From positions 19,334 to 83,333 of the forward strand of contig JAGWGA010000004.1 of NCBI GenBank assembly GCA_028867675.1: a stretch of DNA of 64,000 bases. Direction: 5' to 3'. Source of the stretch: Nitrososphaerota archaeon. GTDB taxonomy: Archaea; Thermoproteota; Nitrososphaeria; Nitrososphaerales; Nitrosopumilaceae. A model generated the notes under the pieces. It was not told the DNA's origin. It worked only from the letters and a program-made list of their open reading frames with translations, and ran no database searches. How positions within the stretch are numbered: position 1 is the stretch's first letter; each line of letters opens with the position of its first letter. The position numbers were made by a program, and so were the translations under genes. Positions 1 through 64,000 of the stretch are shown piece after piece.

Positions 1-1
1 A

Positions 2-1063
2 GTACTAGTTGTAGCAACGCCATGTTCTCTCATATTTGCTACACCAGTTGCCATCATCAGTGGCATTAACAGAGCAGCAAAATCTGGAATAATAATTAAA
101 ACAGGCGCTGCAATCGAGCAGGTAGCAAAAACTCAGGTTGCAGTATTCGATAAAACTGGAACAATAACATTTGGAACTCCAGTAGTGGAAAGAATAATAT
201 CTTTTGATGGTACCCCATGTGATGAAATATTGCTAAAGGCTGCCAGTCTTGAGCAACTTTCATCTCATCCAATTGCATCCACCATAATTCAAAAAGGAAA
301 AGAAAAGTTTGAAAAATTACTAGAACCAGAAAACTTTCGTGAGATCTCAGGTGCAGGAGTAGAAGGAAGAGTTGATGCGGTTCATGTGATGGTAGGTGCG
401 CCAAGCATATTTGAAAATTTAGGAGCAGATATTTTTAATAATGTCAGTTATGAATCTGACAAACTAAAGCCAGAAGGAAGAATGGTTGCATTTGTTGCAC
501 TAGATGGGAAATTATCAGGAGCGATAATGTTCGGTGAGGAGATACGACCAGACGTAAGTATAATGATGCAAGAACTAAAAACAATTGGAATTAAGAAAAC
601 GGTTTTGCTTACTGGCGATATCAAAAATAATGCTAAAAATATTGCACATCAAGTTGGCATTACAGATTATGAAGCGGAGCTTGTTCCAGAAGAAAAGGTA
701 ATTGCAGTAAAAAAACTAAGACAGGAATATGAAAATGTAGTAATGGTCGGAGATGGAATTAATGATGCACCTGCTTTAGCGGCGTCAACTGTGGGAATAG
801 CAATGGGGGCTAGAGGAACAGCCATCTCTGCAGAGGCTGCAGATGTCGTTTTATTAGAAGACAGTATTTCAAAGGTTGCAAATACAATACAGATAGGTAG
901 AAGAACAATCTCTGTTGTAAAACAAAGCATTTTTGTCGGCCTTGGAGGAAGTTTCTTTTTCATGGCAATAGCAATGTTTGGGCACCTCCCCCCAGCAATC
1001 GGAGCATTACTTCAAGAGGTACTGGATGTTAGTGTAATACTAAATGCCCTACGTGCAAGATAA
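2..1063 (+). CDS. Heavy-metal translocating P-type (P1B) ATPase, 5'-truncated by the window edge
   Basis: Frame 2 is open from base 2: VLVVATPCSLIFATPVAIISG...AVFDKTGTIT...VGDGINDAPAL...LLQEVLDVSVILNALRAR. DKTGT and GDGxND motifs and a TPC membrane motif. The ORF track only lists the part from 185. Confidence 0.95.
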   Translation, partial: VLVVATPCSLIFATPVAIISGINRAAKSGIIIKTGAAIEQVAKTQVAVFDKTGTITFGTPVVERIISFDGTPCDEILLKAASLEQLSSHPIASTIIQKGKEKFEKLLEPENFREISGAGVEGRVDAVHVMVGAPSIFENLGADIFNNVSYESDKLKPEGRMVAFVALDGKLSGAIMFGEEIRPDVSIMMQELKTIGIKKTVLLTGDIKNNAKNIAHQVGITDYEAELVPEEKVIAVKKLRQEYENVVMVGDGINDAPALAASTVGIAMGARGTAISAEAADVVLLEDSISKVANTIQIGRRTISVVKQSIFVGLGGSFFFMAIAMFGHLPPAIGALLQEVLDVSVILNALRAR

Positions 1064-1076
1064 TTTCTAAAATTCA

Positions 1077-1724
1077 TCATTTGAGATTCTTTGGTCTATA
1101 TCCATAACTGCTCATTATTTCTGCAACCTGATAGTCTTCTACTTGTTCAAAAGAATGGTAAAACTCTCCAACTGCTCCGAACATTACAGGATCATACAAA
1201 ACTACAACCTCTGCAATTTTAGAAAGTCGTTCAATGGTATCCCTAGGCCCAACAGGGATTGCCACAATGATTCTTTTTGGTTTTTGTCTTTTTATCCACT
1301 CTACTGCAACAAATACAGTAGCACCAGTAGCAATTCCATCATCTACAAGAACTACTGTTTTGTCATTTAGATCATAATCTTTTCTGCCCCTAAATTTTAC
1401 CAGTCGATGTTCTATCTCTTCTAGCTGTTCAGCAATTTGTTCATCAAGATATTTTTTTGGAATCCCTAATGCATCAATTAGATCAGAATTTGGAAAAAAG
1501 CTACCATCATGAACTACCGCCCCTATGGCAAGTTCTGGATTATATGGTGCGCCAATTTTTCTTGAAACTACAATATCAAGTGATAGACCTAGAGTCTTTG
1601 CTATAACATCACCTGTAACTACGCCACCTCGTGGAATTGCCAAAATTACCGGATTTTCTTTTTTAATCCATTCTAGTTTTTTGGCAAGTTTTTCTGCTGC
1701 ATCAATTCTATCTTTGAATATCAT
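1077..1724 (-). CDS. Phosphoribosyltransferase-like protein
   Basis: VVLVDDGIATGATVFVA is a PRPP-binding PRTase motif. ATG at 1724 preferred; overlaps the upstream hydrolase stop by 4 nt (ATGA). Confidence 0.88.
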   Translation of the reverse strand: MIFKDRIDAAEKLAKKLEWIKKENPVILAIPRGGVVTGDVIAKTLGLSLDIVVSRKIGAPYNPELAIGAVVHDGSFFPNSDLIDALGIPKKYLDEQIAEQLEEIEHRLVKFRGRKDYDLNDKTVVLVDDGIATGATVFVAVEWIKRQKPKRIIVAIPVGPRDTIERLSKIAEVVVLYDPVMFGAVGEFYHSFEQVEDYQVAEIMSSYGYRPKNLK

Positions 1725-2404
1725 TTTGAATCTCCAAGATACTTTACAAACCAATCACATGCATATTTTGCTACTTCTTCCAGTTTACCCTGTTCTTCAA
1801 AAAGATGAGTGGCTTCTGGAATTATGATTAGTTTCTTTTCAGAAGTCATTTTTGCCATCGCCTCTTTATTCAAATCAATTACTACGTCATCATATCCTCC
1901 AACAATCAATAATGTAGGACACTTGACTAAACCAAGACTAGAACCAGCAAGGTCTGGCCTTCCACCACGAGATACAACTGCTTTTACTATACTAGATCTT
2001 TCTGTAGCAGCAACCAATGCTGCGGCGGCACCAGTACTTGCTCCAAAATATCCAATATCCAAATTTGAAATTTTAGAATTCTTCAATAACCAATCAGTAG
2101 TTTCTACTAATCTATTAGACAATAATGAAATATTGAATCTCAAATGTGTAGTTTGCATATCAATTTCTTCTTCCTCTCTAGTTAACAAGTCAAACAATAA
2201 TGTTGCAATCCCTTTTTGATTTAATACTCTTGCAACAAAGCGATTTCTAGGACTCATCCTACCACTACCACTACCGTGTGCAAAAAATACAATTCCGATA
2301 GAATTTTTTGGTATGGATAAATTTCCCTCTAATTTTATAGACCCTAATTGTATCTCTACAAATGTTGGATCAGCATCATTTTTTGTGAATCTGCCCATAC
2401 CCAA
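1721..2404 (-). CDS. Alpha/beta hydrolase (dienelactone hydrolase-like)
   Basis: FFAHGSGSGRMSPRNRFVARVL, GYFGASTGAAAAL nucleophile elbow, ATHLFEE catalytic His region. Confidence 0.85.
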   Translation of the reverse strand: MGMGRFTKNDADPTFVEIQLGSIKLEGNLSIPKNSIGIVFFAHGSGSGRMSPRNRFVARVLNQKGIATLLFDLLTREEEEIDMQTTHLRFNISLLSNRLVETTDWLLKNSKISNLDIGYFGASTGAAAALVAATERSSIVKAVVSRGGRPDLAGSSLGLVKCPTLLIVGGYDDVVIDLNKEAMAKMTSEKKLIIIPEATHLFEEQGKLEEVAKYACDWFVKYLGDSK

Positions 2405-2549
2405 CCATACCGTCTATCACCATTATATGATCGTCATCTTTACAACAATTACACAAGAGTTTGATGCAATCTCTAGCTATGCCATGATTACATAATTTAC
2501 ACGTACATACAACATCTCTTGGCATTTGTTTTGTAGTGTCTTTGGTCAT
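2376..2549 (-). CDS. Cys-rich microprotein (57 aa), not in the ORF track
   Basis: Translation MTKDTTKQMPRDVVCTCKLCNHGIARDCIKLLCNCCKDDDHIMVIDGMVGYGQIHKK*. 7 Cys; 3' end overlaps the start of the downstream hydrolase. Confidence 0.6.
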   Translation of the reverse strand: MTKDTTKQMPRDVVCTCKLCNHGIARDCIKLLCNCCKDDDHIMVIDGMVGYGQIHKK

Positions 2550-2761
2550 ATGAATAGAAATTCAATAAAATAATTAAAAGAAGTAATGTTAAGTGGTTCA
2601 GACATGTATGATGCCAATTGTGTAATAAAATATTTTAAGTCAAATCCAGATTATCATTCATGATAATTAATCAGTATCAATGAGACATATAACAAATATT
2701 CACGTTATCATAACTGAAATTGATAAGACTAATTTAACTCCTAGAATGCCAAGATGATATA

Positions 2762-3217
2762 ATGAGTAAACCATATAGTAACATACTAGTTCCATACGAC
2801 GGTTCAAAATACTCTCAAAAAGCACTAAAGATGGCATTTGAGATGGCATCAGCATTTGATTCATCATTGAATCTAGTCAACGTAATTGATGTCAGCTCTG
2901 TTAGCCCACCTGGGAAAATTCACTCAAAGGAGTCCAAAAAAACATTAGAGGAGATAAAAAACTCGGTTAAAACTTCAGTAGAATTATACCTTCAAAAAAT
3001 TCAAAAAGATCATGGCGATTCAGGAGTCATGGTAAAAGGATTCGTCTTAGAAGGAGATGTGACTGGAAAACTGTTAAAGTTCATACAAGACCACAATATC
3101 GATTTGGTAATAATTGGAAGTAAAGGACTTTCAGGAGTTTCAAAGATAATGTCGCTTGGAAGCATAAGTAGAAAAATATCAGAATTGGCAAATTGTCCAG
3201 TAGTTATTGTTCGTTAA
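2762..3217 (+). CDS. Universal stress protein (UspA family)
   Basis: ILVPYDGSKYSQKAL N-terminus and GSKGLSGVSKIMSLGSISRKISELANCPVVIVR C-terminus. Confidence 0.95.
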   Translation: MSKPYSNILVPYDGSKYSQKALKMAFEMASAFDSSLNLVNVIDVSSVSPPGKIHSKESKKTLEEIKNSVKTSVELYLQKIQKDHGDSGVMVKGFVLEGDVTGKLLKFIQDHNIDLVIIGSKGLSGVSKIMSLGSISRKISELANCPVVIVR

Positions 3218-3379
3218 TATTGTGATCTCATAGAATAACAATTTCATTCCAAGTACATTGCACAAGAATTAGAAAATAAGACTCGTTCATATCCATTTTT
3301 AACTGGATTGTTCATTTCCAGAGGCGATAAGAAACTTAGAACTTAATTATTAGATAACAAATAACCTCAATTGTACTAC

Positions 3380-4147
3380 ATGCGACTAAAAGACAAGATA
3401 GCAATAGTCACAGGAGCCTCAAGTGACATAGGATTAGAGATTTCAAAGAGATTTGTCGAAGAGGGTGCAAATGTAGTCCTGCTAGGTAGGGATAGAACTA
3501 AGTTAGAAAATGCAAGAAAATCAATCAAAGATTATGATACAAAGACAGTTTCCATTCCATGTGATCTTACAAATGAAGCCCAAGTTATTCAAACTGTAAA
3601 TCAGATAACAGACCATTATGGAAGAATCGATATTCTAGTAAATAATGCGGGAACAATTACTGATCCAATTCACTTCCATGAAATGTCCGATGTAGACATG
3701 AATTCATTGGTAGATACAAACATGTTTGGAACTTTTAGGATAACAAAATCAGTAATAGTAAAAATGCTTGAAAACAAAAACGGAGGTTCCATCGTCAACA
3801 TAGGCTCCATCTCAGCAGAAAGAGCAATACCAAAAGTTCACTTGACAGTATACTGTACAACAAAAGCTGCAATAAACATGTTTACAAAAGGATTGGCGGT
3901 AGAATATGCAAGACGGAATATTCGTTGCAATTGTGTAAATCCAGGAATAGTTAATGCTGGAATGATAAAATCGTATCTTGATTACCCCGAAGCAAGAAAG
4001 GTACTAGAAGAACGACAACCAATAAACAGAATTGGAGAACCATCAGATGTTGCAAATGCCGTAGTATATCTGGCATCAGATGATGCAAAATGGATTTCAG
4101 GCGTAATCCTTAACGTAGATGGTGGAAAGTCAGCTTCTGAAGGATAG
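3380..4147 (+). CDS. Short-chain dehydrogenase/reductase (SDR)
   Basis: [13 protein letters not shown] Rossmann motif, NNAGT, YCTTKAA (YxxxK), C-terminal GGKSA. ATG at 3380 preferred over the listed TTG. Confidence 0.95.
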
Positions 4148-4197
4148 ACAATTAATTTACACACATTTTCCAATTTCTAAAACAATTTATTGAAAAA

Positions 4198-4554
4198 CTA
4201 GTCTATTCTTTTGTAAATTGCTTTGAAATCTTCTGCAATTCTATAGGCAATATTTTCTAGATGAGTAACTTCAGTCATGTTTGTTTTTCCGAGACCAATC
4301 TGTCTCATCATAGTATTACATTTGTGGACCTGCATATGATCACTGTCAAGATCTTTGTCAGACCAAGCCTTGAAACAGTCACTAAAATCAAGACAGAAGT
4401 TCAAAATTATTTTTTCCCAGTCCTTGTTTGACGTGGGATAGCCAATACCATGTGCAATCTCACGAAATTCGTTACTCTTGTCATTAAGTAACATCTTGAG
4501 TGATTTTTCTGCTTTTTGAGAATCGTAGTTATCTAGTGCGTTTGAGCCTTGCAT
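4198..4554 (-). CDS. Hypothetical protein, 118 aa
   Basis: Intact ORF with no antisense competitor; no family recognised. Confidence 0.6.
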   Translation of the reverse strand: MQGSNALDNYDSQKAEKSLKMLLNDKSNEFREIAHGIGYPTSNKDWEKIILNFCLDFSDCFKAWSDKDLDSDHMQVHKCNTMMRQIGLGKTNMTEVTHLENIAYRIAEDFKAIYKRID

Positions 4555-4660
4555 GTTAGCCCTCTGAGAATATTCTATTTTAAGATGACTCTCTCAAATT
4601 TGAGAAAAATCCTGAATAAAGGGATATAATTTATAGCAATTGAGGCAGTATTCTACATTC

Positions 4661-5053
4661 ATGAAAATCATGGTTTGTGGTTCCGTTGGAGGAGTCGGCA
4701 TAGCCAATATCTTGAAGATGCAAGAGTTTCTAGAAAGTAAAGGCTTTGAAACAGTTAAACAATTTTCCAAAGATACAGATTATTCTAAAATACATGATTT
4801 TAGAAAAAAACCATCTCTAGTAAAAAAGATAATTGGACATGATCTTGATTGTATAAAAAAAGCAGATGTTCTAGTGGTCTTGCCAGAGCCAAGCTTTGGT
4901 GCATCAATTGAGATGTATGTTGCAAAGAGTGCAAAGAAAAAAGTAATTTTATTTTCCATTAAACCCGTTCCCAGTCCTTGGCCTGTTGGTTTTTCAGATA
5001 TAGTAGTAACAAGTAAAAACAATCTGGTAAGAAAATTACATCAGATGATGTAA
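4661..5053 (+). CDS. Nucleoside 2-deoxyribosyltransferase-like fold protein
   Basis: MKIMVCGSVGG...CIKKADVLVVLPEPSFGASIEMYVAKSAKKKVILFS resembles the 'aDxvva...GaxxEi.yA...gKpvi' core of NDT-like proteins. Confidence 0.6.
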   Translation: MKIMVCGSVGGVGIANILKMQEFLESKGFETVKQFSKDTDYSKIHDFRKKPSLVKKIIGHDLDCIKKADVLVVLPEPSFGASIEMYVAKSAKKKVILFSIKPVPSPWPVGFSDIVVTSKNNLVRKLHQMM

Positions 5054-5059
5054 AGCTTG

Positions 5060-5081
5060 TTTTCAAATCCTTGTTTGAAAA
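5060..5081 (+). terminator. Perfect 8-bp hairpin just after the 5053 stop
   Basis: TTTTCAAA-TCCTTG-TTTGAAAA. Confidence 0.4.
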
Positions 5082-5121
5082 TTAAGATCAGTTTTAAATA
5101 ATTTGATGACGTATTATTAAT

Positions 5122-5203
5122 CGGGACGGAAACGCGGGGTAATGACCCGAACGTGACGTACAGTGGTATGACAGGTAAACACGTTTCCGTCCATTGTTGT
5201 TTT
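5122..5203 (+). ncRNA. Candidate structured non-coding RNA
   Basis: GGACGGAAACG (5124-5134) is the exact reverse complement of CGTTTCCGTCC (5182-5192). Inner CGGG/CCCG hairpin (5135-5138/5146-5149). TTTTAAATA at 5092-5100 lies about 26 nt upstream of the 5' end. U-rich tail TTGTTGTTTT. The locus lies between two convergent genes. Confidence 0.5.
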
Positions 5204-5352
5204 ACCAAAAAGATAATTTGAAAAAATTATTTTGTAATCATATTAAATTAACATAAATTATCTGAATTTTTCACGTCTGAAATTACACTTGGAAGAATTA
5301 TCATACTACAATAAATGAACTATGAGGCGTTTTCTGTGAACTGATGATTTAT

Positions 5353-6651
5353 TCATTTTATCCAAGTTAAAAACATGATTGCCACTGAAAATCCAATTAC
5401 TAGTACAGCCGTCCAACCCACAATGTTGCTTATTTTACTATTAGTATATCCTTCAAGAATTTTCTTATCATTAGCAATTTTCATAATTACAACAACAAGT
5501 GGAATAGAAATGACTCCATTAATTACAGCAGCATATATGAGAGCCTTAATCGGGTCAACATTTGAAAAGTTTATCCAAAGTCCTATTACGGTAGATGCCG
5601 CAATTATCAAGTAAAACCCCTTGGCTTGTTTGAATTTTTTACTTAGACCCTGCTTCCATCCTAATACTTCTGATAACGCGTATGCTGACGACCCAGCAAG
5701 AACCGGTATTGCGAGCAAGCCAACACCAATTACTCCGAAAGCAAAGATGATTTTTGCCAATTCGCCTGAATGTGGGAATGTCTTCACTAAAGGTTCCAGC
5801 GCCTTTGCAGCTTCGTCTGCAGTTGCAATATCTGCCAATCCATGAATATGAAGTGTTCCTGCAGTAGTGATTATGATAAACCACATTATAATTTGGGAAA
5901 ACGCCATACCTATGGCATTATCCATTTTCATACTCCTAAACTCTTTTTTTTGAATTTTTGGTTTACCTTCTCCAATGTCTTTAATTTTATTTTTTAAGAT
6001 ATCTTCTTCAGCTTCTTGAGAGGTCTGCCAAAAAAACAGATATGGCGATATGGTGGTACCAAATATCGCAACAAAGAGCATTGCAAATGCAGGAGTAAAC
6101 TCAATATGAGGAATTACAGTTGCAATCAATATGTCATTCCAATTTGCTCCAACAATAAATGCCGTAACCATATAGGCAAGTAAACTTAGAGTTAGATATT
6201 TTAGTAATGATAGATATTTTTTATATGGAACAAAAATTTCTGTACATATAATCATGACAGTAAAAAACACAGTTACAATCACTATTGGCAATTGTGGAAA
6301 AACAAGTTTTATTGATGCAGACATGGCGCCGATATCAGCACCAATGTTTATCGTGTTTGCAATCAAGAGCAGACTGACTATGGGATAGAGTATGTTTTTT
6401 GAATATCTTTTTTTTACAATCCCAGCCAATCCGCTTCCTGTGACTAGACCAATGCGGGCACACATTTCTTGAATTACGACCATCAAAGGAAATTGAAATA
6501 ACGCCATCCACAGAGTGCCAAAGCCAAATTGAGCCCCTGCTTGAGAATACGTAGCAATACCTGAAGGATCATCATCTGCAGCACCGGTTATCCAGCCAGG
6601 GCCTAGGATCTTGAAAAATGATTTTATTTTGAATAATTTAGAACTTGACAT
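5353..6651 (-). CDS. NRAMP-family divalent metal (Mn/Fe) transporter
   Basis: GPGWITGAADDDPSGIATYSQAGAQFG is the NRAMP TM1 DPG/DPS-type motif; multiple TM segments. Confidence 0.93.
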   Translation of the reverse strand: MSSSKLFKIKSFFKILGPGWITGAADDDPSGIATYSQAGAQFGFGTLWMALFQFPLMVVIQEMCARIGLVTGSGLAGIVKKRYSKNILYPIVSLLLIANTINIGADIGAMSASIKLVFPQLPIVIVTVFFTVMIICTEIFVPYKKYLSLLKYLTLSLLAYMVTAFIVGANWNDILIATVIPHIEFTPAFAMLFVAIFGTTISPYLFFWQTSQEAEEDILKNKIKDIGEGKPKIQKKEFRSMKMDNAIGMAFSQIIMWFIIITTAGTLHIHGLADIATADEAAKALEPLVKTFPHSGELAKIIFAFGVIGVGLLAIPVLAGSSAYALSEVLGWKQGLSKKFKQAKGFYLIIAASTVIGLWINFSNVDPIKALIYAAVINGVISIPLVVVIMKIANDKKILEGYTNSKISNIVGWTAVLVIGFSVAIMFLTWIK

Positions 6652-6686
6652 TAATTGGAAATAAAGTTCATCACTAATATCATTAT

Positions 6687-6730
6687 ACTATGTTCAACAT
6701 AGTTACAATATAGAACATGTTTCATGTTCT
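6687..6730 (-). promoter_or_regulatory. Two adjacent inverted repeats upstream of the NRAMP gene
   Basis: ACTATGTT-C-AACATAGT (6687-6703) and AGAACATG-TTT-CATGTTCT (6712-6730); both perfect 8-bp arms. Confidence 0.5.
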
Positions 6731-6811
6731 TCTAATAACTATAAAACTCCAGTCAGAGTGAGTTTACAGACTGGATAGATCTTATTCAGGATTCATAAAT
6801 TAGGAGTAAGA

Positions 6812-7387
6812 TCAGTTTGAAATTAAATTAATCAGTTTAGAGGTTTTAATTATTTTTGCACCATAATTTGTTTTCATATAATCTAGTGCAGTAGAATGTT
6901 CATTTTCTTGAAATGCTGTAACTCCATCTTCAGGTATTACAATATCATATCCTCGAACAAACGCATCAAAGGCGGTATGTTTTGCACAAATGTTGGTATG
7001 AATTCCTGTTATGATAAGAACATCAGGTCCTTTATTGCCAAATTTCTTCTTTAAAAGTCCATCAAGACGGGTATTGTAAAATGCACTATAGGTGCGTTTT
7101 GGCACTATATTATCACAATTAGAAGGAGTGAGGTCGTCAATCACTCTTGCACCTTTGGTGCCTTTTAGTGCGTGTGGCCCCCATAGCTTGAATTCATAAT
7201 CATCACTTGACAGATGGGCATCATTACAGTAAAAGATCGGAATATCTTTTACCCTAGATGCCTCCAATAGGGATTTTATCTTGGGTATGATCTTTTTTGC
7301 CCGTGTACATTTTAATTTCCCATATACAAAGTCGTTGAGCATATCCACTACCAAAACGGCATAAGTTACACTCTTTGTTTTCTTCAT
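6812..7387 (-). CDS. Isochorismatase-family hydrolase (nicotinamidase-like)
   Basis: AVLVVDMLNDFVYGKL, VPKRTYSAFYNTRLDGLL, ITGIHTNICAKHTAFDAF (catalytic Cys). ATG at 7387 preferred. Confidence 0.88.
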   Translation of the reverse strand: MKKTKSVTYAVLVVDMLNDFVYGKLKCTRAKKIIPKIKSLLEASRVKDIPIFYCNDAHLSSDDYEFKLWGPHALKGTKGARVIDDLTPSNCDNIVPKRTYSAFYNTRLDGLLKKKFGNKGPDVLIITGIHTNICAKHTAFDAFVRGYDIVIPEDGVTAFQENEHSTALDYMKTNYGAKIIKTSKLINLISN

Positions 7388-7463
7388 ATGTTTAGTAATT
7401 ACCCTATACACTATAAAGAAATAACTAGATTCTCAATTTGGAAATTAATAGCATGTAAAAATA

Positions 7464-8069
7464 CTATTGTGGCCTAAATTCTCTTGCAATAGTTTCTAGT
7501 TTTTCACTATATGATACTGGGAATGATTCTGTAATTTTATTGAACGTTCGAAAATCTTTTGGAAGTGTATCTCTTTGTGATATGTGATAATCTCGAATCT
7601 TGGAAAGCGATTGTAATTTATGTAGTATTTTGCCATGACCCATTACTTTTTTTAGAAGAGGAATCGCATCATCAAACTTTTCGTCCTCAAGCCCAACCAT
7701 GTCTTGTTTGATAATGCCATCTGAGAACATTCTAAAAATTTGTTTAGGTGCAGGGTATGTTTTCTTACCAGTACTAGTTTTTAGTTTGTATGTTATTTCA
7801 TATTTGTTTTTAGATATCAGCGTCTTGATTGCAACAAGTTTGTAGACTCCATTCATCGCAGGATCATCCCTTGACGTTGCAAGTTCTGTACCCACTCCAA
7901 AAACATCGATAGGAGAATTGTTTTTAATCAAATCTGAAATAATAGCCTCGTCAAGATCTCCACTTGCCATTATTTTAATTGCTTCAATTAACTTTAGATT
8001 CGGTTTGACAGAAATTGGATTTGGCGTCATGTAATCTTCTACTTTGAGTTGTAATTTATCAAAAACCAC
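7464..8069 (-). pseudogene. Chimeric ORF: CBS-type N-terminus fused to C-terminal fragment of nicotinate phosphoribosyltransferase
   Basis: LQLKVEDYMTPNPISVKPNLKLIEAIKIMA is CBS-like. It is followed by SGDLDEAIISDLIKNNSPIDVFGVGTELATSRDDPAMNGVYKLVAI, the NAPRTase C-terminal core. The N-terminal part of NAPRTase is absent. Confidence 0.7.
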
Positions 8070-8121
8070 ACATTTTCTTCTCTACTGGTGCTATTTGACT
8101 ATGAAAAGTAAATTTCATTCA

Positions 8122-8130
8122 TGATAATCA
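8122..8130. promoter_or_regulatory. TGATWATCA motif upstream of the chimeric ORF
   Basis: TGATAATCA, 53 nt upstream of the 8069 start. Confidence 0.45.
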
Positions 8131-8145
8131 GATGTGAAATTCATC

Positions 8146-8964
8146 TTATTCCTCGTTTGAAAAACTGGTTGTAAATGATTCTACAATATCTCTTGCAGTA
8201 ACTATGGCATAGTATTTGCCAGCTTTTGTCAAAACTAGACGTTTTATCTTGTTTTTACTCATGATCTTTGAGGCATCTCCTCCCTTTATTCCAGCAGACG
8301 ATTTTACAAGAGGAGTGGTACAATAGCCACCCACAGGATTATGAATCTCAACGTCATTTGCAAGTACGTTTACCAATAGGTCACGTTCAGTAAAAATGCC
8401 GTAGGGTTTATTGTTTTTTAGAACAATTACACTGCCGATTCTTTTTTTATACATCATTTTTGATGCTGCAAGAATGGAATCATCATAATTGACGGTATGC
8501 AAGATAGTGCTCCGCACTTTGGAAAGATTTGGATTTGCTGTTGTTCTTCTAAAGGCACGCACCATATCCGTGGCTGTTATTATTCCAACCAAACGTTTTG
8601 CATCAAAAACAAGTAGTCTAGTTTTCTTTTTCATCATTAGCTGAGCCGCATCTATAACCTTGGTAGTAGGAGATACAATTTCAAATGGACTAAGTTTGAT
8701 ATTTTTTAGTTTAACATCTGAAATATTTTTGTGAATTGATAAATTCTCAAGAATTTGTCTTTCGGTCAGAATTCCAATTGGCTTACGATGTTTTTCAACA
8801 ACTAGATTTCCTATCTCAGTATCTGCCATAATCTGAATGGCCTCTGAAAAACTTGAATTATCTTTTACTACAAGAGGTTTTGGACTCATATAATCTGCGA
8901 CTTTGAGGTCTAATGTTTTGATTGCCAATACCAAATCTATTATGTTCAAATATAATAAAATCAA
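8146..8964 (-). CDS. CBS-domain protein (multiple CBS repeats)
   Basis: VADYMSPKPLVVK..., GILTERQIL, GIITATDMVRAF, GIFTERDLLV, AIVTARDIVESF. The 5' end may be over-extended. Confidence 0.9.
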   Translation of the reverse strand: MILLYLNIIDLVLAIKTLDLKVADYMSPKPLVVKDNSSFSEAIQIMADTEIGNLVVEKHRKPIGILTERQILENLSIHKNISDVKLKNIKLSPFEIVSPTTKVIDAAQLMMKKKTRLLVFDAKRLVGIITATDMVRAFRRTTANPNLSKVRSTILHTVNYDDSILAASKMMYKKRIGSVIVLKNNKPYGIFTERDLLVNVLANDVEIHNPVGGYCTTPLVKSSAGIKGGDASKIMSKNKIKRLVLTKAGKYYAIVTARDIVESFTTSFSNEE

Positions 8965-9024
8965 AACAAGATTCTCATTAGTGGTAATCAGTTAATTTTA
9001 AAGCATTATATTTTTTAGATTAGA

Positions 9025-9687
9025 TCAACTAACAATTACGAGTCCCTTCATCCAAGGATGAATCGTACAATAATAGTTATACTTGCCTTCGTTATAGAAG
9101 GTGTAACTCCAACCAGCACTTGGTTGGATTATATCCGAGTCAAACTTTCCACCAATATCCGTCACTGTATGAATGACAGTGTCATCGTTTGTCCAAGTAA
9201 CTGTAGTGCCAGTGTTTACTTGGATTATTGTTGGATGATATGATTCTGTAGTGTTAATCTGCCATGCACCAGCAACTATTGAGACCTTGTCTGTTTTGAT
9301 TATCATGTGTTGATAGAACGTAGCATTTTGTGCTGGAGGTAAACTAATCATCATGTTATGCATGACACCGCTATTTTGAGCCATCATCCACGGGCCCATA
9401 TACTGTTGTCTAAAATTTGAATTTGCCATCATCTGGGTCATCAATGTGTTCATAAATTGGGGATCTTGAAGCATAAGATTAACCCAATTTTTCATTGCAT
9501 CAGGGTTTGAGATCATACTACTCATCCAAGTGTGAGGCAAAGTAGGATCAATCCAACCCATTGGACCTGGCACAGGAGCATTTTGCATCATCATAGAAGA
9601 TCTATTATATGAGATCATACTTCCAATGGCAAATCCTGCGACAAATACGCCAACAATAATACCTATGAGAACATAACGGCTTACCAT
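9025..9687 (-). CDS. Membrane-anchored cupredoxin with Met-rich linker
   Basis: N-terminal TM; Met-rich segment (MMMQNAPVPGPMGW...MNTLMTQMM); type I Cu site TVTWTNDDTVIHTV...YNYYCTIHPWMKGLVIVS. Confidence 0.9.
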   Translation of the reverse strand: MVSRYVLIGIIVGVFVAGFAIGSMISYNRSSMMMQNAPVPGPMGWIDPTLPHTWMSSMISNPDAMKNWVNLMLQDPQFMNTLMTQMMANSNFRQQYMGPWMMAQNSGVMHNMMISLPPAQNATFYQHMIIKTDKVSIVAGAWQINTTESYHPTIIQVNTGTTVTWTNDDTVIHTVTDIGGKFDSDIIQPSAGWSYTFYNEGKYNYYCTIHPWMKGLVIVS

Positions 9688-9704
9688 TAGAATTAAATTC
9701 TAAT
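9686..9704 (-). promoter_or_regulatory. 19-bp inverted repeat over the cupredoxin start codon/TSS
   Basis: ATTAGAATT-A-AATTCTAAT; 9-bp perfect arms with TATA-like GTATTAAAT at 9711-9719 just upstream. Confidence 0.5.
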
Positions 9705-9772
9705 CTCAGAGTATTAAATGGTCAATACCAATCTCAATTATGATAACGTGATTTTGAAAATATTTTTAAAAT

Positions 9773-10411
9773 TTATCTAATTATCATGACCGGACATTTT
9801 GCCAATTCAGAGACCTTTCTACTAACACTTCCAATGGCGGTAATTTTTTTCATTCCGTGTAGTCCTTGACTTCCAATTACGATTAGATCTATTTTACTTT
9901 GATTTGCAAATTTCAAAATAGAATCAGATGCTCTTCCAATTAGAACTTCAACTTGTACATCAATGCCATGTTTTGTACATTCGTTTATTTGATGTTGTAA
10001 TTTTGTAGGAGTACCAAATTTCTTTGGAATACTAATCTCACGTTTTAATTTATTTAGTTTTTTATTTATAACTTCGCTCAATAACCCAGGTGGAACATCT
10101 GAGGCCACTTCGAGTACTGAAAGAAGGTATATTTTTGAACCAAATGCTTTTGCAATATCGAGTGCTTCAGATAATGCATTTTTTGAAAAATTGGACCCAT
10201 CATATGGTACTAGAATCTTTTTGTATTTTTTTACAAGAGGAGTTCCGGTTATAGTAGATTGTATTTTAGATGAAATAATATCTATTTTTGATAAATCCCT
10301 AAGCAAGTTCTCGTTAGAGCCATATTTTGCATTATAGAGTAAGGTCTTGAGGGTTTGACGTATTGTAGATATTTGATTTGACAGTTCTTCATTTTCTGAA
10401 TTCTTTGACAT
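9773..10411 (-). CDS. Universal stress protein with N-terminal extension
   Basis: About 65-aa extension, then ILVPYDGSNFSKNAL...GSQGLHGMKKITAIGSVSRKVSELAKCPVMIIR. Confidence 0.93.
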   Translation of the reverse strand: MSKNSENEELSNQISTIRQTLKTLLYNAKYGSNENLLRDLSKIDIISSKIQSTITGTPLVKKYKKILVPYDGSNFSKNALSEALDIAKAFGSKIYLLSVLEVASDVPPGLLSEVINKKLNKLKREISIPKKFGTPTKLQHQINECTKHGIDVQVEVLIGRASDSILKFANQSKIDLIVIGSQGLHGMKKITAIGSVSRKVSELAKCPVMIIR

Positions 10412-10461
10412 GTCTTCTCACAAACAACGATTTTACTTGTTATTAGGCCTAACTGATATAA

Positions 10462-11316
10462 TCATGCAAAATGGGGATCATTCTTTACAAGTCGTTCATG
10501 GGTCTCTACTTTGGTGTACGCTTTTACTATATCCGTGGCAGTAATGACACCTTTTAGATCATTTGCGTCAACTACTGGAATACCGCTTACTTTGTATTCA
10601 ACCATCAAATTAGCAGCCTTTGTCAAGTCATCTTCGGATCTTACTACAATCAATTCTGAATCAATTATGTCCCCAATAGTCATACCTTTTCTAGAATCCT
10701 CTGGCAATAGATAATTCCTATTTGGGTTTTTGAAATACATGCTATTTCTAAGAAATGAATCATATGTTATCACTCCCAATGTTTTTCCATCATTATCTGT
10801 AACAACAAGTCTTGAAATTTTATTTTTGTTTAGCATATCTAATCCAAAATATAAGGAATCAGTCTTTCTACAAGTCATTATTTTTTGAGATATGTAGTTT
10901 TTTACTTTGTATGTACCAGGATATTTAATTGCAAAGTTACGGACAAGATCTGACTTGGTAATTATTCCTACCAATTTTCCTTTTCCATCCACGATTACAA
11001 CAGAACTAATTTGAAATGTATCCATTCTTATTGCACACTGAGAAAATATGTCTTGACCATCTATTGATACAGTTACAAGATTCCTAGTCATTAATTCTTT
11101 AATCGGGATTTCATTTAAGGCTCGTACAGTTTTGTCATATTCTAGAAAACTTCCAAGATCCCTTTCAGTTATAATACCGATTGGAAGATCTTTTTCAACG
11201 ATAACAATTCGTTTGACATTATTTTTCTGCATTAGTAATAATGCATCATGTATTGTATTTTCTTTAGATAACGTAATAACAGGCGAAGAATATTGAGTCA
11301 TTTCTTTAAATTCCAT
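10462..11316 (-). CDS. CBS-domain protein (multiple CBS repeats)
   Basis: GIITERDLGSF, GIITKSDLVRNF, GVITYDSFL, GVITATDIVKAY. Confidence 0.92.
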   Translation of the reverse strand: MEFKEMTQYSSPVITLSKENTIHDALLLMQKNNVKRIVIVEKDLPIGIITERDLGSFLEYDKTVRALNEIPIKELMTRNLVTVSIDGQDIFSQCAIRMDTFQISSVVIVDGKGKLVGIITKSDLVRNFAIKYPGTYKVKNYISQKIMTCRKTDSLYFGLDMLNKNKISRLVVTDNDGKTLGVITYDSFLRNSMYFKNPNRNYLLPEDSRKGMTIGDIIDSELIVVRSEDDLTKAANLMVEYKVSGIPVVDANDLKGVITATDIVKAYTKVETHERLVKNDPHFA

Positions 11317-11369
11317 CTAAATACCATATTCAAAAAAAGCATTTAAAATCAAATTACAATTTCCAACTC

Positions 11370-11378
11370 TGATTATCA
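11370..11378. promoter_or_regulatory. TGATWATCA motif upstream of the CBS gene
   Basis: TGATTATCA, 54 nt upstream of the 11316 start; TTTAAAAT TATA-like element at about 26 nt. Confidence 0.5.
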
Positions 11379-11402
11379 GTCATATAAAAAAAATTCTAGT
11401 TC

Positions 11403-11768
11403 CTAATTCTCAATATCCGAATTAGGGACAATTTCTACTTCAAGAGAGCCATTTCTGAAGCAGGTCATTATGGATTTCACTCTGGATTTGTAAAGAAAGT
11501 ATTTTTTTCCGTCTTGGTTAATCGATCCAGATATTCCCAATAGCTTGTGTTTGTGCAACAGTTGCACCCTGCGATATGCAGTGCTTATCGGTATGCCGCA
11601 CTCGTTACTTAGGTCGATTGCGGATTTTGGCAGATCCATGGTGGCTTCTAAAATACCTCTAGAGTACTTGTCGGCCAGAATTTCAAGATATACATCCTTG
11701 GTGGATGGTTCTTGGACTGATTTTCCTTGTAATAATATTTGCATGATGTATGATTCATTCTGTTTCAT
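11403..11768 (-). CDS. Winged-helix transcriptional regulator
   Basis: AIDLSNECGIPISTAYRRVQLLHKHKLLGISG HTH. The ATG at 11768 is preferred because the listed start leaves only 17 nt to the divergent gene. Confidence 0.75.
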   Translation of the reverse strand: MKQNESYIMQILLQGKSVQEPSTKDVYLEILADKYSRGILEATMDLPKSAIDLSNECGIPISTAYRRVQLLHKHKLLGISGSINQDGKKYFLYKSRVKSIMTCFRNGSLEVEIVPNSDIEN

Positions 11769-11842
11769 ATAGGCAGCAAGTCTGCATTGCAATGCACTGC
11801 AACCAAGATATGAATAGAATCTCAAGTCTTAAATATTAAATT

Positions 11843-12373
11843 ATGAAGGTTAGTTTATTGAAAAATTCAAAGATGGGTCTTGTAGCACTGGTGCTCTTGT
11901 CAATATCATTTCTAACCGCAATTGGACAGACATCCAGTTCCATCACAGTTACAACTGACAAGTCATCATATTCAGATGGAAATACCATCACCATATCTGG
12001 AACTGTAACTGATCAACTAAACATACCAATATCCATCGTAATCAAGGATAGTTCCCAAAATATAGTATACATTGCTCAAACAAACCCTAATTCTGATAAT
12101 ACCTATTCTACTCAAGCAACTGCAGGAGGAGACCTTTGGAAGACTCCAGGCACTTATGAAATCGATGTAACGTATGGCAGCAAAGATGTTACCTCCAAGA
12201 CAACATTTGAGTTCACAACTAGTCCTCAACCAATATCAACATCAAATACTGGAAATCAAACTAATGCAACTGCAGTAATTCCAGAGTTTGGCACATTGGC
12301 TCTTTCAATATTGGCCATATCCATTCTAGCAGTTATTGCATATAGTAGAACAAGACATTCTTTTAGAATCTAA
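11843..12373 (+). CDS. Secreted protein with PEFG-CTERM sorting signal
   Basis: Signal peptide, Ig-like region, VIPEFGTLALSILAISILAVIAYSRTRH C-terminus. Confidence 0.85.
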   Translation: MKVSLLKNSKMGLVALVLLSISFLTAIGQTSSSITVTTDKSSYSDGNTITISGTVTDQLNIPISIVIKDSSQNIVYIAQTNPNSDNTYSTQATAGGDLWKTPGTYEIDVTYGSKDVTSKTTFEFTTSPQPISTSNTGNQTNATAVIPEFGTLALSILAISILAVIAYSRTRHSFRI

Positions 12374-12399
12374 ATAATAATAATTTTCAATTAAAACTT

Positions 12400-12876
12400 C
12401 TAGTGTATAATCATGACTGGGCATTTTGCCAATTCGGATATTTTTCTACTCACACTTCCAAGTGCTTTTACTTGACTCATGCCGTGAAGACCCTTACTTC
12501 CTATTACAATAAGATCAGGATGAACACCACGCTCATATTTTAAAATTGACTCAACCGGTCTTCCTGCAACTACATCATAGTAGGCATTTAGTGCACCTTT
12601 TGATTTACATATTGCAACATCAGCAAGAAGTTCTTTTCTTGCAATTGATTTTGCAGCAACCATAAACTGCCCTATGGATTTTTCCAATTGTTCATCTTTT
12701 TTCAATAAAGAAAGTAACATTCCGGGAGGAAAATCACTAGTATCAACCGCTGTTACAAGATATAGTTTGGACTTGAATCTTTTTGCCAACCCAATTGCGT
12801 GCAAGAGTGCCTTTCTGGAATGTTTTGAACCATCAATTGGAACCAGTATTTTCTTAAAAGTTGTGACTTCTGACAT
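12400..12876 (-). CDS. Universal stress protein
   Basis: ILVPIDGSKHSRKAL...GSKGLHGMSQVKALGSVSRKISELAKCPVMIIH. Confidence 0.94.
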   Translation of the reverse strand: MSEVTTFKKILVPIDGSKHSRKALLHAIGLAKRFKSKLYLVTAVDTSDFPPGMLLSLLKKDEQLEKSIGQFMVAAKSIARKELLADVAICKSKGALNAYYDVVAGRPVESILKYERGVHPDLIVIGSKGLHGMSQVKALGSVSRKISELAKCPVMIIH

Positions 12877-12951
12877 GTTTATACTAAATTACAAAACCAT
12901 ACTTAAGTCAATTCCAAGATTTCATGAGTGATATTAAGAGTAAATCAGCAA

Positions 12952-12960
12952 TGATAATCA
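12952..12960. promoter_or_regulatory. TGATWATCA motif between USP and Hsp20
   Basis: TGATAATCA; followed by CTAAATAA (TATA-like) about 26 nt before the Hsp20 ATG. Confidence 0.5.
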
Positions 12961-12998
12961 AAAAAAACTAAATAAGTTACAAACGAGTTCTTTGCAAT

Positions 12999-13484
12999 AT
13001 GGACAAACCAAAGAAGTCCGAGTCGTCAGAGCATCTAGTCCCATTTTGGAGACAAAATTGGGCCGATTTAGACAGGGTGTTTGACAACTTTCGAAGAGAA
13101 TTTGAAAGATCAGTGTCCTCATTTCCAGCATTAAATCTCCCGGCAATGCCAATGGCATCAATGTCTTGCGATGTGCTTGACGAAGGAGATCGTTATGTAA
13201 TTCATGCAGAAATGCCAGGAGTAGAAAAGAAAGATGTCAAACTCAATGCATCGGACAGCGGTGTAGAAATCTCTGCAGAACACAAGGAAGAATCAGAGGA
13301 AAAGAAAAAAGACTATTTAAGAAAGGAGAGAAAAGCCGTCTCATATTACAGAAGATTGCCACTCCCAGAGAAGGTAGACTCTTCAAAGGCACAGGCAAAA
13401 TTAAACAATGGAATTCTAACTGTAGACATACCAAAAGTAACTCCTACGCCAAAGAGCCAGAGTAAAGACATCCCTGTACAATAA
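12999..13484 (+). CDS. Small heat shock protein Hsp20 family
   Basis: YVIHAEMPGVEKKDVKLNASDSGVEISAEHKEE... alpha-crystallin domain with LNNGILTVDIPK. Confidence 0.94.
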   Translation: MDKPKKSESSEHLVPFWRQNWADLDRVFDNFRREFERSVSSFPALNLPAMPMASMSCDVLDEGDRYVIHAEMPGVEKKDVKLNASDSGVEISAEHKEESEEKKKDYLRKERKAVSYYRRLPLPEKVDSSKAQAKLNNGILTVDIPKVTPTPKSQSKDIPVQ

Positions 13485-13489
13485 ATTCA

Positions 13490-13500
13490 TTTTTTTTTTT
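13490..13500 (+). terminator. T-tract terminator after Hsp20
   Basis: Run of 11 T immediately 3' of the stop. Confidence 0.5.
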
Positions 13501-13521
13501 GAAATCAGATTAGAAATAGCA

Positions 13522-14430
13522 TTATTTTATCAGACTGGACAGTATTTCCAAGCCATCAGAGATTCTTTTTGCAGACGTTTTTAAAAATTCAGTTTCTTTT
13601 GGATCTAGGTCTAGTTTTACAACTTGCTTTACCCCATCCATTCCAATAATTACAGGAACTCCAATAGATATTGAAGAAAGTCCATATTCACCACTCAAAT
13701 TAATTGATGCCATAGTTTGAAGATCTTTTTTCCGAATTATTGCCTGAACAATATCAAAAGTATTTTTTGCAGCTCCAAAGACAGATGCACCCTTGAATAA
13801 GACTAGGTCTTTCCAATAATTTCTCAACAGATATGAAATCTCTTCATATTTTTTTTCTTGAAGATTAATTTTTTTGCCGTTAAATTTTGCATTAGAAAAC
13901 AATGGGACCATCGTAGGACCGTGTTCCCCCATCACCCATCCCTCAATGTTTCCTTGTTTTGTCCCCAATTCTTTTGATAGCAAGTACCTAAATCTACTAG
14001 AATCAAGGCCAGAACCTATCCCAATTACATGTTCACGTGGAAATTCTGTTTGTTTTAGAACCTGGTGTGTTATGATATCTACAGGATTAGTAACTATGAT
14101 TATTTTTGCGTTATCTGCATATCTTCTTAGATTTTTACAAATGTCTGAAACTATGGGAACGTTAAATGGTAATAGTTCATTTCTGTCCTCTTTAATTGCA
14201 CCTCCGCTAACTGTTATGACAACTACATCAGAATTTTTTATTGATGAGATATCATCAGTTCCCATTACTGATATGAGAGACGTTTCAGGTATGGTATTGA
14301 CAACATCTAGTGTTTCACCAAGAGCCTTGTTCTTTGTCCTATTGTAAAGTACTATGTCATCAAGACCAGATTGTGCAGTAAGAAATGCCAGTGCTGAACC
14401 AACTCGTCCTGCACCAATTATTGAAAGCAT
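13522..14430 (-). CDS. mdh: Malate/lactate dehydrogenase
   Basis: GAGRVGSALAF, VITVSGGA, VTNPVDIITHQVLKQT, GIGSGLDSSRFRYLL, GEHGPTMVPLFS. Confidence 0.9.
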   Translation of the reverse strand: MLSIIGAGRVGSALAFLTAQSGLDDIVLYNRTKNKALGETLDVVNTIPETSLISVMGTDDISSIKNSDVVVITVSGGAIKEDRNELLPFNVPIVSDICKNLRRYADNAKIIIVTNPVDIITHQVLKQTEFPREHVIGIGSGLDSSRFRYLLSKELGTKQGNIEGWVMGEHGPTMVPLFSNAKFNGKKINLQEKKYEEISYLLRNYWKDLVLFKGASVFGAAKNTFDIVQAIIRKKDLQTMASINLSGEYGLSSISIGVPVIIGMDGVKQVVKLDLDPKETEFLKTSAKRISDGLEILSSLIK

Positions 14431-14433
14431 TAG

Positions 14434-14862
14434 TTATTTTACTACTAGTACAGGTACATGAGATTTGTGTACAATCGCATTTGAGATACTTCCCAAAAGA
14501 GCTTCTTTAACATTACCAAGCCCTCTAGATCCCATCACAATAAGATCAAACTTGTTTTGTTTTGCAAAATCTACAATTTCTGATTTTGCTTCGCCGTAAA
14601 GGATTTTGTGATGAAATACCATTCCATTTTGTGCACAAACACCTTTAGATTTTTCCATAAACTTTACTGCATCTTGTAATAGTTTTGCTTTAAGTGGTGT
14701 AACAAGATCACCAAAATGTTGTGGATATATGGAAACAACATGAATTCCGGTAATTGTGGCACCACATTGTCTTGCGATATAGATTGCCTTATCAAGCCCG
14801 ATAAAAGAATTCTTTGAGCCGTCTAATGGTACTAGAATTTTTGAGATTTTCGTCTTTATCAT
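14434..14862 (-). CDS. Universal stress protein (canonical ATP loop)
   Basis: ILVPLDGSKNS...GSRGLGNVKEALLGSISNAIVHKSHVPVLVVK. Appears co-transcribed with mdh (3-nt gap). Confidence 0.94.
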   Translation of the reverse strand: MIKTKISKILVPLDGSKNSFIGLDKAIYIARQCGATITGIHVVSIYPQHFGDLVTPLKAKLLQDAVKFMEKSKGVCAQNGMVFHHKILYGEAKSEIVDFAKQNKFDLIVMGSRGLGNVKEALLGSISNAIVHKSHVPVLVVK

Positions 14863-14982
14863 GTATTATTTTGATACAGGTATACTTTATCAACATCTCT
14901 GATTATCGCAGGCAAAAACCAACTGGTTTCCTTTTATATCCCTAGATTATTATTGAGGAAAGAAGGACAAAAAAGAATCAAA

Positions 14983-16152
14983 ATGAGTTCACCACAAGTT
15001 ATCTATTCACATTTGAAAGAAGTCAGAGATCTTAAGGTAGACAAGATATTAAAGAAAGCAACTACTATTGATCCATCTTATTCCATATCAAAGACTGTAG
15101 GAGTTTTAGTAAATTCCGATTCCTACGAAGTTTTCTGCATGGATGGCAAAGATGTCCTCACAATTAGTGCCCGCGAACTTTTAGGCGCCAAGGATATCGA
15201 AAACATGAAGATAAAACCACTTTTAAGAAAGATTCAGCCTCTAACAAGAAAAGATACTGTAGAGAAAGCAGCTGCAATTTTGTCCCATTATAGAATGCGT
15301 TCAGTTCCAGTAGTAGAAAGTAATGAGATTGTAGGAGTAGTTAATGGAAAAGACATAATAGAATTATTACATAAACAGAATTTGAAATGGGTACCAGCAA
15401 ACAACATACTAACTGCAGACCCAATAACAATAACCAGTACAGATTCTCTTGCTACCGCAAGAAGACTAATGATAACAAAAAGAATTGATCATCTTCCAGT
15501 AGTCAAGAACGGTAAAGTTTCTCAAGTAATTACATCAATGCATTTGTTGCAAGTAATAAAACCGGGAGAAAGAATCGGAATGGGATTAAGAGGCGTCGAT
15601 TTGCAAAAAAAATACAAATCAGATATTGGAAATATTGGTAGTACACGCATTCCAAATCTTAACACCAATGCACCACTTAGTACAGTAATAGAAGCAATGC
15701 TAAAGAATGACTCATCATGCTGTTTGCTCACTTTATGGGACCATGTACATGGAATTATCACTTTCAAAGATATAATCAACTTGCTTGAATCAAAAGTACC
15801 AAGTGAGGTCCCATTATTCATTGTGGGACTACCAGAAGATTACAGTAGTGCCGAGATTGTAAAAACAAAGTTTGACAAGATAATTAGAAATCTTACCAAG
15901 GTATACCCAGAGGTAGAACAAGCCAAGGCATCAATCAAAACAATACACAATCCAAATACCAATAGACCACATTACGAAGTTTCAGTCAGGGTATTCAGTC
16001 CATACAGAACATACAACTATACAGAAATGGGATGGGACCTCTCAAAAGTTTTCGATAGTCTAGGTAGCAAAGTAGTCAGAAACTTGACCCAACGCAGCAA
16101 GAAACGATGGAAGACTACAATTAGAAAAATAGACAAAAAAGATATTTTCTAA
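14983..16152 (+). CDS. CBS-domain protein with C-terminal HPF/RaiA-like domain
   Basis: CBS repeats, then FIVGLPEDYSSAEIVKTKFDKIIRNLTKVYPEV...HYEVSVRVFSPYRTYNYTEMGWDLSKVFDSLGSKVVRNLTQRSKK with beta-alpha-beta-beta-beta-alpha pattern. Confidence 0.85.
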   Translation: MSSPQVIYSHLKEVRDLKVDKILKKATTIDPSYSISKTVGVLVNSDSYEVFCMDGKDVLTISARELLGAKDIENMKIKPLLRKIQPLTRKDTVEKAAAILSHYRMRSVPVVESNEIVGVVNGKDIIELLHKQNLKWVPANNILTADPITITSTDSLATARRLMITKRIDHLPVVKNGKVSQVITSMHLLQVIKPGERIGMGLRGVDLQKKYKSDIGNIGSTRIPNLNTNAPLSTVIEAMLKNDSSCCLLTLWDHVHGIITFKDIINLLESKVPSEVPLFIVGLPEDYSSAEIVKTKFDKIIRNLTKVYPEVEQAKASIKTIHNPNTNRPHYEVSVRVFSPYRTYNYTEMGWDLSKVFDSLGSKVVRNLTQRSKKRWKTTIRKIDKKDIF

Positions 16153-16176
16153 ATCAAAAATATCACTATTTATGCG

Positions 16177-16311
16177 ATGACGTTCTACACATATGCGATA
16201 GTTATGGATGGAGATCAATTTTGGAAACAAAAGGTCTGTTCAGACTGTAGACGAATGAAATGCCAGAAAGGATGCAATTGTGATTGTCATTGGGATAAAA
16301 ACAACATCTGA
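16177..16311 (+). CDS. Cys-rich microprotein (44 aa), not in the ORF track
   Basis: MTFYTYAIVMDGDQFWKQKVCSDCRRMKCQKGCNCDCHWDKNNI*. Confidence 0.55.
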   Translation: MTFYTYAIVMDGDQFWKQKVCSDCRRMKCQKGCNCDCHWDKNNI

Positions 16312-16353
16312 TTTTACCTTATTGTATTACATATAGCAAATCCAATCAAAGAA

Positions 16354-16362
16354 TGATTATCA
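16354..16362. promoter_or_regulatory. TGATWATCA motif upstream of htpX-like gene
   Basis: TGATTATCA directly 5' of GTTTTAAATTA TATA-like element. Confidence 0.5.
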
Positions 16363-16390
16363 AGTTTTAAATTATGATCAGGGCTACAAT

Positions 16391-17311
16391 ATGCCAAACA
16401 TGCAGCGTGATTTACAACTAACTTTTAGAATGGCCATTAGCTTCCTAGCCCTTACGCTGATCTATCTTACGTTTTTGGGTTTTATTGCAATGTATTTTGG
16501 ATTGGGAATTCTTCCAATTTCAATTATTGCGGGATTAATGATAGGCGCACAGTGGTACTTTTCAGATAAAATAGTCCTATGGAGTACCGGGACTAAATTA
16601 GTAACTAAAGAAGAGTATCCAATACTGCACCAAATAATTGAAAATCTTGCACAAAAAGCAAATCTTCCAAAGCCAAAGGTAGGAATAATGACAAGTGATA
16701 TTCCAAATGCATTTGCGACAGGAAAGGGTCCAAAGAGTTCCGTAATAGTAGCAAGTTTAGGAATATTGAAAATACTAGATAGGGATGAGCTTGAAGGTGT
16801 TTTGTCACATGAGATGACCCATATCAGAAACCATGATGTTACAATCATCACACTTGCAAGTTTGTTTTCAACAATTGCATGGTTTTTGATGCAGTCGTCC
16901 ATGTTTAGTACAATGTGGGGAGGCGGTTACGGTTATGGAGGAAGACAACAACAAGGAGGAAATGCATTTCTTGTTCTCATTGTAGCTGGAATAGTTTGGT
17001 TTCTAAGTTTCCTGATAATAAGAGCCATATCTCGATACAGAGAATTTGCTGCAGACAGAGGTGGAGCTTACCTTACAGGAAAGCCAATGAATCTATCACG
17101 TGCTCTAATGAAGATAAGTGGAGAAGTAAAGGTTGCACCAACTCAAGAATTAAAGAAGATTGAAGGTATGAATGCATTTTTCATCATACCGGCAATGTCA
17201 GGGGAGACTATTGCAAGGTTCTTTTCCACACATCCACCAGTTACAGAAAGAGTAAAACGATTGATGAGAATCGAGCAGGATCTTCGTAACTCGGATAAAT
17301 TAGGAATATAA
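16391..17311 (+). CDS. htpX: M48 family zinc metalloprotease (HtpX-like)
   Basis: VLSHEMTHIRNHDV HExxH motif, multiple TM segments, FSTHPPVTERVKRL C-terminus. Confidence 0.95.
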   Translation: MPNMQRDLQLTFRMAISFLALTLIYLTFLGFIAMYFGLGILPISIIAGLMIGAQWYFSDKIVLWSTGTKLVTKEEYPILHQIIENLAQKANLPKPKVGIMTSDIPNAFATGKGPKSSVIVASLGILKILDRDELEGVLSHEMTHIRNHDVTIITLASLFSTIAWFLMQSSMFSTMWGGGYGYGGRQQQGGNAFLVLIVAGIVWFLSFLIIRAISRYREFAADRGGAYLTGKPMNLSRALMKISGEVKVAPTQELKKIEGMNAFFIIPAMSGETIARFFSTHPPVTERVKRLMRIEQDLRNSDKLGI

Positions 17312-17388
17312 TTGCAGATTAATCAAAATAAATTCAATAAAAAAAATCTCTGAGAGGCTTTTATAGTTGCACAACCTGTAAGAGAGTT

Positions 17389-18240
17389 ATGAAGTCCAGA
17401 ACATATCGAGCATCATTTGGACTATTAACATTAGTTGCAATATCTTGTTTATCGTATGGGATTCCAAGCACTATGACAGCGTACGCACAGTCTACAATAC
17501 AACAACATTGTACTGCTTCCAATCCGTGTATGAACATATGTGGAGATCATATCTGTGCTCCAGGCGAATTTGCCCAGATGAAAGCAAATGCTACTCAAGT
17601 AAAATTGAACAATACAGTATCATCGGCTTTGCCTACGCCGGCAGTAGGACAGCCAACAGTAAACATCGTAGGAGGAAAGGTATCATACACGGCAAAAGCT
17701 TCTGATGGAACAATCGTGGTAATAAGAACAGGCATTCCATTATCAGGTCAGGCATTACCATTAGGAATCGTATTCAAAGATTCCAATGGAAATTTCATAC
17801 AACATCAAAATTATGCAATTATTATAACACAAGACAATTTTACTATATTATCAGTAACCGCAGGACATACACATACTGGATCAGACACTCAAACTACATC
17901 AATTCTAGGTTCTAACAATCCCCTGTCTATTCATATAACACTTAATGGAGTAGGCCTTCCAACCGCGGATCCATCAACATGGACAGGAGTCAAAGGAGAA
18001 GTGTTAAGCTTTTCACAGACTCCAGACATACTAACATCAACAACACCTGCAGTACCAACAAATGCTACAGCACCTACATTACCAATTTCAAATATGACTA
18101 ATACTATAAGTACACCAGCAGTGTCATCAGCTAATGCAACAGTACCAGAATTTGGCCCAGTGGTTTCAATAGTTCTTGCAATTGCAATAACGGCAATAAT
18201 TTCAGTGTCGGCAAAGACTAGAATATTTCCAAGGCTCTAA
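17389..18240 (+). CDS. Secreted PEFG-CTERM protein with CGDHxCAPGE motif
   Basis: Signal peptide, CGDHICAPGEFAQM, C-terminal ATVPEFGPVVSIVLAIAITAIISVSAKTR. Confidence 0.85.
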   Translation: MKSRTYRASFGLLTLVAISCLSYGIPSTMTAYAQSTIQQHCTASNPCMNICGDHICAPGEFAQMKANATQVKLNNTVSSALPTPAVGQPTVNIVGGKVSYTAKASDGTIVVIRTGIPLSGQALPLGIVFKDSNGNFIQHQNYAIIITQDNFTILSVTAGHTHTGSDTQTTSILGSNNPLSIHITLNGVGLPTADPSTWTGVKGEVLSFSQTPDILTSTTPAVPTNATAPTLPISNMTNTISTPAVSSANATVPEFGPVVSIVLAIAITAIISVSAKTRIFPRL

Positions 18241-18402
18241 ACATCTTTTCATTTCTTCTTTAAAATATTGTTTACATTCTAAAAAGGGAGCATCTAGGTT
18301 ATTAATAAAAAGTAAAAAACAATTACTTGACTATGAGCAAATTTTCCGTCATGGTAGAATTATCACGTATAAGAATAATTGAAAAATAAATAATCGTAAG
18401 TC

Positions 18403-18930
18403 CTAGCTACAGCCAAGGCTTGTCATTATTTTTCCCACTACAGAAGATGGTATAGTGGAATTTGCAAGTACAGATTTTACTGTATTACATACAGAATAGG
18501 GTACTGGTGATGGAGTCGGAATAGGTATTGGTATTGGGCTTGGAGATACAGAAGGAGTAGGTATGGAAGAAGATACAGAATCAGTTGAAGATGTAGAATT
18601 TGTTTTCACAGTTGAATTTGTAGAAGAGACAGGGTTTGTTTTCACAGTTGAGTTTGTAGATGCAGGTACAACATTTTTTCCTGCACCATGAACAATTTGA
18701 GATTGATTAAGATGTTCTTGCATCTTGCTCCATTCGCCAGGTGCACACATATGATCCCCGCACACCATACTGTTACCAAATCTTGCAGTAAGATGTTGAT
18801 CATTCAAATAAGAATAGTCTCGTTTTACCAGAGTTGCTCCTGAAGCAGGAAATGTCTGGCCTAAGATAGACAACATCAAAATGACCATTACCGTGGCAGA
18901 GAGTATTGTCTTTTTTACATCATATGACAT
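18403..18930 (-). CDS. Secreted Ser/Thr/Pro-rich protein with CGDHxCAPGE motif
   Basis: Signal peptide, VCGDHMCAPGEWSKM, low-complexity NSTVKTN... and SPSPIPIPIPTPSP repeats. Confidence 0.75.
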   Translation of the reverse strand: MSYDVKKTILSATVMVILMLSILGQTFPASGATLVKRDYSYLNDQHLTARFGNSMVCGDHMCAPGEWSKMQEHLNQSQIVHGAGKNVVPASTNSTVKTNPVSSTNSTVKTNSTSSTDSVSSSIPTPSVSPSPIPIPIPTPSPVPYSVCNTVKSVLANSTIPSSVVGKIMTSLGCS

Positions 18931-19022
18931 TGGAATTATTTGGTAGGTTTTTTATTTAAGAATATCTTCAAATATCATCATGGTTACAGGCACAATCATA
19001 GAATGTTAGCATTTTTTGAGAT

Positions 19023-19040
19023 AGATTATCATTTTTGATA
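19023..19040. promoter_or_regulatory. TGATWATCA-like motif followed by TTTTTGATA
   Basis: AGATTATCATTTTTGATA upstream of the CBS gene. Confidence 0.4.
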
Positions 19041-19083
19041 TTTACTCACTCAAGTCAAATACCATGAATTGTTAAACGTATTC

Positions 19084-19854
19084 ATGGGATTGAAAATAGA
19101 AGAACTCTTAGTTGGAAGGTACATGTCAGAGTATCCAATATCAGTAAAGCCAGACATTCCATTTGAGACGGTTGTTGAATTTATGGCAGAGAGTAGATTT
19201 GCCACATTGATTGTCATGGAAGAAGAAAAATCAATGCCAATTGGAATTTTTACAGAAAGAGATATTATCAAACATGTAGTTTCTGGCAAGTCTATGAACC
19301 AGAGCATCAAGCAAGAACTCATCCAGCCATTTATTTCTGTAACACCAGATACCACCATCGTTGAAGCCGCAAGGTTAATGATAATTAAAAAGTCAAGGAT
19401 TCTAGTATTTGTAGATGCTGACAAACTTGTTGGAACAATTACTGCTTCAGATATGCTTAGAGCGTTTGGAGAAACAGATAAAGCTCCAAGTTTAGAAAAA
19501 GTGATCAGTAAAACTGTCTACCATTGTCCATTTGAGACCACAGTTCTAGATGCCGTAAAATTACTAGATGAGAAAAATATTGGAAGTGTATTAGTTACTC
19601 GTGATTCCTTGTATGGCATATTTACACAGAGAGATCTGGTCAGAGTTCTTGCAAAGGAAGAAGATTTGCAAGGCAGTGTAGGAAACTATTCTTCATTTCC
19701 GCTCATCACTGCAGATAGAAATATTTTGGCAAACGAGGCTGCAAAAATCATGGCATCAAAGAACATCAAAAGATTAGGACTGACAAAAAATGACTCTCTC
19801 GTAGGAATTGTCACTGCAAGAGATATTGTTGATGCATATCAGATGAATATGTGA
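19084..19854 (+). CDS. CBS-domain protein
   Basis: VGRYMSEYPISVKPDIPFETVVEFMAES, GIFTERDIIKHV, GTITASDMLRAF, GIFTQRDLVRVL, GIVTARDIVDAY. Confidence 0.92.
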   Translation: MGLKIEELLVGRYMSEYPISVKPDIPFETVVEFMAESRFATLIVMEEEKSMPIGIFTERDIIKHVVSGKSMNQSIKQELIQPFISVTPDTTIVEAARLMIIKKSRILVFVDADKLVGTITASDMLRAFGETDKAPSLEKVISKTVYHCPFETTVLDAVKLLDEKNIGSVLVTRDSLYGIFTQRDLVRVLAKEEDLQGSVGNYSSFPLITADRNILANEAAKIMASKNIKRLGLTKNDSLVGIVTARDIVDAYQMNM

Positions 19855-19925
19855 TGAACATCAACAGGGATAGTTTAAGATTATTCTTTTTATAAGACAA
19901 AATTACTAGGATAGTGTTTAAGATT

Positions 19926-20660
19926 ATGCAAAAATCTAAAATAAAAAAAACCGACATGCCAAAAAATCCAAATGTATTACTCCTAGGCCTTCCTGGACCA
20001 GGACTCATAGGAACTATGGCAATGACTTACATCATTCATTCATTAAAAATGGATTTGATTGGCGAGATAGAGACCAATCCTGCATCAATTGTGTTCATCG
20101 ATAACGGTCAAATTGTAGGACCTGTTAGAATTTACAAAAGCGGCAAGATATTTGCAATACTATCAGACATACCAATAGACTACGATAATGCAGTAGACTT
20201 TACAGATGCAATAGTAGATTTTTCAAAAAAGAACAATATCGATCTCATCATATTCACTTCAGGTATTCATGTACCTGATAGAAACATAGCAAATCTAAAG
20301 ACGTATGGATTAGTAACAGACGAAAAGCTTGAAAAAATACTTTATGACAACGAAATACCAAAGTTTCTTTCAGGAGTAATAAGTGGACCCGATGCTACGA
20401 TTCTTACACAATTAAAAAGTTCAACAATACCAACTATTGCTTTACATACTGAATGCAATTACTTTTTCCCAGACCCAGATGCAGCCATGCAGACTATCAA
20501 GATCTTGTCACATATTATAAAAATAGAAATAGACTTGACAGAGTTTAAGAAACAAATTGATTACCTAAGACTTCAAAATCGTCAGCTTATGGAAGAGACT
20601 CTAAATGTTTTACAGGCACAAAGAGAACAACCAACAACTCCTCCGCAGATATACAAGTGA
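19926..20660 (+). CDS. PAC2 family protein (proteasome assembly chaperone-like)
   Basis: NVLLLGLPGPGLIGTMAMTYIIHSLKMDLIGEI...DIPID; typical PAC2 N-terminus. Confidence 0.88.
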   Translation: MQKSKIKKTDMPKNPNVLLLGLPGPGLIGTMAMTYIIHSLKMDLIGEIETNPASIVFIDNGQIVGPVRIYKSGKIFAILSDIPIDYDNAVDFTDAIVDFSKKNNIDLIIFTSGIHVPDRNIANLKTYGLVTDEKLEKILYDNEIPKFLSGVISGPDATILTQLKSSTIPTIALHTECNYFFPDPDAAMQTIKILSHIIKIEIDLTEFKKQIDYLRLQNRQLMEETLNVLQAQREQPTTPPQIYK

Positions 20661-20665
20661 TATAC

Positions 20666-21055
20666 ATGTCCGACTTTGCATCATTCATTGAAAAACAGAT
20701 GAACTCCTTTTTTGGAGACGCACACTTTGATGATTTCATACACAAAGAATTGGTCCCTCTCTCACATATCAAAGAAAAACATTCAAGTTGGATTTTAGAA
20801 GTGGACCTGCCACTTGTCGATAAGAAAAACATAGAGATCACATTATTGGATGAACATCTTACTGTAAAAGCTAAATTAACCAAGATATATTGTATTTCTC
20901 GCGGCAGTTCAGTAACAGAGTTTGATTATTTTAAAAAAACCATTAAACTTCCGAGCGGCATAAACACAAAGCAAATTTCTGCGATATTCAAAAATGGAAT
21001 TTTAAGGATCACAATGCCAAGACTAGCAAACGGTAAAAAGATATCAATTGAATAA
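20666..21055 (+). CDS. Hsp20/alpha-crystallin-like protein
   Basis: SSWILEVDLPLVDKKNIEITLLDEHLTVKAK...FKNGILRITMPR. Confidence 0.85.
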   Translation: MSDFASFIEKQMNSFFGDAHFDDFIHKELVPLSHIKEKHSSWILEVDLPLVDKKNIEITLLDEHLTVKAKLTKIYCISRGSSVTEFDYFKKTIKLPSGINTKQISAIFKNGILRITMPRLANGKKISIE

Positions 21056-21899
21056 TAGAAAAACCGTTTTCATAATAAAAGCAAATGGTCAGAAAGTTCC
21101 ATTTAACCCTCACAAAGTTGTCGTCACATGTAAAAGAGCAGGGGCAGACAGAAAACTTGCAAGAAGAGTATCAGAGGCAGTGGGTTCCAAAATCCGCGAT
21201 GGTATGAGTACAAGAGAGGTTTACCGGCTTGTACTTTCACTGTTATCACAATTTGAAACAGGAGGTGCAACAAGTCACAGATATAGACTAAAAGAAGCAA
21301 TCATGAAACTCGGTCCTTCAGGATTCATCTTTGAGAATTATGTAAGTAGAATTTTAGAAGAATATGGATATCAAATTAAAAATCTAAGAAAAACAATCCA
21401 AGGCAGATGTGTAATACATGAGCTTGACATAATTGTCTATCATGTAAATACTAAAAAGAAATCATTTGTAGAATGCAAATATCATAATTATCCTGGAGTT
21501 TTTACAGGATTAAAGGAATCATTGTACACTCATGCACGGTTTTTAGATCTTAATGATCTCTTTGATGGAGAGATACTGGTATGCAATACCAGAGTATCAA
21601 AAGAAGTTATCATTTATGCGTCATGCATAGGACAGCAGGTTGTATCATGGAGATATCCACCAAACAAAAGTCTTGAGACCATGATACAGGATAAGGGATT
21701 GTACCCGATAACGATTTTACCACTGACTAGAAATGAGTTGAATTCCATCTCAGAAAATAATATCATGATAGCAAAGGATTTACTAGAAATAGACAAAAAT
21801 CAACTATCTGCAAAAACCAGAATATCAGTAGAGAGAATAAATAAAATTCAAGAAATAACTGCCCAGATAATCACTAAATTTTATTCTGATAAGACATGA
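21048..21899 (+). CDS. ATP-cone domain fused to PD-(D/E)XK nuclease-like domain
   Basis: KANGQKVPFNPHKVVVTCKRAGADRKLARRVSEAV ATP-cone; GFIFENYVSRILEEYGY...HELDIIVYHVNTKKKSFVECKYH endonuclease core. Confidence 0.85.
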   Translation: MNNRKTVFIIKANGQKVPFNPHKVVVTCKRAGADRKLARRVSEAVGSKIRDGMSTREVYRLVLSLLSQFETGGATSHRYRLKEAIMKLGPSGFIFENYVSRILEEYGYQIKNLRKTIQGRCVIHELDIIVYHVNTKKKSFVECKYHNYPGVFTGLKESLYTHARFLDLNDLFDGEILVCNTRVSKEVIIYASCIGQQVVSWRYPPNKSLETMIQDKGLYPITILPLTRNELNSISENNIMIAKDLLEIDKNQLSAKTRISVERINKIQEITAQIITKFYSDKT

Positions 21900-21949
21900 T
21901 AATTACACATTATAGGAACTGACCAATTTTTATACGTAAAAAAATTTAA

Positions 21950-22078
21950 TTATTTTTTGTGTCCGGCCAATGTACAAAATATGCAAAGGGCATAATATTT
22001 ACTCCAGATATCTCGTACACAGCCACATTTACAATCACATTTTCTTAGTTTCAATTCTAGATTATTCTTTTGAAACAT
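21950..22078 (-). CDS. Cys-rich microprotein (42 aa), not in the ORF track
   Basis: MFQKNNLELKLRKCDCKCGCVRDIWSKYYALCIFCTLAGHKK*. Confidence 0.55.
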   Translation of the reverse strand: MFQKNNLELKLRKCDCKCGCVRDIWSKYYALCIFCTLAGHKK

Positions 22079-22090
22079 GTAAAAATAAAT

Positions 22091-22537
22091 CTAGTGAACA
22101 ATTGTAACGGGGCAAGTAGCATGCTCTGAGACATGTCTTGCTGTACTTCCAAGTCTTTTCAATGATGAAATACCAGTAAGCTTTCTGCTACCCATTACAA
22201 TTAGATCAATTTTTGATCTTTTTGCCTCTTTTAGAATCGCATCTGATACATCATCGTGAACAATTTTGTAAAATGCTTTTGCCCCTTCTTCTCTACATTT
22301 TTCAGTAATTTTTTTAATTTCTTTTTCACCTTGTTCCGTAAGTGCCTGTACAACTCGTTGATAATTCATAACAGCAGTCCCTGAAAAAACAGAGTCACTT
22401 ATGGGATAATAAACTGGAATTACCATTAACAGTTTAAGATCAGCATTAAAATTTCGTGCAAGATCTTTTGCCAAGTCTAATGCTTTCTTGGATAACGGTG
22501 AGCCATCATATGGAACCAGTATATTTTTAATCAACAA
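22091..22537 (-). CDS. Universal stress protein
   Basis: ILVPYDGSPLSKKALDLAKDL...GSRKLTGISSLKRLGSTARHVSEHATCPVTIVH. Confidence 0.93.
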   Translation of the reverse strand: MLIKNILVPYDGSPLSKKALDLAKDLARNFNADLKLLMVIPVYYPISDSVFSGTAVMNYQRVVQALTEQGEKEIKKITEKCREEGAKAFYKIVHDDVSDAILKEAKRSKIDLIVMGSRKLTGISSLKRLGSTARHVSEHATCPVTIVH

Positions 22538-22807
22538 TTAGAACAGTTCCTTTACTTTACTTTTGTATGCTTCAACGATTGTTCCAAATTCTGCAAAATC
22601 ACTTTGAGACGGACTTTGCATTCTCATGGCAAGTTGAGAGATAAAGACAGTCAGTGCATTTCCGACCATCATGTTAAAAGTCAACTCAGATAGATCTCGA
22701 ACTGCAGGAAATGCCACTTTAAGAAATGGCAAGTATGCTTTGGTTTGATTTAGCATAAGTTCCATATTATTCTCAATTGCCATTTTGACGTCATGTGAGA
22801 TTGTCAT
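22538..22807 (-). CDS. Hypothetical protein, 89 aa, apparent operon with USP
   Basis: Stop codon directly abuts the USP TTG start. Confidence 0.6.
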   Translation of the reverse strand: MTISHDVKMAIENNMELMLNQTKAYLPFLKVAFPAVRDLSELTFNMMVGNALTVFISQLAMRMQSPSQSDFAEFGTIVEAYKSKVKELF

Positions 22808-22808
22808 T

Positions 22809-23027
22809 CTAATTCACCGAGACTACATAAGGGTCTGATTTATAGTGTCTTGAGCATAAAAATACCATATTTCCGTTCAACACCTTGGCTGTAATTGAAA
22901 TTCCATTTAGTTCTTTCTTACATACATGACAGGTGAGTGGTTTGACATCGGATTTTATCAATTTCTTTTGTGGTCTCACAAACAAATCCTGAGCTATGAA
23001 GACGTCTGCCATAGCCATAAAATGCAT
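22809..23027 (-). CDS. Small zinc-binding protein (CxxC...CxxH)
   Basis: LTCHVCKKELNGISITAKVLNGNMVFLCSRHY; paralogous to 48894-49109. Confidence 0.65.
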   Translation of the reverse strand: MHFMAMADVFIAQDLFVRPQKKLIKSDVKPLTCHVCKKELNGISITAKVLNGNMVFLCSRHYKSDPYVVSVN

Positions 23028-23073
23028 TTTTAATTTATTAAACTGATCTACATTATCAGGAATGATTTTCAGT

Positions 23074-23093
23074 GATTATCACATGTGATAATC
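23074..23093. promoter_or_regulatory. 20-bp perfect palindrome (two TGATWATCA-like units)
   Basis: GATTATCACATGTGATAATC; TATA-like CTTTATA follows about 26 nt before ATG 23133. Confidence 0.6.
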
Positions 23094-23132
23094 CTGGTAG
23101 AAACTTTATACCAAATCAAACAATTTTTTCAT

Positions 23133-23582
23133 ATGACTATTGCACGTGAGATAATGTCGAAAAAGATAGTTACAATTGAATCAAGTGTATCAGTTGCAGA
23201 GATTGCCAAAATTATGGAAAAAAATAGGGTAAGCAGCGTAATCATAACAAAAGATCAAAAACCATTTGGAATAGTAAGCGAAAGAGATCTTGTCTCAAAA
23301 ATCATAGCATCAAACAAGAAACCATCCGAAGTGAAGGTATTAGATATCATGTCATCTCCCCTTGTTGCAGTAAGTCCACTTACACCTGCTGATGAAATTG
23401 CAGAAAAAATGTTAGACAAAAAAATTAGAAGAGTTATAGTAATGGACATGGACCAGCCATCAGGAATTATAACTGTAACAGATTTTGTCAAACACCTACA
23501 TGGCCTACTTGCCGATAATGAAAAGTACAAGCAAGGTCTATATCAACAACTAATAGAAGATTGGGAACATTGGATGTCGTAG
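23133..23582 (+). CDS. CBS-pair protein
   Basis: AREIMSKKIVTIESSVSVAEIAKIM...GIVSERDLVSKI...SGIITVTDFVKHL. Confidence 0.92.
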   Translation: MTIAREIMSKKIVTIESSVSVAEIAKIMEKNRVSSVIITKDQKPFGIVSERDLVSKIIASNKKPSEVKVLDIMSSPLVAVSPLTPADEIAEKMLDKKIRRVIVMDMDQPSGIITVTDFVKHLHGLLADNEKYKQGLYQQLIEDWEHWMS

Positions 23583-23699
23583 GTTTTTCGATAAGATTTA
23601 ACGTCAATTGTTTATTTTGAGGCTTTAACACTTGCATGAATTATCGATAACTAATGTGACGGAAATAACGTTTACATCATTGGACGTTCTAATCAAACC

Positions 23700-24146
23700 A
23701 TGAATTTTGATCATGTTCTTACTACCGGCAATACCGAGATTATAGTACGTTTGTTAATTGCAACGGGTCTTGGTGCAATAGTAGGATTAGAAAGACAATT
23801 AAAAAAAAGACCGGCTGGTCTTCGAACGCATATGCTAGTTTCTCTTGGAGCCGCAATTTTTACTACCATTGGACTTTCACTTGAGCCGAACACATCAAGA
23901 ATAGCTGAGGCAATTGTAGCAGGTATCGGATTTCTTGGAGCAGGCGTAATAATTGCACAGGGTGGTAAAGTACGCGGAGTGACCAGTGCTGCAACGTTAT
24001 GGGCAGTTGCAGGTTTGGGTTTGGTTGTAGGAGTAGGAGAATACATACTTGCAGTAATTATTACAGCTATAATTTTTGGAACATTGCTAATTGACAGGAT
24101 AAAAACATTCTCAGAAGGTGGAACATATGAAGAAGACAGAGATTAA
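23700..24146 (+). CDS. MgtC/SapB family membrane protein
   Basis: LLIATGLGAIVGLERQLKKRPAGLRTHMLVSLGAAIFT...GIGFLGAGVIIAQGGKVRGVTSAATLWAVAGLGL. Confidence 0.95.
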   Translation: MNFDHVLTTGNTEIIVRLLIATGLGAIVGLERQLKKRPAGLRTHMLVSLGAAIFTTIGLSLEPNTSRIAEAIVAGIGFLGAGVIIAQGGKVRGVTSAATLWAVAGLGLVVGVGEYILAVIITAIIFGTLLIDRIKTFSEGGTYEEDRD

Positions 24147-24212
24147 ACCACGCCAATTATGAGAAAATTTTACAGGTACCACCAATGATAACAAGATGTC
24201 AAGTTTTTATGT

Positions 24213-24677
24213 ATGATTTTTGTACTGGATGTATTGGATAAGTTTTCTGCAAAAGACATAATGAAGCATCAGGTTGTCACTGTTGATTCTTCCATGTCGG
24301 TTATGGATACAGCAAAAATAATGGACGATGCGGGAATTGGTTGCGTTATAGTAATTGAAAATAACATAGCAGTTGGAATAGTAACTGAGCGCGATTTTGT
24401 CAAAAGAGTAGCAGCTCGTGGAATTCCGTTCACTACTCCAATCAAACAAGTAATGTCTGCGCCATTAATCGTAGTAAACCCTGAAGAAAATATTTGGGAA
24501 GTGGCAGAACTTATGAAACAAAGAAGAATTCACAAAGTCCCCATAGTTCATCAAAATCTCCTAGTTGGGATAGTTACAACATCTGATCTTACAAGAATAT
24601 GCAGTGTCGGTTCAGATTCTGAAATGCGAAGGATAACAGATCAGATCATTTTAAGAATGAAACCTGCGGACAAGTAA
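24213..24677 (+). CDS. CBS-pair protein
   Basis: AKDIMKHQVVTVDSSMSVMDTAKIM...GIVTERDFVKRV...GIVTTSDLTRI. Confidence 0.92.
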   Translation: MIFVLDVLDKFSAKDIMKHQVVTVDSSMSVMDTAKIMDDAGIGCVIVIENNIAVGIVTERDFVKRVAARGIPFTTPIKQVMSAPLIVVNPEENIWEVAELMKQRRIHKVPIVHQNLLVGIVTTSDLTRICSVGSDSEMRRITDQIILRMKPADK

Positions 24678-24709
24678 CATATTCTTACAAATATTTCAAC
24701 ACAATAAAA

Positions 24710-25570
24710 CTAACTTGATGCAATTGCCCTAACAATATCAGTCTTTGTCACTATGCCCACCAAGAGTTTCCCCTTGACTACAGGCAATCCACTTATTCCA
24801 TGTCTTATCATCAAAAGTGAAACGTTGGATACGTCATCAGATACATCAACAGTGATTGGATTTGCAGTCATAATATCAGCTGCAATGAAGGTTAAAAGAT
24901 AACTTAGTTGATTAGCACGATATTCGTTTGGATTTGCGGTCAAACGATAGTTTTCCACTTCAGAAGGATCACCAAACTGCTTTAACCAAAGAGGCATCTT
25001 GGCAGGTATGAAATCTCGATGCGTTATAATGCCAACAGGTTGCCTGCTTCTTTCTACAACAACCCTGGAAATTTTATTATTGACAAGTACACTTTCGACA
25101 TATAGTAGCGAGTCTGCAGGTTTTACAGTAATTACATTTTTTGTCATAATTTTAGATACGGGGAGTAATCCAGTGGCTTGTGTTAAAAACACTGATGCCA
25201 AATCAGTTTTTGTGATAATTCCAGATAGAGTTTTGTCTTTTTTTAGTACAATTACTGAGCTTATTTTATTTTCAAGCATTATTTTAGCACAGTCGTATAA
25301 TGTAGATCCCTCTTGGGTGGTAACAAGATCTTTAGACATTACATCAGATACACGTGATGATTCGAGTGGTTTTGCATCTATTCTATAAATGGATTTTACA
25401 AGGTCTTTTTCAGTAAGTATCCCTATCGGTTTTTCTTTTTCTGATACAATCAACCTGCTTATTCTGTGTTTTAATAAAATCGCTCTTGCTTCCAAAAGAC
25501 TAGTCCTAGGAGTAACAACAACAGTCTTTTTTATTATTTGACTAATACTGTCATTTTTTAATTTCAACAT
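24710..25570 (-). CDS. CBS-domain protein (multiple CBS repeats)
   Basis: GILTEKDLVKSI, GIITKTDLASVF, GIITHRDFIPA, GIVTKTDIVRAI. Confidence 0.92.
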   Translation of the reverse strand: MLKLKNDSISQIIKKTVVVTPRTSLLEARAILLKHRISRLIVSEKEKPIGILTEKDLVKSIYRIDAKPLESSRVSDVMSKDLVTTQEGSTLYDCAKIMLENKISSVIVLKKDKTLSGIITKTDLASVFLTQATGLLPVSKIMTKNVITVKPADSLLYVESVLVNNKISRVVVERSRQPVGIITHRDFIPAKMPLWLKQFGDPSEVENYRLTANPNEYRANQLSYLLTFIAADIMTANPITVDVSDDVSNVSLLMIRHGISGLPVVKGKLLVGIVTKTDIVRAIASS

Positions 25571-25663
25571 ACGTTCTATCTTAGTGGTAGATTATAGGCT
25601 TTTTACAAATCTCATTTTTGATAATAAGTTTCCATATATGGAATCATATTTATTCAATCACGT

Positions 25664-26224
25664 TTGGAAATTAGCTATCAAGTTAAATCTCAATCTTTGT
25701 TACAACAATCCATGATACCAGATCTGCTAAATGAACCAGTCTCCAAGTTTACAAATAAAAAAATGACTACAGTTGCAAGCGATCTTACTATTCAAGATGC
25801 TGCAAGAGCAATGACAGAATCAAAGGTAGATAGCATATTAGTTTTTAAAAAAAACCAGATAATAGGCATGGTAACAGAAAAGGACATTTTACATGACATA
25901 GTAGCAAAGGGATTAGACCCATCCAAGACAACTCTTGGAGAAATTGCAAAGAGTCCTCTCATCACCATAAAAAAGACTGCACCAGTAAAAGATGCTTTAG
26001 AAATAATGAAAAAGTATGACATTAGAAGACTAGTAGTAGTAGATAAACGACCAATTGGCCTTATTACTCAAAAGATGGTATGTGGAAATCTTACCGAAAA
26101 CCAAATTGTACTGCCAGAACTTGAAATTCCAGACAAAACATCATGCCCATATTGTTCTGAGAATTTTGAGAACAATAAGAAATTAGGCGTACATATCTAC
26201 AAGATTCACATCAAATCCAAATGA
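25664..26224 (+). CDS. CBS-pair protein with C-terminal C2H2-type zinc finger
   Basis: CBS repeats, then TSCPYCSENFENNKKLGVHIYKIH. Start may be ATG 25712. Confidence 0.88.
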   Translation: MEISYQVKSQSLLQQSMIPDLLNEPVSKFTNKKMTTVASDLTIQDAARAMTESKVDSILVFKKNQIIGMVTEKDILHDIVAKGLDPSKTTLGEIAKSPLITIKKTAPVKDALEIMKKYDIRRLVVVDKRPIGLITQKMVCGNLTENQIVLPELEIPDKTSCPYCSENFENNKKLGVHIYKIHIKSK

Positions 26225-26279
26225 AAGGATGATTTAATTTAATATAATCATATAACAGGCGTTGCATTATATTCAAAAC

Positions 26280-26858
26280 ATGGACATTAAACGACAACCT
26301 CATCCAATAAAACAAGAGCCTACACGAAGTATAAGCTACAGACTTCCAGAGCACATTATTGAGGAATTAGAAATAGAATCTCAGCAAAAGGAGATATCAC
26401 AAAATGTTTTGGTTAAACAAATTTTAGAAAAATACATCGTGTGGGATAGATTTGCAAAGAAGATGGGCATGATTCCAGTTCCCAAAGAGATTCTCAAAAT
26501 ATTAGGTGAGAAGATGGATGGTGCTACAATAAATGAGATAATACGAGAAATGACTCCAGTGATAAAAGACTGGATAATATTCAAGAAGGGTGGATATGAT
26601 TTGAAAAAATCAATAGAATCGATGGAGGAATACATGAGGGCTTCTAGTATGACATCAGATCATAGAGTCGAAGGAGATGTTCATCATTTTGTAATTCAAC
26701 ACAATCTTGGAATACGTTGGTCGCTTTTTACTGAACTTTTATTAAAACAAATCTTTCACGAGTTTCTGCCAAATCTTGTTATGAAATCCCGTACTACGGC
26801 AAATACCGTAGTTGCAAGTATTGCATTAGGTTCAGATTTTAACGAACATTCAAGATAG
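26280..26858 (+). CDS. Putative ribbon-helix-helix N-terminal regulator, unknown C-terminal domain
   Basis: TRSISYRLPEHIIEELEIESQQKEISQNVLVKQILEKYI is RHH-like. Confidence 0.6.
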   Translation: MDIKRQPHPIKQEPTRSISYRLPEHIIEELEIESQQKEISQNVLVKQILEKYIVWDRFAKKMGMIPVPKEILKILGEKMDGATINEIIREMTPVIKDWIIFKKGGYDLKKSIESMEEYMRASSMTSDHRVEGDVHHFVIQHNLGIRWSLFTELLLKQIFHEFLPNLVMKSRTTANTVVASIALGSDFNEHSR

Positions 26859-26893
26859 AATATTTTGAAAATAAAATATTTGTAAAAATTATT

Positions 26894-27646
26894 CTAACTT
26901 ACGGTTACCACACCAATTCGCCATGGGTGGATTGTACAATAGTAATGATATACGCCTGGCTTGTCAAATTTGTAGGAAAATGTATCTCCAGTATTTAACA
27001 ATCCGCTGTTAAATGATGATATAATATTTCCCTGAGAATCAATACTTTGAATATCATGTTTAAGACTGTCTTGATTTTGCCAAGTAACAGTAGTTCCAGG
27101 AATTACCTCTAAGTTAAGAGGCAAATAGAAACCATTACTTGCGGTAGCAGAGTTTCCGTTTGGAATAATGATTTTAGCATTATTTGAAACATTGATTGTC
27201 GGAATCGGATCATTTCCAATTAAAAGATAATTCATAACAAACTTTTTGTTGGCATCTTGCATGTTAGCAGTTACCTTCCACATGGAACCACTTCCAGTGG
27301 CAAAGAGTCGAGTTCCATCAAAAGATACTGCAAATACATCATTAGAAACTGTTTGTGCAGGACCTGCTCCATGGAATGAGCCATCATTGTTATATGTGAA
27401 ATTCCATTGTGTACCAGTAAATCGCGCCACTATTAGACCATCAATTCCCTTGACAAGAATTGCCCCTTTGTCAATAGTAGAAGCATCAGTGATAGAAAGG
27501 TGCATGCTAGATGTATCAAGGGATGGATTGTCAGCATTGACTACAGCAGCTCCGCTGCCTTTTATTTGATAAGTCGAGTCGGCATAAGCTAGACCAGAGG
27601 ATATGACCACTAGACTCAAAATCAATCCCAAGACAATAGCCTTCAT
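26894..27646 (-). CDS. Secreted cupredoxin
   Basis: Signal peptide; GTTVTWQNQDSLKHDIQS...GVYHYYCTIHPWRIGVVTVS. Confidence 0.87.
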   Translation of the reverse strand: MKAIVLGLILSLVVISSGLAYADSTYQIKGSGAAVVNADNPSLDTSSMHLSITDASTIDKGAILVKGIDGLIVARFTGTQWNFTYNNDGSFHGAGPAQTVSNDVFAVSFDGTRLFATGSGSMWKVTANMQDANKKFVMNYLLIGNDPIPTINVSNNAKIIIPNGNSATASNGFYLPLNLEVIPGTTVTWQNQDSLKHDIQSIDSQGNIISSFNSGLLNTGDTFSYKFDKPGVYHYYCTIHPWRIGVVTVS

Positions 27647-27701
27647 TTTCAGATCATATTGGCATGTACCCTATATAATTAACATATCCATTATTCAAGC
27701 A

Positions 27702-27724
27702 TGATAATCACTTTTTGATAATAA
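27702..27724. promoter_or_regulatory. TGATWATCA motif plus TTTTTGATAATAA
   Basis: TGATAATCACTTTTTGATAATAA between divergent cupredoxin and cyclase-like genes. Confidence 0.5.
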
Positions 27725-27764
27725 TACACAATTCTAAAAAAGAACAACCAAGTGACGTTAAACA

Positions 27765-28643
27765 ATGGTTTCATTTCCCTATGATGTAACAGAAGACAGA
27801 GTACGATTTCAAAAATCAGTAATTGATGGTGATATGGGGTATTATGATACGGTTACAAGAAAATTCATACCGCAGGAGACTTTGGATTCACTTCTTGAAA
27901 ACATAATTCCTCAAAAAGATCATTTGATCGCCGATAACGATCCCCGGTTATCCCAGTCATTGAACAGAATTAGAAGAAACTTGTCAATATACCAAAGAAA
28001 TCCAAGTGATTCGTATGCTCAGATATTTCTCAAGTATCTATCAAACAGATATCTTGGTTCAATACGTGAACAAAAAATAGATGCTGCCATACTGTTTGTT
28101 GACGTAGTTGGTTCTACCAAACTTTCAGCGCAACTATCAGCATCAGAATTGTCATCACTGATCAGAGTATTTTCTCAAGAGATGTCAATTGTAATTTCAA
28201 GACATGGAGGATTTGTTCTAAAATATGCAGGAGATGCAGTAATTGCATATTTTCCTGCAACAACTGAGTTTGGAAATGCGACTGAGAATGCAATAAGATG
28301 TGGAAAATCCATGAACTTGATCATATCCCAATCAGTAAACTTTGCTTTTCAAGACTTTGCATTACCACCAATTCAAGTTCGAATCTCAATTGATTTTGGA
28401 AATAACGAGATCGTATTTTTGGGTCCAGAACCTGATTTAATTGGCCACACTATCACTATTACTTCAAAAATGATAAGACTTGCAAAACCTGGTCATATGG
28501 TAATAGGAGAGAATGCATACAAGCAATTGACAGGACAATATACATCAAATTTCATTCCTGCAGGTAATGACATCATTTGGGATTATACTGACCCTGAAAC
28601 AGGAAAGATATATCCCATTTACTTTACAAGAGAAGGTACATAA
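27765..28643 (+). CDS. Class III adenylate/guanylate cyclase-like domain protein
   Basis: AAILFVDVVGSTKLSAQLSASEL...HGGFVLKYAGDAVIAYFPA...GHTITITSKMIRLAKPGHMVIGE. Confidence 0.85.
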   Translation: MVSFPYDVTEDRVRFQKSVIDGDMGYYDTVTRKFIPQETLDSLLENIIPQKDHLIADNDPRLSQSLNRIRRNLSIYQRNPSDSYAQIFLKYLSNRYLGSIREQKIDAAILFVDVVGSTKLSAQLSASELSSLIRVFSQEMSIVISRHGGFVLKYAGDAVIAYFPATTEFGNATENAIRCGKSMNLIISQSVNFAFQDFALPPIQVRISIDFGNNEIVFLGPEPDLIGHTITITSKMIRLAKPGHMVIGENAYKQLTGQYTSNFIPAGNDIIWDYTDPETGKIYPIYFTREGT

Positions 28644-28646
28644 CAA

Positions 28647-30056
28647 ATGGAACAAACAAGCAAGAAATATGGTCTGTCAGACCTTGAGCGATTTGTAGAG
28701 ATTGGAAACAGGTCGCTTTTAGTAAAGGGAAGATCCGGTACGGGTAAAGAAACACTTTGTTTTGAGCTTGCAGGAGGTAAAGTAAAAGAGTATAACGTAA
28801 TTTTCATCACAAGAAATCAAACCGATAAAATACTTTACAGAAGATTTCCCTGGATTACAGATTTCATCCTACCATCAAACGTTGTAGAGATATCTCCAGA
28901 AGATGCAGTCTTGACTGACCCATCTTTTGTCATATCTGCAATTGTAAACGCAATAGCAAATTCGTCCAAGAAAGTAAAGGATCCATTTCTGGCATTAGAG
29001 AGTGTTAGAAAACCGTTCATCATACTTGATGTCTGGGATTCAGTTTCAAGAGAAATGAATGCATTAGATAGAATGAGAGCTGAGAAACTTTTGACGTCGC
29101 TTGCTGAAAAATATGACGGATTCATCATTTTCCTAAGCGAGCAACAAGATACTGCATCTCTAGAATACCTTGTAGATGGCGTAATAGAAACATCCCAGCG
29201 TTATTACAAGACATATAGAATTAGAGAAATCAGTCTTGAAAAATTAAAAGGAGTTCCAATCAAGAGACCAAAAATTCCATTTACACTTCAAAATGGCAGG
29301 TTCCAATCATTTTCAAACCTTCGAAGCGCAATGAAAACTGCTTCAAAGTTTGTTCCAACCCCCAACCCAAATTCCAAATATTCTACAGGAAGCAAGGATT
29401 TTGATGCAAAGTTAAACGGCGGTTTTAGAAGAGGAGCTGTAATAGGAATAGAAATTGATAGCGATGTAGATCGTTTTGCTTTTGTTCCGCTATTATCACC
29501 ATTAGCACTAAACTTTATGGTACAAGAAAACTCTGTTTTGATATCATCTTCATCAGACCAGGATGTTAGTGCAGTTGTAGATTATCTAACTCCATATGGA
29601 GACAAAGATTCGTTGAAGAATTTCAAAATATTTGGTCATACTTTTGGCTCAAAGTCTGACTACATCATAGAAAGAGAAGGCCTGGATTTTGAATCCATAA
29701 ACAATGAGTGGCAAAAAACCTACCAGAGTCTAAAAAAGAATGGCAAACCACTTTTAATGTCAATAGATTACAGCTTCCTAGAATTGGCCTACCAGTCAGA
29801 AGAAAAATTAATCTTAAAATCATTAATTGAAAATTCAAGAATGATCAGACATAACAAAGATCTCCTTGTAGTAATTTCACGCCCAGGTTACAAATCATTA
29901 GAAATTATGAAGAGTGTATGCGATTTACATTTGAGAATGTTTGATCATGAAGGAACAATTTTCCTTTCAGCATTAAAACCACAATTATTCTTGTGCAATA
30001 TGCAATCAAGTTTTGAAAACGGCTATCCTCAGTTAGTCTTAGAAGATTCAGTGTAG
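28647..30056 (+). CDS. RecA/KaiC/GvpD-like ATPase with two RecA-like domains
   Basis: RSLLVKGRSGTGKETLCFEL Walker A; second domain STGSKDFDAKLNGGFRRGAVIGIEI lacks an obvious GK(S/T). Confidence 0.75.
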   Translation: MEQTSKKYGLSDLERFVEIGNRSLLVKGRSGTGKETLCFELAGGKVKEYNVIFITRNQTDKILYRRFPWITDFILPSNVVEISPEDAVLTDPSFVISAIVNAIANSSKKVKDPFLALESVRKPFIILDVWDSVSREMNALDRMRAEKLLTSLAEKYDGFIIFLSEQQDTASLEYLVDGVIETSQRYYKTYRIREISLEKLKGVPIKRPKIPFTLQNGRFQSFSNLRSAMKTASKFVPTPNPNSKYSTGSKDFDAKLNGGFRRGAVIGIEIDSDVDRFAFVPLLSPLALNFMVQENSVLISSSSDQDVSAVVDYLTPYGDKDSLKNFKIFGHTFGSKSDYIIEREGLDFESINNEWQKTYQSLKKNGKPLLMSIDYSFLELAYQSEEKLILKSLIENSRMIRHNKDLLVVISRPGYKSLEIMKSVCDLHLRMFDHEGTIFLSALKPQLFLCNMQSSFENGYPQLVLEDSV

Positions 30057-30116
30057 AATAAAATCGTACAAATCATTACGACATACGCATATAAAAATTA
30101 TTGACGAAAATTGTAC

Positions 30117-30446
30117 CTAGATTGCTTTTTCGTTTTCTGCACCGGTTGCAATATCAATTGCTTTTGATAATTGATACATGAAGATCTTACCTACTTTTGT
30201 ATTATCTCGTATGATTTTTACTACCTGTTCCTCATCTTTTGATTCAACAATTACTGTTACAATATACTTGTCTGAAAATTCAGGAATGAATGTCTCAGTA
30301 CCTTTTGCTGCATGGAGTGCATGCGCTGTTGTTTTTCCTCTTCCTCTAACTTTTTGAATAGTAATGCCTCCAACTTGAATTGCCTTTAATCCATCACTGA
30401 TAGCTTTGATATCATTTTGTGGTACAACTGCATCTATGCGAATCAT
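30117..30446 (-). CDS. P-II family nitrogen regulator (divergent)
   Basis: GGITIQKVRGRGKTTAHALHAAKGTETFIPEFSDKYIVTVIV...KVGKIFMYQLSKAIDIATG. Confidence 0.88.
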   Translation of the reverse strand: MIRIDAVVPQNDIKAISDGLKAIQVGGITIQKVRGRGKTTAHALHAAKGTETFIPEFSDKYIVTVIVESKDEEQVVKIIRDNTKVGKIFMYQLSKAIDIATGAENEKAI

Positions 30447-30491
30447 GACAATTGGAACAGAATTTGGACTAAATAATATTTACTAAACAGA

Positions 30492-30821
30492 TCAGATTAC
30501 CTGCTCGTCTTTTTTTGGAGTCTGAATATCATATGCTTCTGAGACGGGAATTACAAATATTTTTCCAAACTTTGAGGATGAGCGGATTGCTTCAATTATC
30601 TCATTTTTCTTATCGTCTGCCACTACTACTTCTATGATGAATCTGTCTCCAAATTCAGGGGTAAAAATTTCTGTTCCTTTTGATGCATGAATTTCGCGTG
30701 CTGCTGTTCTACCTCTTCCCCACCCTTTGTAGGCAGTAATTCCACCTACTGACAATTTCTTTAATGCGTCGCTGATTGATTTAATTTGATTTTCTGGGAG
30801 TATTACTTCAATTTTTAGCAA
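30492..30821 (-). CDS. P-II family nitrogen regulator (divergent)
   Basis: GGITAYKGWGRGRTAAREIHASKGTEIFTPEFGDRFIIEVVV...KFGKIFVIPVSEAYDI. Confidence 0.88.
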   Translation of the reverse strand: MLKIEVILPENQIKSISDALKKLSVGGITAYKGWGRGRTAAREIHASKGTEIFTPEFGDRFIIEVVVADDKKNEIIEAIRSSSKFGKIFVIPVSEAYDIQTPKKDEQVI

Positions 30822-30852
30822 GATGTAAGTGAATGAAAATCCGATATTAAAA

Positions 30853-30871
30853 AATCTTATGGAGTAAGATT
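30853..30871. promoter_or_regulatory. Inverted repeat between P-II and amt genes
   Basis: AATCTTA-TGGAG-TAAGATT. Confidence 0.3.
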
Positions 30872-30935
30872 GAATAGATCATAGACCAATAAAAACAATA
30901 TTTTTTTATACAGCATCTTTTCTAAGAAAGAAATC

Positions 30936-32186
30936 TTGCCAATTGACACAGGAGACACAGCATGGATGCTGATAGCTTCCAGTCTTGTATTGTTAATGAT
31001 CCCAGCCTTGGGGTTATTTGAAGCAGGATTACTCCGACGAAAAAATACTGTTTCAATTTTTATGCAAATCTTCTTTGGATTAGCAATTCTCAGTGTCATG
31101 TGGTTTACATTCGGATTTAGTTTATCATTTGGTCCAGATACCGGAATGGGTCTTACTGGAAACATGGATTGGACATTCCTCAAAAATGTCCCGTATGATT
31201 CAGGTTTGCATTATGCACCTACAATTCCAGGAGTTTTGTTTGCAAAATTTCAGATGATGTTTGCAGTTATCACACCTCTGCTTTTGACTGGTGCGATTGC
31301 AGAGAGGATGAAGTTTAGTGCCTATATCATTTTCATTGTTGCTTGGAGTGGCTTGATTTACTATCCTCTAGTTCACTGGATTTGGGGAGGCGGATGGCTT
31401 GGTCAGATGGGTGTAGTAGATTTTGCAGGAGGTATCGTCATACACACAAGTGCAGGCATGGGAGCACTTGCAGCTGCTCTAGTTCTTGGAAGAAGATTAA
31501 ACTACGGTCCATCGATCATGATTCCACACAGCATACCCATAGCAGTTCTAGGTTCTTCATTATTATGGCTGGGATGGTTTGGATTTAATGCAGGTAGTGC
31601 ATTAGCGTCAGGAAGTTTAGCAGGTAATACAATTATCAATACTCATATTGCATCATCAATTTCTGCATTAATTTGGGTAGGTCTTTCATGGATGCGTACA
31701 GGCAAACCCAGTGTAATCGCAGCAATTAACGGAGCAATTGCAGGACTTGCAGGTATCACACCAGCTTCTGGTTTTGTAAGTGTAGAGCACGCATTTGTTT
31801 TAGGAATTGCAATTGGAATAGGTTCGTATCTTGCAGTGTTATTCTTCAAGGAACATCTCAAGATTGATGATGCATTAGATGTAAGTTCAGTTCACGGTGT
31901 TGCTGGAATCATAGGTTCACTTGGAATTGGAGTCTTTGCAAGTACACTAGTAAATCCATCAGGTCCAAACGGATTGCTATTTGGCAACCCACACCAGTTA
32001 CTCATACAAGCTATAGGTGTAGGAGTTGCAGGGGTAATGGGATTCTTTGGGACTTTTGCCATAATGAAAGTCATAGACAAATTAATTGGAGTCAGAGTAT
32101 CTGCCAAAGTAGAAGAAGCAGGTCTTGATATTGAAGAGCATGCAGAACGGGCATACTCTGATGAAGACGAGTTTGGCAAGATGTAG
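30936..32186 (+). CDS. amt: Ammonium transporter Amt
   Basis: ALGLFEAGLLRRKNTVSIFMQ...FAGGIVIHTSAGMGALAAALVLGRR...GWFGFNAGSAL...VSSVHGVAGIIGSLGIGVFAS. TTG start. Confidence 0.97.
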   Translation: MPIDTGDTAWMLIASSLVLLMIPALGLFEAGLLRRKNTVSIFMQIFFGLAILSVMWFTFGFSLSFGPDTGMGLTGNMDWTFLKNVPYDSGLHYAPTIPGVLFAKFQMMFAVITPLLLTGAIAERMKFSAYIIFIVAWSGLIYYPLVHWIWGGGWLGQMGVVDFAGGIVIHTSAGMGALAAALVLGRRLNYGPSIMIPHSIPIAVLGSSLLWLGWFGFNAGSALASGSLAGNTIINTHIASSISALIWVGLSWMRTGKPSVIAAINGAIAGLAGITPASGFVSVEHAFVLGIAIGIGSYLAVLFFKEHLKIDDALDVSSVHGVAGIIGSLGIGVFASTLVNPSGPNGLLFGNPHQLLIQAIGVGVAGVMGFFGTFAIMKVIDKLIGVRVSAKVEEAGLDIEEHAERAYSDEDEFGKM

Positions 32187-32250
32187 ATCAGATTTTCAAG
32201 ATAGAGAATTAGCCATTTTACTTTAATAGTCCTCATACTGATTCTAATCT

Positions 32251-32727
32251 ATGATTAAAATTCCAGCCAAAGTCCAAGAGATGTTAAAAGGTCAAAAGTT
32301 CATAGTTGTTGGTTCTGTAGATGCCAACGGTCTTGCAAATTTCTCTCCAAGAACTTCATTTTATTTCACAGATACTGCAGTTTATTGGTTAGACTTTTTC
32401 AAACACAAGTCACAGGGAAACTTCAAGACTATTCCATGGGTTAGTGTTGGAGTGTTTGATAAAAAGGAGCTCAAGGGATATCAAATGAAAGGTAAAGTTG
32501 CATTTGTAACAGAATCTAAAGAAAAATCGAGAATAACAGACGTCATAGCTCGTTCTGTAACTGGAAAGACATCAAGCAAGATATTTGAGAGAATTAGTCA
32601 AAACAAGACTCCAGATGTTATCATGTTTACTCCAAAGGCAGTATACTCACTTGATCCAAAAGAAGAATCAGGTATTGCCATGATAATGGACAAAGACGGA
32701 GAAACAATCTCTCTCCTAGGAAGATAA
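32251..32727 (+). CDS. Pyridoxamine 5'-phosphate oxidase-like FMN-binding protein
   Basis: QKFIVVGSVDANGLANFSPRTSFYFTDTAVYWLDFFKHKSQGNF. Confidence 0.8.
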   Translation: MIKIPAKVQEMLKGQKFIVVGSVDANGLANFSPRTSFYFTDTAVYWLDFFKHKSQGNFKTIPWVSVGVFDKKELKGYQMKGKVAFVTESKEKSRITDVIARSVTGKTSSKIFERISQNKTPDVIMFTPKAVYSLDPKEESGIAMIMDKDGETISLLGR

Positions 32728-34113
32728 TTTCTTTTTAAGAATATCAAGTGTGGTTGCAGGGTCTGCTTTTCCCTTAGTTTTTCGCATGACTTTACCTACA
32801 AGATAATTAATAGTGTCAGGATTTTGTCTTGTTTCTGCTACAGCTTTTTCTTCTTCTTTGAATACCTCATCGATTATTTTTTCAATAGAACCTACATCGC
32901 TTACATGCCCCAAGTCAAGACTAGATATCACATCTGTGAGAGATTTTCCAGTCTTCATCATTTCATGTAATGCAAGTTTACCTGAATTTCTTGTCAATTT
33001 GTTATTTACAATAGAATCTGCAAGTTCAGTTAGATGTTTTGCAGTAATTTTTAGTTCAAGTTTCTTTTCTCTGGTATCTGCAAATCCCATCAGATCAGTT
33101 GTTATAATATTTGCAATCTCTTTTGCGTTTTTTTCATTGTACGAGTTTTCAAACAAATCAGAATAGAATCTATCTGATGATAAAACATCTGCCACTTGGG
33201 CAGGAATTCCATATTGTGAGATATATCGTTCTCTTTTTGCAACAATGCTTTCCGGCATGTGTTTTTTTATGCTTTCAATTGATTCATTTCTAATCAGAAC
33301 TATTGGAATATCTGCCTCAGGCAAGTATCGATAGTCTTCTTCCTCCTCTTTTGATCTTGCTGAGACTGTAATTCTCCTTGCATCATCCCAGTGTCTAGTC
33401 TCGGCAATAACAAGAATACTTCTTTCAAGAAGACTTTGTTGTCTTGTAATTTCAAAATGAAGTGCTTTTTCTATATCTCTAAAAGAACCGACGTTTTTTA
33501 TCTCAACTCTGTTTCCTTGACCTTCAGATATGTTTCCATCAACTCTCATTGCACCTTCAAGATAAGGATCTGACACGCCTATGTTTTCAACCAAATCTGC
33601 CAACACATTTAGAAACACACGAACTTGTTTTGGTGTTTCAAAGTCTGGCTCTGTCACAATTTCTACAAGAGGGGTACCTGCTCGGTTGTAATCCACAAGT
33701 GTCAGCATAGATTTTCCTTCATAGACTAGCCTTCCAGGATCCTCTTCAAGCTGGATTCTTCTGATTCGAATTTCCTTTCCTTCAATGGTAATTTTTCCGT
33801 CCGAGCCGATACTGGTAGGGCCGTATGCGTTATACTGAGTTATTTGAAAGTTCTTTGGCAAATCAGGGTAAAAGTAATTTTTCCTAAAAAAGCCAATCTT
33901 TTCAGGAATCTTACATCCTAGTGCAAGAGATATCATCGCTGCTTTCTCTACTGCTTTTTTGTTCAACATTGGCAACGAGCCTGGAAGTCCTGCACATACT
34001 GGGCAGATGTTTGAATTTGGTTCGAGATTCCTATATTCTGCCTTGCATGAACAAAATAGCTTACTCTCAAGTTTTGTAAGCTGACAGTGAATCTCTAATC
34101 CAATTCTTGTCAA
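32716..34113 (-). CDS. gatB: Aspartyl/glutamyl-tRNA amidotransferase subunit B
   Basis: GLEIHCQLTKLESKLFCSC...NICPVCAGLPGSLPMLNKKAV...NYFYPDLPKNFQITQYN. Confidence 0.98.
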   Translation of the reverse strand: MTRIGLEIHCQLTKLESKLFCSCKAEYRNLEPNSNICPVCAGLPGSLPMLNKKAVEKAAMISLALGCKIPEKIGFFRKNYFYPDLPKNFQITQYNAYGPTSIGSDGKITIEGKEIRIRRIQLEEDPGRLVYEGKSMLTLVDYNRAGTPLVEIVTEPDFETPKQVRVFLNVLADLVENIGVSDPYLEGAMRVDGNISEGQGNRVEIKNVGSFRDIEKALHFEITRQQSLLERSILVIAETRHWDDARRITVSARSKEEEEDYRYLPEADIPIVLIRNESIESIKKHMPESIVAKRERYISQYGIPAQVADVLSSDRFYSDLFENSYNEKNAKEIANIITTDLMGFADTREKKLELKITAKHLTELADSIVNNKLTRNSGKLALHEMMKTGKSLTDVISSLDLGHVSDVGSIEKIIDEVFKEEEKAVAETRQNPDTINYLVGKVMRKTKGKADPATTLDILKKKLSS

Positions 34114-35561
34114 AGAGGCACCTCTGGAAGATCAGTAGTTTCTTGTAGCACATATGCCGCTTGAAGTAATTTGTTTTCTTCAAATGAGTTTGCAAATAGT
34201 TGAATACCAATTGGAAGTCCAGAACTAGAGATTGCAAATGGAACAGAGATTGCAGGGATTCCTGAAAGATTTGCAGTTACAGTATTGATATCTGTAAGGT
34301 ATAGTTTTAGCGGATCGTCTATTTTTTCTCCAATCTTAAATGGCAAAATTGGCATTGTTGGAGATATCAAAAAGTCTACTTTTTTGAATGCCTCATCAAG
34401 TTGAGCCTTTATCATCGCTCTAACTTTTTGAGCCTTCAAATAATATTTTCCATAATAACCTGCAGATAATACATATGCACCAAGCAACATTCTTCTTGTA
34501 ACTTCAGGTCCAAAATTGCTTCGAGCCTTTGCAACATACGCCTTGAATTCGTATCCTTCGGTTCCAAAATTAAAGCCATATCGCAAATTATCATATCTTG
34601 AAAGGTTGCTACTTGCTTCTGCTGATGCAATTGTATAGTATGCAGCTACTGAATGCTCTACAGCATCAAGAGATATTGGAATACATTCGGCACCAAGATC
34701 TTGGAGTTTAGAGATTGCCATATTTGTTGCAGATGCAACCTCCTTGTCTATTCCCTCACCAATCATCTGTGAAATTATTCCAATCTTCTTTCCAGAAATT
34801 CCGGATTTCAAATCCTTGAGATAATCCACTTGGGGATTGTTTATAGTAGTATTATCATGAGAATCATGACCTGATATTATATTTAGTAAAAATGCCACAT
34901 CTTCTACGGTTCTTGCCATAGGACCTATCTGCTCTATGCTGTTTGCATATGAGACAAGACCATATCTGCTAATCAGGCCATAAGTTGGTTTTAGACCTAC
35001 AACTGAACAAAAACTTGCAGGGCTTCTTACAGAGCCTCCAGTGTCAGACCCTAAAGATGCAACACATTCAAGTGCACTAACCGAGACTCCACTTCCCCCA
35101 GAAGAGCCACCTGGGACATATTGAGGATTCCAGGGATTTCTACTTGTACCAAAGTAACTAAATTCAGTTGTAGAACCCATTGCAAATTCATCAAGATTTA
35201 CTTTTCCAATTATAATAGCATCTTCATTTTTCAATCTGGAAATTACAGTTGCATCATATGGTGCAACAAAATTTTCAAGCATCTTTGATGCACATGTTGT
35301 TTTAAGTCCAGCAGCACAGATGTTGTCCTTTATAGATACCGGCATTCCAAAGCATGAACCAATTTTTTCTTTTGATCTTATTTTCTTGTCAATATCCTTG
35401 GCTTTAGCAAGTGCATTTTGAGAATCTACAGTAATGAAAGCATGGACTTTGTCCTCAACTTGTTTTATTCTTTCTAATGTCTTTGCGATAAATTCTTCAA
35501 CAGATATGGCACCTTCTTTTGCCTGAGAAACAAATTCAGTAGCCGAGATTCCAAGATTCAT
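34110..35561 (-). CDS. gatA: Aspartyl/glutamyl-tRNA amidotransferase subunit A
   Basis: PVSIKDNICAAGLKTTCASKML...GGSSGGSGVSVSALECVASLGSDTGGSVRSPASFC. Confidence 0.98.
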   Translation of the reverse strand: MNLGISATEFVSQAKEGAISVEEFIAKTLERIKQVEDKVHAFITVDSQNALAKAKDIDKKIRSKEKIGSCFGMPVSIKDNICAAGLKTTCASKMLENFVAPYDATVISRLKNEDAIIIGKVNLDEFAMGSTTEFSYFGTSRNPWNPQYVPGGSSGGSGVSVSALECVASLGSDTGGSVRSPASFCSVVGLKPTYGLISRYGLVSYANSIEQIGPMARTVEDVAFLLNIISGHDSHDNTTINNPQVDYLKDLKSGISGKKIGIISQMIGEGIDKEVASATNMAISKLQDLGAECIPISLDAVEHSVAAYYTIASAEASSNLSRYDNLRYGFNFGTEGYEFKAYVAKARSNFGPEVTRRMLLGAYVLSAGYYGKYYLKAQKVRAMIKAQLDEAFKKVDFLISPTMPILPFKIGEKIDDPLKLYLTDINTVTANLSGIPAISVPFAISSSGLPIGIQLFANSFEENKLLQAAYVLQETTDLPEVPL

Positions 35562-35828
35562 TTAAACCATTTTTGGAGCACGGATGAAGTTGTTTTGGTC
35601 TTTATTCAGATGGTCAATCAATGACATTCCATATGGTTCATACTTGTCATCTCTAAGATTCTCTGCATCAACTTCTCTTCTTAGTGTATCATCAGAATTG
35701 AATTCAACAGTATCAAGTCTGTCAAAATAGTGTATAATCTGCTCTACCTGTTTGATGTATTTTTCCGGGTCTTTGAGTTCAACCTTGACTAAATCCCCAA
35801 GGTGTTCAATTTCTTTTTTTTCTACCAT
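35562..35828 (-). CDS. gatC: Aspartyl/glutamyl-tRNA amidotransferase subunit C
   Basis: GatC-like length and position: IEHLGDLVKVELKDPEKYIKQVEQIIHYFDRLDTV. Confidence 0.92.
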   Translation of the reverse strand: MVEKKEIEHLGDLVKVELKDPEKYIKQVEQIIHYFDRLDTVEFNSDDTLRREVDAENLRDDKYEPYGMSLIDHLNKDQNNFIRAPKMV

Positions 35829-35838
35829 GTCGCTTCAC

Positions 35839-37149
35839 TTACGGTGTAAGTCTATCGACATCACGAGGATAAAAGGTAGCATCCCGTATATTTTCAGTGC
35901 CAGTAAGAGCCATCATCAATCTTTCAAGACCTATACCACACCCCGCATGAGGTGGAACCCCATAATCAAATACCCTCAAATGATAATCAAATGCATCTAG
36001 TTTGAAGCCTTTGTTCTTCATTCTCTCTTCCAATTCTAGTCTTTTCTCAATTCTTGTACTGCCTGAGGATAATTCTAGGTCTCCAAACATCAGGTCAAAT
36101 GATTCAGATATTTTTTGATCAGCATTTTTTGCTTTGACATAGAATGGTTTTGGGGCAAGTGGCCAATCCTTGATAAAGTAAAATCCGCTAAGATTAATTT
36201 TCTTTAGTTCTGACGGATACAAGTCATCACCCCATTTTGTTTTTCCTCCAGCATTTTGTATCTTGTCTACTAATTCAGTATAGGTATACTGTGGAATCTT
36301 GTCTGGGATTTCTGGAACTTTATAATCACTGGTCTTTATGGTATCACAATAATCTTTGACAACTCTGATTGATCTTTTAATAATATTTTCAGTGTGAGAC
36401 ATGATATCATTGTAATCTGAGAATGCTTCTTCGAGGTCTATTGAAATTGCTTCAGAGAGGTGTCGGTTGGTTCTAGATGCCTCTGCTCTAAAGATTGGAG
36501 CAATCTCAAAAACCTTTTCAAAAGACAGTGTAAGCTGTTCCTTGTAAAGCTGAGGACTCTGTGCCAAAAATGCCTCCTTGTTATAGTAAAATATTGGAAA
36601 TAGTGCAGCACCGCCTTCTGTTGCAGTCGCAATCATCTTTGGAGTGTTTACCTCCATGAACTCTTTTTCATACAGATAATCACGGATTGATTTTAGAACT
36701 AGACTTCTCATTTTAAAGACATGTTGCAAAATGTTTCTTCTAAGATCAATTGCCCTAAGTTCTAATCTAGTATCAATATTTGGAACCACTTTTGTCTGCC
36801 ATGTAAAGGGAGCAATTTTTTCCACGTTAGAAAATACACGTAATTCACTTGGAGTTATCTCAACCCCTCTTGGAGCTTTAGGTGATGGTTTTACAATTCC
36901 CTTTACTGCAATGGTTGACTGTTCTTTGAGATTTACCAAACTATCCTTGATTTCGTTTGGGCAAACACCGGCTTTTGCAGTGATCTGTATTTGACCCTCC
37001 TTGTCATTTAGTAATACAAATACTAGATTTCCGTGATCTCGGACACTTGAGATCCATCCCATAACAAGAACCTCTTTTCCATCCATGGAAGGATCAAGTT
37101 GACTGGAATAGATAGTTCTGCGCCAGTCTCCAAGTTCTGTACCTATCAT
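35839..37149 (-). CDS. aspS: Aspartyl-tRNA synthetase, archaeal type
   Basis: GWISSVRDHGNLVFVLLNDKEGQIQ...FMEVNTPKMIATATEGGAALFPI...FRAEASRTNRHLSEA...GCGIGLERLMMALTG. Confidence 0.97.
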   Translation of the reverse strand: MIGTELGDWRRTIYSSQLDPSMDGKEVLVMGWISSVRDHGNLVFVLLNDKEGQIQITAKAGVCPNEIKDSLVNLKEQSTIAVKGIVKPSPKAPRGVEITPSELRVFSNVEKIAPFTWQTKVVPNIDTRLELRAIDLRRNILQHVFKMRSLVLKSIRDYLYEKEFMEVNTPKMIATATEGGAALFPIFYYNKEAFLAQSPQLYKEQLTLSFEKVFEIAPIFRAEASRTNRHLSEAISIDLEEAFSDYNDIMSHTENIIKRSIRVVKDYCDTIKTSDYKVPEIPDKIPQYTYTELVDKIQNAGGKTKWGDDLYPSELKKINLSGFYFIKDWPLAPKPFYVKAKNADQKISESFDLMFGDLELSSGSTRIEKRLELEERMKNKGFKLDAFDYHLRVFDYGVPPHAGCGIGLERLMMALTGTENIRDATFYPRDVDRLTP

Positions 37150-37220
37150 GTTTTCATCAAATGTCTTTTTGTTAGTGTTAATTTATGTTTTGAATGTCAA
37201 TCATAAAAGCAGCCTGATTA

Positions 37221-38099
37221 CTACTGTACAATGACATTAAACTGAATTGTAGACTGAATACCGCTCGCACTACCATCCTCAAAATGCATTCTAAGAGTCA
37301 CATTCAACAGTCCAGGTTTTATCATTTGATACAATCCATTGCCAAGACCATATCCGCTTGCAGTATCAACATCATTAGGTTTGATAGAATCAGTTTTAGG
37401 AGTACAGTTAAGCCCATTATTTGAAAAAAATTGTTCCTGTACACTAGAAGCTGGACTAATCTCCCAATGCAAAGATGGGTTTGCATCACATCCAATCAGA
37501 TCTTGAATGAGCGTTCTGTTGGAAATATTCTGATATGTAACAGCAAATGTCGGCTTGTCTCCAACTTTTAATGAGTTTGGAGACATGGTAATTGATAAAA
37601 TTTTGATTTCAGGTCTAGTCATTGAAATTGTAGAATTCATGGGGAATTGAATCTGCATGGCAGCATTAGTTTTGGCAGGAGGAATAATTGAATTTGTTGT
37701 AACGCTTGCAAGTGGAGCAGCAGATTGCTCTTGTATCTTATGTTCAAGCGAGTCAATTCTCTGATTTAGTAATTTAATTTCATTATTCATATATTCAGAA
37801 TTAGACTGAAGTTGGGTAACTGTCATATTGCTTTTTTCCAAAAGTTGCCTGGTAGAATTTAGTTCATTAGAAAGAGATTGAATCAATTGTTCTTGTTCTG
37901 CCGTCTTAGATTTGATATCAGTCATTTGTAGTCCCTCAGTAAGATTAAGGGAGAGTGTTTTGATAGCATTTTCTTGTTGTATAGTTTTAGAATTCAGATT
38001 TTTTATATCAAATTGCAATTTTGAATTACTTGCAACTTGCAATCCTAGACTAACTGCAGCTATGAGTATAGCAATAATTACAATATGCTGAATTTTCAT
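37221..38099 (-). CDS. Membrane-anchored coiled-coil protein
   Basis: N-terminal TM, long heptad-like Gln/Leu/Ser-rich region, C-terminal beta-rich domain. Confidence 0.7.
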   Translation of the reverse strand: MKIQHIVIIAILIAAVSLGLQVASNSKLQFDIKNLNSKTIQQENAIKTLSLNLTEGLQMTDIKSKTAEQEQLIQSLSNELNSTRQLLEKSNMTVTQLQSNSEYMNNEIKLLNQRIDSLEHKIQEQSAAPLASVTTNSIIPPAKTNAAMQIQFPMNSTISMTRPEIKILSITMSPNSLKVGDKPTFAVTYQNISNRTLIQDLIGCDANPSLHWEISPASSVQEQFFSNNGLNCTPKTDSIKPNDVDTASGYGLGNGLYQMIKPGLLNVTLRMHFEDGSASGIQSTIQFNVIVQ

Positions 38100-38271
38100 T
38101 TCCTATAGACTTGTTTTTATCAATTTTGCTATAAACCGTTATTAGCTAAAAATGTGTTTAATCATATCAAAAATTCTTGTGTAATTCAAGCCATAATCAT
38201 AGAACAATCCCAATTAGGTCCCAATGATGACAGAAGAGTAATATTTTCAGGACTGATACAACAGAGGAAAG

Positions 38272-39339
38272 ATGATTGACATTTATCGAGTTTTACCAGA
38301 GGAGATGGATGACTTGGTCATCAAACTTGGTCAACCGCGATACAGAGCAGATCAGCTACTTCGTGCATTATACCAAGGTTCACCAAAAAATATCTCAGAT
38401 CTTCACCAAATCCCATCCTCTATGAAAGATGCACTTGCCAAAGCAGGTTATACCATAGGATCTGAGACGGAAATACATCGAGTGGTAAGCGAGGACGGCC
38501 ATACAACTAAACTGCTACTCAAATTTGATGACAAGACGCTAATTGAGACGGTTCTAATGCAATATGGTCCAGCCCAAGATAAGACTCATCCAAGGTCAAC
38601 AGTTTGCGTTTCAACTCAGGTAGGTTGCCCAATGGGTTGTGTCTTTTGTGCTACCGGGCAGATGGGTTTTGAAAAAAATCTAAAAGCTGAAGAGATTGTT
38701 GCCCAAGTTCTACATTTTGCCAGATTATTACGTGAAAGGGACGAGCATGTAACCAATCTTGTTTTCATGGGAATGGGAGAGCCTCTTGCAAATTATGATG
38801 AAACAGTAAGAGCAATTAGAATTCTGACACATCCTCGAGCATTTGGATTAGGACAGCGAAGTATCACAATTTCTACAGTAGGAGTAATTCCAGGAATAGA
38901 CAAACTTGCAGACGAAGATATTCAAGTCAAGCTTGCAATTTCACTCCATGCTCCAAATAATGAGTTACGAAAAAAGCTAGTTCCAACTGCAGGGCCAAAT
39001 TCTGTTGAAGATTTGGTAATGGCAGCAAAACGTTATTTCAAAAAGACTGGGCGCCGTGTCACATTTGAATATGCGTTAATTGATGGCATCAATGATTCAA
39101 ACAAAGTTGCGTTAGAACTAGCACATCTTTTGAAAGGCAATGGTGCCCATGTAAATCTAATTCCAATGAATCCAACAGCGGGGGGATTTTCACGTCCTGC
39201 CAGAAAGAGAGTACTTGCATTCCAACAAATACTTCGAGATGGAGGAGTAAACTGCACGGTAAGAGTAGAGAAGGGTTCAGAGATATCAGCAGCCTGTGGA
39301 CAGCTGCGTACAGACATCATGCAAAACATTGCCCAGTAA
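38272..39339 (+). CDS. rlmN: Radical SAM 23S rRNA methyltransferase, RlmN/Cfr family
   Basis: GCPMGCVFCATGQMGF CxxxCxxC motif, VFMGMGEPLANYD, C-terminal EISAACGQLR. Confidence 0.95.
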   Translation: MIDIYRVLPEEMDDLVIKLGQPRYRADQLLRALYQGSPKNISDLHQIPSSMKDALAKAGYTIGSETEIHRVVSEDGHTTKLLLKFDDKTLIETVLMQYGPAQDKTHPRSTVCVSTQVGCPMGCVFCATGQMGFEKNLKAEEIVAQVLHFARLLRERDEHVTNLVFMGMGEPLANYDETVRAIRILTHPRAFGLGQRSITISTVGVIPGIDKLADEDIQVKLAISLHAPNNELRKKLVPTAGPNSVEDLVMAAKRYFKKTGRRVTFEYALIDGINDSNKVALELAHLLKGNGAHVNLIPMNPTAGGFSRPARKRVLAFQQILRDGGVNCTVRVEKGSEISAACGQLRTDIMQNIAQ

Positions 39340-39403
39340 GGGACAAGTCACAATAAAACAGGTATGACAAACCTCTAAATTAAAAAGAAAATATCTCATA
39401 CAT

Positions 39404-39619
39404 ATGGTTCTCACTAGTCGTGAAAAAACAGTCATCATAGTATCACATTTGGTTTCACTTTATTCTGAAAACATGGAACAGGAAAAGATACCACAAGGTC
39501 AATCAGTCATTGATTTCATAATGAAAAACATTCCTCAAGAATTCAAGTCAGAGTTATCCATGGAAATAATCGATGACGTGTTTAATTTTATTGCCAGTAG
39601 ACCCATGGAACTTTCATAA
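39404..39619 (+). CDS. Hypothetical protein, 71 aa
   Basis: Intact ORF between rlmN and purP; no family recognised. Confidence 0.55.
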   Translation: MVLTSREKTVIIVSHLVSLYSENMEQEKIPQGQSVIDFIMKNIPQEFKSELSMEIIDDVFNFIASRPMELS

Positions 39620-39646
39620 ACCCCCAAGATTAGAAATGATCATCAT

Positions 39647-40672
39647 ATGTCTTCAATCGCCACACTAGGTTCTCACTGTGCGCTTCAGGTCCTCAAGGGA
39701 GCAAAAGACGAAGGATTCAAGACTATTCTAATTTGTGAGAAAAAACGTGAAAAACTCTATCGGAGATTTCGATTCATAGACGAATTTGTACTTGTAGATT
39801 CACTCAATGAAGTTATGGATAAAAGATGCTCAAGTATACTCAAAGAAAATAATGCCGTAATCATACCCCATGGAACTCTAATTTCTCAGATGAATTCAAC
39901 AGAAATAGAATCAATCAAGACCCCAATCTTTGGAAATAAATGGATTCTCAGATGGGAGTCTGACAGAAATATGAAAGAAAAACTCATGGTAGAATCCAGA
40001 TTAAAAATTCCAAGATCATTGCCAAGTCCAAGTGAGATTAACGGTCTAGTAATTGCAAAAAGACATGGCGCTGCAGGAGGAAAGGGATACTTTCTTGCAA
40101 CTAGTGAAGAAGAATACATCAAAAAACGAGACAAGTTGATCAGAGAAGGAATTGTCAAAGGAGATAGCGATTTGTATTTGCAAGAATATGCTTTGGGAGT
40201 TTCTGCATATTTACAATATTTTTACTCTGAACTAACTGGAGAATTGGAATTTTTCGGAGTTGACAGACGATATGAATCAGACATTGACGGATTGGGAAGA
40301 ATTCCAGCTCAAGACCAAATCGATGTGGACCTAATACCATCATTTAACGTAATAGGAAACAGTCCGCTAGTTTTACGAGAATCATTGCTTGAAGAAGTCT
40401 ATGCAATGGGAGAAAGATTTGTTGATGCTGCAAAAAGACTGGTCGCTCCAGGCATGACAGGCCCATTTTGTCTTGAGGGAGTCTATGATGAAAACGGTAA
40501 ATTTACTACATTTGAGTTCTCAGCAAGAATAGTTGCAGGAACAAATCTATACATTGACGGTTCACCATATTCAGCACTAATTTATGATGAACCAATGAGT
40601 ATGGGAAGAAGAATAGCCCGTGAGATAAAAATTGCTAAAAACAAAAATCAGTTAGACAAAGTAGTTACCTAG
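39647..40672 (+). CDS. purP: PurP-like formate-dependent IMP biosynthesis ATP-grasp enzyme
   Basis: IATLGSHCALQVLKGAKDEGFKT...FRFIDEFVLVDS...IVAGTNLYIDGSPYSALIYDEPMSMGRRIAREI. Confidence 0.88.
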   Translation: MSSIATLGSHCALQVLKGAKDEGFKTILICEKKREKLYRRFRFIDEFVLVDSLNEVMDKRCSSILKENNAVIIPHGTLISQMNSTEIESIKTPIFGNKWILRWESDRNMKEKLMVESRLKIPRSLPSPSEINGLVIAKRHGAAGGKGYFLATSEEEYIKKRDKLIREGIVKGDSDLYLQEYALGVSAYLQYFYSELTGELEFFGVDRRYESDIDGLGRIPAQDQIDVDLIPSFNVIGNSPLVLRESLLEEVYAMGERFVDAAKRLVAPGMTGPFCLEGVYDENGKFTTFEFSARIVAGTNLYIDGSPYSALIYDEPMSMGRRIAREIKIAKNKNQLDKVVT

Positions 40673-40692
40673 TAATTTTAAAAAAAATTGTG

Positions 40693-41541
40693 TCAGGCGC
40701 CACCAAGGGAGACGACTAAATCAGACAAAAAGCCTGCACAAAGTCCAATAAAAATTCCCACCATCATCACAGTATTGCTAGTATATCGCCTTCCAGAATT
40801 ATACATCAATAATGAAACATAGATCAATGCTCCTCCGGCTATTGATAGAAACAAGACAAATGCAATATTAGAAACCCATAGACTGCCAAGAACAGTTCCC
40901 AAGAATGTAGGGCCTCCTCCAATCAGACCCACCATTAAAAGAAATTTTACTTTGGGTTTATTTTTCAGTCCAGTTAGAGGTCCCGCAATACCAAAACCTT
41001 CTGTGGCATTATGTGCACCAAAACCAATTATCAACAATATTGCAAGTCCTACTGCTCCAGATACAAATGATTGACCAATTGCAAGGCCTTCACTGAAATT
41101 ATGAGCACCAATTCCGATTGCAATCATTGTTGCAAGTCTATATGCACTTGATTCATGAAATAGGTGCTTGAGGTAATCATCTCCATTTTTAATACTTTCA
41201 ACTGACAAAATTTCGGGAACAGAATTTCTATGCATTCTTGATTCATATATCACAAGACTGAGTAGACCAATTGCAATTCCGCCAAACATTGCAATCAGAG
41301 TCAGTATAGCATCAGATGTTGATGCATGTCCTGCAAACGCATCCTTTGCAGCATTCGTTGTAGAATCCCATGCATGGCCAAATACATCAACTATAAGAAA
41401 TATCAAAATTCCTAATGCGAGAGCATTCAAGAAGCCTTTTTTGTTTGGACTGACATTTTTTACTGCTGCAATTGGCAATCCAAGAAATATTGTAAATCCA
41501 GCTATTGCACCTAGAATAACTAGTTGCCAGTAATCCACCAT
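40693..41541 (-). CDS. ZIP-family metal transporter
   Basis: GIGAHNFSEGLAIGQSF...GFGAHNATEGFGIAGPL; HNxxEG motifs. Confidence 0.92.
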   Translation of the reverse strand: MVDYWQLVILGAIAGFTIFLGLPIAAVKNVSPNKKGFLNALALGILIFLIVDVFGHAWDSTTNAAKDAFAGHASTSDAILTLIAMFGGIAIGLLSLVIYESRMHRNSVPEILSVESIKNGDDYLKHLFHESSAYRLATMIAIGIGAHNFSEGLAIGQSFVSGAVGLAILLIIGFGAHNATEGFGIAGPLTGLKNKPKVKFLLMVGLIGGGPTFLGTVLGSLWVSNIAFVLFLSIAGGALIYVSLLMYNSGRRYTSNTVMMVGIFIGLCAGFLSDLVVSLGGA

Positions 41542-41625
41542 GATAAAATAATTAGGATAAGCTAACCCATTTAAATCACAGACTAATTCTAGAATTTTGG
41601 AATCACTCGCGCGTCGTTTAAATAG

Positions 41626-41639
41626 TTAGGCATGCCTAA
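41626..41639. promoter_or_regulatory. 14-bp perfect palindrome in ZIP/regulator divergent promoter
   Basis: TTAGGCATGCCTAA, directly downstream of TTTAAATA (41617-41624) and 12 nt before ATG 41651. Confidence 0.65.
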
Positions 41640-41650
41640 TTCAAAAAATA

Positions 41651-41986
41651 ATGAAAAAGAAAGTTCCGTTATCACAACTCAAAAAATATGATGTAAATCA
41701 AAAAATACTAGAGGCATTAGCAGATTCCCAAGCAAGGTCCATACTATTTTCAATTATAAAAGAAGGAAAGACAGCATTAGAACTCGCCGAGAAATATAGA
41801 ATTCCACTTAGTTCAGTTTACAAAAAGATTTCAGATTTGGAAGATCTTGCTCTTGTTAGAGTCGACAAGTGGGTCTTGTCAGACAATGGAAAAAAATTCA
41901 AGGTCTACAAAAGTAGGATAAGTCAAGCTGAAATTAGCATTAAAAAACCAGAACCGACAATAACTCTGAGTCCCAATCAAAACTGA
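41651..41986 (+). CDS. Winged-helix transcriptional regulator
   Basis: EGKTALELAEKYRIPLSSVYKKISDLEDLALVRVDK HTH; resembles the 11403 regulator. Confidence 0.78.
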   Translation: MKKKVPLSQLKKYDVNQKILEALADSQARSILFSIIKEGKTALELAEKYRIPLSSVYKKISDLEDLALVRVDKWVLSDNGKKFKVYKSRISQAEISIKKPEPTITLSPNQN

Positions 41987-42027
41987 ACTTCAAATAGTTA
42001 ATATTCAAAGAAAAATCATTCAATAAA

Positions 42028-42675
42028 GTGAAAAGATACTATTATCTTGCAATTCCTGCAGTAATTACAATAATTGCAGTTGCATACATGGCAACTCCAC
42101 ATGAGAATAAAGCTGATGAGCTGACCCCACAGATGCTCATGCAAAATGGCTCACCTTTACTTGGTGATGCTAATGCCAAAATTACAATAGTAGAATTTGG
42201 GGATTATCAGTGTACATATTGTCACTTGTTTCATGAAAATACAAAAGACGCATTACTTCAACAATATGTCGACACTGGTAAAGTCAACTTTGTATTTCGA
42301 GACTTTCCATTAAACGGTCCTGATTCAGTACTAGCTGCAGAAGCTGCATACTGTGCAGATGACCAAGGCAAGTACTGGCAGTATCATGATGAACTATACA
42401 AAAACTGGGCAGGAGAAAAAACAGGTTGGGTAAATCAGAAATCATTAGACATATTTGCCACAACAGTGGGCCTTGATTTAGATAAGTTTGATAAATGCAT
42501 ATCCGATAAGAAATACGAGCAAAAAGTGACAGATAATTACAACTTTGGTCAGAAGATAGGCATAGATGGAACTCCATCTTTTATCATATTTGGTGGCAAG
42601 GACATAACCAAGATAGTAGGAGCACAGCCAATCTCAGTATTCGAACAAGTTCTGGCCAAGTTCCAAAATAGTTAA
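42028..42675 (+). CDS. DsbA/thioredoxin-fold membrane-anchored oxidoreductase
   Basis: TIVEFGDYQCTYCHLFHENT...GIDGTPSFIIFGG; GTG start. Confidence 0.9.
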   Translation: MKRYYYLAIPAVITIIAVAYMATPHENKADELTPQMLMQNGSPLLGDANAKITIVEFGDYQCTYCHLFHENTKDALLQQYVDTGKVNFVFRDFPLNGPDSVLAAEAAYCADDQGKYWQYHDELYKNWAGEKTGWVNQKSLDIFATTVGLDLDKFDKCISDKKYEQKVTDNYNFGQKIGIDGTPSFIIFGGKDITKIVGAQPISVFEQVLAKFQNS

Positions 42676-42686
42676 GGTAATAATTT

Positions 42687-43961
42687 ATGGTAAAACCGAA
42701 GATAGAAAAACAAGATTCTGTAAAATTATACAAGCTACGAAAGATGTTAGAAGAGTTAGCTGATAAAGAAGGACGCGGTACAGAATTAATCTCACTTTAT
42801 GTCCCTCCAAAGAAAGCATTACATGAAGTCATAAACAATCTTCGCGAAGAACAGGGAACAGCTGATAACATCAAATCAGATCTTACAAGAACCCATGTAG
42901 TAGATGCGTTATCCAGAGTTATTCAGAGATTAAAGCTGTACAAGTCATCACCCGACAAAGGATTGGTAATGTTTTGTGGGGCATTGCCACCAGAAGGAGG
43001 TGGGCCAATTGGAAGTGAAGTAATAAAATTATATGAAATTGAACCTCCAAAGGAATTACAGACATTTTTGTATCGATGTGATGATCATTTCCATGTAGAC
43101 CTCCTCAAAGACATGTTAAAGGATGACAACATGATTGGATTTTTAGCAATTGATGCAAAAGATGCAGGGTGGGGATTATTGCGTGGTGATAAATTAGATG
43201 TTTTATCAGAGACATCATCAGGAGTTGCAGGAAAACATCGACAGGGAGGACAGTCTGCTAGAAGATTTGAAAGACTCAGAGAGATGGAGCTTAACGATTA
43301 CTATAACAGAGTCGCACATACAACCAGGGAATATTTTATCGACATTTATCCAGTCAAGGGGTTAATAGTTTCAGGACCAGGTCCTACAAAAGAGAATTTC
43401 TTGAGGGAGAACTATCTCGAATACAGACTTCAAAACAACATTCTTGCAACTCTTGATTGTTCTTATGCAGGTTCAGAGGGAGTGCGTGAGGCATTTGCAA
43501 AGGCGCAGGATGTTCTTACGGATTATAGAATGGTAGAAGAGAAAAAACTTGTGGAAAAGCTATTCAACGACATCCATTTCTCAAGAGGGCTTGCAACTTA
43601 TGGCCTCAATGAAATAATTGATTTAATGAAAAGAAACGTAGTAGATACTGTACTGATTACTGATGATACAAATCTCAGAAAAATCGATATAACATGTAGA
43701 AGATGCCAAAACGTTCAAACAGAAATATTAGAACGACCAAAGGTAATTCCAAGAGTTCAAGTGTTACTTAGTCAACCATGTCCTGGCTGTAAAAGCATGG
43801 ATTTGGAATCAACCGAACGTGACATTGTAGACTATCTAGATCTTATTGCGGGCCAGACTGGCGCTAAAGTTGAAGTCATCACCGGTTCAACAGAATACGG
43901 TGCGATGCTTTCAAGCATAGGCAAAGTTGGTGCCTTTTTGAGATATAATCCAAACCAATAG
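42687..43961 (+). CDS. prf1: Peptide chain release factor aRF1
   Basis: TADNIKSDLTRTHVVDAL (NIKS) and KHRQGGQSARRFERLRE (GGQ). Confidence 0.98.
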   Translation: MVKPKIEKQDSVKLYKLRKMLEELADKEGRGTELISLYVPPKKALHEVINNLREEQGTADNIKSDLTRTHVVDALSRVIQRLKLYKSSPDKGLVMFCGALPPEGGGPIGSEVIKLYEIEPPKELQTFLYRCDDHFHVDLLKDMLKDDNMIGFLAIDAKDAGWGLLRGDKLDVLSETSSGVAGKHRQGGQSARRFERLREMELNDYYNRVAHTTREYFIDIYPVKGLIVSGPGPTKENFLRENYLEYRLQNNILATLDCSYAGSEGVREAFAKAQDVLTDYRMVEEKKLVEKLFNDIHFSRGLATYGLNEIIDLMKRNVVDTVLITDDTNLRKIDITCRRCQNVQTEILERPKVIPRVQVLLSQPCPGCKSMDLESTERDIVDYLDLIAGQTGAKVEVITGSTEYGAMLSSIGKVGAFLRYNPNQ

Positions 43962-43982
43962 TTTTTCAGATAAGATAGGATA

Positions 43983-44001
43983 TCTCTAAATAATTTAGAG
44001 A
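43983..44001. promoter_or_regulatory. 19-bp inverted repeat at thioredoxin promoter
   Basis: TCTCTAAAT-A-ATTTAGAGA; contains a TATA-like core. Confidence 0.45.
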
Positions 44002-44013
44002 ATTATGCAATTC

Positions 44014-44334
44014 ATGGAACATGTAACACCCGAGGAATTTGATTCCAAAGTACTAAACTCTGATAAAAAGACAATTGTTCTTTTTTATGCAACATGGTGT
44101 CCGTATTGTTCTAATTTCAAACCAACTTTTGAGTCTTCAAAGATTTCAACAGCTAACAAATTGGGTTCAATCATTGATGAGGATGAAAATCCGCTCTGGG
44201 ATAAATTCAACATACAATCTGTACCCACAATGATCGCATTTCAAAATGGAAAAATAATTTCAAGAAAAGATGCTAAAAAACACGTGGGACTAACAAAGTC
44301 AGACATGGATTCCCTAGTAAAAGAATTAGATTGA
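44014..44334 (+). CDS. Thioredoxin-family protein
   Basis: IVLFYATWCPYCSNFKPTF...SVPTMIAFQNGKI. ATG 44014 may be the true start. Confidence 0.9.
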   Translation: MEHVTPEEFDSKVLNSDKKTIVLFYATWCPYCSNFKPTFESSKISTANKLGSIIDEDENPLWDKFNIQSVPTMIAFQNGKIISRKDAKKHVGLTKSDMDSLVKELD

Positions 44335-44739
44335 TTTCATATTATTTCTAATCTTTTTTGCCAATTCTTCAAGATCATTATTTTTAGTAATCATGCGTCT
44401 TGCCCAAGAATTACCTATCTTTTGATATCGAGGAATCACATGAACATGGACATGAGGTATAATCTGGTTTGCAGATTTGCCATTGTTTTGTCCAATGTTA
44501 AATCCATCAGCCCCAGTAGATGCAAGAATTGCACGAGCTACAACTGGAACTCTAGAAAATAATTCTCCAACTTCATCATTTGACATGTCTATTATTTTTT
44601 CATGGTGTAATTTCGGCATCACTAACGAATGACCAAGTTGTATTGGATACTTGTCCATAATAGCAATGTGAGTATCGTCTTCAAATATTATATGAGCTTC
44701 TTGTTTTTTATTAATCATATTACAGAAAATACAGTCCAT
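44326..44739 (-). CDS. HIT-family hydrolase
   Basis: CIFCNMINKKQEAHIIFEDD...IPHVHVHVIPRY (HxHxH). Confidence 0.95.
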   Translation of the reverse strand: MDCIFCNMINKKQEAHIIFEDDTHIAIMDKYPIQLGHSLVMPKLHHEKIIDMSNDEVGELFSRVPVVARAILASTGADGFNIGQNNGKSANQIIPHVHVHVIPRYQKIGNSWARRMITKNNDLEELAKKIRNNMKSI

Positions 44740-44851
44740 GTCTTTTTGGATTAGCGTATTTTATTTATACTAACCTTCAGGAGATCTTGAAATTACACCA
44801 ATTCATGTCAGATACTGTTATTTAGGGTAAAATTTTGACTTGGATTGTCAA

Positions 44852-45454
44852 ATGGGAAAAAAAGATAGAGAAGAGCGAGTGCAGGAACGAGAGACTTTTT
44901 ATCAAAAACGACAAAAGACTCAATTTAAGAACAAGGCAATAGCAATAGGCATCCTAGCAGGAATTATCGCCGTATTGGGAATATCAAGTTATAATTTCTA
45001 TGAATTATCATCAACTGTAACACCAAAGGGTATGCCACCAGGTTCAGGCCCTCTTGGAGGAATTCATATTCATGCAGGATTACTAGTTTTGATCTATGGT
45101 CAACAGTTTGATTTTACTTCTACTGCTTACCAGTTAAAGAGTCCATACATCCATTTTGAAAAAGGAAACGGAGAGACAGTTCACATGCATGCAGCTAATG
45201 TGACAATGGGATTTCTCTTTGGTACATTAAAGATTGGATTAGATGACAAGTGTTACACATTCCCTGATGCTCGTAAATTCTGTACAAATGACAAGTATAC
45301 ACTAAAGTTCTACATCAACCATCATCAAGTACCAGATATTGCAAACTATGTCTTCAAAGATCAAGACAGAATGCTGATATCATATGGAAATGAGAATGAT
45401 ACTCAGATTAATGATCAATTAGCTAGAGTAGACGGACTCAAACTAATTACTTAG
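44852..45454 (+). CDS. Membrane-anchored His-rich protein of unknown function
   Basis: Single TM, then GGIHIHAGLLVLIYGQQFDF...HFEKGNGETVHMHAANVT. Confidence 0.65.
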   Translation: MGKKDREERVQERETFYQKRQKTQFKNKAIAIGILAGIIAVLGISSYNFYELSSTVTPKGMPPGSGPLGGIHIHAGLLVLIYGQQFDFTSTAYQLKSPYIHFEKGNGETVHMHAANVTMGFLFGTLKIGLDDKCYTFPDARKFCTNDKYTLKFYINHHQVPDIANYVFKDQDRMLISYGNENDTQINDQLARVDGLKLIT

Positions 45455-46683
45455 GGTTCCGAAAGCTCATCTTTTAGAGTCTTAAATTCATCTATAGTTA
45501 TTTCGCCTTTTGCCAATCTATTTTTGAGAATAGCCATAGCATAATCATCATCCGGTTCTTCTGATACTGTTTCAACAGGTGGCATCGTAGCTGTAGTCTT
45601 TACCTTGTCGGTAACGCCAGTAATTTTTCGTTTCTTTCTGAGGTAAAGTATGGTAGCAACAATACCAGCACCTACAAGAGAAATTACAGGGTAGATGATA
45701 TTTTTGATATCAAGATTTGGAATATTTGGAGTTTGCAGATTATTTTGTGGAGCACTGCTAGATTTCTGGGAAGAAGGATTACCAGATATGTCACCAAGAT
45801 CAACGTTTTCACTTAGATTGATATTTTGTTGAGTAACAGAAGGAGAGGATTGTGTTGTGGAGGGAGCAGCATTCTGTCCACTAGTCTGACCGTTAAGCAA
45901 TGCTTGTAATCTTTGTGCATCGGCAATTCTCTGTTTAATCAATTCATCAATTGATGGAGTAGTGCTAGAATTAGAGGGTGGAGAAGAGGATGTAATTGTG
46001 GGTAGATTGGAAACTGGAGCAGTCAAGGTAAATACCACTACAGATTTTGATGGAAGGCTTGCACCTCCAGCATTGATAGCAGATACTCTATAGGCATGTT
46101 CAGAATTTGGAATCAAGCCAATATCGCGATAGGATGTGGCTTGCGACTTGGTGAGCGGATAAAACCCACTTCCGTCATTTCTGTCAATTTGATAGCCCGT
46201 TATTGAAAAACCATTATTATTTTGAGGAGACAACCAATTAAGATCAACCTCAGTTGAAGAAGGAGCAGTGGCTGTCAAGTTGGTTGGGGGTGAAGGTGTA
46301 ACTGGAGAGCCATCGGGAGAGAAAACAAAAGATACTGTTTTTCCAGCGGCCTGATTTGTAACAAAGGCAGTTGCATTATACACTCCCTTGAGTGTAAGAA
46401 GATTCTTCATTGCAGTTGTACTAGTATCAAATACAGCCTGAAAAGAATTACTGCTATCAGCTAATGCCGATGTAAGTGTCACAAACTTGTTGTTTGGATC
46501 AAAAATTACTATAGTGACAGAATGAGAATCAGTACTTAGAACAGTGCCAGAAAAGGCGATACTGCTACCACCTTTGTAAAAGGTCGAATCAGTCTTAAAA
46601 GATACGACTTCAGCAAACGCTGGAATTAATGTAGATGTGATAATTATTGAAGCAAGCATAATAAAATACAAAATTCCTTTCAT
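45451..46683 (-). CDS. Secreted/membrane protein with fibronectin type III domain and C-terminal SHOCT-like motif
   Basis: PTNLTATAPSSTEVDLNWLSPQNNNGFSITGYQIDRN (Fn3); TM; AILKNRLAKGEITIDEFKTLKDEL (SHOCT). Confidence 0.83.
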   Translation of the reverse strand: MKGILYFIMLASIIITSTLIPAFAEVVSFKTDSTFYKGGSSIAFSGTVLSTDSHSVTIVIFDPNNKFVTLTSALADSSNSFQAVFDTSTTAMKNLLTLKGVYNATAFVTNQAAGKTVSFVFSPDGSPVTPSPPTNLTATAPSSTEVDLNWLSPQNNNGFSITGYQIDRNDGSGFYPLTKSQATSYRDIGLIPNSEHAYRVSAINAGGASLPSKSVVVFTLTAPVSNLPTITSSSPPSNSSTTPSIDELIKQRIADAQRLQALLNGQTSGQNAAPSTTQSSPSVTQQNINLSENVDLGDISGNPSSQKSSSAPQNNLQTPNIPNLDIKNIIYPVISLVGAGIVATILYLRKKRKITGVTDKVKTTATMPPVETVSEEPDDDYAMAILKNRLAKGEITIDEFKTLKDELSEP

Positions 46684-46771
46684 TGTAGATTTTCTATCTA
46701 CCCAATTATTAAAAACCCAGTAGAATTGATACTTTTGAACGTAAAGCTAAACGAAAAAACAGTAGATTAGA

Positions 46772-47110
46772 TCAACTAGTCTTGGATTTATTCAGATCAC
46801 AGAATTGTTTTTCATCTAAAAAATCGCATCGGTCTTGAAGATATTCTAGTTGAGTAAAATCAAGGCCAATTCCATCTTCCAGAGATTGTTTTAACTGATC
46901 CAAGTACTCGTCTTTTAATCCTGACTCTTCATCATCTAGTTGCAATCTTGATATCAGTGAAAGATGATAAAGTTGGGTTTCAGAATTGGATCCAAGATTC
47001 TCTTCAGGACTGACATGTTGTACAGATTCCATAAAATCCTCATAATCAGACATGCTCTCATCATACCAATTCTGAAATAAAAGCACTTTTCTCACATTTT
47101 TCGTGTACAA
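46772..47110 (-). CDS. Hypothetical acidic protein
   Basis: Intact ORF; start may be internal (47053). Confidence 0.5.
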   Translation of the reverse strand: MYTKNVRKVLLFQNWYDESMSDYEDFMESVQHVSPEENLGSNSETQLYHLSLISRLQLDDEESGLKDEYLDQLKQSLEDGIGLDFTQLEYLQDRCDFLDEKQFCDLNKSKTS

Positions 47111-47194
47111 TAGTTCAAGAAAAACAAGGTCAGATCTGGTTATATCTACTGTAAAGCTAAAATTACTCCAGTATCAACCCCTCTCTGTATTCTA

Positions 47195-48871
47195 ATGGAA
47201 ATATCAAGTAGAAACGTAGTTGAAGGAACCGCTAGGGCACCACATAGAGCCATGTACAAAGCAATGGGTCTAGATGACAATGATTTAGGAAAACCATTCA
47301 TTGGTGTATCACATAGTGGAAATGAAGCTACGCCCTGTAACATCCATCTTGGAAGATTGTCAATCCATGCAAAGGCAGGAGTTGAAAGTGCCGGGGGAAC
47401 ACCAAGAGAATTTTCCACAATTGCAGTAAGTGACGGAATTGCAATGGGGCATGAAGGTATGAAGTCATCTTTAGTTAGCAGAGAAATTATTGCAGATTCT
47501 ATTGAATTAATGGTAAGAGCTCATCAGTACGATGGACTGGTTGGCATTGCAGGCTGTGACAAGAGTTTGCCAGGTGCAATGATGGCAATGGCACGTCTTA
47601 ACTTGCCATCAGTTTTTGTTTACGGTGGAACAATAATGCCAGGTGTTTACGAGGGAAAACAAGTAACAGTTCAAGATGTGTATGAAGCAGTCGGAGCATA
47701 TGATGCAGGAAATCTAACATTAGAAGCACTCAAAAATTTAGAAAACGTTGCATGCCCAAACTCTGGTTCCTGTGGCGGAATGTATACAGCAAACACAATG
47801 GCATCAATTAGTGAAGCAATAGGAATTGCACTTCCAGGTAATGCGTCACCCCCAGCTGAAGATCCAAGAAGAGAGAAGATGGTCTTTGAAAGTGGAAAAG
47901 CTGTTATGAATTTACTTGAAAATGGAATAAGACCAAAAGACATTTTGACATTTGAAGCATTTGAGAATGCAATTACCGTAGCCAATGCAATAGGCGGCTC
48001 AACAAACGCGGTATTACATCTCCTCGCATTATCTCGTGAGGTAGGAGTAAAACTGACACTAGAAGACTTTGAGAGAATTAGAAGAAAGACCCCCCATCTT
48101 GCAGATATGAGACCGGGAGGAACATATGTAATGCTAGATCTTGACAAAATAGGCGGAATTCCATTACTAATGAAAAGCCTACAAAAGAAAAATCTCATCA
48201 ACGAAAATATCATGACGGTAACTGGTAAAACAGTAAAACAAAATCTTGATTCAATTAATTTATCATTTGATGCACACCAACAAGTTCTAAAATCAATTGA
48301 ATCTCCAATTCATGAAGTTGGTACTCTTACAATACTTAGAGGTACATTAGCTCCAGAAGGAGCAGTTGTAAAAGTTGCCGGAGTTCATACAAAAGAGTTC
48401 AGAGGTAAAGCCAAAGTGTATGACAGAGAAGAAGACGCTTTTGATGCAATATCAAAACGACAGATAAAGGAACACGATGTTGTCATAATAAGATATGAAG
48501 GCCCAAAGGGAGGGCCAGGTATGCGAGAGATGTTAGGTGTGACAGCCGCTCTTGTCGGACAAAACCTAGGTGAGAAAGTTGCATTGATAACAGATGGACG
48601 ATTCTCAGGTGCGACAAGAGGATTCATGATAGGACATGTAGCCCCAGAAGCTGCAGTTGGTGGCAATATTGCTTTAGTAAAAGAAGGAGATGAAATTGTA
48701 ATCAATCTTGAGAAAAATAGTATCGATATAATGGTGCCAGAAAACGAACTTGCACAAAGACGAAAAGAATGGAAACCAAGAAAACCAAATTATGAAACAG
48801 GTGCTCTTGCAAAATTTGCATCACTTGTAACTTCGGCAGCTGAAGGTGCAATTACAAGACCTATCTGGTAA
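47195..48871 (+). CDS. ilvD: Dihydroxy-acid dehydratase
   Basis: [20 protein letters not shown]...[17 protein letters not shown]...[21 protein letters not shown]. Confidence 0.98.
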
Positions 48872-48893
48872 AATACAAAAACTTTCTAATCAC

Positions 48894-49109
48894 TTATTCT
48901 TGTGGAAGATGATATTGACAAAACAATCTCAGTTTCATATTGACTCTTTTTGCAGTAACTGATACTCCATCTTCAAGACTCTTTTGGCATATGGTACAAG
49001 AAGCTTCTTGAACAGTTGTCTTGACAAGTGTCTTTTTCTTTACAAAATACAGATCCTGGAACAATAACGACTTGCTTTTGTCAAAATTAGGAATCAGTAT
49101 CTGAGACAT
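48894..49109 (-). CDS. Small zinc-binding protein (CxxC...CxxH)
   Basis: ASCTICQKSLEDGVSVTAKRVNMKLRLFCQYH. Confidence 0.65.
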   Translation of the reverse strand: MSQILIPNFDKSKSLLFQDLYFVKKKTLVKTTVQEASCTICQKSLEDGVSVTAKRVNMKLRLFCQYHLPQE

Positions 49110-49219
49110 GTCTTACATACAGCCAGATCGCATATAAAGGTACCGTACCATACCGTAACAATACCTTGACAGATTTTGGCTTAATATTAAATATAGAGGC
49201 CATATGAACTGGTTCATGG

Positions 49220-50575
49220 GTGGCTACATTTGGGCATTCAAATCTTAAGATAATACCCCTAGACTATAGTGGCTCCCAATTTGATCTGTATAACAAAATA
49301 TCACGAGAGTTCAATCATTCATTTTTCTTCGAGTCCCTTACAGGTCCAGAAGAATTAACAGAAACATCCCTAATGGGTTTTGATCCTGAGACAATTATCA
49401 AAGGATATTCTGACAAGGTCATACTTCATCACAAAACTGGTGGTTCAAGGACAATTCAAACAAATGATCCGTTAGATGAAATCAAGAAACTAGTCTATCA
49501 GATGCCTGATCAAAAATATCGGTATGTGGGTGGAGCAGTAGGCGTCATCAATTATGATGCAATCAGATTATGGGAGAACATTCCAGATTCCCACAAAGAA
49601 GGAGATGAACCTTTGATGGAATTTGGAATATACACAGATGGGATTCTTTATGACAACAAAGAAAAAAAATCATTTTACTTTTACTATGATAAAAATAGAA
49701 TAGATGAAATATCATTTTCAAATGTAGAATGTGGCAAGTTTTCCGTTTCAGAAATTTCAGAAAATCTAGACAAAAATATGTTTGAAGAAATGGTAAAACA
49801 TGCAAAAAAATACATTCATGATGGAGATATTTTCCAAGTTGTATTATCTAGAAAATTCAATTTTTATGCAGATGGAGATTATCTTAAAGTGTACAAAGTT
49901 CTACGACAGATAAACCCATCACCATATCTTTATCATATGAAATTAGGTGAGCGAACAATAATTGGCTCTAGCCCTGAAATGCTATTGCGTATTACAGGAA
50001 ACCAGGTAGAGACATTTCCAATTGCAGGAACAAGGCCAATCACAAAAGATGAGAAGAAAAATGAAGATCTAAAAGAAGAGATGCTCCATGATGAGAAAGA
50101 ACTTGCAGAACATACAATGCTAGTAGACCTAGGAAGAAACGACATAGGTCGAGTATGCAAATACGGTTCAGTACATGTCAAAGAATTGATGGCAGTCAAA
50201 AAATTCAGCCATGTACAACATATGGTAACGCATGTAGTTGGAACGCTGGATAAAAAATTCGACATGTATGATGCGATAAAAGCTGTTTTCCCTGCGGGAA
50301 CAGTCTCTGGCGCACCAAAGATTCGAGCAATGGAGATAATTGACGAATTGGAGCCAGATGCAAGAGGATCATATGCTGGCGCTGTGGGATATTTTTCATT
50401 TAACGGATGCTGTGATTTTGCAATAGCAATTAGGAGCATTTTCATGAATGGTACAAAGGGATTCATCCAAACAGGGGCAGGAATAGTTACAGATTCAATT
50501 GCTCAAAATGAATGGATGGAAACAGAACACAAGGCAAATGCAATGATAGCAGCGTTAAAGGAGGCATCAAAATGA
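49220..50575 (+). CDS. trpE: Anthranilate synthase component I
   Basis: YLYHMKLGERTIIGSSPEMLLRITGNQVETFPIAGTRPI...LVDLGRNDIGRV...GTVSGAPKIRAMEIIDELE. Confidence 0.98.
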   Translation: MATFGHSNLKIIPLDYSGSQFDLYNKISREFNHSFFFESLTGPEELTETSLMGFDPETIIKGYSDKVILHHKTGGSRTIQTNDPLDEIKKLVYQMPDQKYRYVGGAVGVINYDAIRLWENIPDSHKEGDEPLMEFGIYTDGILYDNKEKKSFYFYYDKNRIDEISFSNVECGKFSVSEISENLDKNMFEEMVKHAKKYIHDGDIFQVVLSRKFNFYADGDYLKVYKVLRQINPSPYLYHMKLGERTIIGSSPEMLLRITGNQVETFPIAGTRPITKDEKKNEDLKEEMLHDEKELAEHTMLVDLGRNDIGRVCKYGSVHVKELMAVKKFSHVQHMVTHVVGTLDKKFDMYDAIKAVFPAGTVSGAPKIRAMEIIDELEPDARGSYAGAVGYFSFNGCCDFAIAIRSIFMNGTKGFIQTGAGIVTDSIAQNEWMETEHKANAMIAALKEASK

Positions 50576-51159
50576 AATTTTTGATAATTGACAATTACGA
50601 TTCATTTGTGTACAACATTGCACAATTACTCGGAGAACTAAATGTAGAATCAGATGTAATCAGAAATGACAAGATAACAATTGAAGATATCAAAAAAGGA
50701 AACTATGACGCAATAATTATTTCACCAGGTCCTGGAACTCCAGAAGATGAGAAATATTTTGGAATATGTACCAAAGTCATAAAAGAATTAGGACCTACAA
50801 AGCCAATACTTGGAGTATGTCTTGGTCATCAGGGAATAATACATGCATTTGGAGGTAAAGTTGTCAATGCCGGAAATGTAAGACATGGAAAGACAAGTCC
50901 TGTTGAATATACTCAATCACCACTCTTTGAGGGAGTACAAAATCCATTTAGGGCAACACGGTATCATTCTCTAGTTGGAGACAAGACAATAATTCCAGAC
51001 GACCTCAAAGTTACTGCCGTTGCTCAAGATGATAATGAAATAATGGCAATTAGTCACAAAAAATACCTAATTGAAGGAGTCCAGTTCCATCCAGAATCAA
51101 TTATGACTACAGAAGGTAAGAAAATTCTCAGTAATTTTATCAAGCAGGTGCAAAAATGA
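50572..51159 (+). CDS. trpG: Anthranilate synthase component II (glutamine amidotransferase)
   Basis: IDNYDSFVYNIAQLL...ISPGPGTPED...GVCLGHQGI; ATGA overlap with trpE sets the start. Confidence 0.98.
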   Translation: MKFLIIDNYDSFVYNIAQLLGELNVESDVIRNDKITIEDIKKGNYDAIIISPGPGTPEDEKYFGICTKVIKELGPTKPILGVCLGHQGIIHAFGGKVVNAGNVRHGKTSPVEYTQSPLFEGVQNPFRATRYHSLVGDKTIIPDDLKVTAVAQDDNEIMAISHKKYLIEGVQFHPESIMTTEGKKILSNFIKQVQK

Positions 51160-52202
51160 TTTCAGAATACATTACCAAGATATCATCTAAAAAGAATCTC
51201 ACTTATGAAGAAATGTCTCAAATCATGGATGAGATTCTAACTGGAAAAAGTTCAGTTGATGAGACAACAAGTTTTTTAAAATCATTAACTGAAAAGGGCG
51301 AGACTGATCAAGAACTCTTGGCAATGTTAGATAAAATGCAAGAAAATTCAGTACACATACACCCAAAGATAGAACAAAACATAATTGATGTTTGTGGAAC
51401 TGGCGGAGACAGGATGAACACATTCAACATTTCAACTACCGCGTCATTTGTCATTGCTGCATCAGGTGTAGTGGTAGCAAAACATGGAAACAGATCTTCG
51501 TCGGGAATTAGCGGAAGCGCGGAAATTTTTGAACATTTCGGATATGATTTGAACATGGAACCAAACAAAGTCCAAGAAATAATTGAAAAGTTTGGAATCT
51601 GTTTTATGTTTGCGCCAAAATTTCATCCAGCAATGAAAAATGTTGCAGAAGCAAGAAAATTCATAGGTAAAAGAACTGCATTCAATCTTTTAGGACCTTT
51701 AACTAATCCTGCAGAGGTAAAACATCAGCTAGTTGGAGTGTTTTCAAAAGAATATCTTAGTCGTGTAATATCCTTACTAGAATCAAGAGGGTCTGAAACT
51801 GTGATGACGGTTATTTCCGAAGACGGTCTTGATGAACTGTCCACAACTTGCAAAAATTACATTTACCAACTAAACAAAGGTGAAGTAACAAGTTCCACAT
51901 TAGATCCTACGGAACTTGGTTTGAACAAAGCCAAACTCTCCGACCTTCAAATCTCATCAAAAGATGAGGCAATCAACGCATTTGTCACAGTTCTAAATGG
52001 AACTGCCAAGAAACCAATGCTAGAGATTACAGCCCTTAATGCAGCTGCAGGGTTGATTGTTGGAGGATTTACTGAAAAATTCGATGAGGCATTGAGTATC
52101 TCACTTCAATCCATCAAAAATGGCAAGGCATATGATCTCTTTAGAGATTTTATCAAACATTGTGGAGATATAACAAAATTGGAGGCATTTGAGAAAAAAT
52201 GA
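51156..52202 (+). CDS. trpD: Anthranilate phosphoribosyltransferase
   Basis: VCGTGGDRMNTFNISTTASFVIAASGVVVAKHGNRSSS. Confidence 0.98.
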   Translation: MISEYITKISSKKNLTYEEMSQIMDEILTGKSSVDETTSFLKSLTEKGETDQELLAMLDKMQENSVHIHPKIEQNIIDVCGTGGDRMNTFNISTTASFVIAASGVVVAKHGNRSSSGISGSAEIFEHFGYDLNMEPNKVQEIIEKFGICFMFAPKFHPAMKNVAEARKFIGKRTAFNLLGPLTNPAEVKHQLVGVFSKEYLSRVISLLESRGSETVMTVISEDGLDELSTTCKNYIYQLNKGEVTSSTLDPTELGLNKAKLSDLQISSKDEAINAFVTVLNGTAKKPMLEITALNAAAGLIVGGFTEKFDEALSISLQSIKNGKAYDLFRDFIKHCGDITKLEAFEKK

Positions 52203-52972
52203 AAGACATGTTAGAGAAACTTGCAGAAAACTCTCAAAAGGCAATAGAAGACGGAGTTTATGAAATAAATTACAATAATACAAAATCAGAAAAAAATCTA
52301 ATTGAACAAATCAGAAGTAACAAACATGCATCATTGATAACAGAAGTAAAATTTTCATCTCCCTCACTTGGAAACATAAGAAAAATATCGGATCCCGTAT
52401 CAATTGCAAAACAAATGGTTGATGGAGGTGCAGTTGGACTATCTGTTCTAACACAGCCATATTTGTTCAATGGATCACCAGATTATTTTACCAAAATTCG
52501 TAAAGAGGTTCAAGTTCCTCTTTTAATGAAAGACATTGTAGTTGATAAAGTTCAGATAGATGCTGCTGAAAAATTGGGAGCTGACGTTGTTCTTTTGATA
52601 CAGGCTATCTTTGATAAAAATTTTGCAACAGACATTGATGAATTTGTTTCATATGCACACAAAAAGAAACTTTTAGTTTTATTAGAATCTCATACAAAAA
52701 AGGAATTTTCAGATTCTGTAAAAACCCAAGCAGATATTCTTGGAATAAATAATAGAAATCTAGACACATTGGAAATTAGTCTTGAAACTACTCAAACCAT
52801 TTTAAAAGACAAAGATGAAAAAAGAATTGTCATATCAGAAAGCGGAGTAGAGTCTGCGAAAGACATTCAATTTCTTCGCAAATGCGGTGCTGATGCTTTT
52901 TTGGTAGGAAGTAGCATTATGAAGAGTAAAGATATCAAGGGATTAGTATCAGAGTTGGTATTAGCAATATGA
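52199..52972 (+). CDS. trpC: Indole-3-glycerol phosphate synthase
   Basis: [15 protein letters not shown]...[29 protein letters not shown]...[14 protein letters not shown]. Confidence 0.97.
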
Positions 52973-54171
52973 AATTAAAATATCCAAAGAATGGCAAATT
53001 TGGTGAGTTCGGAGGCAGGTATATTCCAGAAACACTAGTTCCAGCAGTTGAAGAACTAGAACAAGCCTACCTAAAGTACAAAGATGATGCAGATTTTAAG
53101 AAAGAATTACACTATTACCTTACTCAATATGCTGGAAGGCCTACTCCACTATATTTTGCAGAGAACCTAACAAAGATTGCAGGAGGTGCAAAGATCTATC
53201 TCAAAAGAGAGGATTTGCTCCATGGCGGTGCACACAAGATCAACAATACACTAGGTCAGGGCTTGCTTGCAAAGAGAATGAAAAAGAAAAGGATCATCGC
53301 AGAAACAGGTGCAGGACAACATGGTGTTGCAACTGCCATGGCATGCTCAGCTCTTGGATTAGATGGAGAAGTATACATGGGTTACAAAGATACTCAAAGA
53401 CAAAAGCTAAATGTGTTTAGAATGAATTTACTTGGATCAAAAGTACATCCTGTTAAAGAAGGAACTCAGACTCTCAAAGATGCAATCAATGAAGCTATAC
53501 GAGATTGGATAACAAATGTAAAAACAACGTATTATCTTTTAGGTTCAGCAGTAGGTCCACATCCATATCCTGTAATGGTAAGAGATTTCCAGTCAGTTAT
53601 TGGAAATGAAATTCTTACACAGATGAAAAAATTAGAAAAAAAATCTCCAGATTCTGTTATAGCATGTGTAGGTGGAGGTTCTAATGCAATTGGAACATTC
53701 TACCCACTAATTGATGAGAATACCAAGATGTTTGGAATCGAAGCTGGTGGAGAAGGAGTAAAGAGTGGTCATCATTCGGCAACACTTGTTGGAGGTTCCA
53801 AAGGAATTCTCCATGGGATGTTAACATATTTGCTACAGGATAAGGAGGGGCAAATTAGTGAAACGCATAGCATATCTGCAGGATTAGATTATCCAGGAGT
53901 TGGACCAGAACACTCGTATCTCAAAGATGCAAAGAGAGTAAAGTATGATGCAGTAAATGACAAGGAAGCAGTAGAAGCATTTCTTTTGCTTTCAAAACAT
54001 GAAGGAATCATACCCGCTCTAGAATCTTCACATGCAATTGCATATGCGGTAAAGATGGCAAAGAACATGCCAAAGAGTGAGAGTATTGTTGTAACATTAT
54101 CAGGAAGAGGAGACAAGGACGTTGAAGAAGTTGGGAGATATTTGAATAAAAATGTCAAGAATAAAAAATAA
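52969..54171 (+). CDS. trpB: Tryptophan synthase beta chain
   Basis: [21 protein letters not shown]...[22 protein letters not shown]...[13 protein letters not shown]. Confidence 0.98.
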
Positions 54172-54958
54172 GTTTCAAGACCTTAGGTCAAAGAACCAAA
54201 AGGCTCTGATAGCATATGTCATGGCAGGATTTCCAAGTGAGAAAGGCACCATATCAGCAGTTAGAGGATTAACAAAAGGAGGCGCAGACATCATTGAGCT
54301 TGGAATGCCTTTTTCAGATCCATTAGCAGATGGACCTGTAATTCAAAATGCAGGTTTTCAAGCATTACAAAAAGGAATGAATTTTGAAAAGTTTCTTGCT
54401 ATTGTTAAAAAAATTCGCAAGGAAACCGATATCCCGCTAGTTTTGATGACCTATACAAATCTCCTGTACAGACATGGTTACGAGAAATTCATTTCAATTG
54501 TAAAAAGTGTAGGAATTGACGGATTGATATTACCAGATATGCCAATAGATGAATCAGGGGATTTTCTAAAAGCTGCAAGAAAGTACAAAATGGATACAAT
54601 ATTTTTAATCTCTCCAAATACATCGTCTGAGAGAATTAAGAAAATTGCCAGCACATCATCTGGTTTTCTATATCTAGTATCCGTATTTGGAACCACCGGT
54701 GGTCAACAACAATTTCAAAATTACACTACACATGCAATTAAAAATGCCAAAAAGATACTTGTAGGAAAGATTCCTCTCGGGGTAGGGTTTGGAGTAAGTA
54801 ATCCAGATCAGGCAAAATTCATCATCAAATCAGGTGCAGATGCAATAATTGTGGGAAGCGCATTTCTACGATTGATGGAAAATACAACAGTAGAAAAGAT
54901 CGAAGGAAAAATTGAACATTTTACAAAGAGTCTAAAGAAAGCTACAATCTCAGAATAA
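54152..54958 (+). CDS. trpA: Tryptophan synthase alpha chain
   Basis: [50 protein letters not shown]. Confidence 0.98.
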
Positions 54959-54983
54959 GAAATAAAAAGACCTCTAATCCATC

Positions 54984-56600
54984 ATGGATATGCAGACTGA
55001 ATCTACAAAATACATTTTTGTGACAGGAGGTGTCATGTCTGGCCTTGGAAAAGGTGTAGTTTCATCATCCATTGCAAAATTACTTCAGCTTTCAAATCAA
55101 AAAGTTTCTTGTGTAAAATTCGATCCATATCTGAACTATGACGCAGGAACAATGAACCCTATTGCCCATGGAGAGGTCTTTGTCACAGAAGACGGTGGGG
55201 AATGTGATATGGATATTGGAAACTATGAGAGATTTCTCAACCAGAACATATCAAGAACTCATAATATCACAACTGCACAGATTTATTCTAGTGTAATAGA
55301 GGCAGAAAGACGCGGAGAATATCTGGGCGCATGTGTACAAATAATCCCGCATGTCACAGATGCAATCAAAGACAGACTAAGAAAGATAGTAAAAAGCGAA
55401 AATCTGGATATACTAGTAGTAGAATGTGGTGGAACTGTTGGAGATATTGAAAGTCTTCCATTTCTTGAAGCCCTAAGACAGATGAGATTAGAAGAAGGAC
55501 CAGAAAATGTAATATTTGTTCATGTCACACTTGCCCCTTCCCTGGATGTGGTAGGAGAGCAGAAAACAAAGCCTACTCAACATAGCGTCCAAGAACTTCG
55601 AAGAATTGGTATCCAACCAGATTTGCTTGCAGTAAGATGTACAAGACCGCTTGAGATTGCAGCAAGAAAAAAGATTTCATTATTTTCAAACGTTACAGAG
55701 CACGATGTATTTTCATGCCATGATGCAGAATCAATTCTCCTAGTACCTCAGATGCTATATGATCAAGGAATAATTGATGTAATATTCAAAAAGTTTGGTA
55801 AAGTTGGATTGGTAAATACTTCTGCAAATTGGGACAAGTGGAATTCAATCGTAAATTCATTTCAAAGTACAAAAGAATCAGTTAGAATTGCAATGGTTGG
55901 AAAATATGTAAAACTTGCTGATAGTTATGTAAGTGTAAATCATGCACTAAAACACGCAGGTGCAAAGATTGGTAAAAATGTAATTATCGATTGGATTGAT
56001 TCTGAAGAATTAAACGGAGATGTAAATAAACTCGCATCATATAATGGCATAATTGTTCCAGGAGGTTTTGGTGATAGAGGTTCTGAAGGAATTATCAGTA
56101 CCGCAAACTATGCAAGAGAAAAAAATATTCCATATCTTGGAATATGTTTTGGTTTCCAGTTAGCTGCAGTTGCATTTGGAAGAAATGTGTGCGGATTGAC
56201 AAATGGAAATTCTACAGAGATATCACCAAATACAGAAAATCCAATAATTGATCTTTTACCAGAACAAAAATCTATTGAGAATAAAGGTGGTTCATTGCGT
56301 TTAGGTGCACATGATATTACAGTAGAGGAGAATACACTAGCATTCAAACTTTACAAATCTAACAAAATACAGAAACGACACAGACATAGATTTGAGTTTA
56401 ATCAAAAATATCTAGAAATGTTTTCTTCAAAAGGTATGAGATTTTCAGGATACAGTGATAACAAAAAACGTATGGAGATATTAGAAATTCCAACTCACAA
56501 ATTCTATCTGGGAGTTCAGTACCATCCAGAGTTTAGTAGCAGGCCTGGTCATCCTGAAGAATCGTTTGAGGCATTCATAAGGGCATCAGCCAACGCATAA
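54984..56600 (+). CDS. pyrG: CTP synthase
   Basis: [25 protein letters not shown]...[40 protein letters not shown]. Confidence 0.98.
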
Positions 56601-56605
56601 ACGAA

Positions 56606-57598
56606 CTATTTTGGAACTTCGTATATTCTCTGACGAGTATCACGTAGTGAGACTCTTCTTTTGACATATCCTTTCTCAAGTAAGTGACTCAATGCAAGCC
56701 TAACGGTTCTGTCAGGAAGCAAAGTTTTTTCTGCCAGTTCTTTTTGAGTAAGAGAACCTTCGTATTCTAATGTCTTTAACAACAACTTTGAGCTTGGAGG
56801 CATGTTTAACAACTCATCTGCAAGCTTTACCTTTTTGGCCAACGCTGAAACAGTGGTAGAATCCTTTTTCATCCTAATCACATTTGCAGGTTGCGGGAAT
56901 TTTGTGCAGGTTACAGTTTTGTCAACTTTGAACCTATCTTTTCCATCAACTACAACTTCACATCTTAAACCAGATGAAATATCATCAATTTCTATTAAAG
57001 TATCTTCAGGAACTATTAGAGGGCGTCTTGTGTTATCAAGTGAGTTTACTGATACTATACAGAATACCTTAGAATTTTGATAAATTGCTGGACCTCCTGC
57101 AGACATTGAATATGCAGAAGAACCAATAGGTGTAGATATAATCAGACCGTCACTGCTGTCATGCCAAAGCTCTTCCCCGTTTACACGCAATACATGTTCT
57201 ACTAAAGTTGCACTCTTTGAAGAAAAGATTGCAACATCGTTTAGAGCTGGGTAGATTGATTTGTCATCAATTTTTACGCCAACTCTTGGAAGAGCTTCAA
57301 TTGAAAAATCACCTTTTTTTAATCGGTTAAGGTATAACGGAAATTGTTTAAGATCAGTTTGTGCTAAAAAGCCACTTGATTCATACTCGTTTATTCCAAG
57401 TACTGGTATTGTTGAATTTATAAAATGATGAAAATAATTTCTGACTCCACGGTCTCCTCCTGTTACAATAACATAGTCAGTATCCTTCCCAAGTGGTTTT
57501 TTTCCAAGAGTTATAGATTCTATCCCGTGGCTCTCAAGTGAAAGTTTGAGTGATTTTACAGTATGTTCCTGATCCTGACTAAATAATGCAACTTTCAC
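56606..57598 (-). CDS. NAD kinase with C-terminal winged-helix domain
   Basis: YVIVTGGDRGVRNYFH...DGLIISTPIGSSAYSMSAGGP...GKDRFKVDKT; C-terminal SLTQKELAEKTLLPDRTVRLALSHLLEKGYVKRRVS. Confidence 0.92.
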   Translation of the reverse strand: MKVALFSQDQEHTVKSLKLSLESHGIESITLGKKPLGKDTDYVIVTGGDRGVRNYFHHFINSTIPVLGINEYESSGFLAQTDLKQFPLYLNRLKKGDFSIEALPRVGVKIDDKSIYPALNDVAIFSSKSATLVEHVLRVNGEELWHDSSDGLIISTPIGSSAYSMSAGGPAIYQNSKVFCIVSVNSLDNTRRPLIVPEDTLIEIDDISSGLRCEVVVDGKDRFKVDKTVTCTKFPQPANVIRMKKDSTTVSALAKKVKLADELLNMPPSSKLLLKTLEYEGSLTQKELAEKTLLPDRTVRLALSHLLEKGYVKRRVSLRDTRQRIYEVPK

Positions 57599-57630
57599 AG
57601 CCTTGATTCATCCCTTTAGACAATAAAAGC

Positions 57631-58506
57631 CTAGACACTTGAGAACTGCATCAAGTTGTAGAGATATGCGGCATTTCTCTCTGTATCGCCACCAGCAGGA
57701 ATCTTTTCGAGTCCAGTGGCTCTTGTTTCAAGAGCAGCTTGTGCAGCACCCACTGCAAAACAGATTGCCCAGATAGGATCTTTTTCCTTCAAATACGAAC
57801 ATGAAAAAGCTGCACAGAATATGTCACCGACTCCAGTCGTATCACCTATTGACATATTTGGAATTTTTAGATGATACATCCTATCTTTTACAAGCATTGT
57901 GATGTTTTGTTTGTTAGTGTAAAGTACATGTTTGACACCCTTCTTTTGCAAAGCAAGCATTCCTTCTTTTTCCCTGAGACCTGTAAGATAAAATGCCTCT
58001 TCAGGGTCAGCCTTTATTGCAGTAATATGAGATAAATCGAGAAGTGTCTTTTCTAAAAATATTTTTCCATCAACATCCACCCTACGCAGATATCCTTGAG
58101 GATCAAGTAATGTAAAATCAAAGTTTTCTTTAATTCCATCCAATGTGTCTTCAGATATTTCATCAAAGACAGGACTTACAATTGCACCATCTGCATCAGA
58201 CTTTATTGATTCAATGGGCTCACATTTTGTTTTAAGATAAAGTTCACGCTCAGTTCCAAATATCTTTAACAAAAATCTTGTAGTAGGTTTGTCAATAATA
58301 GAATTTTGAGAAATGAAAATACCATTTTTTTCAAGTTCTGGGCGAAATAAAAAATCTGTTCCAATCTTTGTATGAAGGTCAATATCAAATTTCATATTTT
58401 TTGCAGTTAACCCACAGTAGCAAGCTGGACCTCCAGCAGTTTCAACTACTACATTATTTTGAGATATTTCATCTACTGTGCAGTGTGAGAAAATTGCAAT
58501 CTTCAT
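57631..58506 (-). CDS. PfkB-family carbohydrate/nucleoside kinase
   Basis: GGPACYCGLTAKNM...SIGDTTGVGDIFCAAFSCSYL (DTTGxGD). Confidence 0.9.
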   Translation of the reverse strand: MKIAIFSHCTVDEISQNNVVVETAGGPACYCGLTAKNMKFDIDLHTKIGTDFLFRPELEKNGIFISQNSIIDKPTTRFLLKIFGTERELYLKTKCEPIESIKSDADGAIVSPVFDEISEDTLDGIKENFDFTLLDPQGYLRRVDVDGKIFLEKTLLDLSHITAIKADPEEAFYLTGLREKEGMLALQKKGVKHVLYTNKQNITMLVKDRMYHLKIPNMSIGDTTGVGDIFCAAFSCSYLKEKDPIWAICFAVGAAQAALETRATGLEKIPAGGDTERNAAYLYNLMQFSSV

Positions 58507-58577
58507 TTAATTTCTTGCCAATACCTTTCCATTTGAACATATGTTTTGAGCACAAATCATCTAAAAATTTTCAAACT

Positions 58578-58895
58578 TTATACAATTAATTGATGATTTT
58601 GCAAATTATAACCAGGTTTGATTTTATTTTTCAAATAAGGAATTAGTTCTCCCAGATCTATTATAACTTCATGAATTTTGTTTTTTTGGTACATACTAAG
58701 TTTAGAACCCATTCTCTGCTCATATTCTGAAATTTCTAAGAAAAGCTTTTGACATTTGTTTATGAGTTCATGTGTGTTTTTAACAGGGTCAGAACAATTA
58801 TTCCAATTCCAGTTAAGTTTTAAAATTTCTTCAGATATCTCGTAGACTTTAATGACCTTAAGCAAACCCTCTTCATCAAAACGTTCAGTCATCAC
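58578..58895 (-). CDS. Hypothetical protein, 105 aa
   Basis: Intact ORF; no family recognised. Confidence 0.55.
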   Translation of the reverse strand: MMTERFDEEGLLKVIKVYEISEEILKLNWNWNNCSDPVKNTHELINKCQKLFLEISEYEQRMGSKLSMYQKNKIHEVIIDLGELIPYLKNKIKPGYNLQNHQLIV

Positions 58896-58966
58896 TAATT
58901 TGATATCTAGAGATGGTTTATGGATCTAATGGATCTAAAAGGACAGACACGCTAGTTAGCTAAAAG

Positions 58967-58985
58967 ATCCCATAATTTTTGGGAT
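58967..58985. terminator. Small hairpin
   Basis: ATCCCA...TGGGAT around AT-rich loop. Confidence 0.25.
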
Positions 58986-59036
58986 GTTGAATGACCAGAT
59001 GCGCAATTTTCAAAGTTTGGGTTTTTAATTTTCCAT

Positions 59037-59141
59037 CTAGTCTTTTTTCTGACCCTTTAGACATGATTGACAGACTATCTTGCCTTTTTGTACTACCACA
59101 TCAACATTTGAGCTCAGACAAACGTGGCAAAGGCCGCGCAT
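59037..59141 (-). CDS. Zinc-ribbon microprotein (34 aa), not in the ORF track
   Basis: MRGLCHVCLSSNVDVVVQKGKIVCQSCLKGQKKD*; two CxxC knuckles. Confidence 0.6.
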   Translation of the reverse strand: MRGLCHVCLSSNVDVVVQKGKIVCQSCLKGQKKD

Positions 59142-59352
59142 GGTTCACCTAAAAGAATATGAAATTTAAATTTTTAACACATATTCAATGCGAGGTCTTT
59201 TCTATCTAGATCATATCATTTATTGGAGAATATGTAGTCCACAAAATTTCAAACAATAGTAGAAACTAGACAGATTAAAGATCCATTAGGGTCTAATCTA
59301 GCAAAAACAAGGTGTCAAATATCGTTATAAAGAGGCTCTATACAGGTAAAAC

Positions 59353-59640
59353 ATGCCATTAAAACGAGCTAGTCGTGGAAGACAAAAGGGAGGAAAGGGA
59401 TCAACTGGTCGTATCCAGTGTACAAATTGTGGTGCCACAGTCCCACGTGACAAGGCAAAGAAAGTAACTTCAAGACTAAACTTGGTCGAACACACTTTGG
59501 CTAAAGAGCTAAGAGCTCAAGGAGCATACATTGCATCACCTACAGTACTCAAGTGGTATTGTATTTCATGTGCAATTCACTTTGGAATTCTAAAAATCAG
59601 ATCAGCTGATTCAAGAAGACAAACCGGTAGACTACGATAG
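59353..59640 (+). CDS. rps26e: 30S ribosomal protein S26e
   Basis: RIQCTNCGATVPRDKAKKVTSR...WYCISCAIHFGILKIRSADSR. Confidence 0.96.
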   Translation: MPLKRASRGRQKGGKGSTGRIQCTNCGATVPRDKAKKVTSRLNLVEHTLAKELRAQGAYIASPTVLKWYCISCAIHFGILKIRSADSRRQTGRLR

Positions 59641-59641
59641 T

Positions 59642-60235
59642 CTAATCTTTTATTGCACGAGCAGTAGTTATTATTCTCTGAACAAATGTAATTCCTGCAA
59701 TTATTGCAACAATGATTACAGCGTAGTTTAGAAATCCGATCATACCAATGATTGCAATTACAAGTAATCTCTCTGCTCTCTCACCAATGCCTATTCCTTG
59801 AAGTTGAACTCCCAGAGATTCTGCTCTTGCTCTAGTATAGCTAACAAGTAGAGATAATCCAATTGCCAACAGTACAAGATATCCTTGAGAATATCCACCG
59901 ATTAAAATTCCCAGAAATATTGCTACTTCAGCAATCTTGTCAAATACAGAATCAAGAAATGCTCCTTTTTTAGATGTCTTTCCAGTAATACGTGCGACTT
60001 GACCATCTACGATATCAAAAAATCCAGAAACAAGTAACAAAATTCCTCCCAAGATAAAAGAATATTCGAGATGAATAGCGTAAATTATTGCAGATGCAAA
60101 TGCAAAACAAAGTCCAACTGCAGTCCAGAAATTTGCAGATAGTCCAGTAGATGCAAAGACTTTCCCAATTTTCTGCAGGGTCGGCTTTAGACCTTCTCTA
60201 AAGTTGTTAAGCATTTGATACCAGCCATTTGACAA
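59642..60235 (-). CDS. CDP-alcohol phosphatidyltransferase family protein
   Basis: GGILLLVSGFFDIVDGQVARITGKTSKKGAFLDSVFDKIAEV (DxxDGxxAR...GxxxDxxxD). Confidence 0.93.
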   Translation of the reverse strand: MSNGWYQMLNNFREGLKPTLQKIGKVFASTGLSANFWTAVGLCFAFASAIIYAIHLEYSFILGGILLLVSGFFDIVDGQVARITGKTSKKGAFLDSVFDKIAEVAIFLGILIGGYSQGYLVLLAIGLSLLVSYTRARAESLGVQLQGIGIGERAERLLVIAIIGMIGFLNYAVIIVAIIAGITFVQRIITTARAIKD

Positions 60236-60333
60236 TAATTTATACCATATATCTTAGAGCATATTTACTAAAATTCTCAGAAATTGAATAAAATATCAAA
60301 AAATCTGATATAATAGTGCGTTTTAGAACTCTC

Positions 60334-60546
60334 ATGGGCCTCATAGCAAAAGGTGCAAAATGTAGTGTCACAGGCTGCGGCGAGGATGGCGTTCGTTCGC
60401 TTACTGCCTCAAAGGTAGAAGGAACAGGAGTAGGTATTCCACACGGTTTGAAAAAAGCAATTCTTTGCAAAGAACATTACAAAGAGTGGAAAAAAGCAAC
60501 AAAAGATGATAGAGATACCGAAAAAGCCAGATTCAGCAGATATTAG
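60334..60546 (+). CDS. Small conserved-looking Cys-containing protein
   Basis: MGLIAKGAKCSVTGCGEDGVRSL...AILCKEHYKEWKK; putative CxxxC...CxxH zinc site. Confidence 0.65.
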   Translation: MGLIAKGAKCSVTGCGEDGVRSLTASKVEGTGVGIPHGLKKAILCKEHYKEWKKATKDDRDTEKARFSRY

Positions 60547-60575
60547 ACAATTAAAAATAATTACATCTTTTTGAT

Positions 60576-61637
60576 TTATTTTTTGTTAAAGTAGGCTTTA
60601 GACAAGTCATCATAGTATTTGCCTAATTTTTTATACAGTCTCTTTGGTTTTCTTGGCTTTTCATTACTTAGGGCATAGAGACAAAGTATCGGAAATGCAA
60701 TAGTTGCATCAGTGTAAACCATTATCACATCTTCATGGGCATCTTTTACCTTACCCCAACTCTTTCCTTCTTGTAAAGTAGCTCCAGAGAGTCCACCAGT
60801 ATCAGGTCGAGCATCAGTAATTTGTATGATATAATTTTGACCACCGTGACCCAAACCAAGTATTTGATCTAATAATGGGCCTGTTTGTTGTGCAGTATTC
60901 TTTGGTACGCCTCCTCCCAACTCCAAAATACCGGATTTCTTTGAATTATACAAAATTGCAGCTTGTTCTATTATTTCCCTTACAAAGTCAAGACTATGAA
61001 TTTTATTTTCTAGCCTAAGTGGAGCTAGATCCAAGGCAAGTGATGAATCTTTTAGAGTCGACACATAGACAGGTACATCGTAATCATATGCAGTTACAAC
61101 AAAACTGCGCTCTGGGTTTTTAGAATGTAATTTAGAGTATTTACCCATGGCGTTACAAAATTCTGCAGTAGTAAACGGTTTGTCAAGCAAATCTTTTGTA
61201 AACATTTTTTGTACAATTTTGTCTTCAGCTTTGAGTGTCTCATCTCCCTTGATGTAGACATCACGTATTCTGACAATATCTTTCTCGTATAGTATCATGT
61301 CATCCACCTCAAAGTGACCTTGTTTTACTGGAAGATTCCATGCAAAATGATCCTCGTGATACACGTTTGCACCTGTAGAAACTATCCAGTCAACAAATCC
61401 ACGTTCTATTAACGATTTGAATAACCCTCCAAACCCAACAGGAGTCATTGCTCCTGCCACCGTAAGACAGATTGTTGCATCATCTTCAATCATTTTACAG
61501 TAAAGTTTTGCGGCATCTCCAAGCTGTCTTGCATTATAACCAGTACTTGCAAAAATTTCCACTAGATCATCTATTCCCATATTGGGCTTGATCTTCAAAT
61601 GAGGAATGTCTTTTCCCTTGAAGTTATGATGGTCCAC
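60576..61637 (-). CDS. dys: Deoxyhypusine synthase
   Basis: FASTGYNARQLGDAAKLYCKMI...GAMTPVGFGGLFKSLIERGFVDWIVSTGANVYHEDHF. Confidence 0.97.
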   Translation of the reverse strand: MDHHNFKGKDIPHLKIKPNMGIDDLVEIFASTGYNARQLGDAAKLYCKMIEDDATICLTVAGAMTPVGFGGLFKSLIERGFVDWIVSTGANVYHEDHFAWNLPVKQGHFEVDDMILYEKDIVRIRDVYIKGDETLKAEDKIVQKMFTKDLLDKPFTTAEFCNAMGKYSKLHSKNPERSFVVTAYDYDVPVYVSTLKDSSLALDLAPLRLENKIHSLDFVREIIEQAAILYNSKKSGILELGGGVPKNTAQQTGPLLDQILGLGHGGQNYIIQITDARPDTGGLSGATLQEGKSWGKVKDAHEDVIMVYTDATIAFPILCLYALSNEKPRKPKRLYKKLGKYYDDLSKAYFNKK

Positions 61638-61725
61638 GAACGAGTACTTAATTTCGGGGTAAATAAATTCTCGTAAGGGTTACGAACAATAACAATTAAA
61701 AAAAGATTACAAGAAATATAGAAAC

Positions 61726-61845
61726 CTATTCTGGGATTTCTACTTCTCTTGTGTCATGTTTTGAGATTTCTTTATGCATAACAACATGAGACTTTTCTTT
61801 GAAAGTCAGATTACATCTGTAACAATGCCATGCTGTCATGCTCAT
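61726..61845 (-). CDS. C2H2 zinc-finger microprotein (39 aa), not in the ORF track
   Basis: MSMTAWHCYRCNLTFKEKSHVVMHKEISKHDTREVEIPE*. Confidence 0.6.
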   Translation of the reverse strand: MSMTAWHCYRCNLTFKEKSHVVMHKEISKHDTREVEIPE

Positions 61846-61897
61846 ATCAAATAATATGTATTTTTAATATATAAGACGTGTGCATGATTTGTACATT

Positions 61898-61906
61898 TGA
61901 TAATCA
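61898..61906. promoter_or_regulatory. TGATWATCA motif in divergent promoter
   Basis: TTGATAATCAA between C2H2 microprotein (-) and 61977 CDS (+). Confidence 0.45.
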
Positions 61907-61976
61907 ACAAAAAACTTGAAAAAATAAAGTAACTTTGTTACGTCATTGATAAATATCGATACAACAGTTAAACAAC

Positions 61977-62414
61977 ATGAAAGAAGAGATGGTAACCTTA
62001 TCAAATGTAGATGTGGACAATTTGATTATTTCAACAAAACAACACCTCCAAGAATTAAAGCTTGAAATCATACATGAGGAAAAGCATGAGAGTTATTGGA
62101 GTATAAAGGCACATAGAGGAGGAAAACTTGCAGCCGTAACTGGGAGCATAAGAGACGTAGAAATTCTCATAGTTGGAGAAGAAAACCATCATGAATTGAC
62201 TCTTAGAACAGGAGCCTGGGGGAGAGACATTGCAATACCAGCACTTTTAGCAAGCATTGTCTCAATTGCAGGAGCAGCGGCTGTTGCTGCCGCAGAGGTT
62301 TACCGTGCACATAAATTTGAAAAAGATTTTTGGGATTGGCTAAATAAACAGGTTTCAACATATGACAATAGTAAAATCAGTCCACCCAAACTTGTAAAGC
62401 CTACCGGCGTATAG
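61977..62414 (+). CDS. Hypothetical protein with C-terminal hydrophobic segment
   Basis: IAIPALLASIVSIAGAAAVAAAEVYRAHKFEKDFWDWL. Confidence 0.65.
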   Translation: MKEEMVTLSNVDVDNLIISTKQHLQELKLEIIHEEKHESYWSIKAHRGGKLAAVTGSIRDVEILIVGEENHHELTLRTGAWGRDIAIPALLASIVSIAGAAAVAAAEVYRAHKFEKDFWDWLNKQVSTYDNSKISPPKLVKPTGV

Positions 62415-62470
62415 AAACAGGTCTAAATCTTCCACATAGTATTTTAAGAACAAAATTTGTTTTGAATCAG

Positions 62471-64000
62471 ATGCAAGTTTTTCGAGAAGAAAAATGGAAT
62501 TTAAGCGAACTTGTAAAAAACCCAGATTCGCCTCAGTTTGCCAAGCGCCTAAAATCAATTCAGGATGAAGTAAAAAAATTTGAAAAGAACAAAAAATTAC
62601 TCAAACCTACAATTTCTGAAGGAAAATTTCTTTCAATGATTCACACTTTGGAAAAGATATCTGATGATTTTGGCAGAGTTGCAGGCTATGCATCGTTAGA
62701 GTATTCATCAGACACACAATCAGATAAAGCAACCGCCCTACAATCAAAAATGAGAAAGTTTGGAGCACAGATAGAAAACCAGACGTTATTTTTTGACCAA
62801 TGGTGGAAAAAACAAATCGATGAGAAAAATGCACAGAGATTGATGAAGTCGGCAGGAGAATTACACGAATTTCTACGTTACAAAAGACTACTTGCAAAAT
62901 ACTCCCTTACAGAGCCAGAAGAGAGGATAATTAACACATTAGATGTTACAGGTCATTCTGCACTTGTTAAGATCTATGACAAAATTACAAATGCATTTGT
63001 CTTTGAAGTAAAAATTGACGGTAAGACTAGAAGATACAATAGAGAGGAATTGTCAGTTCTAATTCGAAATCCCAAACCAAAAACAAGAGAGATTGCTTAC
63101 AAGGCACTACTATCAGAATTTGACAAAAATAAAGGAGTCCTAGGAGAGATTTATCAAAATATAGTTTCAAACTGGAAAGATGAATGTATCAACATACGAG
63201 GATATGCATCACCAATATCAGTTAGAAACATTGGAAATGATGTTGAAGACAAGACTGTGGATGCCCTTCTTTCAGTTTGTAAGAAAAACTCTGATGTATT
63301 TCGTAAGTTCTTTTTACAAAAGGCGCGCATTTTGAAAATGAAACGATTACGCAGATATGACATTTATGCGCCAGTTCAAAAAAAGGATGAAAAAAGATAC
63401 ACCTATGACATGGCTGTAAAACTTGTTCTTGAAACTCTGAATGATTTTAGTCCGCAATTAAGCGAATATGCCAAAAGAGTGTTTGTTAAAAGACATGTTG
63501 ATTCTACAATAAGACCAGGAAAAAGAAGCGGTGCGTTTTGTAGCACCATATCTCCAAAGGTAACACCATATGTCTTGGTAAATTTCAAAGGAAGAATTAA
63601 TGATGTCTTCACTTTGGCCCATGAGCTTGGCCATGCAATTCATAGTGTATCAGCTTCCGATAAATCAATATTCATAGCAGAGGCACCACTACCACTTGCT
63701 GAAACTGCTTCAACATTTTCTGAAATGTTGTTGTTCAACAAAATTTTGGACCAGATATCAGAAGGAGAACAACAATCAAACCTTGTAGAACATTTGGATG
63801 ACCTGTATGCCACCGTAGGACGCCAGGCATATTTTACACTCTTTGAAATTGCAGCACATGAAAAAATTGGCAATGGTGCAATGGTCCAAGATATAACATC
63901 AGAATACATGAAGACGCTAAAAGACCAATTTGGGGATTCTGTTACGATGACTCCAGACTTTGGAACAGAGTGGACATGTATCCCACACTTTTATCATTCT
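62471..64000 (+). CDS. pepF: M3-family oligoendopeptidase (PepF-like), 3'-truncated by the window edge; not in the ORF track
   Basis: Open from ATG 62471 to the window end (510 codons). MQVFREEKWNLSELVKNPDS...TLAHELGHAIHSVSA (HExxH at 63620). Confidence 0.93.
   Translation, partial: MQVFREEKWNLSELVKNPDSPQFAKRLKSIQDEVKKFEKNKKLLKPTISEGKFLSMIHTLEKISDDFGRVAGYASLEYSSDTQSDKATALQSKMRKFGAQIENQTLFFDQWWKKQIDEKNAQRLMKSAGELHEFLRYKRLLAKYSLTEPEERIINTLDVTGHSALVKIYDKITNAFVFEVKIDGKTRRYNREELSVLIRNPKPKTREIAYKALLSEFDKNKGVLGEIYQNIVSNWKDECINIRGYASPISVRNIGNDVEDKTVDALLSVCKKNSDVFRKFFLQKARILKMKRLRRYDIYAPVQKKDEKRYTYDMAVKLVLETLNDFSPQLSEYAKRVFVKRHVDSTIRPGKRSGAFCSTISPKVTPYVLVNFKGRINDVFTLAHELGHAIHSVSASDKSIFIAEAPLPLAETASTFSEMLLFNKILDQISEGEQQSNLVEHLDDLYATVGRQAYFTLFEIAAHEKIGNGAMVQDITSEYMKTLKDQFGDSVTMTPDFGTEWTCIPHFYHS

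Follow-up and report, generated by a model that had tools for sequence, protein, structure and literature searches.

The DNA analysed here, a stretch of 64,000 nucleotides referred to as the window, contains a short G+C-rich element between two convergent genes. The locus raises the question of whether the element is the gene of an undescribed RNA and, if so, how such an RNA might be produced and act. The original prediction proposed a novel structured non-coding RNA, closed by a perfect 11-base-pair stem, preceded by an upstream promoter-like box, and markedly richer in G and C than its surroundings. The flanking genes have the convergent arrangement described in the prediction: the upstream gene (4661–5053, forward strand) encodes a 130-residue protein that belongs to no Pfam family, and the downstream gene (5353–6651, reverse strand) encodes an Nramp metal transporter (PF01566). 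The G+C content of the element was measured at 56%.

Fold and distribution of the RNA family

The RNA, located at positions 5122–5194 of the forward strand, folds into a predicted three-way junction. The closing helix P1 is formed by the strands GGACGGAAACG (5124–5134) and CGTTTCCGTCC (5182–5192), which make 11 perfect pairs around exactly 47 nucleotides, as had been claimed. The junction is completed by the hairpins P2 (5137–5148; GGGU-AAUG-ACCC) and P3 (5151–5176), in which nucleotides 5151–5161 pair with 5166–5176 and which contains internal mismatches and a C(NNNG)G loop. P1 is followed by a U-rich tract (5193–5206, the ATTGTTGTTTTACC region) that presumably acts as the terminator; many other genera have a run of U immediately after P1. 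The predicted transcript begins at approximately 5122–5124 and extends up to the U-rich tract, which gives a length of about 70 nucleotides in the genus of the window. The element alone has a folding energy of −32.6 kcal/mol (z = −4.64), and none of 200 shuffled sequences was equally stable. When the element was folded together with its flanks, the z-score was −2.78, and 1 of 200 shuffles reached the same stability.

Homologues of the element were identified by BLASTN in 13 other genomes of the window's genus and in one genome of another genus. A covariance-model search seeded at this locus, one of the checks named in the original prediction, extended the distribution. The search covered 252 genomes of the archaeal family to which the window belongs, taken on general grounds to be Nitrosopumilaceae-like ammonia oxidisers. 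The first model, built from 16 sequences, detected the RNA in 48 of them, and the second, built from 49 sequences, in 51, which represent 10 of 22 genera. The element in the window (5122–5193) matches with a score of 91.5 bits. E-values are below 1e-8 for nearly all matches and between 1e-4 and 0.06 for three weak ones; the other genomes have no match, and a clear gap separates matches from non-matches. In a sample of 400 genomes from the phylum, strong matches were found in members of the family only, and the sole match outside the family was in genome G601, with an E-value of 0.048. Matches in G100, G083, and G259, with E-values of 0.1–0.8, were dropped: those in G100 and G083 fall within a long reading frame of G+C-rich DNA and have neither the promoter nor P1 conservation, and that in G259 is isolated and weak.

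The alignment of 49 homologues contains 48 distinct sequences, in which 95.5% of the cells of the 25 modelled pairs hold standard base pairs; the values for the individual hairpins are 99.5% for P2 and 94.1% for P3. Compensatory changes, another of the proposed checks, are abundant. Two-sided changes that preserve pairing occur at 15 of the 25 pairs, a number reached by none of 500 shuffles, and include 9 of the 12 modelled pairs of P1 and 5 of the 9 pairs of P3. There are 111 compensatory cells compared with a mean of 24 in shuffled alignments, and the covariation score is 0.345, compared with 0.183 for shuffles and 0.03–0.114 for slid versions of the structure; the alignment was fitted to the covariance model and leans towards the structure. 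The switches in P1 are visible without the model fit, as in the strand pairs GACGGAAACG/CGTTTCCGTC, GACGGGAATGC/GCATTCTCGTC, and CACGGAAACG/CGTTTCCGTG. Individual P1 pairs change from G-C to C-G in 16 sequences, from A-U to G-C in 13, and from C-G to U-A in 13. The computational comparison thus establishes that the fold is conserved, and covarying secondary structure across homologues is a property of free-standing non-coding RNA genes.

The family comparison refines the internal features of the fold. The CGGG/CCCG hairpin of the original prediction can form in the single sequence; however, the family keeps a register shifted one position inward, in which GGGU (5137–5140) pairs with ACCC (5145–5148), and the consensus of P2 is GGGU-NNNN-ACCC. 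P3 closes with a C-NNNG-G loop. The UGAC segments pointed out in the prediction are present, but they are pieces of the loop side of P2 and of the strands of P3 that are not conserved in the family, and are therefore incidental. The helices are highly conserved, and conservation of unpaired bases is limited to a few positions, chiefly a U in L2 and a G in L3. The core varies in length from 65 to 75 nucleotides, with differences between near relatives that are not multiples of three, and reading frames are not conserved.

Thirty-one homologues carry an additional 5′ hairpin of about 24 nucleotides, P0, just upstream of P1. It is absent in the genus of the window, and the P0-bearing form, which is about 95 nucleotides long, is that of most other genera. 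One example is UGCAUUAAAC-UUCG-GUUUAGUGCA, and the loop is often of the UUCG type. An automatic scan recovered P0 in 30 of the 31 sequences, and single-sequence folding supports it in others. Because the 5′ hairpin was mis-registered between genera when aligned in one piece, the evidence for P0 is its recurrence in different sequences rather than a count of pairs. The three-way junction and the 5′ hairpin of other genera, as well as the operator and the stress-gene context described below, are additions to the first reading.

The RNA is previously uncatalogued and, in the genomes sampled, has no convincing occurrence outside the family. A search of Rfam 15 at gathering thresholds with the window and 12 homologous loci returned nothing, and a permissive search gave only chance matches, all of them outside the element. 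ARAGORN found no tRNA or tmRNA gene in the window. No description of the RNA was found in open-access papers. Together with the homologues in 10 genera and the compensatory changes, the lack of Rfam and tRNA matches supports the prediction of a novel structured non-coding RNA. A close parallel by description is Tan1, a 229-nucleotide abundant non-coding RNA of marine Group II Euryarchaeota (PMC5069720). Both are free-standing structured archaeal RNAs outside known families whose function is not known; however, Tan1 is three times longer and comes from another phylum, and the likeness is one of description.

Promoter and gene neighbourhood

The upstream box of the original prediction, TTTTAAATA at positions 5092–5100 of the forward strand, has the properties of a TATA box. 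Nearly all of the 49 homologues have a TATA-like match 25–30 nucleotides upstream of the structural 5′ end, and this distance is kept in both forms of the RNA, counted from P0 where it is present and from P1 otherwise. As the position of the box shifts together with the structural 5′ end, transcription very probably starts at that end. A promoter of its own at a fixed distance from the 5′ end is characteristic of a free-standing non-coding RNA gene, and the position of the promoter, like the fold, is established computationally. We are confident, from the sequence comparisons, that the RNA is transcribed; transcription would start from its own TATA promoter and end at the U-rich tract. Elsewhere in the same genome (L002:1500–1525), the extended box TAAATA.TTTGATGACGTAT of the RNA's promoter recurs in a promoter that precedes a small open reading frame.

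A conserved junction fold in which P1 is followed by U residues in many copies is also found in riboswitch and attenuator leaders. The RNA could accordingly be a cis-acting leader of the downstream gene, with P1 and the U residues serving as a terminator, and the next gene is co-directional and within 300 nucleotides in 26 of 46 copies. By contrast, a leader would occupy a consistent position in the 5′ untranslated region of a coherent set of genes, and in the other 20 copies, including that in the window, the next gene is convergent or distant. The downstream genes differ, encoding Usp, Hsp20, PNPOx-like, and other proteins, and a separate TATA-like box usually precedes those that are close and co-directional. 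Unlike such leaders, the RNA is not tied to one class of downstream gene. Its independence from its neighbours argues for a free-standing RNA and makes a role as a leader improbable.

The RNA is patchily distributed even within the genus of the window, and it is missing from approximately 80% of the family, including near-complete congeneric genomes; it is therefore dispensable. At one conserved gene junction, the spacer is 131–171 base pairs long in most of the examined relatives that lack the RNA, and 530–740 base pairs, including the RNA, in carriers. Such clean presence and absence between relatives at one locus, together with the perfect 11-base-pair inverted repeat, would be expected of a small non-autonomous mobile element of the MITE type or of an integration site. 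However, a mobile element would be expected in several copies, and the RNA is single-copy in nearly all carriers. The original prediction had named a match to a trivial repeat as a result that would count against it; the element is not a repeat and occurs once in its own genome. The compensatory changes inside the inverted repeat, the covarying internal hairpins, and the promoter at a fixed distance also speak against mobility, and a search of phage and plasmid records with the element gave no match. The mobile-element explanation is thus largely refuted and very improbable.

Operator palindrome and stress genes

In most copies from other genera, the palindrome ATTNTCA-N4-TGANAAT is positioned just upstream of the TATA box. 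Of the 48 copies, 34 have it with no more than two mismatches, compared with 3.3% of shuffled upstream sequences. Seventeen of the 48 have the perfect form, and none of the shuffles does. The presence of this putative operator in other genera is thus evident from the computation. In the subclade of the window, decay has left only one half-site of the operator. The right half, TTTGAAAAT (5074–5082, forward strand), contains TGAAAAT at position −47, the left half is degenerate, and the best nearby palindrome has four mismatches.

Genome-wide, the perfect palindrome occurs in two to nine copies per genome, compared with zero for a reversed control. It precedes genes for Usp, CBS-domain, Hsp20, thermosome, transporter, and PRPP-synthetase proteins, the names of which were read from the sequences, with Pfam run on the proteins of the window only. 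Palindromes with one mismatch or none number 10 in the window, compared with 1.24 expected, and the two perfect ones are ATTATCATTCATGATAAT (2650–2667), upstream of a Usp gene at 2762–3217, and ATTATCACATGTGATAAT (23075–23092), upstream of a CBS-domain gene. The enrichment is limited to the full palindrome, and the strict half-site TGAWAATYAT is not enriched in the window. Operator sites in the window are located at 2650–2667, 8111–8128, 8971–8988, 19025–19042, 23075–23092, and 25608–25625, and the operator is also present in genomes G013, G009, G270, G278, G041, and G178. The palindrome looks like the mark of an apparently undescribed stress regulon of Usp, CBS-domain, Hsp20, thermosome, and transporter genes across the family.

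Because the same palindrome precedes the RNA and the Usp, CBS-domain, Hsp20, and thermosome genes, the RNA is probably a member of this regulon, and would be made or silenced together with them. For the copy in the window, which has the right half-site only, membership is deduced from its relatives. Genes for universal-stress, CBS-domain, and Hsp20-like proteins are densely clustered around the RNA (window positions 1–32000). The neighbouring genes in the different genera are likewise of stress types. A Usp gene lies within 2 kb of the RNA in 10 of the 15 genomes examined, although each genome has only 10–19 Usp genes; these placements are not all independent. The gene at 4198–4554 on the reverse strand encodes a 118-residue protein that has no Pfam match and one to four paralogues per genome.

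Possible modes of action

A compact, strongly conserved fold that is present in one copy in nearly all carriers could belong to a housekeeping ribonucleoprotein, such as an RNA-modification guide or a processing RNA of unrecognized type. Archaeal C/D-box and H/ACA guide RNAs are likewise small, structured, and of similar length. However, the alignment of 49 sequences contains no conserved C (RUGAUGA) or D (CUGA) boxes and no conserved ACA 3′ of P1, and the UGAC segments vary in it. The absence of both types of box, already noted in the original prediction, therefore holds for the family, and a three-way junction replaces the guide pocket. The occurrence of the RNA in only 51 of 252 genomes and the stress operator in its promoter in other genera also argue against a housekeeping role, which we regard as unlikely.

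Free-standing, promoter-driven RNAs of stress regulons include many regulatory RNAs that pair with mRNAs. A trans-acting antisense function may run through the loops of P2 and P3, the U-rich tail, or the P0 hairpin, with the remainder of the molecule serving as a scaffold. By contrast, conserved unpaired stretches of the RNA are at most about two bases long, the loop sequences vary, and a search of the family alignment for a conserved accessible antisense seed found none. An antisense role is thus a minor possibility, although a better one than those of a leader or a housekeeping RNA. The conserved helices, the few conserved unpaired bases, and the lack of a conserved seed make protein binding likelier than antisense pairing. 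Binding of the compact three-way junction by a protein, with action in trans, is the most likely mode of action, to which we give slightly less than an even chance. The RNA may be the RNA part of a small ribonucleoprotein, or may sequester its bound protein under stress. The 118-residue protein was considered as a partner and rejected, since 169 of the 252 family genomes encode it, compared with 51 that carry the RNA, and its occurrence does not track that of the RNA.

The bacterial RNAs 6S, CsrB, and RsmY sequester proteins; they are compact, helix-rich, and environment-responsive, and act through protein binding. The RNA described here has the same compact, helix-rich character and would likewise be environment-responsive, and the analogy is functional only: there is no sequence or structural Rfam match, and the transcription machinery is archaeal. 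It is conceivable, as a tentative proposal, that the RNA is an archaeal counterpart of these molecules, and that in ammonia-oxidising archaea it binds part of the transcription, translation, or stress machinery and controls it. The complete chain, that of a free-standing non-coding RNA gene of a stress regulon with its own promoter and a product that binds protein in trans, has an about even chance of being correct in all its parts.

Ammonia-oxidising archaea are the dominant nitrifiers in many oceans and soils, and apart from the universal non-coding RNAs we know of few that have been described for them. With the covariance model and the operator, the expression and regulation of the RNA can be tested directly in carriers grown in culture. 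This new family, whose fold is well supported and for which a promoter is predicted and a stress regulon proposed, provides an entry point to RNA-based regulation in ammonia-oxidising archaea.
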